Assembly: GCF_018100805.1 (NCBI RefSeq)
Contig: NZ_JAGJEA010000002.1
Span: 310,001 to 374,000 of the forward strand
Direction: 5' to 3'
DNA length: 64,000 nucleotides
Source of the DNA: Aquimarina sp. MMG016
Lineage (GTDB): Bacteria; Bacteroidota; Bacteroidia; Flavobacteriales; Flavobacteriaceae
Below, in pieces: positions 1 to 64,000 of the stretch; positions within the stretch are counted from its first letter, which is position 1; the number at the start of each line of letters is the position of its first letter. The translations under genes and the position numbers were made by a program. Under the pieces are notes generated by a model. It searched no databases. It was not told the DNA's origin and worked only from the letters and a program-made list of their open reading frames with translations.

Positions 1-95
1 CTCCACTAGAAGAAACACAAATCGTAGGGGGTAGAGATAAAGTTAAAGTAAAAGTAAAAGTGAAGATCAAAACCAGACTCACTACAACACTTTAA
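1..95 (+). CDS. Partial precursor peptide with double-glycine leader end and Lys-Val repeat core
   Basis: The only open frame at the left edge begins at base 3 and ends at TAA 93-95, giving 30 residues; the start lies outside the window. The visible part reads PLEETQIVGG followed by RDKVKVKVKVKIKTRLTTTL. The first part matches the end of a double-glycine leader (hydrophobic residue, acidic pair, Ile-Val, Gly-Gly) of the kind cut by C39 peptidases after GG. The 20-residue remainder is strongly cationic and alternates Lys with Val/Ile, which would make an amphipathic beta strand; it has no Cys or Ser. A C39 exporter and an oxygenase follow on the same strand. Leader and cleavage are inferred, and the missing 5' end could change the picture. 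Confidence 0.6.
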   Translation, partial: PLEETQIVGGRDKVKVKVKVKIKTRLTTTL

Positions 96-171
96 TAGTT
101 GGAACCATAATGAAGGAATCGGGAGGATTTATTTCTCCTGATTTCTCTCTAAGGAATTAAAAGATAATATT

Positions 172-1446
172 ATGGAAAAAATAATCAAAAAAACGGAACA
201 TTTTAGTAAAGCATGGTGGGATAATTTTCTGGTTGAAAATGAAAATTTCACTAAAACTAAAGTCTTTAGTAATACCCTAAATGATAAACAAGTAAATAAG
301 TTAAATGCTGAGGTATTAACAATTCTTAGGAATATGTATAAGCACAATGTTAATATAGAAGGCTTTAGGTTTTATTTGGACAGTGAAGAGCAGAATGAAG
401 ATTATGTTAAGGAACATATATTCAATAAACCACCTCCATTGGAGCATGAAAATATGGAACAATATGCAGCCCGGATGTTTAAAGACCAGAAATTCGCCAT
501 TATCCTCAATTTCACCGAAAAGTATTCTAATGAAATGGCAAAAATGCTTCGCAAAATGGTAGATCCACTTATCCAGAAAATGGGATATCCATTATTAGGG
601 TTAGACGGTACTATATTTATTGGTAATTACGGATATACACCACTAGGCATTCATCAAGATAGAAGAGGAGAAAATGTAATGCATTTTCATTTAGGACCAG
701 GAGATAAAATCATGTACAATTGGGAAGAAGATTTATACGAAGAATTAGCACAGTCCAAACCTAATAATACCAATATCAAACCATTATTAAAGCATGCTCA
801 GAAATATGAATTCAGCACAGGAGATGTATATTATATGCCCTGGAATAAATGGCATTTAGGATATTCTGGTGATTTATCGGTTGCGGTAACATTATGGTTT
901 AATAACCCGACCAAAGATACGTATACAAAGGCCATGTTTCGATCCTTGCAGGTACAGTATATTAATGAAGATGATACGGTACTAACTTTAGATAGTGATA
1001 CCAGTAATGTACATCCGTTATTAGCAGTCGAGAACCTTCATCGAGAAACTAGTTTTCTGGATATTCTGGATCATGTAAGTAAAGAGTACAGGCTTGCTAT
1101 CCTTAGTAACGGAGGATGGTCCGGGCTACCTTTAACGCTTAAAGCGGAAGAAACCTTTGATTTAGATGAAGACTATGGCATTTTGGCCGGCAAGCAGATC
1201 AAAACTCCAGAATTTTTCAAGATTTATTCTGTAAAATTCGAAGACGAATTGACATTTTTTGCCAGAGGATATAAAATGGAAATTAAATACCATCCTGAAT
1301 TAGAAAATATTATCAAAAGATTAAATACTCATGAAGTTATCGCTGTAGATGAATTAATTAAAAAGCTCTCAGAAGATTGGCCGGTAGATGCGGGGCTCTA
1401 TTTTCTAGGTCTGCTTTATGATAAAAAAGCAATAGAAATTGTTTAA
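172..1446 (+). CDS. JmjC/cupin-like Fe(II)/2-oxoglutarate-dependent oxygenase, probable peptide hydroxylase
   Basis: A 424-residue cytosolic protein without signal peptide. The centre carries a JmjC/cupin facial triad: H161-Q-D163 in GIHQDRRG and a distal His228 in NKWHLGYSGD, with the FHLGPGD and GDVYYMPW strands of the double-stranded beta helix between them. The C-terminal part (about 250-424) is helical and of unknown role, like the extra domain of cupin_4 hydroxylases. Such enzymes hydroxylate amino-acid side chains in proteins. It lies 76 bases after a putative precursor peptide and 83 bases before a peptidase-containing exporter, so the precursor is the likely substrate (inference). 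ATG 172 is the first good start after the peptide gene. Confidence 0.75.
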   Translation: MEKIIKKTEHFSKAWWDNFLVENENFTKTKVFSNTLNDKQVNKLNAEVLTILRNMYKHNVNIEGFRFYLDSEEQNEDYVKEHIFNKPPPLEHENMEQYAARMFKDQKFAIILNFTEKYSNEMAKMLRKMVDPLIQKMGYPLLGLDGTIFIGNYGYTPLGIHQDRRGENVMHFHLGPGDKIMYNWEEDLYEELAQSKPNNTNIKPLLKHAQKYEFSTGDVYYMPWNKWHLGYSGDLSVAVTLWFNNPTKDTYTKAMFRSLQVQYINEDDTVLTLDSDTSNVHPLLAVENLHRETSFLDILDHVSKEYRLAILSNGGWSGLPLTLKAEETFDLDEDYGILAGKQIKTPEFFKIYSVKFEDELTFFARGYKMEIKYHPELENIIKRLNTHEVIAVDELIKKLSEDWPVDAGLYFLGLLYDKKAIEIV

Positions 1447-1529
1447 GAGAACCATACATATTCTAAAATAAAGAATGTGTCTTAATATGATTCAATAGAT
1501 CATCCAAACCTCAAAAATCAAATAATAAA

Positions 1530-3743
1530 ATGTCTTTTCAATTTACACACCAGCATGATAATATGGATTGCGGACCAGCTTGCTTAAGTATGGTAGCCAG
1601 CAGTTATGGAAAGAACTATCCCTTAAAATATTTAAAAGATAATTCTGCGATTACTCGCGAAGGAGTCTCTTTAAGTGGGATACGAGAAGCAGCAGGAGAG
1701 ATAGGCCTGGATGTAGTTTCTTCAAAAATTAGTATTGAGGATCTCAAAGCCAATAAAGACTTTATGCCCTGTATAGTACATTGGAACCAAAATCATTTTG
1801 TAGTTCTTCGTAAGATCTCTAAAAACCTTTTTAATGATGGATATACTTATCATGTGGCCGATCCGGCACATGGAGTAGTTCGGTTATCCGAGGAAAACTT
1901 CAAGAAATCTTGGTTATGTGGAGATGAGGAAGGTATTATATTGTTTCTGTTTCCAACAAAAGAGTTTCATGAAAAAGAATCGGTGAAAAAAGAAAAAGTA
2001 TCTATAAAGTATATGTTTAGTTTTCTAAAACCTTATAGAAAACAACTTACCTATATGTTCTTCTTATTATTGATAGGTAGTGGATTAACATTAATCTTTC
2101 CATTTCTTACTCAATTATTGATTGATAAAGGAGTGAATGTTAAAGATATAGATTTTGTGTTTTTAATTCTTTCTGCCCAGCTAGGGGTTTTCCTGGGATC
2201 GATTACCATAGATATTTTTCGTAACTGGCTAATGTTATATGTGGGTACACATCTTAGTATTACTATCATTTCAGATTTTATAAAGAAGATGTTACAGTTA
2301 CCGATTAAGTTTTTTGATACCAAAAAGAAAGGAGATTTTATTCAGCGTATACAGGATAATGAGCGGATAGAAGAGTTTTTAACATCACAAGGGCTTACCA
2401 CATTATTTTCCTTAATAACATTTGCTGTTTTCTTCGGAGTATTCTGGTATTATGATCATAAAATATTTTTAGTATACCTCTTATTAACTGTTATTGCTGT
2501 AGGTTGGTCTTTCTTCTGGCTTAAGAAACGTAAGCGATTAGACTATTATCGTTTTCAACAGCGTAGTGAGGATCAGGAATCCATTTATGAAATTATTAAT
2601 GGGGTGACAGAGATGAAAATCAATCAGTTTGAGGATTTTAAAAGAAAAGAATGGGAGAAGATCCAACAAAAACTCTTTAAATTAAATATTAGAATACTTA
2701 AAATCGATCAGATTCAGCTTTCTGGTTTTGAGTTTATAAATCAATTAAAGAATATTCTGGTTACTTTTTTAGCAGCGACCTATGTAGTTCAGGATAAGAT
2801 GACATTAGGGGCACTATTGAGTGTATCGTATATTATTGGCCAGATGAATTCACCGATCAATCAATTGATCACTTTCTTTAGATCGTTGCAAGATGCTAAA
2901 TTAAGTTTAGAACGATTAAACGAAGTACAAAATCATCCGGTAGAAGAGCAAGAAGGGCAGAAACCTATTATTAGGTCTAATACCTATAAAAAGAACGGAA
3001 TCGAGAGAGGAATCCACCTGAATAATGTAAGCTTCAGGTATGGTGGATCAATGTCTCCAGAAGTACTAAAAGATATAGATCTTTGCATTCCTGAAGGTAA
3101 GATAACCGCCATAGTAGGTGCAAGTGGAAGCGGCAAAACCACACTGATGAAATTATTACTTAGATTCTATGATCCTACAGAAGGGCAGATACATTTTAAT
3201 CATGATAATATTTTGGATATTTCTCCAAAAAGTATACGTGAGAATTGCGGAGTCGTGATGCAAGATGGATATATCTTTTCGGATACTATAGCGCGTAATA
3301 TCGCGACAGGTGATGAAGATATCGATGTTGATAAACTAAATCATGCGATTAAAATAGCCAATATAGAAAATTTTATATCGTCTTTACCGCTAGGACTAAA
3401 AACCAAAATAGGTGCAGCAGGTAATGGAATATCAGGAGGTCAACGTCAACGAATTCTTATTGCCAGAGCAGTCTATAAAAATCCTCACTATATTGTTTTT
3501 GATGAGGCCACTAGTGCATTGGATGCCGAAAACGAAAAAATAATACACGATAACCTACAAGGGTTTTTTAAGCAAAAAACAGTATTGATCATTGCACACC
3601 GATTAAGTACGGTAAAAAACGCAGATCAGATTATTGTACTAAAGAATGGTGAAATAGTAGAAAGTGGTAATCATCAGGAACTAGTCGAGCATAAAGCGGA
3701 TTATTTTAATCTGGTCAAGAACCAGCTGGAATTAGGAAATTAG
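1530..3743 (+). CDS. Peptidase-containing ABC exporter (C39 peptidase, membrane and ATPase domains)
   Basis: A 737-residue PCAT exporter that cuts double-glycine leaders and exports the mature peptide. The N-terminal C39 peptidase (about 1-135) has the papain-like triad: Cys14 in MDCGPACLS, His89 in NQNHF and Asp111 in VADPAHG. The membrane domain is about 160-440. The ATPase (about 500-737) has Walker A GASGSGKTT (from residue 530), signature ISGGQRQR, Walker B YIVFDEATSALD and switch IAHRLS. All active residues are present and the length is typical (700-740). No adaptor (HlyD-like) or TolC gene follows in the window, so partners, if needed, are elsewhere or upstream. It belongs with the peptide and oxygenase genes upstream. 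Confidence 0.95.
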   Translation: MSFQFTHQHDNMDCGPACLSMVASSYGKNYPLKYLKDNSAITREGVSLSGIREAAGEIGLDVVSSKISIEDLKANKDFMPCIVHWNQNHFVVLRKISKNLFNDGYTYHVADPAHGVVRLSEENFKKSWLCGDEEGIILFLFPTKEFHEKESVKKEKVSIKYMFSFLKPYRKQLTYMFFLLLIGSGLTLIFPFLTQLLIDKGVNVKDIDFVFLILSAQLGVFLGSITIDIFRNWLMLYVGTHLSITIISDFIKKMLQLPIKFFDTKKKGDFIQRIQDNERIEEFLTSQGLTTLFSLITFAVFFGVFWYYDHKIFLVYLLLTVIAVGWSFFWLKKRKRLDYYRFQQRSEDQESIYEIINGVTEMKINQFEDFKRKEWEKIQQKLFKLNIRILKIDQIQLSGFEFINQLKNILVTFLAATYVVQDKMTLGALLSVSYIIGQMNSPINQLITFFRSLQDAKLSLERLNEVQNHPVEEQEGQKPIIRSNTYKKNGIERGIHLNNVSFRYGGSMSPEVLKDIDLCIPEGKITAIVGASGSGKTTLMKLLLRFYDPTEGQIHFNHDNILDISPKSIRENCGVVMQDGYIFSDTIARNIATGDEDIDVDKLNHAIKIANIENFISSLPLGLKTKIGAAGNGISGGQRQRILIARAVYKNPHYIVFDEATSALDAENEKIIHDNLQGFFKQKTVLIIAHRLSTVKNADQIIVLKNGEIVESGNHQELVEHKADYFNLVKNQLELGN

Positions 3744-3889
3744 TAGTTGTTTAGCGTTTAGGAATTATGGATATATTGTATATGAATAGGGGATAGTTTT
3801 AAAGTATTTGGAAAAATTCCATTTAATAGGATAAATTCCATTTTGTCATTTTTTATTGTAGTTTTGCAGATAGCAAAATTTATCATCTT

Positions 3890-5269
3890 ATGCAAGACCA
3901 ACTATATGCTGTAATTGATGTAGAAACTACAGGAAAAGGAATATCCGGTAACTGCATTACAGAAATATGTATAGTAGTATTACGTGGTAACCAGATCATC
4001 GATAAATTCACTTCGTTGGTCAATCCCGAGCAAAATATTCCGTCTTTTATTACTGGCCTTACCGGTATTGATAATGATATGGTTCGCGATGCTCCAAGAT
4101 TTGAGGAAATTTCAGACCGTATTCTGGAGATGACTAAGGATGCCATTTTTGTGGCACATAATGTGAATTTTGATTACAATGTAATTCGTGGAGAGTTTAA
4201 AAACCTTGGGCATGCCTTTACCCGAAAGAAACTATGTACAGTTCGTCTAGCCAGAAAACTGATTCCGGGATTACTATCTTATAGTTTAGGCAGGCTTTGC
4301 AATACGCTGAACATTCCTTTAGAGGGTAGGCACAGAGCAGAAGGTGATACCGATGCCACAGTAATCTTGTTTCAGAGAATTTTATCCTTAGATCCGAATT
4401 ACAAGGTTATTAGTTCATTTTTAAACGCTCGATCTAAACAAGCTACTTTACCACCACATTTAAACCGATCCTATATTGATCAATTACCTGAGGAAACAGG
4501 GATTTATTTATTCAAGGATCAAAAAGATAAAATTATTTATGTCGGAAAGGCGAAAAACATAAAACAACGAGTGACCAGTCATTTTTATGACAAAAAGAAT
4601 AGAGAATATGCTTTGGGTCAGAACACTTATGCAATTGATTATGAGGTGACAGGTAATGAGTTGGTTGCATTATTATCTGAAGCCGAAAAAATCCGCAAAC
4701 ACTATCCAGAGTATAATATAGCGCAAAAAAGACCGGCAGCTACCTATCGGATCATGCATTATACCAATAGAAAAGGAATTGTGCAATTAGCCATTGATAA
4801 GGCTACGATTAATGATAATCCATCGGAGATCTTTTATCATAAAACTGAAGCAATAGAGCGGTTAGAGCGCCTATGCGAAGATCACCGTTTATGCCCTAAG
4901 TATTGTAATTTGCAGAACATAACCGGCAGTTGCTCACATTATAAAATAAAAAACTGCAAGGGCGTATGCGATGATCGAGAATCTGTGGCATTATATAACA
5001 TTCGTGCACAACAAGCACTACATGAATTACAAGAGCAGAAGCAGACCTATGTAATCAGAGAAAAAGGTAGGGAAGCAGATGAACAGAGTTTTGTAATGAT
5101 TAGAGACGGTATCTATAAAGGTTATGGATTTATTAGTCTTTCAGAACAAGTATCTAGTTTAGAAGAATGCGAAAATTATTTGGTTGCTCAAAAACACACT
5201 TACCATACTGCCAAAATCATACATAGCTACTTACGAAAACACGGTGAGCGAAATGTGGAGTATTTATAA
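3890..5269 (+). CDS. DnaQ-like 3'-5' exonuclease fused to GIY-YIG (UvrC N-terminal-like) nuclease
   Basis: A 459-residue fusion. Residues 1-175 form a DEDDh exonuclease like the DNA polymerase III epsilon subunit: exo I DVETTG (D10, E12), exo II around FVAHNVNFDYN, and exo III HRAEGDTDAT. Residues about 200-280 form a GIY-YIG domain (ETGIYLFKD then IIYVGKAKNIKQRV) as in UvrC/Cho nucleases. The end contains a cysteine set (LCPKYC, GSCSHY, NCKGVC) that may bind metal. This architecture is known in Bacteroidota and is thought to act in DNA repair or maintenance, but its exact role is unsettled. A possible -7 element TAGTTTTG lies at 3859-3866, with no well-spaced -33 partner that I could find. 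Confidence 0.9.
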   Translation: MQDQLYAVIDVETTGKGISGNCITEICIVVLRGNQIIDKFTSLVNPEQNIPSFITGLTGIDNDMVRDAPRFEEISDRILEMTKDAIFVAHNVNFDYNVIRGEFKNLGHAFTRKKLCTVRLARKLIPGLLSYSLGRLCNTLNIPLEGRHRAEGDTDATVILFQRILSLDPNYKVISSFLNARSKQATLPPHLNRSYIDQLPEETGIYLFKDQKDKIIYVGKAKNIKQRVTSHFYDKKNREYALGQNTYAIDYEVTGNELVALLSEAEKIRKHYPEYNIAQKRPAATYRIMHYTNRKGIVQLAIDKATINDNPSEIFYHKTEAIERLERLCEDHRLCPKYCNLQNITGSCSHYKIKNCKGVCDDRESVALYNIRAQQALHELQEQKQTYVIREKGREADEQSFVMIRDGIYKGYGFISLSEQVSSLEECENYLVAQKHTYHTAKIIHSYLRKHGERNVEYL

Positions 5270-5450
5270 ATAGAGTCATATTATTTACCATAAATGCGGT
5301 TTCATGTAGTGCTTTATCAGGTTTATAGTACTATTAAACAGGGTACAAAATCTCCAATTTCACAGCATTTATAACAGATGTATGGCCAATAAGATATTTT
5401 ATATTAAGTCTGAAAATAATTGTATGTTGCAATCCATAAGTGAATGGAAT

Positions 5451-5621
5451 ATGCCTAAGAAAGGAAAGGAAAAAAACACACATAATAAAGCAAAGCATGC
5501 TAAACTAATGCAGCGCAAAAAGAATAAGCTCAAAAAAGAAAAAGAAGAGAGGGCAGCACGATTAAAAGCTTTAGTTCGAAAGATGCATCAACAAAAAAAT
5601 AGAGAAACTCCTAATGAGTAA
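5451..5621 (+). CDS. Small lysine-rich basic protein
   Basis: A short reading frame starting MPKKGKEKN and continuing in a Lys/Arg/Glu-rich helix (RKKNKLKKEKEERAARL). The frame is open from 5382, but the ATG at 5451 fits the composition change best. Its stop overlaps the start of the next gene in ATGAGTAA, which suggests translational coupling. The composition suggests a nucleic-acid-binding or coiled-coil peptide. I recognise no family, and whether it is made is uncertain. Confidence 0.5.
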   Translation: MPKKGKEKNTHNKAKHAKLMQRKKNKLKKEKEERAARLKALVRKMHQQKNRETPNE

Positions 5622-6006
5622 TTGTTATTGTGGCTTAACAAAACCGTATGATGCCTGTTGTGGAAAAGTTCATCAGGATATTATGAATGCAGCTACTGCA
5701 GAAGACCTAATGAGATCCCGCTATAGTGCTTTTGTATTAGCTAAGGGTGATTATCTGATGAAAAGCCATTATAGTGCTACCAGACCTTCGTCTAAAGAAA
5801 AGAAATCTATTATACAATGAACCAAATCGGTTAATTGGATCAAGTTAGAAGTGTTGCATACATCAAAGGGAATGTCAAAAGATACAGAAGGCACAGTAGA
5901 ATTTAAGGCGTTTTATTATGAACAAGGCACTTTGCAAGTCATCCATGAGCATTCTTCATTTATCAAAGAAAATGGTCACTGGGTGTATTTGGGTAAGGTT
6001 TCATAG
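5614..6006 (+). pseudogene. YchJ/UPF0225-like SEC-C protein interrupted by an in-frame TGA
   Basis: The first 68 codons encode a YchJ-like protein: the SEC-C zinc motif CYCGLTKPYDACCG, then the family core LMRSRYSAFVLAKGDYLMKS. A TGA at 5818-5820 interrupts the frame. Reading on in the same frame gives TKSVNWIKLEVL, then VEFKAFYYEQGT and ENGHWVYLGKVS up to TAG 6004-6006, which is the expected rest of the family (about 130 residues in all). The TGA falls where relatives tend to have Trp, so a single TGG to TGA change explains it. The gene is either a recent pseudogene or contains a sequence error; nothing suggests UGA recoding. Confidence 0.8.
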
Positions 6007-6142
6007 GGATTTGCAAGAATTGTTATTTATTTCGAGTTATAATGAAGTGTAGCAGAGTAATTGTATAAAGAATTGTATCCAGAGACTTTTGAACCTCTAA
6101 TATCTAAAAGATACTTTTTATATTTACTCCATAAATACAGAT

Positions 6143-7180
6143 ATGGATGTACAGCAGCAATTGATTTTTTTGTTTAGCGCTTTAGGCGCATCTAATGGGT
6201 TGTTTTTAAGTCTTTATTTTGGTTTTTTTACTAAACAGAAACAACGATCTAGTTATTTTCTTTCGGCTTTGCTGTTTGTATTAAGTGTAAGAATAATTAA
6301 ATCTATTTTTTTCTATTTTAACCCTCAGTTATCTGAGTTATTTATTCAAATCGGCCTCTCTGCTTGTGTACTTATCGGTCCTTTTCTGTATTTATATAGT
6401 ACAGCAGTTTTTTCGGATAAAAAATCCAATACGTGGCTACTACATATTCTACCGGCTGCATTTGTACTAATTGTGCTATGTGTGCTATATCCTTATTGGG
6501 AATACCGAAGACTATGGGCAGGATATATAATAAAATTGATCTATCTTCAATGGTTTATCTATATCATTATTACCGGCATATTTCTTAAGTCAATATTAAA
6601 AAAACTCTTTTCTAAAGAATCCAAACTAAAAGATATAGACATATGGGTACTTAGTATTTTTATTGGGATTACCTTGATTTGGTTAGGATATAACATTGGC
6701 TCTTATACATCTTATATTGTCGGTGCTCTTTCTTTTTCTTTTGTTTTTTATCTGTTGGTATTGTTCTGGATTTTCAAGAGAAAAAAGAACACCATGTTTT
6801 TTGAAGATCAAGTTAAATATGCAAACAAAAAAATTAGCGAGGATGAAGCTATAGCTTTTAAAGAGCGACTTCATACTATGATCATAGAACAAGAGTTATA
6901 TAAAAACGCAAATATAAAGCTTCAGGATGTGGCTAATGGATTAAAAGTACCATCACATTATCTTTCTCAGTTTTTAAATGATAATTTGGGTAAGAGTTTT
7001 TCTCTTTTTATAAATAAGTATCGAATTGAGGAAGCAAAACGTTTATTGACCATAGAGGACAACCTTACCACAGAAGCTATAGGTTATGAATGTGGTTTTA
7101 ATTCTAAGTCTACTTTTTTTACTGCTTTTAAAAAGATTACCGGTTTGACTCCAAATCAATATAAGAAAGAAAAACACTAG
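6143..7180 (+). CDS. Membrane-anchored AraC-family transcription regulator
   Basis: A 345-residue protein. The first about 215 residues hold roughly seven hydrophobic segments (starting LIFLFSALGASNGLFLSLYFGF), and the C-terminal 100 residues form an AraC/XylS double helix-turn-helix (IKLQDVANGLKVPSHYLSQFLN, then TEAIGYECGFNSKSTFFTAFKKITGLTPNQYKKEK). This layout is common in Bacteroidota, where the membrane part is thought to sense a signal and the HTH part to control nearby genes. The DJ-1/NTF2-like gene group starting 97 bases downstream on the same strand is the obvious candidate target (inference). Confidence 0.9.
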   Translation: MDVQQQLIFLFSALGASNGLFLSLYFGFFTKQKQRSSYFLSALLFVLSVRIIKSIFFYFNPQLSELFIQIGLSACVLIGPFLYLYSTAVFSDKKSNTWLLHILPAAFVLIVLCVLYPYWEYRRLWAGYIIKLIYLQWFIYIIITGIFLKSILKKLFSKESKLKDIDIWVLSIFIGITLIWLGYNIGSYTSYIVGALSFSFVFYLLVLFWIFKRKKNTMFFEDQVKYANKKISEDEAIAFKERLHTMIIEQELYKNANIKLQDVANGLKVPSHYLSQFLNDNLGKSFSLFINKYRIEEAKRLLTIEDNLTTEAIGYECGFNSKSTFFTAFKKITGLTPNQYKKEKH

Positions 7181-7277
7181 TTTTTTTAGTACTATTTTAT
7201 AAAACCGAACTTCTATTTTATAATTCATAAATCAATTTTGATCAAGAAGTTTCAATTTGCTGATAAATAAATTCAGT

Positions 7278-8045
7278 ATGCGAAACACAATATCATTTAT
7301 TTTTATTGCTTTTCTGATATGGGGTTGTGAAACTTCATTTCACGAACAACATAAAAACTCTGCAGGTAAAATTTTATTTATTACATCTAATCAGCATACC
7401 TATGGTGATACTGATATCAATACTGCTAATCATTTTGCGGAAATCGTTTTGGCTTATGATGTATTTGTTAAAGAAGGGTATCGGATAGATTTTGTTAGTC
7501 CGAAAGGTGGTGCTATTCCTATTGGGTATATCAAAACTTCAGATTCTATACAAAAAAGGTACCTATATGATACTACATTCATGAATTTGCTTAAAAACAC
7601 TAAGAGACCAATAGATATAAATGCTTCAGACTATAAAGCTGTGTATTATAGTGGAGGAGGAGCGGCAATGTTTGGCGTTCCAGAAAATAAGACTATACAA
7701 AGTATAAGTAGAAAAGTTTATGAAAATAATGGAGTAGTATCTGCTATTTGTCATGGAACAGCCGGTATCGTAAATATTACAAAAATCGATGGGAGTTACC
7801 TTTATAAAGGGAAGAAAGTCAATGGTTTCCCGGATAAATTCGAAAATAAAGAAGCTAAGTATTATCAGCAATTTCCATTTTCTATTGAAGAAACCATTCG
7901 AAAAAATGGGGGCTCCTTTGTATACTCTGAAAAAGGTTGGGATGGGTATTATACCATTGATGGTAGATTGATTACAGGACAGGATCCCACAGCCTCGGCA
8001 TTGGTGGCTCAAAAGATTATCGAAACAATTCAACAATCAAATTAA
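7278..8045 (+). CDS. DJ-1/PfpI-family lipoprotein
   Basis: A DJ-1/PfpI (type 1 glutamine amidotransferase-like) protein. The nucleophile elbow VSAICHGTAG carries the conserved Cys, and an acidic patch (NHFAEIVLAYD) lies near the N-terminus as in the family. I chose ATG 7278 (MRNTISFIFIAFLIWGC) because it starts a clean lipoprotein signal with lipobox Cys in IWGCETS; an in-frame TTG at 7257 would add seven residues. The protein is predicted on the periplasmic side of a membrane, unusual since many relatives are cytosolic. Relatives act as chaperone-like, glyoxalase-like or hydrolase proteins; the substrate cannot be told. It probably shares a transcript with the next two genes. Confidence 0.85.
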   Translation: MRNTISFIFIAFLIWGCETSFHEQHKNSAGKILFITSNQHTYGDTDINTANHFAEIVLAYDVFVKEGYRIDFVSPKGGAIPIGYIKTSDSIQKRYLYDTTFMNLLKNTKRPIDINASDYKAVYYSGGGAAMFGVPENKTIQSISRKVYENNGVVSAICHGTAGIVNITKIDGSYLYKGKKVNGFPDKFENKEAKYYQQFPFSIEETIRKNGGSFVYSEKGWDGYYTIDGRLITGQDPTASALVAQKIIETIQQSN

Positions 8046-8072
8046 TATACAAAACCTTAAAAAACGAAACAG

Positions 8073-8507
8073 ATGATGAAAACTATTGTATTAACATTTT
8101 TATTACTTACCACTTCTTTAGCTTCTATACATGCACAAAGTGATGACTATAAACTGGTAGCACAAACTGTATCGTATTACCTGGATGGTGGAACGAATAA
8201 CAATTTTGAAACCGTACAAAAAGCATTTCACCCTAATGCGATAATGAGAGGAATTAGGGGAGGAAAATATATGGAAATAAATGCGCTTGAATTCTTTAAG
8301 AAAGTAATAAAACCAGGACCTAAACAGAATAGAAAAACTCGTATCGATTATATTAATATATCCGGAAATACCGCTAGTGCAAAGCTAGAAATAGAATATC
8401 CGAACTTTATGTTTATAGATTATATGAATTTATTGAAAGTGGACGGGGAATGGAAGATAGTAAGTAAGATTTACTATAGAAAGTCTTTTGAAAATAACAA
8501 TAACTAA
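8073..8507 (+). CDS. Secreted NTF2-like (putative lumazine-binding family) protein
   Basis: A 144-residue protein with a signal peptide ending near SLASIHAQ. The mature part resembles the NTF2-like "putative lumazine-binding" family of Bacteroidota: a start of the type YKLVAQTVSYYLDGGTNN, then AFHPNAIMRG, and an end NLLKVDGEWKIVSKIYYRK. These small alpha+beta barrels bind ligands or act as enzymes; the ligand is not predictable. It starts 28 bases after the DJ-1 gene and ends just before the second NTF2-like gene, so the three look co-transcribed. Confidence 0.85.
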   Translation: MMKTIVLTFLLLTTSLASIHAQSDDYKLVAQTVSYYLDGGTNNNFETVQKAFHPNAIMRGIRGGKYMEINALEFFKKVIKPGPKQNRKTRIDYINISGNTASAKLEIEYPNFMFIDYMNLLKVDGEWKIVSKIYYRKSFENNNN

Positions 8508-8517
8508 AAACAACCAT

Positions 8518-8970
8518 ATGAAAATATTATATAGTGTATTGCTTATTTGCTTATCGTGCAATATAAGCACAGCCCAAACCTATATCGGAGATAAAAATGA
8601 AATTGAAGATATTCTACAAAACCTAGAGGATTTTTCAAGGTATGTAATGAGTTCATCATACCAAAAAATTGGAAACTCATATACGGATGATGCCAAGATA
8701 TTTCCAAATAACACCAAGATTTTGGCTGGTAAACCTGCCATTATAAATTATTGGACTTTACCGGAAGGAGTTAATATCATTCATCATAAAATTATGCCTG
8801 ATGAAATCAGAATAGTTGATAATACAGCCTATGATTATGGATATTATGAAGGTGTTACCAAAAAGATTGATGGTAAAGAAGTAACTTGGAAAGGGAAGTA
8901 TGTAATAGTATGGAAAAAGGTAAATACAGAGTGGAAGATATACCTGGATATTTGGAATGGTGTAAAATAA
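8518..8970 (+). CDS. Secreted NTF2-like (SnoaL/DUF4440-type) protein
   Basis: About 150 residues with signal peptide MKILYSVLLICLSCNISTAQ. The start at 8518 gives the signal peptide directly; an upstream in-frame ATG at 8488 would overlap the previous gene and add a polar stretch in front. The rest matches NTF2-like folds of the YybH/SnoaL/DUF4440 group: GNSYTDDAKIFPNN, AGKPAIINYW, WKGKYVIVWKKVNTEWKIYLDIWN. It is the second NTF2-like protein in the set but is only distantly similar to the first. The function is unknown. Confidence 0.8.
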   Translation: MKILYSVLLICLSCNISTAQTYIGDKNEIEDILQNLEDFSRYVMSSSYQKIGNSYTDDAKIFPNNTKILAGKPAIINYWTLPEGVNIIHHKIMPDEIRIVDNTAYDYGYYEGVTKKIDGKEVTWKGKYVIVWKKVNTEWKIYLDIWNGVK

Positions 8971-8990
8971 TCTTTATTGTATAACTATAA

Positions 8991-9036
8991 AAGCCTCAAC
9001 CCTAAAAGATAAGATAATTCCAAAGGTTGAGGCTCT
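8991..9036. terminator. Hairpin terminator between convergent genes
   Basis: AGCCTCAACC and GGTTGAGGCT form a perfect 10-bp stem with a loop of about 23 bases. It sits between the convergent NTF2-like gene and DUF4494 gene, so it could serve both strands. The T tracts are weak. Confidence 0.7.
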
Positions 9037-9056
9037 TAAGCCGAGAGATGAGTTGT

Positions 9057-9695
9057 TTACTCCTCCTCTCCAAATTCATCATATACTGCCATAGGAACTT
9101 CTACAGGAGTAAATGTAGTTATAGGATCTTCTTGTTCTTCAACTTCAGTAGTGTCATCAATTTCGGAATGTGATGTCTCGGTTTCTATTTTTTCTTCTTC
9201 GACTTCAGGAACAGAGTTTTTTATAGTATTGAACCTTTCAATTCGACTTAACTCTCCTTCCTCACCTGAGAAATAAGCAAATACATCCATAATAGGAGAT
9301 TCTGCAATCGCAGGAATTGTATAATCACCCATAGTACCATTCATTACAATATTAGTGTTATCAAAAGCTTCTTTAACATCATTACCTTGTACCAATAAAT
9401 ACATATTAGATTTCCTCTCTTTACCACTTTCTTCATCATAAGCAATTAAAGAGACTTTAGACTTAAACCAACGGTCAGAATTTTCAAAAGGGTGTATCTC
9501 AGCAAAATTTGCAACTTTTATATTTGTGATTTTAAACTCTTCACTAATATAGGCAGACATTTCCTCATTGATTCTTGATTCTGCTTCTGTATAGGATACA
9601 GCGTCTACCAAATAAGGCTCAGTAGTTACTTTCTGTACTCCAGAATCATTCATTTTTCTATACTTTATTTTGCACTCATACCAGGTTGCACTCAT
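9057..9695 (-). CDS. DUF4494 domain protein with acidic tail
   Basis: A 212-residue protein. The N-terminal 150 residues match the Bacteroidota DUF4494 family (start ATWYECKIKYRKM, then EAESRINEEMSAY, ISEEFKITNIKVANFAEIHP, SNMYLLVQGNDVKEAF). The last 60 residues are a low-complexity acidic tail (EEEKIETETS, DDTTEVEEQED), probably disordered. The family is widespread in the phylum and of unknown function; there is no signal peptide or membrane segment. A sequence TATATTCG upstream of the start on this strand is close to the Bacteroidota -7 consensus. Confidence 0.85.
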   Translation of the reverse strand: MSATWYECKIKYRKMNDSGVQKVTTEPYLVDAVSYTEAESRINEEMSAYISEEFKITNIKVANFAEIHPFENSDRWFKSKVSLIAYDEESGKERKSNMYLLVQGNDVKEAFDNTNIVMNGTMGDYTIPAIAESPIMDVFAYFSGEEGELSRIERFNTIKNSVPEVEEEKIETETSHSEIDDTTEVEEQEDPITTFTPVEVPMAVYDEFGEEE

Positions 9696-9921
9696 ATAAT
9701 TATTTTTTAGGATGCGAATATAAATTTTAAAGGAATTTCTGAAGAGTGTGATTCAAAATAGATATTCACAATTTTTGAATTATTTTTTTAAGAAAAACCT
9801 TATTATTAAATAATATAATACTTTAACCTATTATGGTATAGGTTTGCAATCCTCCTTAATTATTGTAATATTGTTTTAGATTACAAGTTATATAAATAAC
9901 TACACCATAATTTTGTATTTA

Positions 9922-10257
9922 ATGAATTTACTATTTGGAATGATTGGCCCCTGGCAAATAATATTATTGGTTATCATTATCGTTTTATTGTTTGTTTTTC
10001 CGTTCTACTTGATCTTTTACAAACAAAAAGAAAAAGAACATGGGATCCCCATTTTTGCTAAAATATTGTTGATTATTCCTTCACTTACTTGGTTAGGTAT
10101 TATTACGGGATTATATATTTTATTGAGGAAAAAAGAATACCCTGATGGTAAAGGTTATAAGTTTAATAAACACACCAGAAATTATGGTATATTTCTCCTT
10201 AGTTTAAGTATAGTTTCCACCATATTCTATATTGTAGTGAGAGGAATTACTGAATAA
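9922..10257 (+). CDS. Small membrane protein of unknown function
   Basis: About 111 residues with three hydrophobic segments: one near the N-terminus (IILLVIIIVLLFVFPFYLIF), one in the middle (ILLIIPSLTWLGIITGLYILL) and one near the C-terminus (GIFLLSLSIVSTIFYIVV). ATG 9922 is preferred over an upstream TTG. Basic loops (YKQKEKEH, RKKEYPDGKGYKFNKHTRN) lie between the segments. I do not recognise the family. It stands alone between a minus-strand gene and the next lipoprotein. Confidence 0.6.
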   Translation: MNLLFGMIGPWQIILLVIIIVLLFVFPFYLIFYKQKEKEHGIPIFAKILLIIPSLTWLGIITGLYILLRKKEYPDGKGYKFNKHTRNYGIFLLSLSIVSTIFYIVVRGITE

Positions 10258-10339
10258 AGTAGTGTCAAAAAGGTAACATTAATATGTTTTTTGACATAAA
10301 CTTTATACAATCACAAATTATTAACCTCATACCACCCAA

Positions 10340-12286
10340 ATGAAAAGCTTATTTCCTTATCTATTGATTGTTTTTACTATTGTTATAGTTTCGTGTAGTA
10401 ATGAAAGTCTGGATACTGACTTACCATCACTGATTATTGCCGATCCTGAACTTCCTGAGAATACATCTACTACACCTTGTGATTTTGATCTCTCTGATGT
10501 TACAGTTAATCAAACATTAGTTATTGATTGTGTATTAGATCTTAGAGGGGAAACTGTTACGTTACCCGAAAATGTGATTTTTGAGTTTGATAAAGGTGAT
10601 ATTATTAATGGTACACTTAATTTTACTGGTGGAGGACGGATTGATGGGCGATTACTAAATTCAAAACTTACACTGGAAGGCGATGTGCAATTAATTGATC
10701 CAACTTTTAAGTTTTATGCTTTGAGATGGGATTTGGTAGAAGGAAGTACAATTTCTGATATAGCACTGCAAAATACTGAAATATTAGAAAGAGTGATGTT
10801 TTTAACCAAATACCTTGGAGCGACCACCTTTTTAATCAACAAACTAAATGCTTTTTTCGAAGTTACCAAGGTTACCAGTACTACCTCTGACCAGAATTTT
10901 TATCCTTCGCTGGAAGCGGTGAATATTCCTTCTAATTTTACGTTAGAAATGACTGATAAAACGCATCTACGTATATTTCCGGGAGAGGCAGGAACAAGAG
11001 GAGGCACAATTCTGGCAGTAAGGGATGTAGAAAATGTAACTATAAAAGGAGGAACATTATATGGGGATCGTGATCAACGTATATATTCACCAAATGATGA
11101 TGGTCAGGAAGGAAGCCATTTATTTCATATTCATTCAGGAAGAAATATTACCGTAGATGGAATACGTTTTGAAGAAGGATCTGTAGGGTCAATTGCAATA
11201 TATTCTTTTGGATTTTCTTTTAATCCTAATTATAATCCTACCAATGGTGTTGTTATACGTAACTGTGTATTTAAGGATTCACGAAGAATGTCTATTGCCT
11301 TAACTGATGGGCGAGATATTCTTATCGAAGGCAATACTTTTATTAATAATGGTATGCCTTCTACCAATTCTGATGGAGGAGAAGTTGGTTATGCCATTAA
11401 TATTGAACCGGATCGGTTTAGAGATGATAATGGAGTATTGATGGAACGCCAAAAGGTTTTTGATGTTCAGATCAGGGGTAATACAGAAACCGGAAGCAGA
11501 GGAGGTTTTGTAACACTAACTATTGGGCAAGACCTAACCGTAGAAGATAATGATATTGGAACACGAGTAGTATACTCTCTGGTTTCGGGATCCAAAGTGA
11601 GTAATAATAGATTCACTGCATCAGGAAGCGCAGCAGATAGCTGGGCGATCTTTGCCGCAGGAAGTGGAGAAACCGTATTTGATAATGAAATTGCAGGTAA
11701 TATAATTACTGGGTATAGCTTGGGTATTGCTGCAGGATCAATAGATGCGTATATACATGACAATACTATAACAGATTGTGGAGGTGGTATCCAAATTAAT
11801 AGAGGTGCTAGGCAAGCTAGAATCATAAATAATACTATTTCTGTTACCGGAAATGGAGTCCAGGCTACTAATACCGAGGCAAATGATGTTTTGGTTCTTC
11901 AAAACACAATAACTTCAGAAGGTTTTCATGTCTATTTCGTAAATCTTAATAATACCGAAGAACACAAAGATCAAAAGGTAGTATTAGAGGATAATACCTT
12001 TATAAATAGTAGAGCTGTTACTTTTTCCAATTCTAGAGGCATTACCTTTATAGGTAATGAGATAGATGGGGGAATGGAAGTAGGTAATGTATTTAATACT
12101 CGTATTGTAAGTAATATCATAAGACCTAATGAAAGTGATGGTATCCGTTTGTTTGGTACCCATCAAAATGTGGAAGTAATGAATAATACTGTATATGAAC
12201 CTACCGGTGCTGCTCGATACATCTGTATCAATAATAATTCTGATACTCCGGAGGGTATAGTAGAAAATGGGAATACTTGTAATTAA
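10340..12286 (+). CDS. Surface lipoprotein with right-handed parallel beta-helix
   Basis: A 648-residue protein with lipoprotein signal (LLIVFTIVIVSCSNES). After a short linker, most of the chain is made of NosD/pectate-lyase-like coils, seen as repeated units such as VENVTIKGGTLYG, GRDILIEGNTFINNG, KVSNNRFTASG, AYIHDNTITDCGGGIQINRG and ARIINNTISVTGNGV. Such solenoids bind or cleave polysaccharides in known relatives, but no catalytic triad could be assigned here and no carbohydrate-use (SusCD) genes are next to it. It may be an adhesin, carbohydrate-binding protein or lyase. Confidence 0.8.
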   Translation: MKSLFPYLLIVFTIVIVSCSNESLDTDLPSLIIADPELPENTSTTPCDFDLSDVTVNQTLVIDCVLDLRGETVTLPENVIFEFDKGDIINGTLNFTGGGRIDGRLLNSKLTLEGDVQLIDPTFKFYALRWDLVEGSTISDIALQNTEILERVMFLTKYLGATTFLINKLNAFFEVTKVTSTTSDQNFYPSLEAVNIPSNFTLEMTDKTHLRIFPGEAGTRGGTILAVRDVENVTIKGGTLYGDRDQRIYSPNDDGQEGSHLFHIHSGRNITVDGIRFEEGSVGSIAIYSFGFSFNPNYNPTNGVVIRNCVFKDSRRMSIALTDGRDILIEGNTFINNGMPSTNSDGGEVGYAINIEPDRFRDDNGVLMERQKVFDVQIRGNTETGSRGGFVTLTIGQDLTVEDNDIGTRVVYSLVSGSKVSNNRFTASGSAADSWAIFAAGSGETVFDNEIAGNIITGYSLGIAAGSIDAYIHDNTITDCGGGIQINRGARQARIINNTISVTGNGVQATNTEANDVLVLQNTITSEGFHVYFVNLNNTEEHKDQKVVLEDNTFINSRAVTFSNSRGITFIGNEIDGGMEVGNVFNTRIVSNIIRPNESDGIRLFGTHQNVEVMNNTVYEPTGAARYICINNNSDTPEGIVENGNTCN

Positions 12287-12459
12287 ATCTTTAAAATGTT
12301 TCCTACATACATTTTTATTCAATGGTCATTGATCGATAAAGTGTTGATGTTCAACAAAAATTATTAGTATTATTCTTATTCATATTATAATATTTAGTTA
12401 ATTTGGAGATGTAGTTATCCCCACTATTGATTTAAGAATACTTTAAAAATGAATAGCCT

Positions 12460-14349
12460 ATGGCCTTTCAGGCAAAATTATTTATTAATGGCGAAGAGCG
12501 AAATGTATTAAATAGCTCATTCCTATACCGACAACTTATTGATCATACCGGTCGTCCTAAGACCAGTGTAAATGGTGGTCAACTTCATTTTATCCTGGAA
12601 TCTACCAAGAATGATGAATTGTTCTATGATTGGATGTTTGCAGATCATCAAACATATCAGGGATATCTGCGATTTTATGATCGTGATGGATTTAGAAAAC
12701 TATTTGATTTTGAATTTGCCAATTGCCATTGTGTAGGGTTAACAGAAAGTTTTAGTGCTACCGGCAATGAACCTTTGCGCATGGAACTTACCCTATCACC
12801 AGGTATTCAAAAAGTACGTGATCAAATCTTTGAAAAAGCCTGGAATCCTAATAATCCTTTTAAAGAGGAGGCGGTTCCCGTGACTACATTAGAGACTCCT
12901 CAAACTCAAATCACGAGAATTGCTTGGGTAAATAGTGATAGTCAAGAAGAAAACATTACTGAAATTAGGGTTACCCAAAGAGCATCACTAATTGCAGAAA
13001 TTCAAAATCCGGAAGGCAGCACAGCTACAATTACCATAGAAAAAGAAGATGGAACAGAATTCGATAGCGGCCAAAAGCAATTATCATTTACTGAATCAAT
13101 AAGCAGCGATGGTATTGTAGAATTATCTCCTTTTGAAATTAAAGAGCAATGGGAAGAATTTAAAAAAGCAGATATTGATAAATTGATAGCTAGGGTTCAG
13201 CATAATGGATCTAGTAAAACTAGTTCTTCTCTGAAAATCATTCCAAAGCCAAAAGTTTTAGTGAATTTTAGAACACATAACAACTATAAAGGTGAGTATG
13301 GATTTGATTGGATGCGTATGGGAGATACAGGAAAACCTGGTGATTCATGGTACAAAAATATCATAGGTAGCAATAAAACAGGAAGTTTTGTTCAGGATGA
13401 TAAAGAATATGTAAAGCTTGGTAAAAAATTTGAACAGCTTCCGCACCCTATAAAACCTAAGGATATTTATCTTGTCCCTGTTTTATCTCTTTATCCAAAT
13501 AAAAGTGCTAAATTTTCTTTAAAAGTAGAAGTAAAAGATTATGATGCTCAGAAGATAGAATATAAGTTTGATGATACATTGTTTACTCTTAGTAAAAAAG
13601 AAGTGTCTCATAAAACTGTTGGAAAAAAGACCTTACCTGATGATTTGGAGATTAAGTGTATTAAAGAATTTTCTACTGATCAGTATATAGAAGTATTGGC
13701 AGATGGAGAATTTGCCGGAAAGTTAAAGGTTATAGCTAATGATAAGACAAATAGATATAAAACTAATGTAGTTTTTGTTAAAGTTAAAACTGATTTGTCT
13801 GGTTCGGGAAGACCTAAAGCAACAGTTATAAGTGGAAGAGATAAAGAATTAAATAAATATATGATTCAGGCTTTAGCCAAACCCTCATATAATACTGTTG
13901 AACTTGATTTGTCAACGGATTCCACTTTTAATACAAATTTTTCTAATGGTAGTACTTTAAAGAATGCTGGTACTGATGCTTTTCAAGATCATTTAAATAC
14001 TGCACTAGCAAGTGGCATTAAAAAAGACTATAGTGACTACTATAAAATATATTTTATAAATGAAGAAGACGGAGGTTTGTATGGTAGAGCTTATGATATC
14101 CCTGCACCTAAGGCATCAAGATCAGTGATAGTTTTAAAGCCTGGGTTAACCGATAGTACCTTGGCTCATGAGGCTTTTCATGCTATGGGATTATATCATA
14201 GTTTTGATGATGATGGAGAATTTACCTTTGAGCAAAATAAGACTGATAATATTATGGATTATTCAGATATTGCAACTCCTCCTATACCAGTGATAAGTAC
14301 TTGGCAATGGCAATGGGGAGTACTTCATAAGAACCTTGACAAAGAATAA
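12460..14349 (+). CDS. TssD (Hcp-like) fused to a metzincin-type zinc metallopeptidase, probable T6SS effector
   Basis: A 629-residue protein. Residues 1-125 match TssD, the Bacteroidota T6SS tube protein (MAFQAKLFINGEERNVL, then RQLIDHTGRPKTSVNGGQ, FYDWMFADHQTYQGYLRF). A beta-rich middle part (about 150-500) of unknown family follows. The C-terminal domain carries HEAFHAMGLYH (H570, E571, H574, H580) and a Met-turn NIMDYS (Met599), the signature of metzincin-like zinc peptidases. There is no signal peptide, as expected for T6SS cargo. An enzyme carried on the tube protein is a known effector design ("evolved" Hcp); delivery and target are inferred. The next gene, 4 bases later, encodes a lipoprotein, a good immunity candidate. 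No other T6SS gene is in the window. Confidence 0.85.
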   Translation: MAFQAKLFINGEERNVLNSSFLYRQLIDHTGRPKTSVNGGQLHFILESTKNDELFYDWMFADHQTYQGYLRFYDRDGFRKLFDFEFANCHCVGLTESFSATGNEPLRMELTLSPGIQKVRDQIFEKAWNPNNPFKEEAVPVTTLETPQTQITRIAWVNSDSQEENITEIRVTQRASLIAEIQNPEGSTATITIEKEDGTEFDSGQKQLSFTESISSDGIVELSPFEIKEQWEEFKKADIDKLIARVQHNGSSKTSSSLKIIPKPKVLVNFRTHNNYKGEYGFDWMRMGDTGKPGDSWYKNIIGSNKTGSFVQDDKEYVKLGKKFEQLPHPIKPKDIYLVPVLSLYPNKSAKFSLKVEVKDYDAQKIEYKFDDTLFTLSKKEVSHKTVGKKTLPDDLEIKCIKEFSTDQYIEVLADGEFAGKLKVIANDKTNRYKTNVVFVKVKTDLSGSGRPKATVISGRDKELNKYMIQALAKPSYNTVELDLSTDSTFNTNFSNGSTLKNAGTDAFQDHLNTALASGIKKDYSDYYKIYFINEEDGGLYGRAYDIPAPKASRSVIVLKPGLTDSTLAHEAFHAMGLYHSFDDDGEFTFEQNKTDNIMDYSDIATPPIPVISTWQWQWGVLHKNLDKE

Positions 14350-14353
14350 TAAC

Positions 14354-15034
14354 ATGAAAACCTATTTTATTACATTTTTTATAGTTCTATTAAGTTGTAA
14401 TAAACAACAAAATCAACATTTGTCTCAAAAGATAAATGGATCAAAAATACAGCAAAATACCATGGAAACATTTGACATAGAAAGATTTAATAAAAACAAG
14501 GATGAAGAAGGGAATTATATTTATACAACAAATGATGGGTATACAGTTGAAGAATCTGGAGGACTTAATGATGGAGGGTTCATAAAAATCAAATATAAAG
14601 CAGCTGATGATTTTAGAGATTTTTTTAGGTTTTTCTCCAGTGGTAAACTAAAAATACAGGGGCGGTTTTACCACAACGAGTTCGACTGTAATACTTGGAG
14701 TTATTATGATGAGCAGGGAGAACTTGATAAAAAAGTAGATTATGATCAACCTTTTGTATTCCACTGGGATAAAATCAAGGCATATCTTACTCAACATGAG
14801 TGTGATTTAGAAAAAGACATTATAAGAGTGTCTCGATATACAGATGAAAATACACCTCCTTTTTGGGAATTAGAATTTAATGGAAAATACAAAAAGATAA
14901 AAGGTCGATTTGTGATTAAACTAGATGGTGTAACAGGAGAAGAAATAATTGTAAAACAATTTTTAGGAAAAAAGACTGTAGGTAAATCCGGTACTACTGC
15001 GGATTACAAAATATTGTTGAACAAGGAGGGATAA
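14354..15034 (+). CDS. Lipoprotein with MORN/YwqK-like segment, candidate immunity protein
   Basis: About 226 residues with a lipoprotein signal MKTYFITFFIVLLSCNK. I chose ATG 14354; an in-frame ATG at 14336 overlaps the effector gene and weakens the signal peptide. The middle contains a MORN/YwqK-like stretch (FSSGKLKIQGRFYHNEF then WSYYDEQGELDKKVDYD). Its location right after the TssD-metallopeptidase gene and its periplasmic lipoprotein nature fit an immunity protein against an effector acting in the envelope, but this is inference from context; relatives with YwqK-like repeats do occur beside toxins. Confidence 0.7.
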   Translation: MKTYFITFFIVLLSCNKQQNQHLSQKINGSKIQQNTMETFDIERFNKNKDEEGNYIYTTNDGYTVEESGGLNDGGFIKIKYKAADDFRDFFRFFSSGKLKIQGRFYHNEFDCNTWSYYDEQGELDKKVDYDQPFVFHWDKIKAYLTQHECDLEKDIIRVSRYTDENTPPFWELEFNGKYKKIKGRFVIKLDGVTGEEIIVKQFLGKKTVGKSGTTADYKILLNKEG

Positions 15035-15422
15035 ATGAAATATTTTATCCTTTATTTTCTTTTTGTATTTGCAGCTCGGGATTGTTCAGAGCCTCAACAA
15101 AATATTGACTTAGACATTTATGCAGCTGATGCGACAACCAAAATAATGCTGTCAGATGCAGAAATTGGCAATTATGGATTGGATGATGGTGAGAATAAAA
15201 TATGTATAAAAGAAGGTAATACAGATAGTATGAGACATCTAAAACTTATACTGGAACTAAAAAAGAAAGAAAAAAGCACAAGAGCCATTTGTATTTCATT
15301 ATGTGGTTAAAAAATCAGGATACAATACTGATACTATAAATTATAATAATCGTGGTTTTACATCTTCGAATCGAAATGAAGTTACTTTGGATACGATATA
15401 TTTAAAGAAGTTATCACCATGA
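15035..15422 (+). pseudogene. Small secreted protein gene broken by a +1 frameshift in an A-run
   Basis: The frame from ATG 15035 (MKYFILYFLFVFAARDCSEP) encodes 91 residues and stops at 15310. A second frame, opening near 15261, continues with AQEPFVFHYVVKKSGYNTDT and ends DTIYLKKLSP with TGA 15420-15422. Skipping one base in either A6 run (15259-15264 or 15270-15275) joins the two into one protein of about 128 residues whose end resembles carboxypeptidase-regulatory-like beta domains. The next gene starts in the ATGA overlap with the second frame's stop, which supports the joined frame as the real gene end. It may be a pseudogene, a sequencing error, or slippage. Confidence 0.65.
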
Positions 15423-15940
15423 AATCAATTTTGACTATTTATATTCTTGTATTATTTTCATCTTATGTGATTAATGCAGACTATTATTGCAGTCCACGTA
15501 GAATGCCCCTAAGTAAAATCAAAATTTCTAATTATAATTTGATAAAAGGTTATTTTATACCACACGACAGGTCAAACGTGCACCTCGCTAAGTTTTTTGT
15601 CCTTTCATCTAGTGATTCTCTGTATTGCGATAATCAAGCATATCCAGTATATCAATATGGTCCCTTTGGAAGTAAGTGTGAAAAATATGAAATGGGTCAA
15701 TCTCCACTACCAGATATTAATTGCGGTTCTGATAAAACCAGATACCTAATTGTTTATAAGAATAGAGGAGATGGAGAACGAATTGTAACTCCTATTTTTT
15801 ATGGAAAAGGTTTAGAAATAGATATAAACGGCGATATGATAAGAGATTATTATGAATATACATCTTTGTGTGAATTCGAAAATTACTTCATTCATAACAC
15901 TAGAAACGATAGTGTTTCGTTTTATGCCTTAAAAAAATAA
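15419..15940 (+). CDS. Secreted cysteine-containing protein of unknown function
   Basis: A 173-residue protein with a signal peptide (MKSILTIYILVLFSSYVINA). The mature chain has six or so Cys (DYYCSPRR, LYCDNQ, SKCEKY, INCGSDK, SLCEFE), probably in periplasmic disulfides. No family is recognised. It overlaps the preceding frame by 4 bases (ATGA) and ends the four-gene group that starts with the TssD-peptidase gene, so it could be another immunity or accessory protein. This is context only. Confidence 0.6.
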   Translation: MKSILTIYILVLFSSYVINADYYCSPRRMPLSKIKISNYNLIKGYFIPHDRSNVHLAKFFVLSSSDSLYCDNQAYPVYQYGPFGSKCEKYEMGQSPLPDINCGSDKTRYLIVYKNRGDGERIVTPIFYGKGLEIDINGDMIRDYYEYTSLCEFENYFIHNTRNDSVSFYALKK

Positions 15941-16165
15941 CTTGATAACCATCTGATTTTAAGGGTTTAATTTTTTTATAGTTTTCTTGTAAAAAATCAT
16001 AATTAACATAATTATAAGAGTTTTACTAGTAACATTTTCTTTTTTTGAACATAAATTGGTATAGAATTTGTTCAAAACATTTTGGGGAAATACATATGAA
16101 TATTTAGAAAAAAGTAATTGGAATGCTAATGAAATTTTAGTATTAACTTTTAAAACTTTTTTCAC

Positions 16166-18568
16166 ATGTCATTTAGAAAAACTACACGACTCAAATTATT
16201 CTTGTTTGCGGTATTATGTGCTTTCTTAGTGCAAGATGGTATCGCACAACAATTACAGACTTCAACTTCAGCAGCACAGGATCTTAAAGCTTATGCTAAG
16301 CATTACAACCAAAAGAATGTAAACAAACGAGCAACCAGAAGATCATCTAATACTCTGGTATGGCCTGGAGGGGTAAATCCATTTAATAGTTATAATGCCG
16401 ACAAGGGTAGTTATAAAGAATGGAATAATTATTTTTATAAAGAAGCTCAGGCTGTTATAAAAAACCGTCCTACAAACAAAAATCTTAGATCTAACGTAAT
16501 TACCGAAATTGAAGGTGATAACGAAAGTAGTAATGATACTCAAGCTACCGCACAATCGATTTCTAATTTTGGTAGTGGTGCTGATCAAATTAATCGAGTA
16601 ACCATTCAAGGAGGTTTGACTCAATTAACCCCTCCTGAATTTACTATTGATTCTATTACTCCAACTGAGGATAATGGATCAATTCCATTGGCCAATTTCC
16701 TTACATTCGATGATAAGTTTACAACTATTACCGGTTCTACGGCTATTGGTGACGGACCTCATGGATCATCAGGTACTGCAACCGGCGATAATGATTTTTA
16801 TGGAGTGACTCTAAAAGCTTCAGAGCTTGTAGAGTTTAGGGCTTTTGCTACGGACTCATCTTTGGTAAATCCATTGGTAGTTTTATTTAACGAGCAAGGT
16901 CAGATCATTGATTTTGATGCAGCTCCAACACCAACCACTTTTCTTAGATTCATTGCACCTGTAGATGGTAATTATTTCTTTGGGTTATATGATTTTGAAA
17001 CAGTGATTGTGGTTAATGGTGGTTTGGTAGACCCACTCAATTCTGGAACCGGAGCTGGTGTAGGAGTAGAGGGTAACTATGATTTTGCAGTAAGTTTCTA
17101 TGGAGAAACAGAGACAGATTTTTATTCGTTTCAGTTAGAAAAAGGAGATGTATTTGGAGTAGCTGTTGCCGCTTTATCTAATTCTACTGCTAGATTATTT
17201 TTTCCTAATGGTCAGCAAGCGGTTGGTACAAGTGCTTTTGGAAATAGATTTATAGAAGGTTCTCCTTTACCACTAAATGGGCAAACTACATTTTCATATA
17301 TCGCACCAGAAAACGGAACGTATACAATTTCTATAAGTGGTAATTTTGGTCCATATAGCGCAGATATTGTTTCTTCCAGACCTGGTTTAGAAATCAACAA
17401 AGGACAAAAACAGTATATCTATCTAGATTTTACAGGTGCAGATTTTAAGCAAAGAGATTTTTTTAATGTACCAGACTCTGTAGCAGTGGGTGATCCTGAA
17501 TTGGATAAAGAACGTTTTTTATCTCCTTTTGGTGATTTTCTTGAAAATTGGGGCATAAGAGATACACGTGGTAATCGTCTTAGATTAGCCTTTGAAGCGA
17601 CCAGAGTAGTACGAGAAAATTTAGAGAAGGATTTTATCGAATCGGGTCTTAATCCTAACTTTGATGTAGAAATTATTAGTGATTATGGTAGTGATTTATT
17701 AGGAGAACGTATTCCTGATTTTCTGGAACGAGCAGGAATTCCTTACGGAAAAATGATTATTGGTGGAACTGTAGAAGAATCTGGAATTCAAACCATTGGT
17801 ATCGCTAATGCAATTGATCCGGGTAATTATAGCTTAACTGATGAGGCCATATTTTTAATGGATATAATCAGTAGTGACAACCCTAATTCTGCGGTATCGC
17901 TTAACAATGTTCCGCTGGCAGATGGTGTATCCATTGAAGATTTGATAGTAGAGGTAGTTGGAAATATTACTTCACATGAAATTGGACATTATTTAGGAAA
18001 TTTCCATACTTCTGTTCAGAATAATGTATTTTCTATTATGGATGAAGGCGGACCAATTATCTCACAAGCCGGAGTATTTCCGGGAGGAGCATTTGGAGAT
18101 GCAAATACTGTAAATATGGAGTATGCCAGGGATATATACAGCCTTAGAGAGTTTTTCGAGGTAGAAGGAATTGATCTAACAGATGTAAATACTGCATTCG
18201 CATTAAGTTCTGTTTCTGCTGACAGACAGAAATCAGAATTCTCTCAAGATCTTAAGGCATTAGAAGATATGGTGCTGGCTGAATTATATCAAAAAATTCC
18301 TGTAGCAGCATATAGTTACCCTAATCCGCAGAGCATTTCAGAGACTTCTGAACTAGTATTTTCTACAACAATAAGAGGAAACGCCACTGTAATTCTTTAT
18401 GATTTACAAGGAAGAAAAGTACAAACTTTATTTAATGGTTTGATGAATGATGGAGAGTCTAAAGTAATTACTTTGGATCCTGCAAAATATAATCTTAAAT
18501 CAGGAATCTATATGTATAGCATTAAAACTCCGGAAGGAGAAACGAATCACAAAATTGCTATTCGATAA
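16166..18568 (+). CDS. Secreted zinc metalloprotease with pre-peptidase domains and T9SS sorting domain
   Basis: An 800-residue protein with a signal peptide ending near DGIAQQ. The order is: a propeptide-like region; two pre-peptidase C-terminal (PPC)-like beta domains (GDNDFYGVTLKASELVEF and ETDFYSFQLEKGDVFGV); a peptidase domain with HEIGHYLGNFH (H604, E605, H608, H614) and Met-turn SIMDEGG (Met625); and a type A T9SS sorting domain (SYPNPQSISETSELVF then GIYMYSIKTPEGETNHKIAIR). It is expected to be exported and attached to the cell surface or released. The catalytic motif matches metzincins, as in the TssD fusion upstream, but the proteins otherwise look unrelated. Confidence 0.9.
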   Translation: MSFRKTTRLKLFLFAVLCAFLVQDGIAQQLQTSTSAAQDLKAYAKHYNQKNVNKRATRRSSNTLVWPGGVNPFNSYNADKGSYKEWNNYFYKEAQAVIKNRPTNKNLRSNVITEIEGDNESSNDTQATAQSISNFGSGADQINRVTIQGGLTQLTPPEFTIDSITPTEDNGSIPLANFLTFDDKFTTITGSTAIGDGPHGSSGTATGDNDFYGVTLKASELVEFRAFATDSSLVNPLVVLFNEQGQIIDFDAAPTPTTFLRFIAPVDGNYFFGLYDFETVIVVNGGLVDPLNSGTGAGVGVEGNYDFAVSFYGETETDFYSFQLEKGDVFGVAVAALSNSTARLFFPNGQQAVGTSAFGNRFIEGSPLPLNGQTTFSYIAPENGTYTISISGNFGPYSADIVSSRPGLEINKGQKQYIYLDFTGADFKQRDFFNVPDSVAVGDPELDKERFLSPFGDFLENWGIRDTRGNRLRLAFEATRVVRENLEKDFIESGLNPNFDVEIISDYGSDLLGERIPDFLERAGIPYGKMIIGGTVEESGIQTIGIANAIDPGNYSLTDEAIFLMDIISSDNPNSAVSLNNVPLADGVSIEDLIVEVVGNITSHEIGHYLGNFHTSVQNNVFSIMDEGGPIISQAGVFPGGAFGDANTVNMEYARDIYSLREFFEVEGIDLTDVNTAFALSSVSADRQKSEFSQDLKALEDMVLAELYQKIPVAAYSYPNPQSISETSELVFSTTIRGNATVILYDLQGRKVQTLFNGLMNDGESKVITLDPAKYNLKSGIYMYSIKTPEGETNHKIAIR

Positions 18569-18591
18569 ATGTATGATGTGACATTATAAGT

Positions 18592-18615
18592 AAGGCTGCC
18601 AAAAGGCAGCCTTTT
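18592..18615. terminator. Bidirectional hairpin terminator
   Basis: AAGGCTGCC, loop AAAA, GGCAGCCTT followed by TT: a perfect 9-bp stem between the convergent T9SS metalloprotease and M28 peptidase genes, with T/A tracts on both sides. Confidence 0.85.
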
Positions 18616-18648
18616 CTTTTAATTTTGATCTCGTATTGCACTAAATTA

Positions 18649-20214
18649 TTACTTAGTTTTGGCTTTATCTACTATAATACGATTTTCGCGATTAGCTAAT
18701 TCCCAAGCTGTATAGAATACTAATCTTGCACGATTTTCTAATAAGTCATACTGAATTTTATCTGGTGTATCACTAGGTTGATGATAATCATCGTGAGTAC
18801 CATTAAAGTAGAAAATTACCGGAATATTATTTTTTGCAAAATTATAATGATCAGAACGATAGTAAAATCGATTAGGATCGTTCTCATCGTTATACGTATA
18901 ATCCAATTCAACGTTTGCATATTTGGTATTTACTTCTTCAGAAATATTATGTAACTCAGTACTTAATTTATCACTACCAATCAGGTATACATAGTTACTG
19001 CTTCCTTCTTTTCGCTTAGGATCTGTACGCCCAATCATATCAATATTTAAGTTAGCAACTGTATTTTCTAGTGGAAAAATAGGATCAATATCAGTATAAT
19101 AACGAGAACCTAAAAGCCCTTTTTCTTCACCGGTTACATTTAGAAATAATACGGAACGTTTTGGTCCATTTCCATCTTTAACAGCCTTTGCAAAAGCTTC
19201 TGCAATTTCCACCACAGCTACTGTACCTGATCCATCATCATCAGCCCCATTATATACTTTACCATCTTTTATACCTTCATGATCTAGATGAGCAGAAATC
19301 ACAATAATTTCATTTGGTTTTTCAGATCCTTTAATAAATGCAGCAACATTCTCTGAAGATATTTGCTGAGCATTATTTTTAAAATTCAAAGAAAACTTCA
19401 CGGGTATTAACTTAGCCTCATTGTTCGTAGTAATATCTTTTACGATACTTTTTGCTAAATCATCATTTACAACAAAAAAATAAGACTCTTCTTCATTGCC
19501 TGATAAAGACATTGCTCCGGAAGCGCTTCCAAAACGTTGTGCAACCATTTGATATACTTCTGGGAAATAAAACAATACAGCTTTAGCTCCTTTTGCCTTT
19601 GCAGCATCACGTTTTGCGGCAAATTGCTGTCTCATATTTGACCATTTTGAAGCTTCTGCAGTACCAGAAACCTTAAAAGTACTATCTTCATTTTTTGGTT
19701 CTCCGGATTTTATGAGAATCACTTTGTCTTTTACATCAATATTGGTATAATTTGAAAACTTTTCATCGTCAATCCCAAACCCTGCATAGACTATTTCTTC
19801 TGTGGAGAACTCAGCAGTTTTACCAGCTGATAAAGATACCATGCTTTCTATATAGGTAAATGATTTACCATTAACTGTTAAACCTACATCTGGAACTTCC
19901 ATAAGATCTAAAGGAACTTCCTGAAAATAATTACCATCACTTTTTGCTGCTGGAACTCCATACTTTATATAATGATCTTTTAAGAAGTTAACTGCTTTTT
20001 TCTGTCCTGGCTGCCCTGTTTCTCTACCTTCAAAATCATCGGAAGCATAAGTATATAAAGCTGTTTTTAAATCCTCAGCGGTAATGGTACTAGCATAAGT
20101 TACTGGATTAATTGTTTTTTTTGGAGTTTCTGATGTTTTATTTGTAGTATTCTTGGTTGTCCCACAAGCTGCAATAAGTACTGATATTGCTAAAACTGAA
20201 AGAGTCTTTTTCAT
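18649..20214 (-). CDS. M28-family zinc aminopeptidase lipoprotein
   Basis: A 521-residue lipoprotein (MKKTLSVLAISVLIAACGTT). It has a PA-like insert and an M28 catalytic domain whose two-zinc ligands can be seen: His in VISAHLDHEGI, Asp in YNGADDDGSGT, the Glu pair in NVTGEEKGLLGS, Asp in NIDMIGR and His in YYRSDHYNFA. Family members remove N-terminal amino acids from peptides; the lipobox places it in the periplasm or on the outer membrane. It stands alone, ending at the bidirectional terminator. Confidence 0.92.
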   Translation of the reverse strand: MKKTLSVLAISVLIAACGTTKNTTNKTSETPKKTINPVTYASTITAEDLKTALYTYASDDFEGRETGQPGQKKAVNFLKDHYIKYGVPAAKSDGNYFQEVPLDLMEVPDVGLTVNGKSFTYIESMVSLSAGKTAEFSTEEIVYAGFGIDDEKFSNYTNIDVKDKVILIKSGEPKNEDSTFKVSGTAEASKWSNMRQQFAAKRDAAKAKGAKAVLFYFPEVYQMVAQRFGSASGAMSLSGNEEESYFFVVNDDLAKSIVKDITTNNEAKLIPVKFSLNFKNNAQQISSENVAAFIKGSEKPNEIIVISAHLDHEGIKDGKVYNGADDDGSGTVAVVEIAEAFAKAVKDGNGPKRSVLFLNVTGEEKGLLGSRYYTDIDPIFPLENTVANLNIDMIGRTDPKRKEGSSNYVYLIGSDKLSTELHNISEEVNTKYANVELDYTYNDENDPNRFYYRSDHYNFAKNNIPVIFYFNGTHDDYHQPSDTPDKIQYDLLENRARLVFYTAWELANRENRIIVDKAKTK

Positions 20215-20359
20215 AAGATGTGTAATTATTAATTCTGTAATGGTCGTAAAAGTACAAGAAAACTAATTGCTTTGTGTTAAGCAGTTGCAAAAATAATACG
20301 TTGCACTTTCCTTCTCATAGTTACTTATCCGATTAGGACCTTTCTATCTAGAATTAATA

Positions 20360-22030
20360 TTATAAATAATATATTTTATCAATATGAAAACCTTTTACTT
20401 CATGATCATCTAATAGAATCAATGTTCTTTGTTGTTGTATACTTGTTAGTAATTGTAAAAGTAACCGTTGTGTTTTACTATTAAGCTCTTTTAGGGGTTC
20501 TTCAATAATCAAAATAGGTTTTCTTGTAAGTAATGCTCTACAATACATTAGTATCTTTTGTTGACCAGAAGTTAAGTTACATCCCAGATCTCCGATTTTG
20601 CTATCTAACTTTAGTTGGTTTTGCGTGTCTTCATGTTGCTGTAAGTGCTCCAATAGGAGTTCAGCCTTTTCTTTATTACGATCTTTTCGATTATATACAA
20701 TTGCTTCATATACGTCTCTTCCATATAAAGGAAAGTCTTTAGAAACTATAGAAATATTTTTTCTAATCGTCTTTTCCGATAATTCACTGCATTTTAGGTT
20801 CCCGTAAGAAATTTGCCCTTTGGTCGGAGACATTAGCTTAAGTAATAATCTTATGAATGTGGATTTTCCTGAGCCTGATTTTCCTTGAAATAAGGTAGTA
20901 CTTTGTGGAATTATGCACAATCTAAAATTTTTAAATACGGATTTCTTGGTATTAGGATACTCAAAACTAACATCTTTAAAAATAATTTCTTCTGTACTTA
21001 ATGATATCTCCTCAAAGGGCAGTTGGTTCTCTTTGGGTAAATTAAAAATGTCAATCAATTTTGTAAAAGAAATATCTCCAAGTTTCCATATAATACTTAC
21101 TCTTAGGCTGCGTCTGAGTACAGGAAGTATTGAAATGATTAATAAAATCAAAACGAGTAGGGAAGAACCACTTAATTTATCAGAACCTTGTGTAGATGAA
21201 AATACATAAAACATAATAACTCCTAACATACCATAGGTAATCGCTGGAATAATTGACTGAAGTAAAGCTACAATTTTTGCATATCGTTTTCCAATGTCAT
21301 AAAGATCATTAGATCGTTTTTGGTATCGTTTTTCTTCTGGTTGGTATTTATTAAATGCTTTTAGAGATATAATACCTCGTAAGCGAGTATTAACAAAACT
21401 TAGCATCCCTGAACGTTTGTTACGCCTTTCTAACGAAGCTTTATACAAGGCTTTGTTAATTAACCATAGCATAACTGAAGAACTGAGAATACATCCTGCA
21501 ATGATAATACCTAAATGTATATCAAAATATCCAATCGCTGCAACTACAGTAGATAATAATACCACATCCTGAGCAAAACGTATTAATCCATTTTTTATAT
21601 AATTTTGAATACTCTTTAAATCACCACTATATCGTAACAGATATTTGCCAATGCCTTTACTATCGTATACACTCATAGCTATTTGTAATTGATTAGAAAA
21701 AAGTTGTTCACGCAGTAATTTGCTAAAACGCTCTCCCACCAAAGCTATACCATAACGATTTAAATATTCGAATAGTAATCGTAATAAAACCAGAAAGAAG
21801 AAAAACAATAAAAAGGAATTAAAATCAGGGGCATCCATAAATGGAACAAACTTAAAGGCTGCTAATCTATGTGAAGAAAAACCAAAACTCAATTCATAGA
21901 ATTTACCAATACTAATTGGTATCATAATGGTTAATAAATTATAACATAATCCTGTAAGTATAGCTAAACTAATCAGGATTATATTTTTATGAGTAAAACC
22001 ACTAATGATACTCCATTTGCTGTTTAACAT
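20360..22030 (-). CDS. ABC transporter (fused permease and ATPase) with unusual ATPase motifs
   Basis: A 556-residue half-transporter: six membrane segments (about 15-320) and an ATPase domain. Walker A is normal (GKSGSGKST). The signature is LTSGQQKI rather than LSGGQ. Walker B reads ILIIEEP, with Glu instead of the usual Asp before the catalytic Glu. The D-loop is degenerate (LKELN for SALD), and the switch region reads LILLDDHEV. It may be a slow or divergent ATPase, or part of a heterodimer. It is the last gene of a five-gene minus-strand set with the HTTM-DCC and P-loop genes; 109 bases separate it from the previous gene, so it could have its own promoter. The substrate is unknown. Confidence 0.85.
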   Translation of the reverse strand: MLNSKWSIISGFTHKNIILISLAILTGLCYNLLTIMIPISIGKFYELSFGFSSHRLAAFKFVPFMDAPDFNSFLLFFFFLVLLRLLFEYLNRYGIALVGERFSKLLREQLFSNQLQIAMSVYDSKGIGKYLLRYSGDLKSIQNYIKNGLIRFAQDVVLLSTVVAAIGYFDIHLGIIIAGCILSSSVMLWLINKALYKASLERRNKRSGMLSFVNTRLRGIISLKAFNKYQPEEKRYQKRSNDLYDIGKRYAKIVALLQSIIPAITYGMLGVIMFYVFSSTQGSDKLSGSSLLVLILLIISILPVLRRSLRVSIIWKLGDISFTKLIDIFNLPKENQLPFEEISLSTEEIIFKDVSFEYPNTKKSVFKNFRLCIIPQSTTLFQGKSGSGKSTFIRLLLKLMSPTKGQISYGNLKCSELSEKTIRKNISIVSKDFPLYGRDVYEAIVYNRKDRNKEKAELLLEHLQQHEDTQNQLKLDSKIGDLGCNLTSGQQKILMYCRALLTRKPILIIEEPLKELNSKTQRLLLQLLTSIQQQRTLILLDDHEVKGFHIDKIYYL

Positions 22031-22139
22031 AGTTGTTTTCTTAATCAGGTTATTTACAATTGAGAGGTAAGAAGATCAAAACCTCTAAAGAACTTTTGAA
22101 CCTCTTTTGGGGTTATTTTTCTCTTTTGTTTTATCTGTT

Positions 22140-23474
22140 TTATAAATCTAAAAATCTAAATTTTTGCTCAGGACTTAGTACTTCACATTGTTGCTGTTTA
22201 CCAAACCATCTATATCTATTGATGGCTATAAAATCGTATGCCAGATTCCTAAGAACCACAGGAACTATTAATAATATAGAGATCATATTCCAAGGATAGT
22301 TTAAATTTCTACAGATACGTAAAATAGCATCACTCTTCTGATATACAGTACCATTATCTATGAGTATGATGGATGATAGGTTTTGAGAAGAATAGTTTTT
22401 ATGTAATAATTTTTTTGCAGTTTCTGATTGTAAAGAAGCAAAACGATATGACTGATTTTTTTCTCTCTTTAGGATAAATCGAATCCATCCATTACAGAGG
22501 TTGCATACTCCATCAAATAAAACTATTGGCCCGGATGTTGAATCCGTATCATTATGATTAGAATACATTTCTAATTCTTGATTTTTAGACGGTTTCCATA
22601 ATTTTTCTGGTTCAAAGAATGATAAAAATATCAATCCGCTCATTTGATAACGGAAACTTATTCCCATAATGAAAAATATACCCCAGTGCATCATCCAAGA
22701 AAGTGTAGCCCAAACCATTCCCCATCTTCTTTTTACCAGAGCTAGTGGTGATCCCAGTTCCAGTATAAAGGTTAAAATACCCATACCAAGAAATAACCAG
22801 GTATGCTCAAATAAAAAGTCGAATAGGGGAGTGAATTCGGAGCCTAACATTTCTTTTCGTATAGCATCTACGGCTACCTGAGAACGCATGGCACTTCCAT
22901 TAGCCCATTCCCAGGCAAGGTCACCTGCAAGTTTAGCAATTCCTGCTAATAGGTAAGAACCTGCTGTAACCGCACAGATTAATTGTATAGGCCATCCGTA
23001 TTGCCAATGGGCTCTTTGGGTTTTGATATCTTTTTTTTCTCTTTTCCATGAATCCCATGACCAAGCATCTGCAGAAGCTACTAATCCTATGATAATAATA
23101 TGTAAAACAAGCGCATTCCTATTATGATAAATCATTGACCAGCTATTGCGATATGTAAAATATAATAAAGCTACTATGGCAAATGTTGGTCCTGTAACTT
23201 TAAATTTCCAACCAATGATATATAATATATTAAGGATAAGGATTCCTAAACTAATCCACCAGAAAACCTCTGAAGGCAGTGGTTTATCCATCCAATTCAA
23301 TATCCCAATAGGATCAAAAGCTTCCTTGTCTTTAACCATTTTTTGGAGCATACCGAATCTGGAAAACAAATACCATAAACTAAAGCAGCCTGTGGCAATG
23401 CGTAATAATGCTAGTCGTTGTGGAGGTACTTTAATAAACCAGTAATCTCGTATTGTTTTTAAAAAAATCTTCAT
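22140..23474 (-). CDS. HTTM membrane domain fused to DCC thiol-disulfide oxidoreductase-like domain
   Basis: A 444-residue fusion. Residues 1-300 form an HTTM domain (horizontally transferred transmembrane, related to vitamin K-dependent gamma-carboxylase) with eight or so membrane segments; conserved pieces include PPQRLALLRIATGCFSLWYL, NRNALVLH and SYLLAGIAKL. Residues about 315-444 form a DCC (YuxK-like) domain with VLFDGVCNLCNGW (D321, C324, C327), named for its Asp-Cys-Cys motif and thought to act in thiol-disulfide exchange. Its first bases overlap the end of the preceding 155-residue gene by 4 (ATGA), so the two are translationally coupled. HTTM-DCC fusions are known in Bacteroidota but their substrate is not. 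Confidence 0.9.
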   Translation of the reverse strand: MKIFLKTIRDYWFIKVPPQRLALLRIATGCFSLWYLFSRFGMLQKMVKDKEAFDPIGILNWMDKPLPSEVFWWISLGILILNILYIIGWKFKVTGPTFAIVALLYFTYRNSWSMIYHNRNALVLHIIIIGLVASADAWSWDSWKREKKDIKTQRAHWQYGWPIQLICAVTAGSYLLAGIAKLAGDLAWEWANGSAMRSQVAVDAIRKEMLGSEFTPLFDFLFEHTWLFLGMGILTFILELGSPLALVKRRWGMVWATLSWMMHWGIFFIMGISFRYQMSGLIFLSFFEPEKLWKPSKNQELEMYSNHNDTDSTSGPIVLFDGVCNLCNGWIRFILKREKNQSYRFASLQSETAKKLLHKNYSSQNLSSIILIDNGTVYQKSDAILRICRNLNYPWNMISILLIVPVVLRNLAYDFIAINRYRWFGKQQQCEVLSPEQKFRFLDL

Positions 23475-23938
23475 TGTCTTTCAATTTTGTAGTGAACCAC
23501 AATTCTTTCGTGTACGGGAAGTGTATCTAGTTTTAGAAAATACTTTTCTAAATGATAATACCCCTTTACTAATTCAATACGCTTTAGTTTAGCATAAGGA
23601 TATTTTTTCTTAGCAGCAATTCGCTCTGCGACCTTCTGTGTAAATACTTTTGCATTATCAGACCTAGCTGCCTTTTTGATTTGTCTCCGTACTTGATTAA
23701 ATCCTCCTGTCCCTGCTAATTTATAAGGGATTTTATAACGGTTCTGATTTGAATCATATCCTACGAAATAGTATAAACCATAGGTTGCATTCCTTTTTTT
23801 GGAAAACATGGGATAGTAAGACAGGGGAAAATTATCATTTGGTTTACTAGCCCAGTTTTCTAATATTGGTGATAATATCAATACGATGATAGATATACTT
23901 ATCAATATGGCCTGTTGTTGTGAATATTTCATAATCAA
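23471..23938 (-). CDS. Small membrane-anchored partner of the HTTM-DCC protein
   Basis: A 155-residue protein with one N-terminal membrane segment (QAILISISIIVLILSPILE) and a basic soluble domain (PLSYYPMFSKKR, AERIAAKKKYPYAKLKRIEL). I do not know a named family; proteins of this size and pattern (a YPMF motif after a membrane anchor) occur beside HTTM genes. It shares ATGA with the HTTM-DCC gene downstream and is 16 bases from the P-loop gene upstream, so it sits within the operon. It could be a subunit or a substrate of the HTTM enzyme. Confidence 0.75.
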   Translation of the reverse strand: MIMKYSQQQAILISISIIVLILSPILENWASKPNDNFPLSYYPMFSKKRNATYGLYYFVGYDSNQNRYKIPYKLAGTGGFNQVRRQIKKAARSDNAKVFTQKVAERIAAKKKYPYAKLKRIELVKGYYHLEKYFLKLDTLPVHERIVVHYKIERQ

Positions 23939-23954
23939 AAAATTAGGTTAAATA

Positions 23955-24998
23955 TTATACAGCAACATCTACCTTACTTGAAAGTAGTGGTGTCAATTCA
24001 CTTGATTGTAGCAATTTACTTAGGGTAAGTATGGGTATGGCACATTGTTTTTCTACTTCTGCTACTAATAATGGACTACCGGTAAATAAACCACCAAGTG
24101 CAAATAAACGATCATTGAAAATAGGAGATAATATCTGGATACCTGTATTAACTGCTAGACTGTCACTACAAGATAAAATGACATGATCAATGGTTTCTGT
24201 AAATAATGGGTTTTCCATTAGCATACTTGTTTCTCGTTGATATAGACCATCTGCTACTTCTATAACTACATAATCAGGATTATGTTTAGACATATCTGAT
24301 AGCAATCCTTCATAGAGATCCATCATGCTTTCCAGAGAGCATAAATAGGTAGATGGAAAGCCAAATTCTGAAAAGTCGCTCACTACATCAGCGCCACAAT
24401 CATAGGCAAGCATGCGATCTTTATTAAAAACAGTACCTGTAAGTTTAATGTAACCTACATTGAATCCAGAAGATTTTAATCCTCTACATAGATAAGCTGC
24501 TGTAGTAGTTTTTCCACTATCCATGCTTGAACCTATCGATAATATGGTTTTAAAATTTCTGACTTTTTGCGCGTCAAATTTTATAGGCTTTCTATGATGA
24601 TAAGTAGTATTAATTACTTTATCTTCTTTATCTGTAGCAAATCCAATCAGCCTAAGCTTTGTTGGACCTTTTACCTCTAATTTGTAATACATAGACACTA
24701 CAATACCTGTAACACCACCTTTACCTATTAAATCATATTCCATCTGATATCCTTCAGGGATATATCCTTCGAATTGGTTACTGGCATAGCGATTACCAAA
24801 TGTTAGCATGATTTTATCTCCTTCAAAGATATAGCAGTTTCTTCCTTGATGGTCTTGAATCGCATTTAGAGATCCTATACTTACTACCTCAAAAATAGCT
24901 ACATCTCCAGCTACAGGTTGATAATTCTTAGCTATTGTTTTATCAACTTTGTAGTTGATTACGTTCTTACAGATATTAGATTTCTTAATAGTTTTCAT
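23955..24998 (-). CDS. P-loop NTPase resembling DUF1611/dethiobiotin-synthetase-like proteins
   Basis: A 347-residue cytosolic protein. The first about 145 residues are a beta-rich domain of unknown type. The second half is a P-loop domain: Walker A SIGSSMDSGKTTTAAYLCRG, then YIKLTGTVFNKDRML, YVVIEVADGLYQRET (Walker B-like) and DHVILSCSDSLAVNTGIQIL. This resembles DUF1611-type and dethiobiotin-synthetase-like ligases more than transport ATPases. It lies between the DUF2490 gene (29 bases) and the small membrane gene (16 bases). The substrate is unknown; a ligase acting on a small acid or an envelope precursor is possible. Confidence 0.75.
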   Translation of the reverse strand: MKTIKKSNICKNVINYKVDKTIAKNYQPVAGDVAIFEVVSIGSLNAIQDHQGRNCYIFEGDKIMLTFGNRYASNQFEGYIPEGYQMEYDLIGKGGVTGIVVSMYYKLEVKGPTKLRLIGFATDKEDKVINTTYHHRKPIKFDAQKVRNFKTILSIGSSMDSGKTTTAAYLCRGLKSSGFNVGYIKLTGTVFNKDRMLAYDCGADVVSDFSEFGFPSTYLCSLESMMDLYEGLLSDMSKHNPDYVVIEVADGLYQRETSMLMENPLFTETIDHVILSCSDSLAVNTGIQILSPIFNDRLFALGGLFTGSPLLVAEVEKQCAIPILTLSKLLQSSELTPLLSSKVDVAV

Positions 24999-25027
24999 AG
25001 TATATATAAATTGGTTAAAAATTAAAA

Positions 25028-25909
25028 TCAGTTATGAATTGCTTTTGTAAGATCTGAATCTACTAGGAATTCAGATTTTTCCTTTGATAGTAAATGCTGG
25101 GGTAATGTTTGAAAATTAGATGCTGAAGCTGATCGTGTAGACTTTCTGTTAAAATGAATTTGATATGAAAATCGAAACATCAATACAGAAAAATGATTAA
25201 AAGACCTACGTACTCTACCATTCCTTGGATCAACAACATTGATTTCGCGATATTTACTGCCAATATTAAATTCTGTTTGTCTCATATAACTTAGACTGGC
25301 ATTGGCTCTTTTGAATGGTCTAAAACGTATTCCTATAGTGAATCTATAGGCGTGTAATCCATCAGGAGATTGCTTAACCACTTTTTCTCCTTCTTCGTCC
25401 CTGTATTGTAACGGTTTTCCAGAAAGATAATAGTGAACTTCGTTGTTTATAAAAGGGGTAGTTTTCCAAGGTAATCCCCAGCTACCTCTATGTATACGTA
25501 ATCCATGTCGTAAACGATATTCAAATTTGCTTCTTTCGGGAAAATGCCATTCTCCTCTAAGGTTATTGTTAAAACGAACCTTACCGAGTCTCATATTTAG
25601 TCCAAAACGTGCTGTAACTCTATTTCTAGCTTCCTGATCAGGATCTGAAGGATCTGATGACCTGAGATATCCTGTGCCAAACCTTATCTTACTATTCAAT
25701 CTATACGTAAGATTAACACTATTTTGCATTGAGGATAGCTCTACAAACTCAGGACTAAACAATAGTAATTGACCTGCTGAGATTCGCCATTCTTTAGTTA
25801 CCCTTGCTTGTGCACTATAGCCAGTCCATAATTTTAAGTCCTCTTGAGAAGTCCCAATTAAAAAAATAAAGAGTGTAATACTTAACGGTATTTTCTTTTG
25901 TTTAGCCAC
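25028..25909 (-). CDS. DUF2490-like outer-membrane beta-barrel protein
   Basis: A 293-residue protein with an N-terminal signal (IPLSITLFIFLIGTSQ). The mature part alternates short beta strands with aromatic ends, as in DUF2490 outer-membrane barrels (DLKLWTGYSAQARVTKEWRI, IRFGTGYLRS, FEYRLRHGLRI, YRFTIGIRFRPFKRANASLS). The last about 40 residues are a non-barrel tail rich in Ser and charged residues. It is the first gene of the minus-strand operon with the P-loop, small membrane, HTTM-DCC and ABC genes, suggesting that the set acts across the envelope. Confidence 0.75.
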   Translation of the reverse strand: MAKQKKIPLSITLFIFLIGTSQEDLKLWTGYSAQARVTKEWRISAGQLLLFSPEFVELSSMQNSVNLTYRLNSKIRFGTGYLRSSDPSDPDQEARNRVTARFGLNMRLGKVRFNNNLRGEWHFPERSKFEYRLRHGLRIHRGSWGLPWKTTPFINNEVHYYLSGKPLQYRDEEGEKVVKQSPDGLHAYRFTIGIRFRPFKRANASLSYMRQTEFNIGSKYREINVVDPRNGRVRRSFNHFSVLMFRFSYQIHFNRKSTRSASASNFQTLPQHLLSKEKSEFLVDSDLTKAIHN

Positions 25910-26040
25910 GATACTATTTATATTGGTTAATACTTGTTTTCCTTATAAGAGGTAAAAACCAATAGTGTGACTAACTTTATTTAATTTTTTTGAAAAAAAT
26001 AGAAAAGTTGTTTGATTAAAGAAAATAGATAGAAGTTAGG

Positions 26041-28887
26041 CTAGTGTTTTTCTCCTGGTTTAGAACCATTAATTACATAGATAATAACTAGCAATAACCC
26101 AATAATGATACTCCAAATTAAAACATTTGTAGATTTTGAAGAAGAATCAATTTCCCCGAGAAGAATAAAATTACCCCAATAGTATGGATGTTTTTTGTTA
26201 GGTTCAGCTTTTGAAAGATAATCTAGTTTGGATTGATGTAATGCTTCATCTACCGGAAGATCTGCGTGTATGTTTTCTAAAAATGAAGTAGTAATTGCCA
26301 TAGAACTAGCTTCAGAGGCATTCCATAAACTAGACATAATATTATGCGCTCCGCCTAAAAGAAAAGACTTACTCATTCCTTGTACACCTTCGCCATTATA
26401 AATTTTACCACTAGCAGAATGACACGCACTCAGTAATACCAAATCAGCTTGCAATCGATTTCCATAAAGGTCTTGAGGAGAAAGTATAAATTCTTTTTGA
26501 TGATCATCAAAGACTATACACGATCTACTGGGGTCATCTACATCAACCAAACCGTGTAAGGATAAATGGATGATATCAGCGTCTGGTCCATGTTCCAAAA
26601 AGTTTTTTAAAGAGGCATTTTTATTAGTGAATATTTTACCATCAAAAATAGCAGCTCCTCGATTTATTTCTTCCTGAGATAAGGCAAGTTGCATTAAGTT
26701 ATTGTCTCCAAAAAAACGTTTACGAGCTTTTAGTTTTTGATTAAGTGTAGTACTATACTTAGAACCAAAACCAACATAGTTTTGTAATTGATTTTGTTGA
26801 TGATCACGAAACAATAATGATATGGAATAGGTATAGAATACTGTGTAATCCTCGATCAGATATTTTGAAATATTATTTTTATTAATGGTTGTTAATGCTT
26901 CAAAGGACAATTTATGCAGTTTTCCATCCGGGATAATGCATATACGATTAATATCCTTATGAATTGTACTTAATCCTTGTCGCAGAAATGTATCAAAAAT
27001 TATGTTGGACTGACGCTTTGATACTTCTTCATTTGGGTTATGACATTGAATAATAAAGCTATCTAATTTTTTTTTGATTTCATCGGTATAGGGGATGGAA
27101 ATTGGGAAAAAAGATTTATGAGTTAACCAAAAACTGTATATCATATTTTCAGCAATAAAATATTCTACTACAGCTATATCTTTTGGGAGATCTTTCTGTA
27201 TTTGTTTTAGTTTAGGTGGACGAATAAAGGCATATTTTTCTTTAAAATATTTTGGCTCTTTTTTCTCGATCTCTGTCAGGTAAGTATCTAATTCGTATTG
27301 CGCTTTTGTGAACGTTTGTAATAATGAATCTTGATTTATAGTAGCTTCTAATAGAAGTGTTTGCTGTTTATTCATTTCTTCTCGCAATGCTTTTTCACGT
27401 TTTAGGATTTCTTCAGAAACATTAGACTTAAAGGCATTATTCTGATTTAATTCATATTGAAGCACAATAGCCTTGGTTTTTGACGAAAAGTAATATGCTT
27501 CTTCTAGATAAAAGCGATCACCAGTAATATGATATAGCTCTAAGGCATCTTCTATAGCTTTACCATAGTGCTCAAATTTTAGATCCAGAAAACCTAATTT
27601 AGATTGTTCGAATTGAAAAGAAACTAAACTACGATTAATTACAGAATCAATTTTATGTTGGGTTCTTAGCGCATTTTTAAGGTACAATATATCATTTGAA
27701 TTTTGATATTCTGCCTTAAATATTCTTACTTTTAGTTCTATTAATCGGATTAAATGTCTATCATCTAATATTTTTGATTTTCTTATAATTGGTAAATGAT
27801 TTGTATCAAAACTTCCTCGAGGAAGCAGGAAATCAAACGCTTTGTCCAAATTAAGATTTGCTTTAGAGATGTCTTTTTTTCTGATATAAATATCACATAG
27901 GTTTTCATAAGCTCTGGAAATTGCGTCTTTATACTCTCCTTTTTGAGATAGTTTTTTTCGTATTTCTATGACCTTATTCATATGCTGTTCCGCCTGGTTA
28001 AAATTCTTTAGATCTGTATTGATCATTGCAATTAACTCCAAGGCAATGGAATAATAGAAAGGCTCTTTTTTTTCATCCAGTAAGATCAAGGATTTTTTTG
28101 CCATTCTTTTTGCAATATCATATTCTTTTAGTCCCAGATATGTAGTTCCTGCATTTAAGTAGATTAAAGCCAGATCTAGTTGAGGAATAGCATCTGGAAA
28201 GTTCTGGTGAATTATTAAAGCTTCTTTAATATATATTTTAGCTTTAGCGAACTCCTTGAATTCCATACTCATGGTGATAAGATCATTTATTGTTTCGAAT
28301 TCTTTTGCTTTTGCATCATCTTGTTCTTTGTAAAGGTTAATAGCATTTTGATAGTATAATTCAGATCTAAAAGTATCATTGAGACTTTGATAGAATTTAC
28401 CAACACCATGATACTTTCTAGCTAATTTAAGACGAGGATACTGAGGATCATTTTCAAAAATATAAAGAGCTTGATCAATATATTCTTTGGCGGATTCTAA
28501 CTCATTAAGATATTGATAAGAAACTCCAATGTTGTAAATGGTATTAGCTCTTTCAGAAGGAGGAACAATAGAACAATCTTTCCAAACATGTAAAACTTTA
28601 TCTTTAAAATAGGCAATAGCTTCAGATTCTCGGTTAAGTAAATAATATGATACTCCAATTTTATGAAGTATTTTTCCTTTATAATAACAATCTAAATCCT
28701 GATATTCCTTTTGTTTTATTAGTTTTTCAATCAATTTGAAATTGTCTTCTATTTTTTCTTCCTTAATATTTTGATTAATTTTTTGGTAGTGTTTTTCAAA
28801 ATATGTGGTGTTGGGCGTTTGATTTTTAGCCGAAATGAGGCAAGTGAAAAAACTTATAATTAAAATGAAGTGGGGTTTTAAGATCAT
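26041..28887 (-). CDS. TPR-CHAT caspase-like peptidase with C-terminal membrane anchor
   Basis: A 948-residue protein: signal peptide (about 1-22), a long TPR solenoid (about 70-450, repeats such as ANTIYNIGVSYQYLNELESAKEYIDQ), a helical linker, then a CHAT domain. The caspase-type dyad is visible: His778 in IHLSLHGLVD and Cys822 in LVLLSACHSASG. A membrane segment (VLIWSIIIGLLLVIIYVI) is at the C-terminus. The catalytic domain is predicted outside the cytoplasm, tethered by its end. TPR-CHAT proteins include TPR-CHAT of type III-E CRISPR systems and separase-like peptidases; this one has no CRISPR nearby. A subtilase, a TPR membrane protein and a sigma factor lie upstream on the same strand. 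Confidence 0.9.
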   Translation of the reverse strand: MILKPHFILIISFFTCLISAKNQTPNTTYFEKHYQKINQNIKEEKIEDNFKLIEKLIKQKEYQDLDCYYKGKILHKIGVSYYLLNRESEAIAYFKDKVLHVWKDCSIVPPSERANTIYNIGVSYQYLNELESAKEYIDQALYIFENDPQYPRLKLARKYHGVGKFYQSLNDTFRSELYYQNAINLYKEQDDAKAKEFETINDLITMSMEFKEFAKAKIYIKEALIIHQNFPDAIPQLDLALIYLNAGTTYLGLKEYDIAKRMAKKSLILLDEKKEPFYYSIALELIAMINTDLKNFNQAEQHMNKVIEIRKKLSQKGEYKDAISRAYENLCDIYIRKKDISKANLNLDKAFDFLLPRGSFDTNHLPIIRKSKILDDRHLIRLIELKVRIFKAEYQNSNDILYLKNALRTQHKIDSVINRSLVSFQFEQSKLGFLDLKFEHYGKAIEDALELYHITGDRFYLEEAYYFSSKTKAIVLQYELNQNNAFKSNVSEEILKREKALREEMNKQQTLLLEATINQDSLLQTFTKAQYELDTYLTEIEKKEPKYFKEKYAFIRPPKLKQIQKDLPKDIAVVEYFIAENMIYSFWLTHKSFFPISIPYTDEIKKKLDSFIIQCHNPNEEVSKRQSNIIFDTFLRQGLSTIHKDINRICIIPDGKLHKLSFEALTTINKNNISKYLIEDYTVFYTYSISLLFRDHQQNQLQNYVGFGSKYSTTLNQKLKARKRFFGDNNLMQLALSQEEINRGAAIFDGKIFTNKNASLKNFLEHGPDADIIHLSLHGLVDVDDPSRSCIVFDDHQKEFILSPQDLYGNRLQADLVLLSACHSASGKIYNGEGVQGMSKSFLLGGAHNIMSSLWNASEASSMAITTSFLENIHADLPVDEALHQSKLDYLSKAEPNKKHPYYWGNFILLGEIDSSSKSTNVLIWSIIIGLLLVIIYVINGSKPGEKH

Positions 28888-28982
28888 AGCTAATAGTTAA
28901 GCAATTGTAGTGTCAAAGCAACACTTCTAATTACTAATATAGTGAAATGTTAAAACGTTATTGTTAATACTATTTAAAACTT

Positions 28983-29018
28983 AAAAAGCTGTTAGAGAAC
29001 ACTTTCTAACAGCTTTTT
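28983..29018 (-). terminator. Hairpin terminator after the subtilase gene
   Basis: AAAAAGCTGTTAGA and TCTAACAGCTTTTT form a long stem with an 8-base loop and T/A tracts on both sides. It lies 18 bases after the subtilase stop, and the CHAT gene starts 96 bases further on, so the CHAT gene probably has its own promoter. Confidence 0.85.
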
Positions 29019-29036
29019 GGTAAAACAAGGGAAAAA

Positions 29037-30662
29037 TCACCTCTTTATTACAGTTCGAGTATCTACTTGGTTTCTGGTATGTATTTTTACAAAATAGATA
29101 CCGGGTTGTAGTCGTTGAGTTTGTGTTAAATTAATAATACTCTTTTTTATAACATTAGAGGTTATTTGATGTTGAAACATTAATAAACCACTTTGATTAT
29201 ACACAGAAATATGGGTTGGTTTATTAGGTCCATTGGGTATATGCATTTGGAGAGTTTCTGTAAAAGGATTAGGAGTAAATAAAGTGGTGGTAGATGCTGA
29301 AGGAGTAACAGAAGTTATTCTGTGGGCGCTACAACCATTAGCCAATTGATTATATGCTTCAGGAAAGTTAATAACACCATTTGCAGCAATTTTTTCAAAT
29401 AAATCTGATGAAGTAGTAGATGTATTTATCAGACTGCATTTAATATTTTGTGGGTTAAAAGTAGTTTGATAAGTTGCAAGTATAGTTGCAAATGCAGTAA
29501 CATTTGCTGATGAAAACGAAGTTCCTGATTGATAAACCACATCTCCATTTAAACCTGGACCAGGAATATTTTCTCCTAACAAACCAACATCAACAGAGGA
29601 TTGACCATAACTACTATAGTTACTTAACTTATTATCACAAGAAGTTGAAGCCACAGATAAAATATTGGTATTAGGGTAGGAGGCAGGGAATGAGATGATA
29701 TTATCCGTATCATTATTTTCATTGGTATTACCTGCTGCTGCAATAATTAAGGTACCCATTTGTTCAGCATAATCTATTGCCAGTTTAAGAGGTTTTCCTG
29801 TTGGATTCACATTATAATTCTGATAACTAAAACTAAAATTAAGAATATTAGAACCTTCATTTACCGCATCTAGAATAGCTGGAATTAGGTTAGAAACAAA
29901 TCCTTGACCAAATCTATCATGTGTTTTTCTTATATCAAATGAAACAGCAGAAGGATTAACTCCATAACTCAACAGATTATGAATACTACCTGCTATATGA
30001 GTACCATGGCCGTTTTGATCATCAGGTATCTGATCATCGTCTATATAATCATATCCTGTATATGACGAAATATGAAAATTGTAGCCAGGAAAACTACCTC
30101 CAGTTTGGGTAATACCAGTGTCAAAAATTGAAATTTTTATTGGATTTGTACCTGCAGCATATTGTAGGGCAATATTCTCAAAACAGAAATCAACTATATC
30201 TACAGGAGTTCTGGGAACTGTGTGTCCTATATTAAAGCTAGCACCATCAATTTCAGTTTTTTTTTGTGCACTAGTGACCTGACCATTTATATTGGTTACT
30301 GTTTGACCTGCCTGTGTAGTATAAGGAAAAATGGCAGTATTCCAAAGTCTCAAATTTATTTCAGGTCGATACCAGATTTCTTCAGAATTTAATTCAGCTA
30401 ATAAGTTATCAACCTGACTTTGGGTAATGGCCGGATCTAATTTTACAAAATAAAGCGAAGGATGTTTGATAATACAGTCATTGTCGTCACAATCATCATC
30501 ATCGTCATCATCGTCATCATCGTCATCATCGTCATCGTCATTGAGCTTAGAATTATATATTGCTTCAGAATTTGATACCCCGATTTGTTGCCCAAGAATT
30601 GGAGTTAGTAAAAAGATAAAAATAATGAATGATAGAATGTGTTTTAGCGTTTTCATATTCAA
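29037..30662 (-). CDS. Subtilisin-like S8 protease with poly-Asp tract and T9SS sorting domain
   Basis: A 541-residue secreted protease. It has a signal peptide (ending ILGQQ), then at about residues 42-57 a run of 16 Asp followed by CDDNDC, an N-terminal inhibitor-like segment, and the S8 catalytic domain with Asp181 (ISIFDTGIT), His219 (NGHGTHIAGS) and Ser382 (SGTSFSSANV). The end is a type A T9SS sorting domain (TLFTPNPFTETLQMHI to GIYFVKIHTRNQVDTRTVIKR). It is expected on the cell surface or released. The acidic run could bind calcium, which many subtilases need. It follows a TPR and a sigma-factor gene and precedes the CHAT gene. Confidence 0.93.
   Translation of the reverse strand: MNMKTLKHILSFIIFIFLLTPILGQQIGVSNSEAIYNSKLNDDDDDDDDDDDDDDDDCDDNDCIIKHPSLYFVKLDPAITQSQVDNLLAELNSEEIWYRPEINLRLWNTAIFPYTTQAGQTVTNINGQVTSAQKKTEIDGASFNIGHTVPRTPVDIVDFCFENIALQYAAGTNPIKISIFDTGITQTGGSFPGYNFHISSYTGYDYIDDDQIPDDQNGHGTHIAGSIHNLLSYGVNPSAVSFDIRKTHDRFGQGFVSNLIPAILDAVNEGSNILNFSFSYQNYNVNPTGKPLKLAIDYAEQMGTLIIAAAGNTNENNDTDNIISFPASYPNTNILSVASTSCDNKLSNYSSYGQSSVDVGLLGENIPGPGLNGDVVYQSGTSFSSANVTAFATILATYQTTFNPQNIKCSLINTSTTSSDLFEKIAANGVINFPEAYNQLANGCSAHRITSVTPSASTTTLFTPNPFTETLQMHIPNGPNKPTHISVYNQSGLLMFQHQITSNVIKKSIINLTQTQRLQPGIYFVKIHTRNQVDTRTVIKR
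30492..30539 (-). repeat. GAT/GAC triplet tract encoding 16 consecutive Asp
   Basis: Sixteen Asp codons in a near-regular 9-base pattern (GAT GAT GAC on the coding strand) inside the subtilase gene. Triplet-unit slippage would change the Asp count without shifting the frame, so length variation between strains is plausible. Confidence 0.9.
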
Positions 30663-30707
30663 GTAAGGTTACTGGTTTTAATTAAATAGTATGGTCTTTT
30701 GTTTGTA

Positions 30708-31382
30708 TTATTTTGAATTTATTCTTTCCAATAGCAGTTGAGCTTGTTCATAATTCCAGTCGGTGTTATTGATTTGTTTTAATAAGGATGAAGCTTTATT
30801 GGGTTGTTTATTAAGCAGATAAGCAATAGATTGATACCAATTCAATTCTTGTATGTATTTGCTACTATTTGTTCTGTTTTCTTCGAACTTTACAATAGCT
30901 TTATTGTATTGATTATTTAGCAGTAATGCCAATCCATAGTAATAGGTGTCTTCTTCGGTAGGAGCTTCAAGATTTAGGAAATACGAAGCAGCCTGTTCGT
31001 AATCTTTACTATTGAACATTTGGATTGCTAATACTCTGTTCTCATTTTCATCAGAGATACCTTTTGTAGCTCCTGGGTGTATTATTTCTTGGTCATTAAG
31101 ATATTGTTGTGCTAATACATAAGGATCAGAAGGAGTAGTGTTAAATAATTGCAAACCAATGATTAATGCTATACTAGCAGCCGTAGCAATAAATATTTTT
31201 AAATATTTTTTATTCGTAAAACCATTTTTATTTCTTTTGATCCCGAATTCATGATCAAGCTTTTCTTTCCACTTGTTCCTTAGATCATTGTCAAATTGTT
31301 TTTTTAATACCTGTTCTAAGATTTGATCCTCTTCCTGTTTTGAGATATTTGGATCCGAAAGTTTATTTAATTTCTCTTTCAT
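30708..31382 (-). CDS. TPR-containing single-pass membrane protein, possible anti-sigma partner
   Basis: A 224-residue protein: a short cytosolic helical part (residues 1-60, many charges), one membrane segment (IFIATAASIALIIGLQLF), then a TPR-like periplasmic part (NSKDYEQAASYFLNLEAPTE, YYYGLALLLNNQYNKAIVKFEEN). Its start overlaps the end of the sigma-factor gene by 4 bases (ATGA), so both are made together. The layout fits a membrane anti-sigma factor that senses the envelope; no named anti-sigma domain is recognised, so this is inference. Confidence 0.8.
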   Translation of the reverse strand: MKEKLNKLSDPNISKQEEDQILEQVLKKQFDNDLRNKWKEKLDHEFGIKRNKNGFTNKKYLKIFIATAASIALIIGLQLFNTTPSDPYVLAQQYLNDQEIIHPGATKGISDENENRVLAIQMFNSKDYEQAASYFLNLEAPTEEDTYYYGLALLLNNQYNKAIVKFEENRTNSSKYIQELNWYQSIAYLLNKQPNKASSLLKQINNTDWNYEQAQLLLERINSK

Positions 31383-31942
31383 AATTTAACCATTGTTTTT
31401 AGACCAAATTGATCCTTTAGTTGTTTAATACACCGCTCTTTCTGTTTTCTTATGGTTGCAGGACTTTTCTGCTGTTCTTCAGCGATTTCAGTTAACTTCA
31501 TTTTTCCATAATAATGCCAGGTGAGCAATTGTTTGCATGATTCTCCCAGAGTTTGCCAGGCTTTTTTGAGCCTGCCTAATTCATCAGTATCTATAACTTC
31601 TTTATGTTCTTCATCGATTAAGGTTATTTGACCTTCTAAATCTGTAGCACCTTTTTGTTTGTTTCTCAATAACATTTGTGATGCCATTTTAGTGAAAAGA
31701 AAGCGAAGGTTTCCATACCGTAATTTTCCATCTATAAATCGAGTTCTAAACTCGATTAATGTGTCCATTGTGGCATCATACGCATCCTCGTGTGATGCTC
31801 TGTATTCTCTACGCAAATATTTTAATGTTTCACTAAATTGCTTAAGAAATACTTGCTCAAAGAAATGAGTGTCATTTCTTTTTAGATCAGCTACAAGTTT
31901 TTCAAATGATGCTTCACTTAATCCAAAATTTTTGTTTTTCAT
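31379..31942 (-). CDS. Sigma-70 family (ECF-like) RNA polymerase sigma factor
   Basis: A 187-residue sigma factor with regions 2 and 4 only. Region 2 lies around YRASHEDAYDATMDTLIEF and LRFLFTKMASQMLLRNKQKG. The region 4 helix-turn-helix is MKLTEIAEEQQKSPATIRKQ. It is translationally coupled to the TPR membrane protein downstream (4-base overlap). The subtilase and CHAT genes further downstream on the same strand are plausible parts of its regulon. Confidence 0.85.
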   Translation of the reverse strand: MKNKNFGLSEASFEKLVADLKRNDTHFFEQVFLKQFSETLKYLRREYRASHEDAYDATMDTLIEFRTRFIDGKLRYGNLRFLFTKMASQMLLRNKQKGATDLEGQITLIDEEHKEVIDTDELGRLKKAWQTLGESCKQLLTWHYYGKMKLTEIAEEQQKSPATIRKQKERCIKQLKDQFGLKTMVKL

Positions 31943-32417
31943 TCTTGTTAGTTTAGTCTAATAGGATATGGCGATATGACTAAATTTACTAAGAAAAAAA
32001 CAGTTTATATATTGATTTATACACTTCTATAAGTCATAAAACCCTAAAACGTGACAAACTTTAGTTAAAAAGTGTTAAGGCTTTATTATACTGTATTTTA
32101 CGGAGCTTAGTAAACTTGTTTTTCTTGAATTAGTAACAGTTAATTCCTAAAATACCCTACCAATATCTTTGAAAATAATCAAAACTTTTTTTTAACAATA
32201 GAAGAGATAAAAAGGGAGTATTAATAAGCTTCTGAAATATTTACTTTTTTGATTTTAGTAGAGCAAAAATTAGAATTTTTAGTTATACTTATATTAATAT
32301 ACAGTTAAACTATTCAATACTGATAGTATTAGTATTATTTTAGAGATATGACTATCAGTTTGTTTAGTTTTGGTATCGATAAAGTCCACAATGTATAACC
32401 TATTTAAAACAATTATT
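31943..32417. other. AT-rich intergenic region between divergent genes
   Basis: 475 bases between the sigma-factor gene (minus) and the USP gene (plus). It is very AT-rich with no reading frame of note. It must hold promoters for both directions, but I could not fix a clear -33/-7 pair. I see no hairpin or RNA gene. Confidence 0.5.
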
Positions 32418-33227
32418 ATGAATTCTAAAAAATCAAAATATCATTTACTTGTTCTAATGGACTTATCTAAGGCATCAGAAGCAGCATTAAAGAATGCGGT
32501 ACATTTAGCTAAAGAAATAAATGGCAAGGTAGAAGTATTTCATGTTAAATCTCCTGCGGATGTAGCTAAATATGAGAATCAGTTTTCTGCTATGCGCGCT
32601 ATTCAGGAGGATACTAGTAATGTGCAATCCAAATTGATGAAATTGATAAGAGAAATAGAGAAAGAAGAAAAAGTTGTTATTACGTTGCAGATTTCATATG
32701 GTAATGCCAAACAAGCCATTAAAGATAAAATAGATAGTGTAAAGCCGGATTTAGTGATATTAGGGAAAAGAAAAAATAATTTGATGAACTTCTTAGAACC
32801 AGATATTACCAAATTTGTACTTAAAGAGTGTAATGCAAATATTCTTATTTCTGGAGAAGATAACAAATTCCATAGTTTTGATGATATTTCTTTAGGTGTT
32901 TATGGAGAAACAATACATAAAGAGGGACTAGAAATTATTAGTGACCTGAAAACAAATGAAGAAGACCCTATACGGTTTTTTAGAATTCGTAACCCAAACA
33001 ATTCAGACAAGAGTGTTACCACTGAACAAAATAAAAAATGGGCTGTTTCCTATACCTTCTCTGAAGGAGAAAACGCGTTAGATGGTCTTGCTTCTTATAT
33101 TACCGGGACAAATACTCAATTGTTTTGTATTCCGAGAAAGCAAAATGAAAATGCTTCATGGTTTGGATTAAGTCGTATAAATGATTTGATTTATAAATTA
33201 AATATTCCGGTTTTAATTTTGAGATAA
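32418..33227 (+). CDS. Universal stress protein
   Basis: About 269 residues from ATG 32418 (MNSKKSKYHLLVLMDLSKAS); in-frame starts at 32370 and 32391 would add an unrelated N-terminus. The N-terminal half is a USP domain with the usual beta strand, DLS and the helix ASEAALKNAVHLAKEI; the middle contains the nucleotide-site-like stretch DLVILGKRKNNLMNFLEPD. The second half resembles a degenerate second USP repeat (ending IYKLNIPVLILR). USPs bind ATP/AMP and respond to stress; a specific role is not visible. A possible terminator follows at 33250. Confidence 0.85.
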   Translation: MNSKKSKYHLLVLMDLSKASEAALKNAVHLAKEINGKVEVFHVKSPADVAKYENQFSAMRAIQEDTSNVQSKLMKLIREIEKEEKVVITLQISYGNAKQAIKDKIDSVKPDLVILGKRKNNLMNFLEPDITKFVLKECNANILISGEDNKFHSFDDISLGVYGETIHKEGLEIISDLKTNEEDPIRFFRIRNPNNSDKSVTTEQNKKWAVSYTFSEGENALDGLASYITGTNTQLFCIPRKQNENASWFGLSRINDLIYKLNIPVLILR

Positions 33228-33249
33228 ATAAAGTATTAAAACTTATTAC

Positions 33250-33287
33250 AAAAGTGCTTGCTACATAGTTTTAGTAAGCGTTTTTTG
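33250..33287 (+). terminator. Hairpin terminator after the USP gene
   Basis: AAAGTGCTTGCT pairs with AGTAAGCGTTTTTT through two G-T pairs, followed by a T-run. It lies about 25 bases past the USP stop. Confidence 0.6.
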
Positions 33288-33429
33288 TTTTTTTAGTGTT
33301 TATGTTTATATATTAATGGAACACTTATGATAAGTGAACATTGATTAAACTATCATTTTTTATTTTTTTTAAATTACATTGCGATATATAAATTCTTAAA
33401 AATATAATTAACATCAATCAAAATTTCAT

Positions 33430-35613
33430 ATGAAAATAAGAATCGTCTATTCACTTTTTGCTTTTACAGTATTGTTATCAGCTTGTAGTAAAGAAAAAGA
33501 AAAGGAAGAATCAACAGTAAGGCCACATCATTCTATAGAAGCTCCTGTGGCAAAAAAGGTAGCTGAAGAATTAAAAGCACATGGAGATACTCGTATTGAT
33601 AATTATTTCTGGATGCGTTTAAGCGATAAGCAAAAAAATGCTGAAACGCCTGATACACAGACTAAGGATGTATTGGATTACCTGAATGCGGAAAATGATT
33701 ATAAGGACGCCGCAATGAAACATACGGATAGTCTTCAGAAAAAGCTCTATGATGAAATTGTAGGTCGAATTAAAAAAGATGATGCTTCAGTTCCATATAA
33801 TGACAATGGGTATTCATACTATTCTAGATTTGAGAAAGGAATGGATTATGCGTTATATTGTCGTAAAAAATTAGAGGAAGGTGCTAAAGAGGAAATTATG
33901 CTCAATGGCCCGGAGATGGCTGAAGGTCTTTCTTATTTTGGACTAGGAGGGCGATCTGTAAGTCCTGATAATAAATTATTAGCTTATGGAGTTGATACGG
34001 TTTCCAGACGACGGTATACTGTATATTTCAAAAACCTAGAAACGGGTGAAATGCTTTCTGATAAGTTAGATAATACAACTAGTGGGGCAGTTTGGGCAAA
34101 TGATAATAAAACGGTGTTTTATACCTCTAAAGATTCTGTAACACTTAGGGCTAATAAAATTTATAAGCATGTATTAGGTACTGATCAATCAAAAGATGAA
34201 TTAGTTTTTGAAGAAAAAGATGAAACCTTTAGTACTTTTATTTATAAGTCAAGATCTGATAAATATCTAATCATAGGTAGTTATCAAACACTATCTACAG
34301 AATATAGATATCTGGATGCTGATACTCCTGATGGCGAATGGAAGATTATTCAACCTAGAGAAAGAGATCTAGAATATAATGTTGCACATTTTGGTGATCA
34401 TTTTTATATCAAAACCAATCTCGATGCTACAAACTTTAAGCTGGTAAAAACACCAATTACTGCTACCACAAAAGATAACTGGGAGGATGTGATACCACAC
34501 AGAGAAGATATTTTATTAGAAAATTTTACTGTTTTTAAAAATAACCTTGTGCTTGGCGAACGTGTTAATGGTTTAAGTACCATTAGAGTTATGAAATGGA
34601 ATGGGGAAGAAGATCATTATATCGAGTTTAACGATCCGGCTTATTTGGCGTACACTTCAACAAATTTAGATTTTGATACTAATATTTTACGTTATTCATA
34701 TACTTCTTTAACTACTCCATTCAGTACAATTGATTATAATATGGATAGTAAAGAGCAGAAGGTATTAAAAGAGCAAGAAGTAATAGATCCTAACTTCTCT
34801 AAAGATAATTATGTATCCGAAAGATTATATGCAACAGCTAGGGATGGAGTAAAAATACCTATCTCTTTAGTGTATAAGAAAGGAGTAAAAAGAAGTGCAA
34901 ATACTCCTTTATTATTATATTCTTATGGTTCCTACGGCAGTAGTACAGAGCCTTATTTTAGTTCTACCAGATTGAGTTTGCTGGATCGTGGATTTGTATT
35001 TGCAATGGCTCATATTAGAGGAGGGCAAGAAATGGGAAGACATTGGTATGAAGATGGTAAACTATTAAAAAAGAAAAATACATTCACTGACTTTATTGAT
35101 TGTGGAGACTACTTGGTTAAAGAAGGTTTTACAAGTGCTGATCATCTGTATGCCCAAGGAGGCAGTGCAGGTGGCTTATTGATGGGAGCTATCCTAAATA
35201 TGAAACCAGAACTGTGGAATGGAGTTGTAGCAGCAGTACCTTTTGTAGATGTGGTATCTACGATGATGGATGAAACAATACCACTAACTACTTTTGAGTT
35301 TGATGAGTGGGGAAATCCAAAGGATAAAGAATATTATGAGTATATGAAATCTTATTCTCCATATGATAATGTAACTGCAAAGGATTATCCAAATATTCTT
35401 ATTACTACTGGATATTGGGATAGTCAGGTACAATATTGGGAGCCGGCAAAATGGATTGCAAAACTTAGAGATTTAAAGACAGATGATAACTTACTTATCA
35501 TGGACTGTGATATGGAAACCGGTCATGGAGGTGCATCAGGACGCTTCGCACGATATAAACGTACTGCATTAAGTTATGCATTTATGCTGGATTTAGAAGG
35601 TATAGAAAAATAA
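33430..35613 (+). CDS. S9-family prolyl oligopeptidase / oligopeptidase B lipoprotein
   Basis: A 727-residue lipoprotein (LLSACSKEKEK). The start of the mature chain (KVAEELKAHGDTRIDNYFWMR) is typical of oligopeptidase B. A beta-propeller covers about 80-440 and an alpha/beta hydrolase domain covers 450-727 with nucleophile Ser579 in QGGSAGGLLMGA and His699 in ETGHGGASGRF. Family enzymes cut peptides after basic residues (PtrB) or Pro; the propeller limits substrates to short peptides. Being a lipoprotein, it is expected in the envelope. A terminator follows at 35634. Confidence 0.93.
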   Translation: MKIRIVYSLFAFTVLLSACSKEKEKEESTVRPHHSIEAPVAKKVAEELKAHGDTRIDNYFWMRLSDKQKNAETPDTQTKDVLDYLNAENDYKDAAMKHTDSLQKKLYDEIVGRIKKDDASVPYNDNGYSYYSRFEKGMDYALYCRKKLEEGAKEEIMLNGPEMAEGLSYFGLGGRSVSPDNKLLAYGVDTVSRRRYTVYFKNLETGEMLSDKLDNTTSGAVWANDNKTVFYTSKDSVTLRANKIYKHVLGTDQSKDELVFEEKDETFSTFIYKSRSDKYLIIGSYQTLSTEYRYLDADTPDGEWKIIQPRERDLEYNVAHFGDHFYIKTNLDATNFKLVKTPITATTKDNWEDVIPHREDILLENFTVFKNNLVLGERVNGLSTIRVMKWNGEEDHYIEFNDPAYLAYTSTNLDFDTNILRYSYTSLTTPFSTIDYNMDSKEQKVLKEQEVIDPNFSKDNYVSERLYATARDGVKIPISLVYKKGVKRSANTPLLLYSYGSYGSSTEPYFSSTRLSLLDRGFVFAMAHIRGGQEMGRHWYEDGKLLKKKNTFTDFIDCGDYLVKEGFTSADHLYAQGGSAGGLLMGAILNMKPELWNGVVAAVPFVDVVSTMMDETIPLTTFEFDEWGNPKDKEYYEYMKSYSPYDNVTAKDYPNILITTGYWDSQVQYWEPAKWIAKLRDLKTDDNLLIMDCDMETGHGGASGRFARYKRTALSYAFMLDLEGIEK

Positions 35614-35633
35614 ATAATTGATCGTTCGATCAT

Positions 35634-35672
35634 AAAAGCGAGTAAGAATCTATATTTTTGCTCGCTTTTTTA
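35634..35672 (+). terminator. Hairpin terminator after the S9 peptidase gene
   Basis: AAAGCGAG and CTCGCTTT form the stem, with a loop of about 18 bases and a T-run after it, 20 bases past the S9 peptidase stop. Confidence 0.85.
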
Positions 35673-35730
35673 TTTGTTAAAAATAACTGGTGAGTACCCA
35701 TCAATAATAAACATTGAAATTTATTAATTT

Positions 35731-36624
35731 ATGAGAGTATTTATTATTGCGCTGATAACTGTTTTAGCATCTTCGTTAGGATATGGCCAAATTATTCTAA
35801 AAGATTCTAAAGGAAGTCTATCCAAAAGATGGCAAATTCAAAGTGATACTATCACCCGTTTTAGAATTGAACCATACAAACCAGTTTACTTTTTATTTGC
35901 AAATTATACTACGTATATAAATAATTTTCCGGTTAGCGATAATCCTCTTAATTCTGTAGACGAAGCTTCAGAATTTTCTGAAACAGAATTTAAGTTTCAA
36001 CTAAGTTTTAAAACAAGAGCAGTTAGAAACTTATTTGGAAAAAAAATAGGTGGAGACCTTTGGATAGGATATACTCAGTCTTCACGATGGCAATTATATA
36101 GTGCAAATATCTCAAGACCGTTTCGAGAAACAAATTATGAACCAGAATTGATGCTGGTATTTCCAACACCTTATAAATTTTTAGGATTTAATGGAGTATT
36201 AGCAGGTATCGGAATAAATCATCAAAGCAATGGAAGATCAAATCCTTTATCGAGAAGTTGGAATCGAATAATACTTCAGTTGGGATGGGAAAATAGTTCC
36301 TGGAGCTTTATGTTACGACCTTGGTGGCGATTACCAGAAGACGCAATAGAAGATAATAATCCTGGAATAGAAGATTATGTAGGTAGAGTAGAGCTTTTAA
36401 CTGCTTTTTCTAAAGGCAGACATGATATAAGTTTACTGGCTAAACATTCTCTACGAGATGGTAATAAAAATAGAGGTAGTTTACGATTAGATTATGCTGT
36501 AAGGGTTATTGGTCAACTTCAGATTCATGCCCAGGTGTTTCATGGATATGGAGAAAGTCTTATTGACTACAATCATCTTCAAACTACATTTGGACTTGGT
36601 TTATCGCTCTTACAATGGAAATGA
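35731..36624 (+). CDS. pldA: Outer-membrane phospholipase A1 (OMPLA)
   Basis: A 297-residue protein with a signal peptide (ending SLGYGQ). It contains the OMPLA active-site block GIGINHQSNGRSNPLSRSWN, where the His-x-Ser pair and the Asn further along are catalytic in the E. coli enzyme. The barrel strands can be seen as alternating aromatic stretches (DLWIGYTQSSRWQLY, LDYAVRVIGQLQIHAQVF). It hydrolyses phospholipid acyl chains in the outer membrane, normally when lipid asymmetry is lost. It is followed by a convergent terminator. Confidence 0.9.
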   Translation: MRVFIIALITVLASSLGYGQIILKDSKGSLSKRWQIQSDTITRFRIEPYKPVYFLFANYTTYINNFPVSDNPLNSVDEASEFSETEFKFQLSFKTRAVRNLFGKKIGGDLWIGYTQSSRWQLYSANISRPFRETNYEPELMLVFPTPYKFLGFNGVLAGIGINHQSNGRSNPLSRSWNRIILQLGWENSSWSFMLRPWWRLPEDAIEDNNPGIEDYVGRVELLTAFSKGRHDISLLAKHSLRDGNKNRGSLRLDYAVRVIGQLQIHAQVFHGYGESLIDYNHLQTTFGLGLSLLQWK

Positions 36625-36672
36625 TATATCAACTATTAACTGAAAATTCCATTTTTAAGGTGTTACTTATAT

Positions 36673-36710
36673 AAAAAGGCTGTTCATATATCATATGGAC
36701 AGCCTTTTTT
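36673..36710. terminator. Bidirectional hairpin terminator
   Basis: AAAAAGGCTGTTCATA and TATGGACAGCCTTTTTT form an almost perfect stem (one mispair) between convergent pldA and the T9SS protein gene, with T/A runs on both sides. Confidence 0.9.
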
Positions 36711-36741
36711 GATACTTATTGGCTAACAAGTATTTTTTATA

Positions 36742-39700
36742 TTACTTCTTAACAATAAATCGTTTAGTAATTGCTAATCCTTCAGAATTAGTAAATCTTG
36801 CGAAATACATTCCAGAAGCAAATTGAGATATATCTACAGATAAAGAATCTACCTTAGGGTTTATCTTTTTAACAATTGCACCTGTTGAAGAGATCATAAT
36901 GACCTCATCAAAACTCTCATTCTTAATCTCTATATTTAATACAGAAGTTGCTGGACTTGGGTATAGTTTAATATTGTTTTCCGCTGTTCGGGTAAATGAC
37001 ACAACTTCTGCTATATCATCAGAATTTTCTGTGCTACCGGAACCTGTAGTTGTTCTGGCATTATCACCAGAGATAATAATTTGATCAAAATAAACCTGAT
37101 CGTTATTCACACTCGCATCACAACGTATTCTGAATCGATTATTAGCATTAAAGTTATATGTTCCCGAATCCAATACAATAGTATCAGTAAAGAATGTACC
37201 ATTTGTAAAATCAGTACCAGTTACATATTGCCCGATTACTTCATATGAAGAGCCGTTAAAAAACTCCACAAAATAATCTTCACCATTTTCCATGGCATTA
37301 GCGAAGGTATGGAACTCAATTGTTACTTGCGTATTTCCTGTTAAATCAAGGACTGGGGACACCGCATTAGAAGAAGAACTATTGTCACGAAGTCTAATAG
37401 AAAAATCTCCTTCAAAAGCACGAGCACTATTATTAATTCTTGCACAATCACTTCCACCATCTATCCAACCTTCAAATCCAGTTTCAAAATAGTAGGCAGC
37501 AATTTCGTTTGATGGCCCAGGTCCGCCACCACCTGTTCCAAGGATCACAGTATAATCTTCTACTTCACCGTAGGTGAAAGTTTCACAAGAAGTCGGAATC
37601 GCATTGTATTTCATAGAAACTCTCATTCTTACTGCTGTTTCTGAAGTTCCGGTCGGAACGGTAAAGGACCCACTATTATTCGTATTAGTAGAAGGTGATT
37701 TTGACCATACTAATTCTCCTGCATCATCAAAATCTCCATTGTTATTGTAATCAATCCATACTGCATAACCTTCTGCATAAACAGTACCTGTCCAGGTTGG
37801 AGTAACCCGCACTGTATACGTCTGACCTTCATTTAGTGTCGTAGAAATAGAAGTGAAATCCGAGTAAAACTGAGCACCTGAGCTATTATTAATTGTATTC
37901 AATTGTACATTGCTAATAAATTCATCATTTACATTAGTACTTGCAGAATCACAATACGTAGCACTTCCGGTTTCTAGAGTAGTAAATGATGTAGTATCAG
38001 CTCCAGAAACATTTCCTGCAGCATCTTCAGCAGTAACAGAAGCATTATAAGAAGTTAAAGGAGATAATCCTATAACATCAAAACTAGTAGTTGTAGATGT
38101 ACCTACTGAGGTACCATCAATTGAAATATTGTAACGAGCCACTGCAACATTATCTGATGATGCAGTCCAGTTAAGCGTTGCTCCACTGGATGTAATATTA
38201 CCGGCCACCAAGTTAGTAGGATCTGTAGGCTCTTGTGTGTCAGGAACTCCAGCTTCAATTTGGAATTTACCAACAACACCTCTTCTGCCACCATTTACAT
38301 ATTCATTAATAAACCAAAATGAAGAATCATCAGATGGATCTACATCTATTTTACTATAATCTCCATATCGCGTACCAGGAATATTACCTGTTCCATTAGC
38401 TATAAGTTCTTCTGCACTGGTCATAGTGCCCAAAGGATCTGAACTTAATCGACCTGTAAAATAAGAGCTTACTCGTACTGTCGATGGAGTAGTAGGACCA
38501 GACATAGAGGTGTATCCCATACCTATATTACCTTGTCTATCCATTGCTAAACTTGCATGCCAGGCATGTCTTCCATCTGGAGCTGTATACGTACCTTCTT
38601 GGTATAAGGACCAAGGTTGATTATCTCCACTTTGTCTAAATTCATACCAGCGAATTCCTGCAAGTTCTCCGGAACCGGCATCTGTATCCACTACGAAATT
38701 AAATACTGCAGAATTATGAGTAGCAAATTTTCTAAACTGAGCTTGATTCATAATTGTTGCTTGCAACGCGTCAATAGAAGTACCACCATTTGGTTGTGAT
38801 AAATTAACAAAGCTTCCTCCGTCAAATATACTAATAAACGGTGTAGTTACGATTTCTTGTGGGCTAGAAACAGTAGAACTTCCTGGGTTATTCCAGTTTA
38901 CATTAGCAGTCCACACCTTAATGTGATCTACCGATACACCACTCCAGGCATTATCCTGAAGATAAACAATGGTCGCTCCTCCAGGAGCAGGTAAATTACC
39001 GTCAGTAACATTAAGAGCTTGAGGACTAAAAAAACCGCTAGTAACGATTCCAGGAAGATTAAACCCAAGAATTTGTGCATTTGGATCTCCAGCTAACATG
39101 GCATCCCTTTCTAAAGCCCAAAGCTTATTTGTACCACCCGTATTTTCGGTAATATAATATCCATCACTCCATACAGATAATTTCTGATAATCCCGTATCC
39201 CTGAAATATTATATACATACCATCCTGATGTTACTGGGTTTGGTCCGTCAGAAATTGCTACCTGAGCCCCTGATCCTAAAAATGAAAGTACCCATCTATC
39301 CGCTGCGTTGTCATAAGATGCTGTAAGATCACAGCAACCACCGGATGGAAAAATAGCTGGATTAGGAGATGTTTGCCCTACCAATTGATTACCAGATTTA
39401 TCATAGATCATAAATCCAGTATTATAAACAACAATTACGTGGTTAGGCCCTACTGCAATAGAAGGATCTGTAGGTTGCGAATTTGATGTGTATGTATCAA
39501 AAACTAGACTAGCAGGAGCCCTTTTTACACTTTGCTCCATTGCATTTTTATTTCTAAAAAAATAATCATTTTCCGTTTGAGGATCTTTACCAGAAATAAT
39601 TTGATTCCCTAATGATCTCTTATCCTTTGCTTCTCTAATGGAATTATCAGGAGGAATTAAGTCATTAGGTCTTGATGAAATTGAGGAAACATATTCTACT

Positions 39701-39804
39701 GATGAGACTTTTCCATGATAGAATGCTTTTGTTCCGGTTTGTTGCGCTTGGGTCATAAAAGTGACCATAAAAAACACAGTTAGTAATGCGAGTTTTAGTT
39801 TCAT
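36742..39804 (-). CDS. Large T9SS-secreted protein with FN3, GEVED and jelly-roll domains
   Basis: A 1020-residue secreted protein. It has a signal peptide (MKLKLALLTVFFMVTFMTQAQ), a propeller-like N-terminal region of about 450 residues (TDPSIAVGPNHVIVVYNTGF, ASYDNAADRWVLSFLG), a fibronectin type III domain (about 515-605, PTNLVAGNITSSGATLNWTA), a GEVED domain (WIDYNNNGDFDDAGELVW, TFTYGEVEDYTV), a MAM/jelly-roll-like domain (TGFEGWIDGGSDCARINN) and a type A T9SS sorting domain (LYPSPATSVLNIEI). No catalytic residue is evident. It is probably an adhesive or substrate-binding surface protein. Confidence 0.88.
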   Translation of the reverse strand: MKLKLALLTVFFMVTFMTQAQQTGTKAFYHGKVSSVEYVSSISSRPNDLIPPDNSIREAKDKRSLGNQIISGKDPQTENDYFFRNKNAMEQSVKRAPASLVFDTYTSNSQPTDPSIAVGPNHVIVVYNTGFMIYDKSGNQLVGQTSPNPAIFPSGGCCDLTASYDNAADRWVLSFLGSGAQVAISDGPNPVTSGWYVYNISGIRDYQKLSVWSDGYYITENTGGTNKLWALERDAMLAGDPNAQILGFNLPGIVTSGFFSPQALNVTDGNLPAPGGATIVYLQDNAWSGVSVDHIKVWTANVNWNNPGSSTVSSPQEIVTTPFISIFDGGSFVNLSQPNGGTSIDALQATIMNQAQFRKFATHNSAVFNFVVDTDAGSGELAGIRWYEFRQSGDNQPWSLYQEGTYTAPDGRHAWHASLAMDRQGNIGMGYTSMSGPTTPSTVRVSSYFTGRLSSDPLGTMTSAEELIANGTGNIPGTRYGDYSKIDVDPSDDSSFWFINEYVNGGRRGVVGKFQIEAGVPDTQEPTDPTNLVAGNITSSGATLNWTASSDNVAVARYNISIDGTSVGTSTTTSFDVIGLSPLTSYNASVTAEDAAGNVSGADTTSFTTLETGSATYCDSASTNVNDEFISNVQLNTINNSSGAQFYSDFTSISTTLNEGQTYTVRVTPTWTGTVYAEGYAVWIDYNNNGDFDDAGELVWSKSPSTNTNNSGSFTVPTGTSETAVRMRVSMKYNAIPTSCETFTYGEVEDYTVILGTGGGGPGPSNEIAAYYFETGFEGWIDGGSDCARINNSARAFEGDFSIRLRDNSSSSNAVSPVLDLTGNTQVTIEFHTFANAMENGEDYFVEFFNGSSYEVIGQYVTGTDFTNGTFFTDTIVLDSGTYNFNANNRFRIRCDASVNNDQVYFDQIIISGDNARTTTGSGSTENSDDIAEVVSFTRTAENNIKLYPSPATSVLNIEIKNESFDEVIMISSTGAIVKKINPKVDSLSVDISQFASGMYFARFTNSEGLAITKRFIVKK

Positions 39805-40041
39805 TTGTGTTAAAATTTAAGAGGTTAATTTCTCTAAATTTAACATAAATTGAGTCAGCAATTCTTTATTATTTTATCTTTTTTTAGATTCAAAGGAAAG
39901 ACCATATTAAGTGTATGTAATAACCTTTTTTTAACCTGTATTTAATGTATTACATCAATTGAAGTTGAAGGATACTATATTTTGAAGACACAGTTGCTAA
40001 AGTTTATTAAAATTTAAAATTTTAGATAGTATTATTGTAAC

Positions 40042-40788
40042 TTGATATTAATCAATGTGTTTACGTTAATATTACTAATAGTGGGTAGAATATTCATTGT
40101 CATATTATATTTTGTTTGTACGACTGGTTTCAGTCAAGTTGATTATATAGAGAAAAGGGAGCAGATGGTAAAGACACAATTAAAAGCCAGAGATATAAAG
40201 GATAAAGCTACACTTAATGCTATGCAAGATGTCCCCAGGCATTTATTTGTACCCAAAAATCTGAAATCACAAGCATACAGAGATGGCCCTCTACCTATTG
40301 GGGATGGTCAGACCATTTCTCAACCTTATATTGTAGCTTTTATGACACAAGCCCTACGATTAAATCCTTCTGATAAGGTATTAGAAATTGGTACAGGTTC
40401 GGGGTATCAGGCGGCAGTGTTGGCAAAAGTTGTAGATTCTGTATATACTATTGAAATCGTTAAAAATTTGGCTTTAATCGCAAAAGATCGGCTACAGAAA
40501 TTAGGATATACTAATGTCAAAGTAAAATGGGGAGATGGTTATCATGGTTGGCCAGCAGAAGCACCTTTTGATGCCATTATAGTAACGGCTGGAGCAGAAT
40601 CCATTCCTCAACCATTAATTGATCAATTAAAAAATGGAGGACGTATGATTATTCCAGTAGGTCGGAATAATTCAGTTAGGCAATTAGTCTTACTTAAGAA
40701 AGAAGAAAACAAAATCATAACCAAAGATCTGATCCCTGTACGTTTTGTTCCTTTTACCAGGGAAACTAAGAAGCACCGTGATCATTAA
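40042..40788 (+). CDS. pcm: Exported protein-L-isoaspartate O-methyltransferase
   Basis: The methyltransferase core is clear: YIEKREQMVKTQLKARDIKD, VPRHLFVPK, TISQPYIVAFMTQAL and SAM-binding VLEIGTGSGYQAAVLAK. It transfers a methyl group from SAM to L-isoaspartyl residues, starting their repair. The N-terminus is hydrophobic (IVILYFVCTTGFSQ), a signal peptide as in many Bacteroidota relatives. No in-frame ATG precedes the core, so the start must be TTG 40042, GTG 40057 or GTG 40081; I kept the longest. The next gene starts right after the stop. Confidence 0.88.
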   Translation: MILINVFTLILLIVGRIFIVILYFVCTTGFSQVDYIEKREQMVKTQLKARDIKDKATLNAMQDVPRHLFVPKNLKSQAYRDGPLPIGDGQTISQPYIVAFMTQALRLNPSDKVLEIGTGSGYQAAVLAKVVDSVYTIEIVKNLALIAKDRLQKLGYTNVKVKWGDGYHGWPAEAPFDAIIVTAGAESIPQPLIDQLKNGGRMIIPVGRNNSVRQLVLLKKEENKIITKDLIPVRFVPFTRETKKHRDH

Positions 40789-42087
40789 ATGTCAAAAGCT
40801 AATTCTATAGGTTTTTTCACCGCAACAACAATAGTTATTGCAAATATGATAGGCGCAGGCATATTTACCAGTTTAGGATTTCAGTTGGTAGATACTACAA
40901 ATACATGGTCTATTATTATTTTATGGTCACTTGGAGCTTTGATGGCCCTATGTGGCGCTCTGAGCTATGCAGAGCTAGGAACTTATTGGGTACGATCAGG
41001 TGGAGAGTATCATTTTCTTTCCAAAGCATTTCATCCTATATTAGGGTATTTATCCGGATGGGTCTCTCTTACTATAGGTTTTTCAGCACCTATAGCACTC
41101 TCAGGAATGGCATTAGGGGAATATATCGCCCCTTATTTGGAAGTTTCGAGTATATTTTTGGCAATAGGTACAATTTTGATTATCAGTTTTTTTCATTCAC
41201 TTAGCATCAAAAGGAGTAGCATTTTACAAAATAGTACTACACTGCTAAAAGTCTTCTTAATTTTAATATTGATATATTTTGGATTAACAAAAACTCCTGT
41301 TACTTCTGCCTTACTTTGGGATTCCAGTTGGAAGGAAGAATTAATGCTACCTGCTTTTGCAGTATCATTTGTATATGTAACTTTTTCATATTCCGGGTGG
41401 AATGCAGCTGCTTATATTGTAGATGAAATCCATGATAGCCGGAAAAACTTACCAAGAGCATTACTATTAGGTACCATCGTAGTAAGCATACTTTACTTAT
41501 TCCTAAACTTCATATTCTTAAGACAAAATTCACTGGAAGCGATCAGAGGACAATTAGAGATCGGCCAGATTACGGCTATTTCGCTTTTTGGAGAATATGG
41601 AGGAGCACTACTCAGTTTTGGTATTGCCTTAATGCTTATATCTTGTATAAGTGCTATGGTTTGGGTTGGTCCTCGTGTAACTCAAGTTATGGCAGAAGAT
41701 CATAGACTATGGAGATGGTTTTCTGTAAAGACTAAAAACAACGTTCCTATACGTGCAATTTGGTTTCAAACGGCTATAACACTAATGCTAATAATAACTG
41801 GGACTTTTGAGCAAGTAATAATCTATAGCGGTTTTGTACTACAGCTATTTGCTGCTTTAACCGTTGCTGGAGTATTTGTAGCCAGAAGAAAAAATACAAT
41901 TAAAAAAGGTTTTAGGAGCCCTCTTTTTCCAATTCCACAAATTATCTTTCTAATCCTAAGTATTTGGGTATTACTTTACCTAGTATATGCAAAACCTCTA
42001 GAAACGGGCTTTGGACTTCTTAATCTAGTCTTAGGTTATTTGGTCTATACATTTGATCGTTTTAAAAGTAAAAAAACACATAGCTAA
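40789..42087 (+). CDS. APC-family amino-acid permease
   Basis: A 432-residue integral membrane protein with about 12 segments. The N-terminal family block is present (SIGFFTATTIVIANMIGAGIF, then LWSLGALMALCGALSYAELG, GGEYHFLSKAFHPILGYLSGW). APC permeases move amino acids by proton symport or exchange. ATG follows the pcm stop with no gap, so the two genes are very likely co-transcribed, although the products have no obvious shared task. Confidence 0.9.
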   Translation: MSKANSIGFFTATTIVIANMIGAGIFTSLGFQLVDTTNTWSIIILWSLGALMALCGALSYAELGTYWVRSGGEYHFLSKAFHPILGYLSGWVSLTIGFSAPIALSGMALGEYIAPYLEVSSIFLAIGTILIISFFHSLSIKRSSILQNSTTLLKVFLILILIYFGLTKTPVTSALLWDSSWKEELMLPAFAVSFVYVTFSYSGWNAAAYIVDEIHDSRKNLPRALLLGTIVVSILYLFLNFIFLRQNSLEAIRGQLEIGQITAISLFGEYGGALLSFGIALMLISCISAMVWVGPRVTQVMAEDHRLWRWFSVKTKNNVPIRAIWFQTAITLMLIITGTFEQVIIYSGFVLQLFAALTVAGVFVARRKNTIKKGFRSPLFPIPQIIFLILSIWVLLYLVYAKPLETGFGLLNLVLGYLVYTFDRFKSKKTHS

Positions 42088-42232
42088 TAATCCTAATGGA
42101 TCAAATTAATGATTACATTTAAATCAATGTCAAGTATTTGTGATAGTATTGTATCCTGAAGTATTAGGTTTTCAAAAGTCTCTCAATTTGAAAAATCATG
42201 CTAAGCATCAACAAACAACAAAAACCTAAATT

Positions 42233-44473
42233 TTATATATTTTTTGTGCCAAAAATGATAGGTATTTCACTTTCCATACTATTGTTTTGTACAAGTACGG
42301 CATGATTCAGTTTTGATAAGATATTGTCAATGAATGCAACACGTTCTTTAATTTCATTTTTTGATCTTGCTAAACCCAAAAATACAAGATCAGACGATTT
42401 ACTTTCAGAAAATAATATATCCAAAACCTGCTCTTTTGGTTTGGCTAAAATCACGGAGACTTTTGCATTAATTCTAGCTTCTCTGATCGAGAATTGAATA
42501 TGATCTTCTAGAATCCGTTTCTCATCATTAGAATGTGTAACGGAGAAAATATGAATTGAGGATTTCCTCCATTTATCATTTAGTTGAATCAAATAAGCCA
42601 GCAGTACCATTAGGTCACCATTATTCTCTTTACCACGCCACCATATATCAATTCTTCTATGGATCTTTTTTAGGAAAGGTTTATTAAGATGAGCAACTAA
42701 AATATTTTTACCGGATTGAGCCAGATCATTAATGATTTCTAATTCTTTGATTTTACCATCTTGGGTAGAAGACCATCCAAAAACCACAGTATTGGTTTTG
42801 ATTCCTGCAATCCCATGGCCTGATGCTACCTGATTCATACCCTGCTTAAAGTCGGTTACAACATGTACTTCAGTTAGAGCCTGGAGCCCTACCAAAGCTA
42901 AATCTTTCTGCATTTGGTACGCAATCTCATTTCTTAATAGAAGTTCATTTTTATCCTCTGGAGTAATCAATTTGGAGATCGTAAGAAGCCCGCTATTCTG
43001 TCCTAACATTTCGGTGAACTTCACTAATTCTATATATTCATTGATATCACGAGTGAACAGTATGATTATAGGTCTCCAGTTTCTGGGGTGGACTTTTTTA
43101 GCATTTAATCGAAGGAGAGCAAATCGTCCTAGGTGCATCCATAACCCCGTAGATACATCTCCCCATTGCTGTTCTAGTTTTTTACTAATAAGATATAGAA
43201 AAATAAGTAGTTCTAGTCCTAAGGCAAAGGCAAAGGCTAATGGGTTAATCAACCACATCACCAACATTGCAGCTATGGCGCCAAGGATAGAGACATACCA
43301 AGGAACATGGATCGTAGGTCTATAAGATGGTTCTTTAATCAACTGCTCGATAGCTGCACTAATATTTACTGCAACGTATAGCGTAAGAAACAGCACTGAA
43401 ACATACTGAGCAATAGTGTTTAACCCTCCTAAAAAGACAGCAGCTACTGCAATTACTCCGCTTATCCAGGTAGCAATCGTAGGTTGCCCGGATTTGGAGA
43501 GTTTGGCCAAAAATTTAGGAACCAAACCATCCATGGATAAAGCTTGAAGAATCCTGGGGCCGCCTAATATACTTCCAAAGGCAGAGGATAAAACCGCCCC
43601 CCAAACTGCAGGGTATACAATCCAAGGACCAAAAATTGCAAGACGGGCCCAGATTGTAACACCAGCTTCAGGATTTGACATTTGTTCTATGGTTAATGCT
43701 CCTGTTATGGCTAATAAAATTGGTATAATAAGATATATTACAGCTCCGGAAACTACAGCACCAAGAGTTCCTCTGGGAATTGATTTCTGTGGATTCTTTA
43801 GGTCTCCACTCATACCAATCCCAGCTGTAAACCCTGTGACCGCAGGAAAAAAAACTGCAAACACATACCAAAACCCTTCAGGTGCTGTTCGATACGTTGT
43901 TTCTATAATGGGAGATTGTAGATCATTACTTAGTATACCTATCATAAGGGCCAAAATTGAAGCGCCTACAAGGATCATAATAGGAATTTGAGAAGTTAAT
44001 ACAAGTTTGGCACTTTTTCCGGATAAAATAGTAATGATTATGATAAAACCAATGGTCATCAACTTTAATATATAGGAAGAAAATGCAGCTTCAGTGACGG
44101 GCCACAATGCAAGAATTGCTTCTGAAAGACCATAACAATAAAAAGTTACACTAAGTGTTCTACATAAATAAAGAGGTATACCAATAGCTCCTCCTGGTTC
44201 TAACCCAAGACTACGTGAAATCATGAAATACTCTCCACCAACACCTACTTTAATATTGGTGGCAATCGCCGATGCGCTCAATCCAGTAATAAAAGTGATT
44301 GAACTGGCCATTAAAACAATCATGATAGTTTTTACCAAACCTACATTGCCCAAAACCCAACCAAAACGTAGGTACATGATCAGTCCTAATATAGTGAGAA
44401 TACTGGGCATATAAACCCCCAGAAAAGTACCAAACTTATGCGTAGACTGAGATGATCTGGAATTTGAAGTCAT
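42233..44473 (-). CDS. SLC12-like cation-chloride cotransporter family permease with C-terminal regulatory domain
   Basis: A 746-residue protein. The first about 430 residues are 12 membrane segments of the APC superfamily and match SLC12-type transporters (KFGTFLGVYMPSILTILGLIMYLRFGWVLG, GGEYFMISRSLGLEPGGAIG, FFPAVTGFTAGIGMSGDLKNP). A long C-terminal soluble region follows (from NWRPIIILFTRDINEY), as in CCC transporters, with USP-like pieces. It probably moves ions or amino acids. It is divergent from the ArsR gene with 160 bases between, so the regulator may control it. Confidence 0.88.
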   Translation of the reverse strand: MTSNSRSSQSTHKFGTFLGVYMPSILTILGLIMYLRFGWVLGNVGLVKTIMIVLMASSITFITGLSASAIATNIKVGVGGEYFMISRSLGLEPGGAIGIPLYLCRTLSVTFYCYGLSEAILALWPVTEAAFSSYILKLMTIGFIIIITILSGKSAKLVLTSQIPIMILVGASILALMIGILSNDLQSPIIETTYRTAPEGFWYVFAVFFPAVTGFTAGIGMSGDLKNPQKSIPRGTLGAVVSGAVIYLIIPILLAITGALTIEQMSNPEAGVTIWARLAIFGPWIVYPAVWGAVLSSAFGSILGGPRILQALSMDGLVPKFLAKLSKSGQPTIATWISGVIAVAAVFLGGLNTIAQYVSVLFLTLYVAVNISAAIEQLIKEPSYRPTIHVPWYVSILGAIAAMLVMWLINPLAFAFALGLELLIFLYLISKKLEQQWGDVSTGLWMHLGRFALLRLNAKKVHPRNWRPIIILFTRDINEYIELVKFTEMLGQNSGLLTISKLITPEDKNELLLRNEIAYQMQKDLALVGLQALTEVHVVTDFKQGMNQVASGHGIAGIKTNTVVFGWSSTQDGKIKELEIINDLAQSGKNILVAHLNKPFLKKIHRRIDIWWRGKENNGDLMVLLAYLIQLNDKWRKSSIHIFSVTHSNDEKRILEDHIQFSIREARINAKVSVILAKPKEQVLDILFSESKSSDLVFLGLARSKNEIKERVAFIDNILSKLNHAVLVQNNSMESEIPIIFGTKNI

Positions 44474-44588
44474 CTATATTATTTAGTGTATTAAATATTA
44501 CAAATCAGAAAGTTTCAGCTGTTTAATAAAGATAGAGGAAAAATAGTGGAATTACCAGTTTTTAAAAGGCTAAAAATCACACCATGAC

Positions 44589-44616
44589 TTTGGCTAACAT
44601 ATATACAGTATATTTG
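44589..44616 (+). promoter_or_regulatory. Predicted promoter of the ArsR-family gene
   Basis: TTTG at 44589-44592 and TATATTTG at 44609-44616 match the Bacteroidota -33 (TTTG) and -7 (TAnnTTTG) elements with 16 bases between, slightly short of the usual 17-23. The expected start site is about 10 bases before the ATG at 44634, which would give a very short leader. Confidence 0.5.
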
Positions 44617-44633
44617 TTATAAATGATTGTAGG

Positions 44634-44957
44634 ATGAGAATCAGGAGCGAAATATCTAGTGATTATATAAATGAAGAAGATCACAGAATTGCCAAAATAG
44701 CAAATGCACTAGCGCATCCTCTTCGGGTGGCACTTGTAAGATACTTGAATACAAAGAATAGAGGAGAAGGTGTGGATAATGTTACGTGCAATAAAGATTT
44801 AGTAAACATGTTTGATTATTCTCAATCAACAATTTCCCAACACGTAAAAATCCTAAAAGATTCTGGTCTTTTTATTACAGAGAGTAAAGATAAATTTACA
44901 TATTACTATCTGAACCGTGAGTTGATGGAAGATTTCGGGTTATACTTCAGTAAGTAG
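44634..44957 (+). CDS. ArsR-family winged-helix regulator
   Basis: A 107-residue winged-helix protein: HRIAKIANALAHPLRVALVRYL, the recognition helix FDYSQSTISQHVKILKDSGL and the wing TESKDKFTYYYLNRE. ArsR repressors bind operators and leave on metal or other signals. The single Cys in VTCNKDLV is not a full metal site, so the signal may not be a metal. The divergent SLC12-like transporter gene is a plausible target besides its own promoter. Confidence 0.85.
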   Translation: MRIRSEISSDYINEEDHRIAKIANALAHPLRVALVRYLNTKNRGEGVDNVTCNKDLVNMFDYSQSTISQHVKILKDSGLFITESKDKFTYYYLNRELMEDFGLYFSK

Positions 44958-45069
44958 CCAAAGTTTTTTGCTAATTAGGCTTTGATATTTTTTTGTTAAA
45001 CTTTTGTATGTATTTATGAATTAGTGTATGTTCGTATATCGTTAATAAACGATTTGTAAAATATATATT

Positions 45070-45972
45070 ATGAAAACAATACGAAATAATACAAGGGTCT
45101 TACTATCATCTATTACATTTATTTTGTGTTGTTTTTATATGATTTCAGCACAAGAAATACATCCTTTAGAAGCTTCTGAAAAACATTACGAATCTTTGAA
45201 AAAACTGAATGCAAACCCTAATTCTGATAGAGCAGCATTGGATAAAATTTCTTTCCCTTCCGAAAAATTTAGTAGTGGTTCACTCATTTATACAATGATT
45301 GTACCTGAGTATTTATCCCTAAGTCAGGTAGATGAGCTAAAGAAAAGTATGCATTACCCGGCAAATAGTTCTGATCAAACAAAAGCTGAGTTAGCCTATT
45401 TATTAGAATGGCAAAAGAAAAGAACAAAAGCACAAGAAGATAGAGCTTTTAATGTACTAGCTCCAATAGGGTATTGGCCTCATGCTAATATTTTAGAAAA
45501 TCATCCAAGACATAAACAGAATCTTGAATACCTTTTTTACCATGGAATAACGGTGATGGGGGATAATATAAGGGCAGAAAACTATCCGGCAACAGCCAAA
45601 TTATTAAAAGGAATAACTAGAGATATGAGATTAATGGAATTTACGGTGAAATATCATTTGTTGAGAGCTAGACCGTATCATCTAGAACCAAAACTAAAAC
45701 CATTGGCTAGAATTTCTTCTCCCTCATTTGCTAGTGGTCACACATTATGGGCATATATTCAAGCTTTTGCCTGGAGTGAACTAATACCTGAGAAAAGAAA
45801 GGAATTTCTTGATGTTGCTTATGAAGTTGGAGAATCTAGAGAAATTATGGGTATTCATTATCCAAGTGATGAAGAAGCTGCAAGAGTATTAGCCCATAAA
45901 ATGCTTACAGCAATGTATTTAAATAAAAAATTCAGAAAAGATCTGGAAACCGCCAAGCAGGAATGGAAATAA
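45070..45972 (+). CDS. PAP2-superfamily (class A acid phosphatase-like) secreted phosphatase
   Basis: A 300-residue protein with a signal peptide (ending FYMISAQ). The three PAP2 motifs are present: KYHLLRARPYHLEP, then SFASGHT (Ser-Gly-His) and SREIMGIHYPSDEEA (Arg and His). These residues make a phosphohistidine intermediate in class A acid phosphatases, which remove phosphate from organic monoesters in the periplasm. The gene stands alone with its own upstream region (112 bases after the ArsR gene). Confidence 0.88.
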   Translation: MKTIRNNTRVLLSSITFILCCFYMISAQEIHPLEASEKHYESLKKLNANPNSDRAALDKISFPSEKFSSGSLIYTMIVPEYLSLSQVDELKKSMHYPANSSDQTKAELAYLLEWQKKRTKAQEDRAFNVLAPIGYWPHANILENHPRHKQNLEYLFYHGITVMGDNIRAENYPATAKLLKGITRDMRLMEFTVKYHLLRARPYHLEPKLKPLARISSPSFASGHTLWAYIQAFAWSELIPEKRKEFLDVAYEVGESREIMGIHYPSDEEAARVLAHKMLTAMYLNKKFRKDLETAKQEWK

Positions 45973-46020
45973 GTTATATGCAGTGTATTAACTTTTAGTA
46001 GATATAAGTAATCACAATCT

Positions 46021-46563
46021 ATGGGAATACAAGATTATATGGTAAGGAATGCGAAACCTTCAGAATTTGATGAGATAGGAAGATTAATGGTTAAGGTATA
46101 CTCACAATTGGATGGGTTTCCAAAAGAGTCTGAACAACCAGATTATTATAGAATGCTTGCCAGTATAGGAAATTTAACCCAAAAACCGATGACAGAATTA
46201 CTTGTTGCGGTTTCTTCTGATAATCAAATTAAAGGTGGTGTTGTGTATTTTGGTGATATGAAACATTATGGTTCAGGAGGAACTGCAACCAACGAAAAAA
46301 ATGCTGCAGGCTTTAGGTTGTTAGCAGTGGACCCTGAGGCACGAGGAGCCGGTATTGGTAAACTCTTGACAAATGAATGTATAAAAAAGGCAAAATATCA
46401 ACAATCTCCTCAAGTCATCATTCATTCTACTAAAGCAATGCAAGTAGCCTGGGGAATGTATAAAAATATGGGTTTTATAAGATCCAAGGATTTAGATTTT
46501 ATACAAGGCGAACTCCAAGTGTTTGGCTTTAGATTATATATAGAAGAAAATTCTTTGGGCTAG
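46021..46563 (+). CDS. GNAT-family N-acetyltransferase
   Basis: A 180-residue GNAT protein. The acetyl-CoA motif A is AGFRLLAVDPEARGAGIGKL (R/Q-x-x-G-x-G/A type), followed by LTNECIKKAK and the motif B stretch IIHSTKAMQVAWGMYKNMGF. It transfers an acetyl group to an amine; the substrate is not predictable. It is 48 bases after the PAP2 gene, perhaps on the same transcript, and convergent with the next gene. Confidence 0.88.
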   Translation: MGIQDYMVRNAKPSEFDEIGRLMVKVYSQLDGFPKESEQPDYYRMLASIGNLTQKPMTELLVAVSSDNQIKGGVVYFGDMKHYGSGGTATNEKNAAGFRLLAVDPEARGAGIGKLLTNECIKKAKYQQSPQVIIHSTKAMQVAWGMYKNMGFIRSKDLDFIQGELQVFGFRLYIEENSLG

Positions 46564-46575
46564 TCAAATGATAAT

Positions 46576-46989
46576 CTAATTCTTCAATTGAGACTCCTTC
46601 AATTGTAAGAAAACATCGATAGCTTCTTTTTGTTTCTGAGTAACAGCGCTCTTGTTTTTAATGCGTCCAGCAATACCTTGCAGGTGCTCCTCAGATAAAG
46701 AAGTATGCCAATTGGCTCCCATATCCAGATCGAAAATCTGAATAGCGCCAATTTTGTGCGATTCTAAAGAACTTTGATGACAGCTACCACAGTGAGTGAT
46801 TAGGACTCCGCGAGTTATGGCTGAGCACTTTTCAAATGAGGGCTCATCAGAAGTAAGTTGATTTGTTTTCATCTCAATTGGTATTATAATATCTTCTACT
46901 TCAGAGGTGCTCGTATCCTGAACACAAGTACGTGTTGATAACACAACTAGTGCAAAAAAAAGTAACAATATTTTAGTGAAATTGAGCAT
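46576..46989 (-). CDS. Small exported c-type cytochrome-like protein
   Basis: A 137-residue protein with a signal-like N-terminus (LNFTKILLLFFALVVLSTRTC) and one c-type heme motif CGSCHQSS (Cys-x-x-Cys-His). Downstream Met candidates for the sixth ligand are present (DLDMGANWH). The following region fits the DUF3365/haem-binding or mono-haem group, but the subfamily is not clear. It is expected in the periplasm as an electron carrier or sensor. It is convergent with the GNAT gene with only 12 bases between. Confidence 0.75.
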   Translation of the reverse strand: MLNFTKILLLFFALVVLSTRTCVQDTSTSEVEDIIIPIEMKTNQLTSDEPSFEKCSAITRGVLITHCGSCHQSSLESHKIGAIQIFDLDMGANWHTSLSEEHLQGIAGRIKNKSAVTQKQKEAIDVFLQLKESQLKN

Positions 46990-47149
46990 TTTTATAGAAT
47001 ATTAATATACAATATTCTTTCTTAAATTCATCCTAATTAACAACGATTTATAGCTATAGAAATGCATTGGTAACTAATTTTCTTGTTGCAGATTAACAGG
47101 GGTGAAGCAGGCATATGAATAGATGATACTATTCTTTATTTTTATTAGT

Positions 47150-48049
47150 TTAGGAATATAAAATTAAAAATACTCCTACCATAATACCAAATAATGGGAT
47201 TAACTTTTTACGCTTATTCTTTTCTTTAAAAATAAGACCGCCAACAACCACAGCGATCAGTATTTGACTACGTTTAATGGCTGATAAAAGCATAATTAGC
47301 GCATCAGGATCCTGTAAGGCTTTAAAATAAAAATAATCAGCTGTTTGTAGTAGAATTCCAACTGCGAGAATAGTCCAACGCCAGGTAAACTTTTTTCGTT
47401 TTTCAGTATTGGGAAACCATGTTATAGATAAAATTCCTAATAATATTAGTATGGTGTACCAGCAGAACCAAAATTGTAGCGTTTGTGGATTTAACACTAA
47501 GTTTTGGATTAAAAACTTATCATATAAACCACTAGAAGCTCCTAAAAATGTAGCACCAATAATGGCAAATATCCACTTATTTCTTTTAAAATATATTCCT
47601 TCTTTTTTACCTATTTTAGAATATAGTACCACCGAAAAAATAATAAGGAAAAAACCTATCCATTGTAAAAAGTTAGGTCTCTCTTGATAGATTAAAATGG
47701 CACCTATGAAGGTGAAAAAAGGACCCGCTGATCGTATTGGAGTAACAATAGTTATTGGCAAATGCTTTAAAGCTTGATACGCCAGAACCCAGGATGTTGT
47801 CATTATCATTGATTTTATAAAAATAAAACCGTGAGTTTTCCAGGAAATATTGGTAATATGAAATCCTAGTTCTGTGGTATATTCAGGAAAATAAATAGAA
47901 CCTATAAAAAGTGGAAGCAATAACAAAAAACCTGAACTTATTGTTCCCAGAAGTACAGGAAAAACCTCGTTTCCTTGTACCGCATGCTTTTTACATAAAT
48001 TGTGTAATCCTAAAAAAAGTGCTGCCAATAGGCCTAAATACATCCACAT
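47150..48049 (-). CDS. EamA/DMT-family transporter
   Basis: A 299-residue protein with 10 membrane segments in two EamA repeats (VLAYQALKHLPITIVTPIRSAGPFFTF in the first, and YFKALQDPDALIMLLSAIKRSQILIAVVVGG in the second). DMT transporters export or exchange small metabolites. TATATTCG upstream of the start on this strand resembles a -7 element, as before DUF4494. Confidence 0.88.
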   Translation of the reverse strand: MWMYLGLLAALFLGLHNLCKKHAVQGNEVFPVLLGTISSGFLLLLPLFIGSIYFPEYTTELGFHITNISWKTHGFIFIKSMIMTTSWVLAYQALKHLPITIVTPIRSAGPFFTFIGAILIYQERPNFLQWIGFFLIIFSVVLYSKIGKKEGIYFKRNKWIFAIIGATFLGASSGLYDKFLIQNLVLNPQTLQFWFCWYTILILLGILSITWFPNTEKRKKFTWRWTILAVGILLQTADYFYFKALQDPDALIMLLSAIKRSQILIAVVVGGLIFKEKNKRKKLIPLFGIMVGVFLILYS

Positions 48050-48195
48050 GCCGCGAATATAAGTTTTTAGTAAGTTTTATTAAATACTTAGAAATTTTTT
48101 ATCAATCAACAGCAAATTCGAAGCATATATAAATTGTATTTATGTTATTTTTTATATAACAGAATTATGAATATTGTAATAATTTAAGATAAAAA

Positions 48196-48227
48196 TTGAT
48201 ATTTAGATAATCGATTGGATATATTTG
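48196..48227 (+). promoter_or_regulatory. Predicted promoter of the T9SS esterase gene
   Basis: TTG at 48196-48198 and TATATTTG at 48220-48227 fit the Bacteroidota -33 and TAnnTTTG -7 consensus with 21 bases between, within the usual 17-23. The leader would be about 70 bases. Confidence 0.6.
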
Positions 48228-48305
48228 CGGTTTAATAAAAATATTATTCACGCATAATATTTTTTAAACTGTTTAACACAAATGAATTAATCTTAAAAAC
48301 TAAAA

Positions 48306-50504
48306 ATGAAAACTCAACTAAGCTTTACACAAAAATTTTTGTGGCTATTTACCATTACGTTTCTGAGTACTTTTGCTTCATATGCGCAACAGGTAATTAA
48401 TGCTACAATACAAAACGATGGAAGAACAAGACAGTACCGTCTGTACGTTCCCGCAAGTTACGATGCTAATAAACCGGCTCCGTTAATTTTAAACTATCAT
48501 GGTTTTACAAACAATATTGATATACAGTATAATCAAAGTAATTTTCAGCAATTAGCAGAAGACAATCAATTTATATTTGTTACACCACAAGGTTTAGGTT
48601 TTCTTCCCGGATGGGCAATAAATAATAATTTTGGAGGTAACGAAGATGATCTTGGGTTCTCCGATGCTTTGATCGATAAAATTCAGCAGGATTATAATAT
48701 TAATGAAAAGCGAATTTACGCAACCGGATTTTCTAATGGTGGCTTTTTTAGCTATAGGTTAGCTTGTGAATTAAGCCCAAGAATTGCTGCTGTAGCCTCT
48801 GTTGCCGGAAGTATGACAAGAGTATGGATCGATAACAATCAATGTCAACCACAGCATCCGACCGCTGTATTACAAATAACAGGTTCTAATGATAATGTTA
48901 TTTCTATTAATGGTAACGGAACTAACGAACCTATACAAGATGTTATGGAATATTGGGCAGCAGTAAACAACGGAGATTCTACACCAGATGTAATTCAGTT
49001 AGGTGGTGGATCTACACGTTCTATATGGGATAATGGAGATAATGGTGTAACTGCAGAATTTATAAGAGTTCAAGGAAAAGGACATAGCTGGAACGGGGGT
49101 AATATAAATACTTCTCAAGAAATTTGGAACTTCTTTTCTCGATTTGATATTGATGGAGAAATAGATGGAACCTCACCACCTCCTCCTCCGGTTGATACAT
49201 GTTCCGGAGATATTTCTTCTTTTCCTTATAACGAAAGTTTTGAGAGTAGTTTAGGGCAGTGGTCCCAATCCAGTAACGATGATCTAAACTGGACCAGAGA
49301 TTCAGGAGGTACACCTTCTAATAATACAGGACCATCTAATGGAGCAGATGGCAGTTTTTATCTTTATGTAGAAGCATCTGGTAATGGAACAGGTTTTCCT
49401 AATAAAAGAGCAATATTGAATTCCCCATGCTTAGACTTTAGTACTATACCTTCACCAAGGCTAAATTTCCAGTATCATATGTTTGGTAGTGCAATTAATA
49501 GTTTGGTTGTTGAAGCTAGAACAGATAATACAGGAGACTGGATCAATGTATTCAATAGAAATGGAAATCAAGGTAATAGTTGGAATGCTGCAAGTATAGA
49601 TTTGGCTGCATATGCTGGCCAAGCAAGTGTTCAGTTGCGATTTAATGTCGTTACTGGTTCCGGTAGTAGCGGATGGCAAAGTGATATTGCGATTGATGCT
49701 ATCGCCATCCAGAATGGTACTGTAGACCCAGGACCAACATGTGATAGTATTGATTTTAATGATTTTGCAATTACTTCTTTTTCTAATCAAGATAGAGCAG
49801 GGGATTTCTCTATAGAAAATGGTGGAGATGCTTTATTGCTATCAAATAATACTTGGAAATATATCCCTATCAATTATACAGTAACTCCCAATACAGTAAT
49901 TGAGTTTGATTTTAGCAGTACATCAGAAGGAGAGATTCATGCAGTAGGTTTTGAGAACAACAATTCACTAACATCTTCACGTTATTTCAAAGTGCATGGT
50001 ACCCAAAATTATGGGGTAACTAATTTTGATAATTATTCATCCGGTACTACTACCTATGTCATTCCTGTTGGAAATTTCTATACCGGATCTATGGATAGAT
50101 TGGTATTTATAAATGATAATGATGTTGGGTCAGGAAACAATTCTATTTTTTCTAATGTAAAAATATATGAAGGATCTTGTAATGGTATATCTGTCGAACG
50201 AGTGATTGCTGAATTGGACGTTAAGCAAGTAATACTTGGTAATGAGGATGAAGGTTTAGGAGCGATTACAATGACTCCGAACCCGACAAGAGATCAATTC
50301 TCTCTTCACGTAAACTATGAAAGTACCGAAGAAACTATGGTAAGCATTTATACGCTGTTAGGGCAGAAAAAGTATGAGACCAGATTAGATAAAGGTGTCA
50401 ATAATTTATCTGCCAGAAGTCTAGGGCTTAGTTCAGGGATTTATGTTATAAAAATCCAATCTGAAGGAAGTGAAGAAATCACGAAAAAACTAATTGTTCA
50501 ATAA
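48306..50504 (+). CDS. Secreted PHB depolymerase/feruloyl-esterase-like hydrolase with T9SS sorting domain
   Basis: A 732-residue secreted esterase. It has a signal peptide (ending ASYAQQ), then an alpha/beta hydrolase domain (about 25-290) of the poly(3-hydroxybutyrate) depolymerase/feruloyl esterase family (YRLYVPASYDANKPAPLILNYHG), with nucleophile Ser143 in YATGFSNGGFFSY and a His in KGHSWNGG. A Pro-rich linker (PPPPP) leads to a jelly-roll/MAM-like domain (FPYNESFESSLGQWSQSSND), a second beta domain, and a type A T9SS sorting domain (MTPNPTRDQFSLHV). It probably cuts ester bonds in polysaccharides or polyesters outside the cell. Its promoter and terminator can be seen. Confidence 0.9.
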   Translation: MKTQLSFTQKFLWLFTITFLSTFASYAQQVINATIQNDGRTRQYRLYVPASYDANKPAPLILNYHGFTNNIDIQYNQSNFQQLAEDNQFIFVTPQGLGFLPGWAINNNFGGNEDDLGFSDALIDKIQQDYNINEKRIYATGFSNGGFFSYRLACELSPRIAAVASVAGSMTRVWIDNNQCQPQHPTAVLQITGSNDNVISINGNGTNEPIQDVMEYWAAVNNGDSTPDVIQLGGGSTRSIWDNGDNGVTAEFIRVQGKGHSWNGGNINTSQEIWNFFSRFDIDGEIDGTSPPPPPVDTCSGDISSFPYNESFESSLGQWSQSSNDDLNWTRDSGGTPSNNTGPSNGADGSFYLYVEASGNGTGFPNKRAILNSPCLDFSTIPSPRLNFQYHMFGSAINSLVVEARTDNTGDWINVFNRNGNQGNSWNAASIDLAAYAGQASVQLRFNVVTGSGSSGWQSDIAIDAIAIQNGTVDPGPTCDSIDFNDFAITSFSNQDRAGDFSIENGGDALLLSNNTWKYIPINYTVTPNTVIEFDFSSTSEGEIHAVGFENNNSLTSSRYFKVHGTQNYGVTNFDNYSSGTTTYVIPVGNFYTGSMDRLVFINDNDVGSGNNSIFSNVKIYEGSCNGISVERVIAELDVKQVILGNEDEGLGAITMTPNPTRDQFSLHVNYESTEETMVSIYTLLGQKKYETRLDKGVNNLSARSLGLSSGIYVIKIQSEGSEEITKKLIVQ

Positions 50505-50535
50505 TTCGATAAGTAATTATTAATTACAAAAGTAT

Positions 50536-50571
50536 AAGGTGCTTCAGTTTTATAATTGAAGCATCTTTTAT
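50536..50571 (+). terminator. Hairpin terminator after the T9SS esterase gene
   Basis: GGTGCTTCA and TGAAGCATC form the stem (with G-T pairs and a loop of about 10 bases), followed by TTTTAT, 32 bases past the stop. Confidence 0.8.
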
Positions 50572-50660
50572 AATTTGCATGGTAGCCTAATTATATTTTA
50601 AACAAAGCTTTGTCGATATTTAGACAAAACAGGCTGTTAACACGACCTTGGACACAATTT

Positions 50661-51404
50661 TTATTGTAGTTCCTTTTCCAAAACCTCCCACACATTGTTC
50701 GCTAGGATCTTATGTCCTTCAGTAGTCGGGTGAATGCCATCGGCATGATTTAGCTCCTCAATACCACCAACATCCTTTAATAGAAAAGGAATTAGTGCTA
50801 GTTCGTTCTCCTTGGCCAGATCAGGAAAGATCGTTCTGAACTCTGTCGTATATTCAGGTCCCATATTAGGAGGTAATTGCATACCGGCTAATATAATTTT
50901 GGTGTTCGGGTTTTTCTTTCGTACTGCATCAATAATTGCTTGTAGGTTTGTTCTCGTTTCCGTTAAGGGAACCCCACGCAATCCATCATTTGCTCCTAAT
51001 TCTAAGAGAAAGATATCCACTTTCTGATTAAGAACCCATTCAATACGGCTTCTTCCGCCAGAAGTAGTTTCTCCACTCACTCCCGAGTTGACTACAGTGT
51101 ATGCTAAGTCCAAAGAATCAATCTTAGCCTGTAAAATAGCAGGATACGCCTCATTAATATCATCCAATCCAAAGCCGGCTGTCAAACTATCTCCAAAACA
51201 CAGAATGGTTTTCGTATCAGCTGTATTGGTTTGGGTAATCTCACTTTTAGCAGATTCTTCAATTTTAACAGCGTCTTTTTTAGAAGTGTCTTTTCCGCAG
51301 GAGAGCAGCGTACTCAGCAATAAAAAATAACAAAACTTTAAGGAAATCGTTCTACAGCCGGTGAATAAATCTAAAATCATTTGCTTATTTTTCCTGTTTA
51401 TCAT
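50661..51404 (-). CDS. SGNH/GDSL arylesterase (TesA-like) lipoprotein
   Basis: A 247-residue lipoprotein (FCYFLLLSTLLSCGKDTS); the start may be ATG 51380 rather than 51404. The SGNH blocks are clear: ILCFGDSLTAGFGL (Ser), NSGVSGETTSGGR (Gly), LLELGANDGLRG (Asn) and HADGIHPTTEGH (Asp-His). TesA-like enzymes cut thioesters and esters in the periplasm. It is divergent from the ABC pair with 26 bases between; the same tesA-ybbA-ybbP neighbourhood is known in E. coli. Confidence 0.9.
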   Translation of the reverse strand: MINRKNKQMILDLFTGCRTISLKFCYFLLLSTLLSCGKDTSKKDAVKIEESAKSEITQTNTADTKTILCFGDSLTAGFGLDDINEAYPAILQAKIDSLDLAYTVVNSGVSGETTSGGRSRIEWVLNQKVDIFLLELGANDGLRGVPLTETRTNLQAIIDAVRKKNPNTKIILAGMQLPPNMGPEYTTEFRTIFPDLAKENELALIPFLLKDVGGIEELNHADGIHPTTEGHKILANNVWEVLEKELQ

Positions 51405-51430
51405 TTCCTATTAAATTAATTGAAGTCTAC

Positions 51431-52120
51431 ATGTCAAAGATATTAAAGATCCATGAGCTAGAGAAGACCTATAGCAGTGGTTCTAAAAAACTAACGGTCT
51501 TACACCATATATCGTTTGACGTTGAAGAAGGAGCTATCTTTTCTATTGTAGGCCCTTCCGGGAGTGGTAAAACTACCTTGTTAGGCCTTTGTGCAGGATT
51601 AGACCAACCCGATTCCGGTACAGTGGAGTTATGCGGCAGGAATCTACAAGAGCTGGATGAGGATGAACGTGCACAATTAAGAAATAAGGAAGTTGGTTTT
51701 ATATTTCAGGATTTTCAGTTATTACCTTCCTTAACTGCGCTGGAAAATGTGATTGTACCTTTAGAGTTACAAGGTGTTAAACATGCTGCGAAGCGGGGTA
51801 TGGAACTTCTGACAAAAGTAGGGCTGGGCGATCGGTTTCATCACTATCCCTCTCAATTATCAGGCGGAGAACAACAACGAGTGGCTTTGGCGAGAGCTTT
51901 TTCAACTTCACCTTCTATATTGTTTGCTGATGAACCAACCGGAAATTTAGATGAAGAGACCGGCGAAAAGGTGATACAATTATTGTTTGAACTGAATAAA
52001 GAAGCCGGAACCACCCTGGTGATCATCTCTCACGATCTGGACCTGGCTAACAGAACGCAACAGATCCTTCGATTAAAAGGCGGAAAGATTATATCCAATG
52101 AGAAAACCGTATCGCTGTGA
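51431..52120 (+). CDS. ABC transporter ATPase (YbbA/LolD-like)
   Basis: A 229-residue ATPase: Walker A GPSGSGKTT, Q-loop FIFQDFQLLPSL, signature LSGGEQQR, Walker B ILFADEPTGNLD and switch ISHDL. It matches the MacB/LolD/YbbA group, which powers FtsX-type permeases rather than import. Its stop overlaps the permease start (GTGA), so the two are translationally coupled. The role, suggested by the divergent SGNH esterase, is in envelope lipid or toxin handling. Confidence 0.92.
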   Translation: MSKILKIHELEKTYSSGSKKLTVLHHISFDVEEGAIFSIVGPSGSGKTTLLGLCAGLDQPDSGTVELCGRNLQELDEDERAQLRNKEVGFIFQDFQLLPSLTALENVIVPLELQGVKHAAKRGMELLTKVGLGDRFHHYPSQLSGGEQQRVALARAFSTSPSILFADEPTGNLDEETGEKVIQLLFELNKEAGTTLVIISHDLDLANRTQQILRLKGGKIISNEKTVSL

Positions 52121-54660
52121 GTAAAAAGCAGACATATTCAAAAGCCGGCATCTCTTGGTTGTTCAAGATGGCATGGCGCGATGGAAGAGCTAGTATCTCC
52201 AGGTTATTGCTATTTATGGCGTCGATCATTCTGGGTATTGCAGCGGTGGTTTCGATACAATTATTCAGCGAAAATCTGAAGGAGAATATCCAGCGGCAAT
52301 CTAAATCGTTATTGGGTGCCGATTATCTTATTGATAGCAGGCAATTGCCTAATGAAAAAGTACAGGCGATCATCGACTCCTTAGGTCCGGATGCTTATGA
52401 AGTTAATTTTCCATCTATGGCAGCGTTTCCAAAAAACGGAGCTGCCAAATTGGTACAGGTTCGTGGTATGGAAGGAGGTTTTCCGTTCTACGGAACTTTA
52501 GCTACAGAACCCTCAACAGCTGCGGCTGAGTATCAACAAAAAGGAGGCGCTTTGGTAGATGCTACGCTAATGCTGCAATATAATATCAAACCAGGGGATT
52601 CGATCAAACTGGGCATTATTACCTTGCCGATTATCGGTGCTATTAATTCTATGCCGGGTAGTTCGGGCTTCTCATCATCTGTGGCTCCTACGGTGTTGAT
52701 TCCATATCGATATGTAGCGCAGACCGAACTGTTACAAATGGGCAGTAGAAAAGAATATCAATACTTTTTTGTAGCTCCGGATATGGATCTCGATCAGCTG
52801 GAGAAAGCCATAGACCCTGTCCTGGATGCCGAAAATGCAGACCTTGACACGCATACCAGTACCAGTAGGCAAATAGGGCGTAGTTATGGAAATCTTGGCA
52901 AGTTCCTGAATCTAGCCGCATTTATAGCCTTGTTATTAGGATGTATCGGTATTGCGAGTTCAGTTCATATTTATATCAAAGAAAAGCTAACCGATGTAGC
53001 CGTGTTAAAATGTTTAGGCGCGAGTAGGAAGCAAACCTTTTTGATCTACCTGATACAAATTGCTGCGATGGGGCTTATAGGAGGTATTGTGGGGACGGTT
53101 TTGGGAATCGGACTACAATATGTACTCCCTGCTGTGTTACAAGAATTCTTACCCTTTGATATTGAGATTTCGACCGCACCACAACCTATTATTATGGGGA
53201 TATTGCTTGGTGTTTTTATGTCGGTGCTATTTGCGTTGTTACCTTTGTTGGGTACCTGGTATGTCTCACCATTAGAAGTTTTACGAGTGTCTGAAGAGAC
53301 GCCGATACGATCCAGAAAGGCGCGGATATTCACTTTTGGGGCGATCTTTGTTTTTGTGCTGTTGTTCTCTATGTGGATCTTTGGTGATGTACTCTTTGCA
53401 CTGGCTTTTGTATTGGGTATTTTTATCACTTTTGGAATCCTGGCAGGGATCTCTGCCTTATTTATCAAGGCGATCAAGAGTTATTTTCCAACGGCCTGGG
53501 GATTTACGGCCAGAACAAGTTTATTAAATCTCTTTCGACCCAACAATCAGACAATGGTGCTTATTCTGGCGATTGGACTGGGTACCTTTTTGATTAGCAC
53601 CTTATATTTTACCAAAGACATCCTGTTGGCAAAAACAGCGCTGGACAACCGTTCGGGGCAGGCCAATATTATCTTGGTAGATGTGCAACCAGCACAGCGG
53701 GAAGATGTAATATCTACTATAACTCCTGCAGGCCTGGAAGTGATCGATAACCTATCGATTGTGACCATGCGTATGCATAACATCAAAGGAAAACTGACCA
53801 ACGAGATTAGAAAAGATACCAGCTCTACGATTAATGATTGGGTGCTGAATCATGAATTTAGAACCACCTTTAGGGATTCGCTAATTGCTTCGGAAACTGT
53901 GATTGAAGGAAATTGGGTGGAGGAAATTAAACCGGGTGATCCTGTTACCATCTCCATTTCAGAAGGTCTTGCGGAAGACGCTAACCTGGCGGTAGGAGAC
54001 GAAATTGTCTTTAATATACAAGGCGTATTGATGGAAACCACGGTGGGAAGCATCCGAAAAGTAGACTGGGCACAGCTACAGCTGAATTTTATGGTTGTTT
54101 TTCCTAAAGGCGTATTAGAGAAAGCACCACAATTTAATATTCTTACCACTTATGTGCCCGATAATGAAAAGTCGGCCGCTTTGCAACGGGATTTGGTAAG
54201 TAAATTCCCAAATGTTACGGTCTTTGACCTACGGCAGATCTATACAGTGATTGAGGATGTTTTAACAAAGATCTCCTGGGTGATTAATTTTATGGCGTTT
54301 TTTAGCATACTTACCGGTCTTATCGTATTGATAGGCTCGGTGCGTACCAGTAAATACCAACGTATCAAAGAGAGTGTGTTATTACGTACACTGGGTGCCA
54401 AAAGCAAACAGATCCTTCGGATCACAGCCTTAGAATATTTGTTTTTAGGAATCCTGGGTAGTCTGGCAGGAATTATATTGTCCCTGGTTAGCAGTCAATT
54501 ATTAGCCACATTGTTATTTGAAGAACCCTTTATACCTTCTGGTGTCCCATTCCTGTTATTTTTACCGGGGATTGTGTTGGTGGTATTAGCCATTGGATTA
54601 AGTAACATTAAAAGTGTACTACAGAGCCCACCGTTGGCGATATTGAGGAAAGTGGGGTAG
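52117..54660 (+). CDS. FtsX/MacB-like ABC permease (YbbP family)
   Basis: An 847-residue permease with two FtsX-type membrane bundles. The start is GTG 52117 in the overlap with the ATPase gene. The order is: N-terminal membrane segment, a periplasmic MacB-like core (SKSLLGADYLIDSRQL), three segments near 260-400 (VAVLKCLGASRKQTFLIYLI), a second set with a periplasmic core (530-730), and a final bundle (VLLRTLGAKSKQILRITALEY). This matches YbbP, the partner of YbbA. The gene appears G+C richer than its neighbours by eye. Confidence 0.9.
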   Translation: MSKKQTYSKAGISWLFKMAWRDGRASISRLLLFMASIILGIAAVVSIQLFSENLKENIQRQSKSLLGADYLIDSRQLPNEKVQAIIDSLGPDAYEVNFPSMAAFPKNGAAKLVQVRGMEGGFPFYGTLATEPSTAAAEYQQKGGALVDATLMLQYNIKPGDSIKLGIITLPIIGAINSMPGSSGFSSSVAPTVLIPYRYVAQTELLQMGSRKEYQYFFVAPDMDLDQLEKAIDPVLDAENADLDTHTSTSRQIGRSYGNLGKFLNLAAFIALLLGCIGIASSVHIYIKEKLTDVAVLKCLGASRKQTFLIYLIQIAAMGLIGGIVGTVLGIGLQYVLPAVLQEFLPFDIEISTAPQPIIMGILLGVFMSVLFALLPLLGTWYVSPLEVLRVSEETPIRSRKARIFTFGAIFVFVLLFSMWIFGDVLFALAFVLGIFITFGILAGISALFIKAIKSYFPTAWGFTARTSLLNLFRPNNQTMVLILAIGLGTFLISTLYFTKDILLAKTALDNRSGQANIILVDVQPAQREDVISTITPAGLEVIDNLSIVTMRMHNIKGKLTNEIRKDTSSTINDWVLNHEFRTTFRDSLIASETVIEGNWVEEIKPGDPVTISISEGLAEDANLAVGDEIVFNIQGVLMETTVGSIRKVDWAQLQLNFMVVFPKGVLEKAPQFNILTTYVPDNEKSAALQRDLVSKFPNVTVFDLRQIYTVIEDVLTKISWVINFMAFFSILTGLIVLIGSVRTSKYQRIKESVLLRTLGAKSKQILRITALEYLFLGILGSLAGIILSLVSSQLLATLLFEEPFIPSGVPFLLFLPGIVLVVLAIGLSNIKSVLQSPPLAILRKVG

Positions 54661-54749
54661 TAGGAGTTTGGGAGTATGTGTGAGATGAGTGGGTGAGTTG
54701 TTCTACCATGTATTTATGTAAGTAAGGGATCGTTTTACCACACTATTTT

Positions 54750-54795
54750 GTCATTCCGCTGCTGTCTGCTGACAGGCAGGCTTGATGCGGAATCC
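54750..54795. repeat. Intergenic palindromic repeat (GTCATTCCGC... GCGGAATCC)
   Basis: GTCATTCCGC and GCGGAATCC form outer arms around TGTCTGCTGACAGGCA, itself partly palindromic. A related copy lies at 57254-57285 and shares the arm core GTCATTCC. Such elements are common mobile or REP-like repeats between genes; the number of copies in the genome is unknown to me. Confidence 0.7.
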
Positions 54796-54839
54796 AAAGC
54801 GAATTACAATTTAGTAAGTGTTCTTGAAGTGAATCCCAA

Positions 54840-56102
54840 TTAATTGTCATTTCTATGAACAAGTCTCATGCGGCGTTTTTGGATACCGATTAGCGGGCCA
54901 GCCAGAATTGAAGATGCCAGCGCTGCAAATACAATAGCTACAAATATGGCTTGTCCAATTAGCTGTAATTCTAGTGCGAGTGTAGCTACTACAATTTCCA
55001 TTGCACCTCCGGGAATGAAAGTAACGCCCATTAAAATTGAGGTTTGTTGAGACTGCTTACCAAGTCTAGCTCCTAACCAGGCACCTACAAATTTACCCAA
55101 AATTGCCACTGTGCAAAAGATAACTGTAGGCCATAGTACCATACCTGCTAAAAAATCGATTTTGAGACCAAGGGTAGCAAAGAATAGCGGTACAAAAATA
55201 GCGTGTAAAGTATCAGAAACACTATTACGAAGATCATCTGATACCCCTTTTGCACTTCCGGCGATTGTACCGGCAAGAAAGAATCCCAATATTGCGTGAA
55301 TGCCCAACCATTGTGTGATCGCTCCACAGAGCAACCCCAAACTTATAATTAAGGTTTGTGCTGCAGCCGGCTGGGTTAATGAAGTTGCTTCTACACGTTT
55401 TAACGCAGTGCTTAACAATTTAGCCCCAAAAGTAGAGCTTAAGACCACAAACCCTATGATACCTATAATGGATCCTATTAATTCCACGGTGCTCAACGTA
55501 TGTGGTGTCACCAATGAAATAACCAAAGTGAATAAAAACCATCCAAAAATATCATTGATAGCACAGGATGAAAGGGCAAGGGATCCTTTTGGAGTTTTAC
55601 TGATTTCAAGATCATCAAGGGTACGGGCCACTACAGATATGGCAGTAATAGAACAGGCTACTGACAAAAACAGCGCAAATGAGAGTGCGTTTGCTTTGTC
55701 TCCCCAATAGATCGGATCAAAAGTACTAAACACAGGATAACCAATCAATATAGGAAACAGAACACCTACAATGCCAATTAGCATAGCAGCACGACCGCTA
55801 CGAATTGCCGTTCTAATATCCACATGAAAACCTGAAGAAAGTAATAGAAAGAACACACCAAGCCAAGAGACTGTTTCTAGCATGGTTGATTGTATCTGGT
55901 CTACAGGAAAAAGCCAGAGCTGTAAAGAAGGAGAAACTCGGCCTAGAAGTGTAGGGCCTAATAGGATACCGGCTAGTATTTCTCCAACTATGGCAGGAAT
56001 TTTAACAGCTTCAAAGAGTACACTAAGCGTTCTTGCACAACCAAGAAGGATAAGGATTTGCAAAAGAAAAAGCAGGATGTGAGTTTCGTTGAGATAATGC
56101 AT
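54840..56102 (-). CDS. CPA2-family cation/proton antiporter (KefB-like membrane domain)
   Basis: A 420-residue protein with 12-13 membrane segments. Family blocks include VPAIVGEILAGILLGPTLLG, CSITAISVVARTLDDLEI, SSCAINDIFGWFLFTLVISL (the Asp pair of the ion site region) and MGVTFIPGGAMEIVVATLAL. No C-terminal TrkA domain is present. These proteins exchange Na+ or K+ for protons. The USP gene lies 38 bases upstream on the same strand, so the pair probably forms one operon. Confidence 0.9.
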   Translation of the reverse strand: MHYLNETHILLFLLQILILLGCARTLSVLFEAVKIPAIVGEILAGILLGPTLLGRVSPSLQLWLFPVDQIQSTMLETVSWLGVFFLLLSSGFHVDIRTAIRSGRAAMLIGIVGVLFPILIGYPVFSTFDPIYWGDKANALSFALFLSVACSITAISVVARTLDDLEISKTPKGSLALSSCAINDIFGWFLFTLVISLVTPHTLSTVELIGSIIGIIGFVVLSSTFGAKLLSTALKRVEATSLTQPAAAQTLIISLGLLCGAITQWLGIHAILGFFLAGTIAGSAKGVSDDLRNSVSDTLHAIFVPLFFATLGLKIDFLAGMVLWPTVIFCTVAILGKFVGAWLGARLGKQSQQTSILMGVTFIPGGAMEIVVATLALELQLIGQAIFVAIVFAALASSILAGPLIGIQKRRMRLVHRNDN

Positions 56103-56140
56103 ATGTATACTGCTGCAGCTATAAGTAGCTGTATCGTTTA

Positions 56141-56980
56141 TTAGTTTTTTACATCGTGTAATGCCAGTACCGGAATAGTGGAATGGTATGTTAGATGTTT
56201 TACCATGGGTTTAGACAACATCCAACTAAAGAAATTATGCTTTTTATTCATAAAGGCCACCAGGTCAATATTTCGATCCTCAATAAAAGTATCCAGCGCT
56301 GATTGCACATTCGTATCTTGTACTGTATGAAAAGAGTATTCTAATTCTTCAAAATATTCTTTTAACAGTGTTTGGTTATGACGTTGGTTTTTGTCAAGTT
56401 GTGTATTCTTTTCCAGAATATGTAAAATACGTATCGCTGCACCTGTATTTTTTGCGATATCGATCAAATATTGAAATTCTCTTTTCTTATGAGGGGTTTT
56501 ATAGCCCGTTGGAAAAACGATTTCCTTTATTTTTGTATAGGTTGCCTTTGCCGGAATAGCTAACACCGGACAGTTTCTAATTTGTTCCATGGCTAGTACG
56601 GTCTGGCTTCCATATATTTTTGTTCTGGAATCTGTATCTCCTTTGGTTCCCATAATAACAATATCGATATCTTGCTTCTCAATGACCTCTTTCATCGTTT
56701 CTATTATAGAACCACATTCTGAAACCATATGATAGTGATGATTCTTAGAATTGTTAACAATCGATAGCCTGTCCAGAATATTTGTTAATCCTGTAATGGA
56801 TTTTTGTTTAGCCTCTTCTATGTCCCTTGCTACAGCAAGTTCCATGGTGAAAGCATCAATCTTATAGGTGTTTAGGATATAAAATTCACAGGCGTTTTGC
56901 TTATATAGTTGGATAGCATAATCAATAGCATTTTGTGCGTTTTCGGAAAAGTCGGTCGCTATAAGTATTCTTCTTTTCAT
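56141..56980 (-). CDS. Universal stress protein with two USP domains
   Basis: A 279-residue tandem USP. The first domain starts RRILIATDFSENAQNAIDYAI, with IDIVIMGTKGDTDSRTKIYG, then NCPVLAIPA. The second repeats the fold in weaker form (EIVFPTGYKTPHKKREFQYL, NIDLVAFMNKKHNFFSWML, IPVLALHDV). It is the first gene before a CPA2 antiporter, where USP proteins can act as nucleotide-sensing partners. No signal peptide, so it is cytosolic. Confidence 0.88.
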   Translation of the reverse strand: MKRRILIATDFSENAQNAIDYAIQLYKQNACEFYILNTYKIDAFTMELAVARDIEEAKQKSITGLTNILDRLSIVNNSKNHHYHMVSECGSIIETMKEVIEKQDIDIVIMGTKGDTDSRTKIYGSQTVLAMEQIRNCPVLAIPAKATYTKIKEIVFPTGYKTPHKKREFQYLIDIAKNTGAAIRILHILEKNTQLDKNQRHNQTLLKEYFEELEYSFHTVQDTNVQSALDTFIEDRNIDLVAFMNKKHNFFSWMLSKPMVKHLTYHSTIPVLALHDVKN

Positions 56981-57088
56981 GAGATATTATTTCATCATAT
57001 CGACAATAAATCTATGCTTTTATTCAGGGTGTTACAATGATTTTTATCAGTTATGATGTTGACGGATTATATAAGATTATGTTATAAC

Positions 57089-57149
57089 ATCCCTCTAAAT
57101 TTCCCTTCCGAAAGGAGACTTTTTGATTCCTTTCCCTTGAGGATGATAC
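57089..57149. repeat. Intergenic repeat-like hairpin (CATCCC... GGATG)
   Basis: The stretch around TTTCCCTTCCGAAAGGAGA (57102-57120) and the enclosing CATCC / GGATG ends form nested hairpins. It resembles the CCCTTC...GAAGGG-type intergenic repeats of Bacteroidota. No reading frame is present. Confidence 0.45.
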
Positions 57150-57253
57150 AACGTTAGTTGTAGGCGAGTCGGAGTGATGGATATAGGGATGGGTGTTTTA
57201 TAAATATACTGGCAAAAGATTTACCGATAGCGGATCATTTTATACTCCATTTT

Positions 57254-57285
57254 GTCATTCCGGCTGTAGAGCAGGAATTCAAAGC
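57254..57285. repeat. Diverged copy of the 54750 intergenic repeat
   Basis: GTCATTCC near 57254 and GGAATTC near 57275-57281 give the same arms as the 54750 copy but with a shorter centre. The two copies enclose the antiporter-USP locus. The 56981-57415 gap otherwise holds no gene that I can see. Confidence 0.6.
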
Positions 57286-57415
57286 ACCCGCATTGAGTTG
57301 AAATAAAAAGTATGCGTATACCCAACTTTGTTGCTAAAAAAGTTGATATTTCCCCATAACTTATTTTGTGGTACACTTTTTTACTATATATTTATATAGT
57401 AAAATTTACCCCACT

Positions 57416-57538
57416 ATGTTATTTGGTTATGCACGTATTAGAACGTCATCCCAAAATTTTGATGTATAAGTAGACGCATTGTTAAAGGAAGAATTACCTC
57501 AAAGTCTGGAGACTTTGTGGAGCTGTTACATTAGTTAA
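57416..57538 (+). pseudogene. Broken N-terminus of a serine recombinase (resolvase/invertase)
   Basis: ATG 57416 reads MLFGYARIRTSSQNFDV, then TAA at 57467-57469, then VDALLKEELPQSLETLW to TAA 57536-57538. The start of resolvases is M-x-x-GYARVST-x-(D/S)QN-x-D-x-Q-x-DAL, so the stop falls exactly where Gln (CAA) is expected, and the rest of the catalytic domain is missing. It is a remnant of a site-specific recombinase at the left edge of the cassette-like island. Confidence 0.75.
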
Positions 57539-57608
57539 GAACATTAAAAGTATAAATAATTAATAACTAAAAACACAAGGAATGTAATGGACATATGTTC
57601 TTTATTCT

Positions 57609-57621
57609 ATTGTTGTGTGTA
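57609..57621. repeat. 13-bp inverted repeat, left copy, flanking the 172-residue gene
   Basis: ATTGTTGTGTGTA is the exact reverse complement of TACACACAACAAT at 58156-58168. The two copies enclose only the gene at 57636-58154. This suggests a cassette boundary or recombination remnant. Confidence 0.7.
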
Positions 57622-57635
57622 ACTAAAACAAACCG

Positions 57636-58154
57636 ATGAATATATTTGAAACGAATCAATATATTGAATTATACAATCCTTTGCGGAATAATTATTTTCC
57701 TGTACGAATACTGGAAAGAACCAAAGATGGATATTTAGTTCATTCACTAATCATAAATAAAGAAATAAATATTTATGATTTTCAATTAAAAACATACGGA
57801 TATAGGAACACTTGGATTTCCCAAGAATTACTTGAAAGAATTGGGTTTAAAAAAGATGGACTAATATACACTCTAGAGAATATAACAATTTGGGAATGTT
57901 TAACCGGAGAATTGAATAAAATAGACCATCCGTATTATTTATACGAATATAAATCTAAACATCTTGGCTACGCAATCTTGAGTGAAAATGAAATAGAGGA
58001 TTTCAAAAATGACTTTAAAAAAATTGAGGATGAAAAAATAAGAAAACGTTATTCTTTTGTAAGCTCAATGAATGAAGTGTTTGACTATTTGCTAGAACTA
58101 AAACCAAAGGAATTTAGTTACGAAAAATTTGATAAAATAATAATTGATAAATAG
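57636..58154 (+). CDS. Cassette-like protein of unknown function
   Basis: A 172-residue soluble protein (MNIFETNQYIELYNPLRNNY), rich in Glu, Lys, Ile and Tyr, without signal peptide. I recognise no family. It is enclosed by a 13-bp perfect inverted repeat (57609-57621 and 58156-58168) whose right copy starts at the stop codon. This arrangement, plus its place in the island, marks it as a mobile cassette gene. Confidence 0.65.
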   Translation: MNIFETNQYIELYNPLRNNYFPVRILERTKDGYLVHSLIINKEINIYDFQLKTYGYRNTWISQELLERIGFKKDGLIYTLENITIWECLTGELNKIDHPYYLYEYKSKHLGYAILSENEIEDFKNDFKKIEDEKIRKRYSFVSSMNEVFDYLLELKPKEFSYEKFDKIIIDK

Positions 58155-58155
58155 C

Positions 58156-58300
58156 TACACACAACAATGTATAAACGCAATTACGGCGGATTCGACTACA
58201 TCCGAATCCACGCGGAATTGCTAAAGCCTGCGCTAAATCGAAAATTAACGCATATTAACTCGTAACTGACGGTTATACTAAACGTTATCTGTGATCAAAA
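58156..58300. repeat. attC-like hairpin spacer between cassette genes
   Basis: The spacer begins TACACACAACAATGTATAAA and ends AACGTTATCTGTG. Inside, GCAATTACGGCGGATTCG (from 58178) pairs imperfectly with CGAATCCACGCGGAATTGC about 10 bases on, giving a hairpin of about 18 pairs. This single-strand-fold layout resembles integron attC sites, but the ends do not match the canonical RYYYAAC/GTTRRRY, and no integron integrase is in view. Confidence 0.45.
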
Positions 58301-58311
58301 CTAAAAATGAC

Positions 58312-58572
58312 ATGTCTGGAATAGTAAACTTAGCGTACTATAGGAAAAAAGATTGGAAGCAGTTTTTAGAATTAATTGATGATAGGGAAAGTATGCATAA
58401 TACTTGGAAAGAATGGAATAAAGCCTATTTAAAAACTAAAAAAGAACTAGTCTCTCAAGGTTTTATTGTCAACGATTTTACTGTAGATTTGAACGAATTA
58501 AAAAAATATTGTATGGCAAAGGGTATAAAAATTGACGGAAAAGCCCGTGCTCAATTTGTCTCAAATGGATAA
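58312..58572 (+). CDS. Small cassette protein of unknown function
   Basis: 86 residues from ATG 58312 (MSGIVNLAYYRKKDWKQFLE); an upstream GTG at 58291 would overlap the spacer end. The visible pattern is a helical segment MHNTWKEWNKAYLKTKKELV and an end KYCMAKGIKIDGKARAQFVS. I recall similar short proteins in gene-cassette regions but no function. It ends 2 bases before the next, broken gene. Confidence 0.65.
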   Translation: MSGIVNLAYYRKKDWKQFLELIDDRESMHNTWKEWNKAYLKTKKELVSQGFIVNDFTVDLNELKKYCMAKGIKIDGKARAQFVSNG

Positions 58573-58574
58573 AA

Positions 58575-58854
58575 ATGAACGAAGAGCATATAGAAAAAAT
58601 AAAGGAAGTATTGAATGAGTGGAATCCTTTAGGAGAAAGGGACGAATCAAATATCCGACCTTGATGAGTATCATACTGAAACTGTAGATATCTTATTTCA
58701 TATTAATACTGAAATCAATTTCAAGAAAACTAAAGAGCCTAAAATAAGAATTCGGCGTATAATCAAAGAAGTGCTAAATCAAGTTTTCGGTCTATGGTTA
58801 ACTGATAAAGACTGTGATACTCCCTCTAATACTATGCATAAAATATTAAACTAA
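58575..58854 (+). pseudogene. Frameshifted DUF1871-like small protein
   Basis: ATG 58575 reads MNEEHIEKIKEVLNEWNPLG and stops at 58662-58664. A second frame carries on with ISDLDEYHTETVDILFHINT, then KIRIRRIIKEVLNQVFGLWL, ending TAA 58852-58854. Joined near 58648 they make about 92 residues that resemble DUF1871-type proteins (VLNEWNPLG, then DLDxYxTE, then VLNQxFG). A one- or two-base indel explains the break. It may be decayed or a sequence error. Confidence 0.65.
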
Positions 58855-59053
58855 AATATTGCTAAAGCACAACACGATATCCTATGTTAAGGCAGTTACG
58901 TGATAACCCAAAGGTTCTTGTATATTTACTATGTCGCAAAAATTTTATGAAGAGAAATTTATAAAATTTGCGAAGAAAAAGTCGATGGCAAGGTAACGTT
59001 TTACTCTGATAAGACACATATATTAAACATTGTACATCATTAAAACTCTAATA
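58855..59053. other. Decayed spacer with short coding fragments
   Basis: It begins ATATTGCTAAAGCACAACACG, which carries the CACAACA theme of the cassette ends. Further on are short open stretches, for example one ending VTFYSDKTHILNIVHH and a 21-codon frame from ATG 58931, that look like debris of a lost gene. I see no intact gene. Confidence 0.4.
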
Positions 59054-59496
59054 ATGTTCGGAATTTTAAAAAAAAACCTAAAGAATTACCAAATTTTGAA
59101 TTTTTGAATGGTTATGAGAAAAAACACAAATATTTTATTCGAACATTGCAATGGGACTGGCTAAATGAAGAGATGATTCATCTATTTGACAACAAATCTC
59201 CAAGAGTTATAACCATGGATGAATGGCCTCAACAGATTTATCTTGATGCTGACGGACAAAAAACTATAGAAGAATATATTATTTGGATGGCTAATAAATA
59301 TGGTCGCGGACAAGTTCCTACAACTCTAGATAAAGATATGATCTTAATGATTGAAGACTTAATCGGGGATGGGGAAATAATAAAATTAACTGACGAAAAA
59401 ACCGAATTACCATACTATTTAGATAAGCCAAAATCCAAACAAGATTTGGATAAAGCATATGAATTGATGAAAAAAGACGGTTATATAAAGCAATAA
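59054..59496 (+). CDS. Cassette protein, probably frameshifted in a poly-A run
   Basis: Frame 59104-59496 (TTG start) gives 130 residues (NGYEKKHKYFIRTLQWDWLN). Just upstream, ATG 59054 reads MFGILKKKPKELPNFEFLNG if the A9 run at about 59068-59076 had ten A's; as written, the frame from this ATG stops at 59102. The complete protein would be about 147 residues. It is of unknown function, without signal peptide, ending 10 bases before the DUF3144 gene. Slippage at the A-run could switch the gene on and off, or the run is miscalled. Confidence 0.6.
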
Positions 59497-59506
59497 TAAT
59501 TTTCGA

Positions 59507-59794
59507 ATGGACGAAGTTGACAAGAACTTTTATGAGCGAGCAGATGAACATATCAATTTATCTAACGATCAATTAAAAACTGAAAGCAGAGGAAAGGTAA
59601 GTGCTTCAATGATGTATAGTGTGGCTAGGTTTAATGCATGGATCAGTGCCTGTGGATGGAATAACGGAGAAGAGATGAAATCGGCGAAAAAAGAAACTCT
59701 AGATTATTTTGTTGATGAATATCGAAAAATGCTAGAGGAAAATTTAGACGATTATATAAATAATTTTGGAGACTATATGGAACCAAAAAAATAA
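59507..59794 (+). CDS. DUF3144-family protein
   Basis: 95 residues matching DUF3144: FYERADEHINLSNDQL, then GKVSASMMYSVARFNAWISA, then YRKMLEENLDDYINNFGDYM. The family is short, soluble, found mainly in gamma-proteobacteria and scattered elsewhere, and of unknown function. Its presence here beside cassette spacers suggests transfer. Confidence 0.8.
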   Translation: MDEVDKNFYERADEHINLSNDQLKTESRGKVSASMMYSVARFNAWISACGWNNGEEMKSAKKETLDYFVDEYRKMLEENLDDYINNFGDYMEPKK

Positions 59795-59799
59795 AACGA

Positions 59800-59890
59800 A
59801 TACACAACAGTTTGCATATTACATATGCTCCCTTCCGGAAGCAAACAAAACATACAAGAGGCGTTAGCTGCAATTGCCGAAAACGCATTA
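59800..59890. repeat. attC-like hairpin spacer, second copy
   Basis: ATACACAACAG at the left and GGCGTTAGCTGC at the right bound nested inverted pairs: GTTTGC with GCAAAC, GCATAT with ATATGC, and CTTCCGGAAG. The left end resembles that of the 58156 spacer (ACACAACA), and CGTTAG resembles an integron-type core. Exact boundaries are uncertain. Confidence 0.45.
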
Positions 59891-59908
59891 TACTAAAAAA
59901 TAAACAGA

Positions 59909-60610
59909 ATGAATGAAACCATAGAAAATGATGAATCCCAAGAAATAAAGAACCTCAGTACTTTAGAAAGAATTGATGGAAAATACATTTGGAATGAAAT
60001 TAGTAGTGTTTTAAATTTTGACAAGGGTATATTTTATACAATTAAAGAATTATTTATTCGACCGGGTAAAACAGTTCGTGAATTTTTAATGTATGATAGA
60101 AAAAGACTTGTAAAACCAATAATATTTTTGATTTTTAGTTCACTTTTCTTTGTAATAAGTCAACAGTTTTTTGGATTCCAGACTGGAGCAGCACCTGATA
60201 ATATAGATAGTGTAGGTGTTCAAAAAGCCTTTGAATGGGTTGGAAAAAACTTTGGTATTGTTAACATTATTTTAGGTTTCTTTATAGGTTTTTGGATTAG
60301 GTTGTTTTATCTAAAATCCAAATTCAATATTTACGAAATATTCATTTTGGTATTTTTTACAATTGGTGTAGGAAATTTAATTTTTACAATTTTTGGAATA
60401 ATAGAAATCGGAACAGGTTTTGACGTTAACAGTCTTGCATATTTAGTTGCTTTATTATATTCAGCTTGGGCAATTGGAAACTTCTTCAATAAAAAAAGTT
60501 TTTGGAGTTATTTCAAAGGTTTACTTGCATACATCTTTGGGACAACTACGGGCTCTATTCTAATTTTTCTTGTTGGAATTTTGATAGACATACTAAACAA
60601 AAGCAGCTAA
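59909..60610 (+). CDS. DUF3667-like integral membrane protein
   Basis: A 233-residue protein. The N-terminal block LERIDGKYIWNEISSVLNFD and GIFYTIKELFIRPGKTVREF, then LVKPIIFLIFSSLFFVISQ, match DUF3667 membrane proteins of Bacteroidota. Four or five membrane segments follow. Its function is unknown. It is followed by TAACAAGGTATAA, another cassette-end-like sequence. Confidence 0.75.
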   Translation: MNETIENDESQEIKNLSTLERIDGKYIWNEISSVLNFDKGIFYTIKELFIRPGKTVREFLMYDRKRLVKPIIFLIFSSLFFVISQQFFGFQTGAAPDNIDSVGVQKAFEWVGKNFGIVNIILGFFIGFWIRLFYLKSKFNIYEIFILVFFTIGVGNLIFTIFGIIEIGTGFDVNSLAYLVALLYSAWAIGNFFNKKSFWSYFKGLLAYIFGTTTGSILIFLVGILIDILNKSS

Positions 60611-60828
60611 CAAGGTATAAAAATATAGGGACGTTTGTGCTAAACCGAAAGGTCTGTGAATTATAACAAAGTCCGCTACATATAAAATTTGGCATTTAAT
60701 AGAGAAAAGATAAAAGCAAAACATTTACATTTAGCTAAGTAATAAACCGAAACCAGATAGCGTGGAAATGTTTTCCGTGCGAGATAGTAAATTAAAAGTT
60801 TAATAAAACACAGATAGTATACCATCAT
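60611..60828. other. Spacer after the last cassette gene
   Basis: It starts with CTAACAAGGTATAAAAATAT around the stop, then holds ACGTTTGTGCTAAACC. This repeats the AACA-n-n-GTATAA theme of the other spacers. No gene is seen; it forms the right edge of the island before minus-strand genes. Confidence 0.4.
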
Positions 60829-61395
60829 TTAACCTGATTTTCCAAAGCTTATACCTAACTCAATCGCAAATCCAATATTCGTGGAATATACCTTAGAGGT
60901 TTGTAGCGTTTGAAACATACTTATTCCCATTACCATACCATAGTTTTTCCAAGGGATGATTTTAATCCCTTGATTAGCACTAAGCCCCACTAGAAAACGA
61001 TATGATTTTTGATCTTCTAGATTTACAAGGGCTTCAATACCTATGGGTATATTCAAACCTAATTCAAGATACACACCCGGATATATCTTTAAAAACCCGT
61101 TGAACCCAGGTGAGATATTATATATATCTGCAGTTGTATACCCTTTACGAGCTAATATATCAGGTTTAGCTTTGTTTTGTCCAAAGGATATTTCGACAGG
61201 AATAATAAAATCATCATCGCTATCGGTAAATCCTACATAGCTTACTTTCCAACCCCTATAATTATTGCTGTATAGTTTCTTAAACCCAAAGGTATCATAC
61301 CAAACATTATTACCTATTTCGTCTTTGACGGTTTCCTGCGAAAAAGAGGCTATCCCACAATAGAGCAGCACTAATACCAAACATCGATTTTTCAT
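60829..61395 (-). CDS. Probable outer-membrane beta-barrel protein of unknown function
   Basis: A 188-residue protein with a signal peptide (ending IASFSQ). The mature chain alternates beta strands and glycines (GWKVSYVGFTDSDDDFIIPV, GVYLELGLNIPIGIEALV, STNIGFAIELGISFGKSG), like small outer-membrane barrels. I recognise no family. It is the last gene of a minus-strand group and starts 9 bases after the lipocalin-like gene. Confidence 0.65.
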   Translation of the reverse strand: MKNRCLVLVLLYCGIASFSQETVKDEIGNNVWYDTFGFKKLYSNNYRGWKVSYVGFTDSDDDFIIPVEISFGQNKAKPDILARKGYTTADIYNISPGFNGFLKIYPGVYLELGLNIPIGIEALVNLEDQKSYRFLVGLSANQGIKIIPWKNYGMVMGISMFQTLQTSKVYSTNIGFAIELGISFGKSG

Positions 61396-61404
61396 GAGCT
61401 TTGT

Positions 61405-61803
61405 TTATATGCTGTTTTTATACACTACCTCCAGGTCTCTTAATTCCTTACTGTAGTATTGAAGGATTAGTGTGTCATTATCTATTAAAACAATAAATGC
61501 TTTTATAGATTCTCCGTTGTTATCAGTAAGCTTTATATATCCACTGGCTTTGTTTACCACATACGTTCCTTCTTCCATCATCCCTTCGCTTTTGGATATA
61601 AATGTCTTGTCTGCTTTAAAGTGAATAAAGTCATGCCTTTCTTTTGTTGAGGGGGGATAGCCTTGGTTTTTGATGTTATATGCGTGGATATACCACTTGT
61701 TTACCAACAACGTTGCTTTGTTATTTTGGGCAAATGTATTCGTTGTCATAAGTATGGCAAGTACAGTCATTGCAGAACATAGTATTGTTATTTTAATTTT
61801 CAT
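61405..61803 (-). CDS. Lipocalin-like secreted protein
   Basis: A 132-residue protein with a signal peptide (ending NTFAQ). The mature part starts LLVNKWYIHAYN and contains DFIHFKADKTFISKSEG and GTYVVNKASGYIKLTDN, the pattern of small lipocalin-like domains of Bacteroidota that bind small lipids or other ligands. It lies 15 bases after the DUF418-like gene on the same strand. Confidence 0.75.
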   Translation of the reverse strand: MKIKITILCSAMTVLAILMTTNTFAQNNKATLLVNKWYIHAYNIKNQGYPPSTKERHDFIHFKADKTFISKSEGMMEEGTYVVNKASGYIKLTDNNGESIKAFIVLIDNDTLILQYYSKELRDLEVVYKNSI

Positions 61804-61818
61804 TTTTTAATATGTGTT

Positions 61819-62907
61819 TTATGTTTTTGTAATAAATCGTATAGCCTTTGCCATAGGTCCTTTTTTAAATTTTTTACCCCATAAATGCGAGAATATTGTG
61901 CTAGCCACGCAAAATGTGAGCGCAAGAAGAAGGGCTTGGACAGGGGGCAAATTGTTTTCGCCAAAGAATAGGGTTACCGCAACAATTCCTAATACAATAT
62001 GAGTTATATAATGGGTAAATGCCATTTGACCGGTTTTAATAAGGAAGTGGAGTTGATGCGTTTTATTAGCTATCTCGGTTATCCAAATGCATAGGATAAT
62101 CAGAACAAAAGACCCGCTAATCCCTGAAATCATAAATAAGGGCATCGGCGGCATAGGACTCGTTCCATACAGGGCAACGGTTTCGTCTAACGAAAAATTG
62201 GTATAGCTTAAAGAAGCGTCAATCAACCGTTTTGAAATCATTTGCACCAGGATAAAAATGGTAACAGATACCCATAGGATGAGATTTCTTCGGGGTTTAG
62301 AACTCATATTTTGTCTACCCAACCATATACCGGCTAATAGAAATGCGACCCAAGGTACTACAGGATGAAAGCCATTGATGAAGAAGTTTCTAAAGAAGCC
62401 GCTGATGCTCCAGAAATCGGTATACTCGACGGTTACCCAATTCCATCCTTCTTCATACTCAATAATATACAGCATATAGGGGTATAGGATAATCAGCAAC
62501 AATGCGAGTATCCATAGATATGCTGAATGTCTTGTCATCACTATAGCACCAATCAGAATATAACACCCATAAAAGTGTAATATGTCTGCGGGCCACATCC
62601 AACTAAAAAACAAACCAAATACAAAAAGGAATGCCGCACGTTTATATAGCAGCATTCTTTTTTGTTTTAGCCCAATGCTGTCTGCTGTAAGTAGATTTTT
62701 CTTTATTAGTAAAGAAATCCCTACGCCAGCCAGCACTACAAAAAGAGCGGCTCCTTTACCTTGTAAAAATTGTAACATACTAGCCAACACACTTTCATCA
62801 TGGTCAGGACTGGCGAGTACCAAATTAAAGTTGACAACAATCATGATAAATACTGCAATGGCACGGGCCAGGTCATACCCATGTATTCTCTGTTTATGTT
62901 CTATCAT
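61819..62907 (-). CDS. DUF418/DUF1624-like membrane acyltransferase-related protein
   Basis: A 362-residue protein with about 9 membrane segments. The start RIHGYDLARAIAVFIMIVVN and KGAALFVVLAGVGISLLIKK are typical of the DUF1624/YeiB families related to heparan-alpha-glucosaminide N-acetyltransferase. The C-terminal part KTGQMAFTHYITHIVLGIV matches DUF418. Function is unknown; it may transfer acyl groups to envelope sugars. It lies between a beta-barrel gene and the lipocalin-like gene. Confidence 0.8.
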   Translation of the reverse strand: MIEHKQRIHGYDLARAIAVFIMIVVNFNLVLASPDHDESVLASMLQFLQGKGAALFVVLAGVGISLLIKKNLLTADSIGLKQKRMLLYKRAAFLFVFGLFFSWMWPADILHFYGCYILIGAIVMTRHSAYLWILALLLIILYPYMLYIIEYEEGWNWVTVEYTDFWSISGFFRNFFINGFHPVVPWVAFLLAGIWLGRQNMSSKPRRNLILWVSVTIFILVQMISKRLIDASLSYTNFSLDETVALYGTSPMPPMPLFMISGISGSFVLIILCIWITEIANKTHQLHFLIKTGQMAFTHYITHIVLGIVAVTLFFGENNLPPVQALLLALTFCVASTIFSHLWGKKFKKGPMAKAIRFITKT

Positions 62908-62987
62908 CTGTAGTAAATATTATTTGAGTTTTATAAAAAATCTTATGGTAAAGGAGTCGCTCGGAACTTCAAAAGAAGTAACCGACC

Positions 62988-63536
62988 TTATAGACTATAG
63001 GAAAGTGTTACTTGTATAGCTTTATTCTTTGATTTTCCCACGGGTTTAGTAATGTCACGAAGCCCTAGGTTATATCTCGCGCCAATTTCTAATTGAGAAG
63101 TAATATCATAACTTACTCCAAAGGCGGCACCATAATCTAATTTTCTAAGATTGGATTTATCCATACCTTTGGTAGACAATAAATAACTGGCATAAGGCCC
63201 TGCTTCAATGGCTAGTTTGTGAATAGGATATAGCCTTAGAGATCCAGGAAGTACCTGAATGTAGTTAAGTCTGATATCATCATTTCCTTTGGGTTTTGCT
63301 CCAAACGCATTGTACAATACCTCTGAACGTATTGCTAAAGGCTCTGAAAATTTGTATTGTGTAAAAAATCCACCTACGGGGCCAATTTTAGCCTTTGAAT
63401 TGATACCTGTGATATCGCTACGGCTAGCACCTGCTTTTATACCAAAGGTAAAAGGGTCGTTGTTTTGGGCGTTAGTAATAAAAGTACATGCCAATACTAA
63501 AGACATCATAACCACTGTTCTCATTTTAATAATCAT
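62988..63536 (-). CDS. Outer-membrane beta-barrel (porin-family/PorT-like) protein
   Basis: A 182-residue protein with a signal peptide (ending CTFITNAQ). The mature chain is an 8-strand-type barrel: FTFGIKAGASRSDITGIN, PLAIRSEVLYNAFGAK, LRLYPIHKLAIEAGPYASYLL and QLEIGARYNLGLRDI. Such outer-membrane proteins are very common in Bacteroidota. The start could be ATG 63524. It is probably the first gene of the four-gene minus-strand group. Confidence 0.85.
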   Translation of the reverse strand: MIIKMRTVVMMSLVLACTFITNAQNNDPFTFGIKAGASRSDITGINSKAKIGPVGGFFTQYKFSEPLAIRSEVLYNAFGAKPKGNDDIRLNYIQVLPGSLRLYPIHKLAIEAGPYASYLLSTKGMDKSNLRKLDYGAAFGVSYDITSQLEIGARYNLGLRDITKPVGKSKNKAIQVTLSYSL

Positions 63537-63628
63537 AATTTTTGTTTTTGTAATTTTTATAAATTTTTAATGCCCCAAAAGTATTTTCGGATGATGGGTT
63601 ATGTATTTCTCCCTATAATATTGGACAA

Positions 63629-63664
63629 AAAAAAGTGTCTTGATTCACAGGGAAGACACTTTTA
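63629..63664 (-). terminator. Hairpin terminator after the AraC gene
   Basis: AAAAGTGTCTT and AAGACACTTTT form an 11-bp perfect stem. On the minus strand it is followed by a run of eight T, directly after the AraC-family stop at 63700. Confidence 0.9.
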
Positions 63665-63699
63665 AAAATTATAATTATTTAATATTCAGTATGTTGATC

Positions 63700-64000
63700 T
63701 TATTTCATAGCGCTGCCCTTTTTTTTAAATTCTGTGGGCGTCATGTTAGTATTTTTCCTGAAGGCTGTATAAAATGCCGCTTTGCTATTAAAACCCACAT
63801 CTAGTGCAATAGCAAAAATAGTATTGGGTTTAGGGACCAGCAGCATAGGTTTGGCAGCTTCAATTCTATACTTGTTAATGTAGTCTGAAAACCCTGTTTG
63901 TGCATTTTGATTAATGGCTTGTGAAATATGATGTACCGACTTATCCAGTTTATCCGCCAGGGTATTGAGCTTAATATCATAATCCAGATACAGTTCTTCA
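63700..64000 (-). CDS. AraC-family regulator, C-terminal part (cut by the window edge)
   Basis: The minus strand from the window end to TAA at 63700 encodes about 99 residues of an AraC/XylS double helix-turn-helix: KLNTLADKLDKSVHHISQAI, then FSDYINKYRIEAAKPMLL, IFAIALDVGFNSKAAFYTAF and NTNMTPTEFKKKGSAMK. The rest lies outside the window. It resembles the HTH of the membrane AraC at 6143 and may have the same type of N-terminal membrane part. The four-gene group after the terminator is a possible target. Confidence 0.88.
   Translation of the reverse strand, partial: EELYLDYDIKLNTLADKLDKSVHHISQAINQNAQTGFSDYINKYRIEAAKPMLLVPKPNTIFAIALDVGFNSKAAFYTAFRKNTNMTPTEFKKKGSAMK

Follow-up and report, generated by a model that had tools for sequence, protein, structure and literature searches.

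Hydroxylation of RiPP precursors has precedents. According to published accounts, BipG and PbsQ, JmjC enzymes of the biphenomycin type, each act on a precursor peptide and hydroxylate an Orn residue in it. PosC and PflC, HEXXH enzymes of Pseudomonas RiPPs, beta-hydroxylate a consecutive string of Gln residues and accept Val in a mutant. Eukaryotic fusions of a JmjC domain (PF08007) with an RRE-like fold have also been reported, in a passage that places their bacterial homologs (~30%) in "RiPP-like genomic contexts" (mSystems 2025, PMC12710340). Here, we analyzed a window of 64,000 nucleotides from Aquimarina sp. MMG016, the first genes of which probably belong to a RiPP family whose one recognizable maturase is a leader-guided JmjC hydroxylase that acts repeatedly on the core.

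Precursor gene, hairpin and exporter

Three genes lie on the + strand in the order precursor, oxygenase and C39 peptidase/ABC exporter, confirming the same-strand arrangement described in an earlier, sequence-only reading of this DNA. Window positions 1..95 (+) hold the 3' part of the precursor gene, encoding the end of a double-glycine leader and then the core RDKVKVKVKVKIKTRLTTTL. The complete ORF of 48 aa (G000:C12:309949-310095; L006 11949-12095) starts 52 bases 5' of the window and encodes the leader MKNQKFNAREFLNVKTLSPLEETQIVGG followed by that core, the short leader–core precursor that is general to RiPPs. The leader carries the motif FLxxKxLSPLExxxLxGG and is conserved in the alignment, and the repetitive, KV-type core of 20 residues has a low complexity equalled by 0.02% of random windows.

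The precursor is under purifying selection. Compared with the Aquimarina aggregata copy (L023), pS/pN is 0.49/0.13 for the leader and 0.56/0.16 for the core (16 core codons), and constraint on the core is weaker against L024 (pS 0.61, pN 0.31). The DKVKVKVKVKIK stretch aligned to L023 encodes an identical protein with different codons, which together with the selection argues that the precursor is a real gene. A leader model whose training included the window peptide scored the window precursor at E = 2.2e-15, with the next best match genome-wide at E = 1.3. A chance small ORF was ruled out by leader linkage, leader-model E-values and selection, and mixed codon usage (CAA/CAG; GTT/GTA/GTG) speaks against repeats that arose by microsatellite slippage alone, which was therefore rejected. 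In a search against known precursor families, 0/10 precursors reached an NCBIfam cut-off.

A stem-loop lies between the precursor and oxygenase genes (112..147, +), with the stem core AAUCGGGAG/CUCCUGAUU and an energy of -21 kcal/mol (z -2.35), as obtained from the folding of 10 chosen loci. Of 24 loci folded (L043, L046 and L047 left out of the 27), 21 have a structure with z <= -2 just after the final precursor that precedes the oxygenase, vs. three after the oxygenase, a rough control stretch that is partly coding in some loci. The hairpin is a probable attenuator or mRNA-stabilizing element, and would likely raise precursor over enzyme levels.

The third gene (1530..3743, +) encodes a peptidase-containing ABC transporter of 737 aa, in which Pfam finds Peptidase_C39, ABC_membrane and ABC_tran, all far over cut-off. 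Within the C39 peptidase domain (1536..1913, +) are C14, H89 and D111, which we take to be the C39 catalytic triad. These residues and the Walker A motif are present in 24/24 aligned exporters, so the intact C39 triad and ATPase claimed by the sequence-only reading stand, and the chain has the C39–permease–ATPase composition and Cys-His-Asp set of a PCAT. An outer-membrane beta-barrel gene of the OMP_b-brl_3 family lies upstream of the locus, and the neighbors read include no HlyD-like gene.

The oxygenase and its C-terminal domain

The 424-aa oxygenase (172..1446, +) has a ribosomal-oxygenase-like JmjC fold followed by an RRE-like C-terminal domain. Of the three predicted Fe(II) ligands, two come from H161-Q162-D163 (652..660, +) and the third is H228 (853..855, +), together the HQD...H triad noticed previously. 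Both histidines are kept in 35/35 aligned rows and D163 in 33/35, with Glu in two distant rows, giving the HxD/E...H iron triad of JmjC/ribosomal-oxygenase-type hydroxylases. The PosC-type HExxH motif occurs in 0/35 rows. K179 and Y182, also invariant (35/35 rows), are candidate cofactor-binding residues.

Sequence supports the JmjC assignment weakly and predicted structure supports it strongly. The Pfam JmjC_2 score of the window oxygenase is 17.1 bits, below the curated cut-off of 22, so we call the enzyme JmjC-fold and do not place it in PF08007; 25/35 rows match JmjC_2 at E <= 0.1 (best 2.9e-5). Neither the oxygenase nor its C-terminal domain had a significant match when the PDB was searched by sequence. 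The predicted structure (pLDDT 91) contains a double-stranded beta-helix and a C-terminal winged helix, and matches the ribosomal oxygenases YcfD, NO66 and MINA53. Whole-length Foldseek alignment with YcfD gave a TM-score of 0.43-0.48 and an rmsd of 9-10 A, indicating that the domain arrangement differs.

The C-terminal domain (residues 336-424; 1177..1443, +) matches RiPP recognition elements by predicted fold, with a best Foldseek E-value of 1.5e-3, while a Pfam scan of 34 such domains returned scattered weak names and no RRE/PqqD match. Because ribosomal oxygenases carry the same C-terminal fold, this resemblance is by itself no proof that the leader is bound. Most likely, however, this domain binds the precursor leader.

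Linkage, core types and competing explanations

The sequence-only reading would have been refuted if relatives did not keep the three genes together, and the linkage proved to be conserved. The leader model places precursors <=3 kb from the oxygenase in 25/27 loci, with none farther within those loci, and a C39 exporter lies <=5 kb away in 24/27 (L025 and L047 are among those without one nearby). A candidate maturation enzyme gene is thus conserved beside the precursor, as is general for RiPPs. The loci include near relatives (L027-L030; L031/L033; L040/L043) and do not represent 27 independent events; the contig scan used two short patterns and further members were found later, so its count reads as at least 26 loci. 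For the linkage analysis, the leader model was trained on a hand-picked set from which peptides of each test genus were left out, except that other Aquimarina peptides stayed in training for L047, and L024 was assumed to belong to Aquimarina. A viral contig scan gave no relative, and phage or viral carriage was rejected.

Core sequences are mostly low-complexity runs of the KV, KE, VR or polyQ type, with Altibacter L040 an example of polyQ and Niastella L031 of KE, and 9/41 are not unusually repetitive. No residue is common to all cores in 24 loci (V occurs in 23, K in 14 and Q in 14), suggesting the modified residue is not fixed. Cys occurs in the cores of 3/24 loci, Ser in 11/24 and Thr in 16/24, which excludes lanthionine-type chemistry as a general feature. 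With core classes assigned by our own judgment, core type follows the oxygenase tree: support for the polyQ group is moderate (60/89), and the KE and KQ types do not form single groups. This pattern may reflect shared descent only. Together with the fused RRE-like domain, however, it supports action of the oxygenase on the precursor peptide. W224 and K226, just before H228, differ between K/V-type and polyQ-type enzymes, a clade-level comparison of 22 and seven rows, respectively, that constitutes no proof; W224 is also kept in L046 and L047.

An unlikely alternative is that the oxygenase acts on the precursor with an outcome other than simple hydroxylation, such as oxidative cross-linking, desaturation, epimerization or backbone cleavage through the same Fe(IV)=O chemistry. 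Aromatic residues are common cross-link partners. They are rare in these cores (F 0.012, Y 0.002, W 0), Cys is confined to the few loci given above, and polyQ offers little for cross-links. The nearest folds are moreover those of plain hydroxylases. In favor of such an outcome, alternating KV cores would place side chains near each other in a strand, the W224/K226 positions beside the metal ligand vary with core type, and partial accounts describe 2-oxoglutarate enzymes that also macrocyclize RiPPs (Xia 2025) and backbone cleavage by PosC/PflC.

It is very unlikely that the peptide is secreted unmodified or otherwise matured while the oxygenase hydroxylates another substrate, for example a ribosomal protein. 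The best structural matches are indeed ribosomal-protein hydroxylases, and a distant subfamily (L020-L022, L078, L079) has neither leader nor exporter nearby. However, the oxygenase is patchily distributed, unlike a housekeeping enzyme: it occurs in 8/397 family genomes, three of them with distant members, and in 9/52 genus genomes, four of the nine without a leader nearby. The leader was found in 5/397 family genomes, exactly those with a close oxygenase (5/5 co-occurrence; the two draws were of equal size and the same genomes where listed). In addition, two to three oxygenase copies sit beside precursors in six loci (L025, L031, L033, L036, L041, L077), and core type tracks the oxygenase.

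Small unassigned proteins of 109-179 aa adjoin the oxygenase in several clusters; when 14 were aligned, M1 alone was invariant, and we set aside the idea that they form one clear family. The oxygenase is not always the sole maturase, given that L038 has a second hydroxylase-like gene and the L046 oxygenase sits in a grasp-with-spasm cluster (TIGR04192, TIGR04193). Although L046 and these small neighbors would fit a late tailoring enzyme of a larger RiPP pathway with its main maturase encoded elsewhere in the genome, this is highly improbable, as no gene of this small kind lies between the precursor and exporter genes of the window locus, and Pfam finds no RiPP maturase family, ATP-grasp and SPASM maturases included, in its 10 flanking genes.

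Proposed mechanism and comparison with known systems

The preferred mechanism of leader-guided hydroxylation, like any biological purpose assigned to the peptide, is a proposal. The ribosome would make the precursor with its double-glycine leader and repetitive core, and the recognition-like domain would most likely hold the leader while the Fe(II)/2-oxoglutarate-dependent JmjC domain hydroxylates repeated core residues, predicted to be Lys and/or Val at the window locus and Gln in polyQ members. The hydroxyl position is most likely C-3 (the beta carbon). This position is not assured for Lys, because JMJD6 places the hydroxyl of Lys at C-5 and JMJD4 at C-4, and one report describes a 2-oxoglutarate enzyme that makes 5-hydroxylysine in a graspetide (PMC13097080). 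The exporter would then cut at a putative site after Gly-Gly and deliver the core to the periplasm, and the upstream barrel may serve its release or reception.

We give even odds to a broader hypothesis: a single-maturase RiPP class in which a JmjC enzyme, ribosomal-oxygenase-like and carrying its own recognition element, beta-hydroxylates whole runs of one residue type. Enzyme clades would then correspond to types of homopolymeric or dipeptide core (Lys-Val, Lys-Glu, Val-Arg, polyGln, His-Asp) and yield secreted poly-beta-hydroxylated peptides. If true, such enzymes would offer a one-enzyme, leader-guided tool for hydroxylating long runs of ordinary residues by simple two-gene expression. They would also allow the re-tuning of one fold from Lys/Val to Gln to be tested directly, with residues 224 and 226 near the metal site as candidates. 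Bacteria would also naturally secrete polyQ and KV/KE repeat peptides, whose solubility and assembly may hinge on hydroxylation.

The sequence-only reading considered a RiPP system with a JmjC enzyme as its only maturase to be new. This holds for the family, as our literature search found no description of a RiPP family in Bacteroidota with a JmjC enzyme as its only recognizable maturase and repetitive cores, and it looks undescribed; it does not hold for the kind of chemistry, since JmjC RiPP hydroxylases (BipG/PbsQ) and multi-Gln hydroxylation are already known from the accounts cited above. YxbC was also considered as a pointer to an already described JmjC peptide system and was set aside. 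The passage on JmjC-RRE fusions mentions bacterial homologs that may include the window family, but it gives no family, precursor, core type or host for them.

By those accounts, BipG, BpmG and PbsQ resemble the window oxygenase as JmjC/cupin-like enzymes, and in biphenomycin-type pathways the JmjC enzyme performs a single tailoring reaction among others that involve MNIO, radical SAM and arginase-like enzymes. The window family is set apart by description through its sole recognizable maturase, repetitive cores and C39 exporter. For the polyQ members, PosC/PflC come closest in function; as described, they differ in their HEXXH motif, zincin-like fold, nitrile-hydratase-like leader, MNIO partner and ARMD cleavage. 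Double-glycine/PCAT export systems share the GG leader and a C39 peptidase-ABC exporter in which Cys, His and Asp are kept; the window locus differs in having the OMP_b-brl_3 barrel upstream and no HlyD-like gene among the neighbors read. Ribosomal oxygenases (YcfD, NO66, MINA53; the JmjC_2 group) share the whole-length predicted fold, including the C-terminal domain, and the HxD...H triad. The window enzyme differs from them: identity in fold searches is 11-16%, it falls under the JmjC_2 cut-off, and it belongs to a patchily present family whose genes neighbor those for GG-leader peptides and C39 exporters. The single-maturase hypothesis suggests that the ribosomal-oxygenase C-terminal domain is the same domain as the RiPP recognition element, which would link ribosome hydroxylation with peptide natural products.

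Linkage of precursor, oxygenase, and exporter

The precursor gene, which encodes MKNQKFNAREFLNVKTLSPLEETQIVGG-RDKVKVKVKVKIKTRLTTTL, is complete on the forward strand of the window genome (G000 C12:309949-310095), where the window start falls 52 bases inside it. It is followed on the same strand by the oxygenase gene (172-1446), 76 bases downstream, and after a further 83 bases by the C39 exporter gene (1530-3743). A gene for a 795-aa outer-membrane beta-barrel protein lies upstream of the precursor (OMP_b-brl_3, E 1.3e-88, Pfam). A Pfam scan of ten further flanking genes, a subset of the neighbours, returned ordinary families (LysE, Lrp/AsnC, GSDH, FAD_binding_4, RNase_T/GIY-YIG, YchJ-like, AraC-type, DJ-1) or no family, and no additional RiPP maturase among the ten. 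The same genome carries a second C39 exporter and an HlyD-like gene (L007, 7547-11132) near SusC/SusD-like and amylase-like genes, all named by sequence reading; on such reading no precursor was noticed beside this exporter.

Linkage was analyzed in 27 loci, namely the window genome and 26 oxygenase loci, every one from Bacteroidota, retrieved by pattern matching across a collection covering 84,980 species. A leader HMM, trained without the genus under test (except for L047, whose genus stayed in training), was applied to all 30–110-aa ATG ORFs in these loci at E ≤ 0.05. In 25/27 loci a leader match fell no farther than 3 kb from the oxygenase (160,749 near bases), and none occurred beyond 3 kb (326,292 far bases). 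The L047 match is weak (2e-4) and represents a different leader type. The loci lacking a match are L043 and L046; in L043, from a Flavobacteriaceae MAG, the precursor sits inside a run of N (about 8300-8470) with its polyQ end still visible, suggesting that similar repeats may drop out of assemblies. In 24/27 loci (all but L025, L047, and L032, whose contig ends) a complete C39-ABC exporter is encoded within 5 kb, and in 19/27 an OMP_b-brl_3 homologue is present at that range. Locus L077, in a genome of the genus that did not contribute to training, encodes two oxygenases and a 727-aa protein matching C39, along with a leader peptide (E 1.6e-5) whose core is TASKLDTVRVTERVKVTERVRVTVRK.

Oxygenase homologues were found in 9/52 genus genomes (four with no nearby leader), 8/397 family genomes (three distant), and 3/395 genomes of a phylum sample (one match weak). 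A whole-genome leader search was positive in exactly the five family genomes with a close oxygenase and negative in the three with a distant one, and co-occurrence of leader and close oxygenase across the 397 genomes is significant (Fisher p 7e-10). Loci L074-L076 share their genomes with L026, L046, and L047, and thus add no cases. In the distant subfamily (L020-L022, L078, L079) the gene has no leader and no exporter close by, and the enzyme's triad carries HxE in place of HxD in L020 and L021 and a gap at the same place in L022. The L020 oxygenase adjoins an Asp/Asn hydroxylase gene (PF05118, Pfam); the genes beside the L022 and L079 oxygenases look similar by appearance, the Pfam match being that of L020.

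Where the final precursor ahead of the oxygenase ends, the following 80 bases contain a fold with z ≤ -2 in 21/24 loci, vs 3/24 for the control stretch after the oxygenase (Fisher p 3e-7). The loci without this fold (L025, L034, L035) each have tandem precursors. In the window the post-precursor fold reaches -21 kcal/mol (z -2.35), and the control stretch likewise folds (z -3.2). A hairpin at such a site is a common means of raising precursor above enzyme level.

Repetitive cores and the oxygenase tree

The cores fall into KV (L006, the window locus, with L023 and L024), KE-like (L025, L031-L037), VR/QQV (Chryseobacterium L027-L030), KQ (L026, L038), and polyQ types, the last with 7-17 residues (L039, L040, L042, L044, L045, L048), together with an HHHDHD core (L041) and single peptides bearing KCKCKCKC (L034) or QCQCQGQQQQ (L045). 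Tandem precursors reach a maximum of six (L034). When compared with random windows from 291 neighbouring proteins, 32/41 cores contain a low-complexity stretch equalled by ≤1% of windows, while nine do not. The cores are rich in Lys, Gln, and Val and poor in aromatics. Codons within the repeats are mixed, which points to selection acting on the protein repeat.

Core class requires nine changes on the oxygenase tree vs 20.4 with shuffled labels (0/200 shuffles this low). The KV and VR classes each map to a well-supported group, polyQ and HD together form one clade (97/96; polyQ by itself 60/89), and the KE class requires four changes. Shared ancestry alone could explain this pattern.

Associated genes and possible roles

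A trio comprising a ThiF-family adenylyltransferase, a divergent LuxR-type regulator, and a protein with weak likeness to FeeM and N-acyl amino acid/autoinducer synthases (Pfam) occurs in 7/27 clusters, upstream of the precursors (L016 5822-8219; also L023, L027, L029, L030, L034, L035, and L037, with L016 and L037 being one genome), and in none of the polyQ clusters among the 27 loci. The trio hints at density control and is possibly a Bacteroidota quorum-sensing module. The outer-membrane barrel might form the exit, act as a receptor, or provide self-protection. Membranes are a possible target of the cationic KV peptides; polyQ cores are neutral and KE cores zwitterionic, which would speak against an antimicrobial role shared by every core. 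Small 109-179-aa proteins of several types, without family, adjoin many clusters (L031 8557, L040 8588, L023 10294, L034 10293); none lies between the window-locus genes.

Proposed mechanism and known systems

No description of a JmjC/repetitive-core family was found in open-licence PubMed Central, subscription literature being mostly outside the scope of the search. In Aquimarina agarilytica (L046, 8980-16120) the same oxygenase type lies within a grasp-with-spasm cluster whose GG peptides contain Cys; this is probably the ATP-grasp locus depicted for that species in a graspetide survey (PMC8939145). An Aquimarina cluster family flagged by antiSMASH as RiPP-like and RRE-containing, according to a Flavobacteriaceae survey (PMC10734526), may include JmjC/repetitive-core loci.

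We propose that the RRE-like domain of the oxygenase would bind the leader, the JmjC domain would hydroxylate the core repeatedly, and the C39 exporter would cleave at GG and export the core, which would then cross the outer membrane. In the alignment, residues 224 and 226, just ahead of the metal ligand H228, stand out as candidate determinants of specificity: position 224 is W in 22/22 K/V-type enzymes vs 0/7 polyQ enzymes, and position 226 is K in 17/22 vs E in 6/7. By analogy, C-3 is the preferred position of hydroxylation, because YcfD, MINA53, and NO66 all act on C-3 of Arg or His (PMC5862942), and a single geometry of attack there would suit Lys, Val, Gln, and His alike. However, the JmjC lysyl hydroxylases JMJD6 and JMJD4 target C-5 and C-4 according to the same source, and a 2-oxoglutarate enzyme of a graspetide yields 5-hydroxylysine (PMC13097080). 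PosC, which is unrelated to the oxygenase of the KV and polyQ loci, beta-hydroxylates four Gln in a row and also, in a mutant, Val (PMC12636437). Products of the proposed kind therefore do occur in RiPPs.
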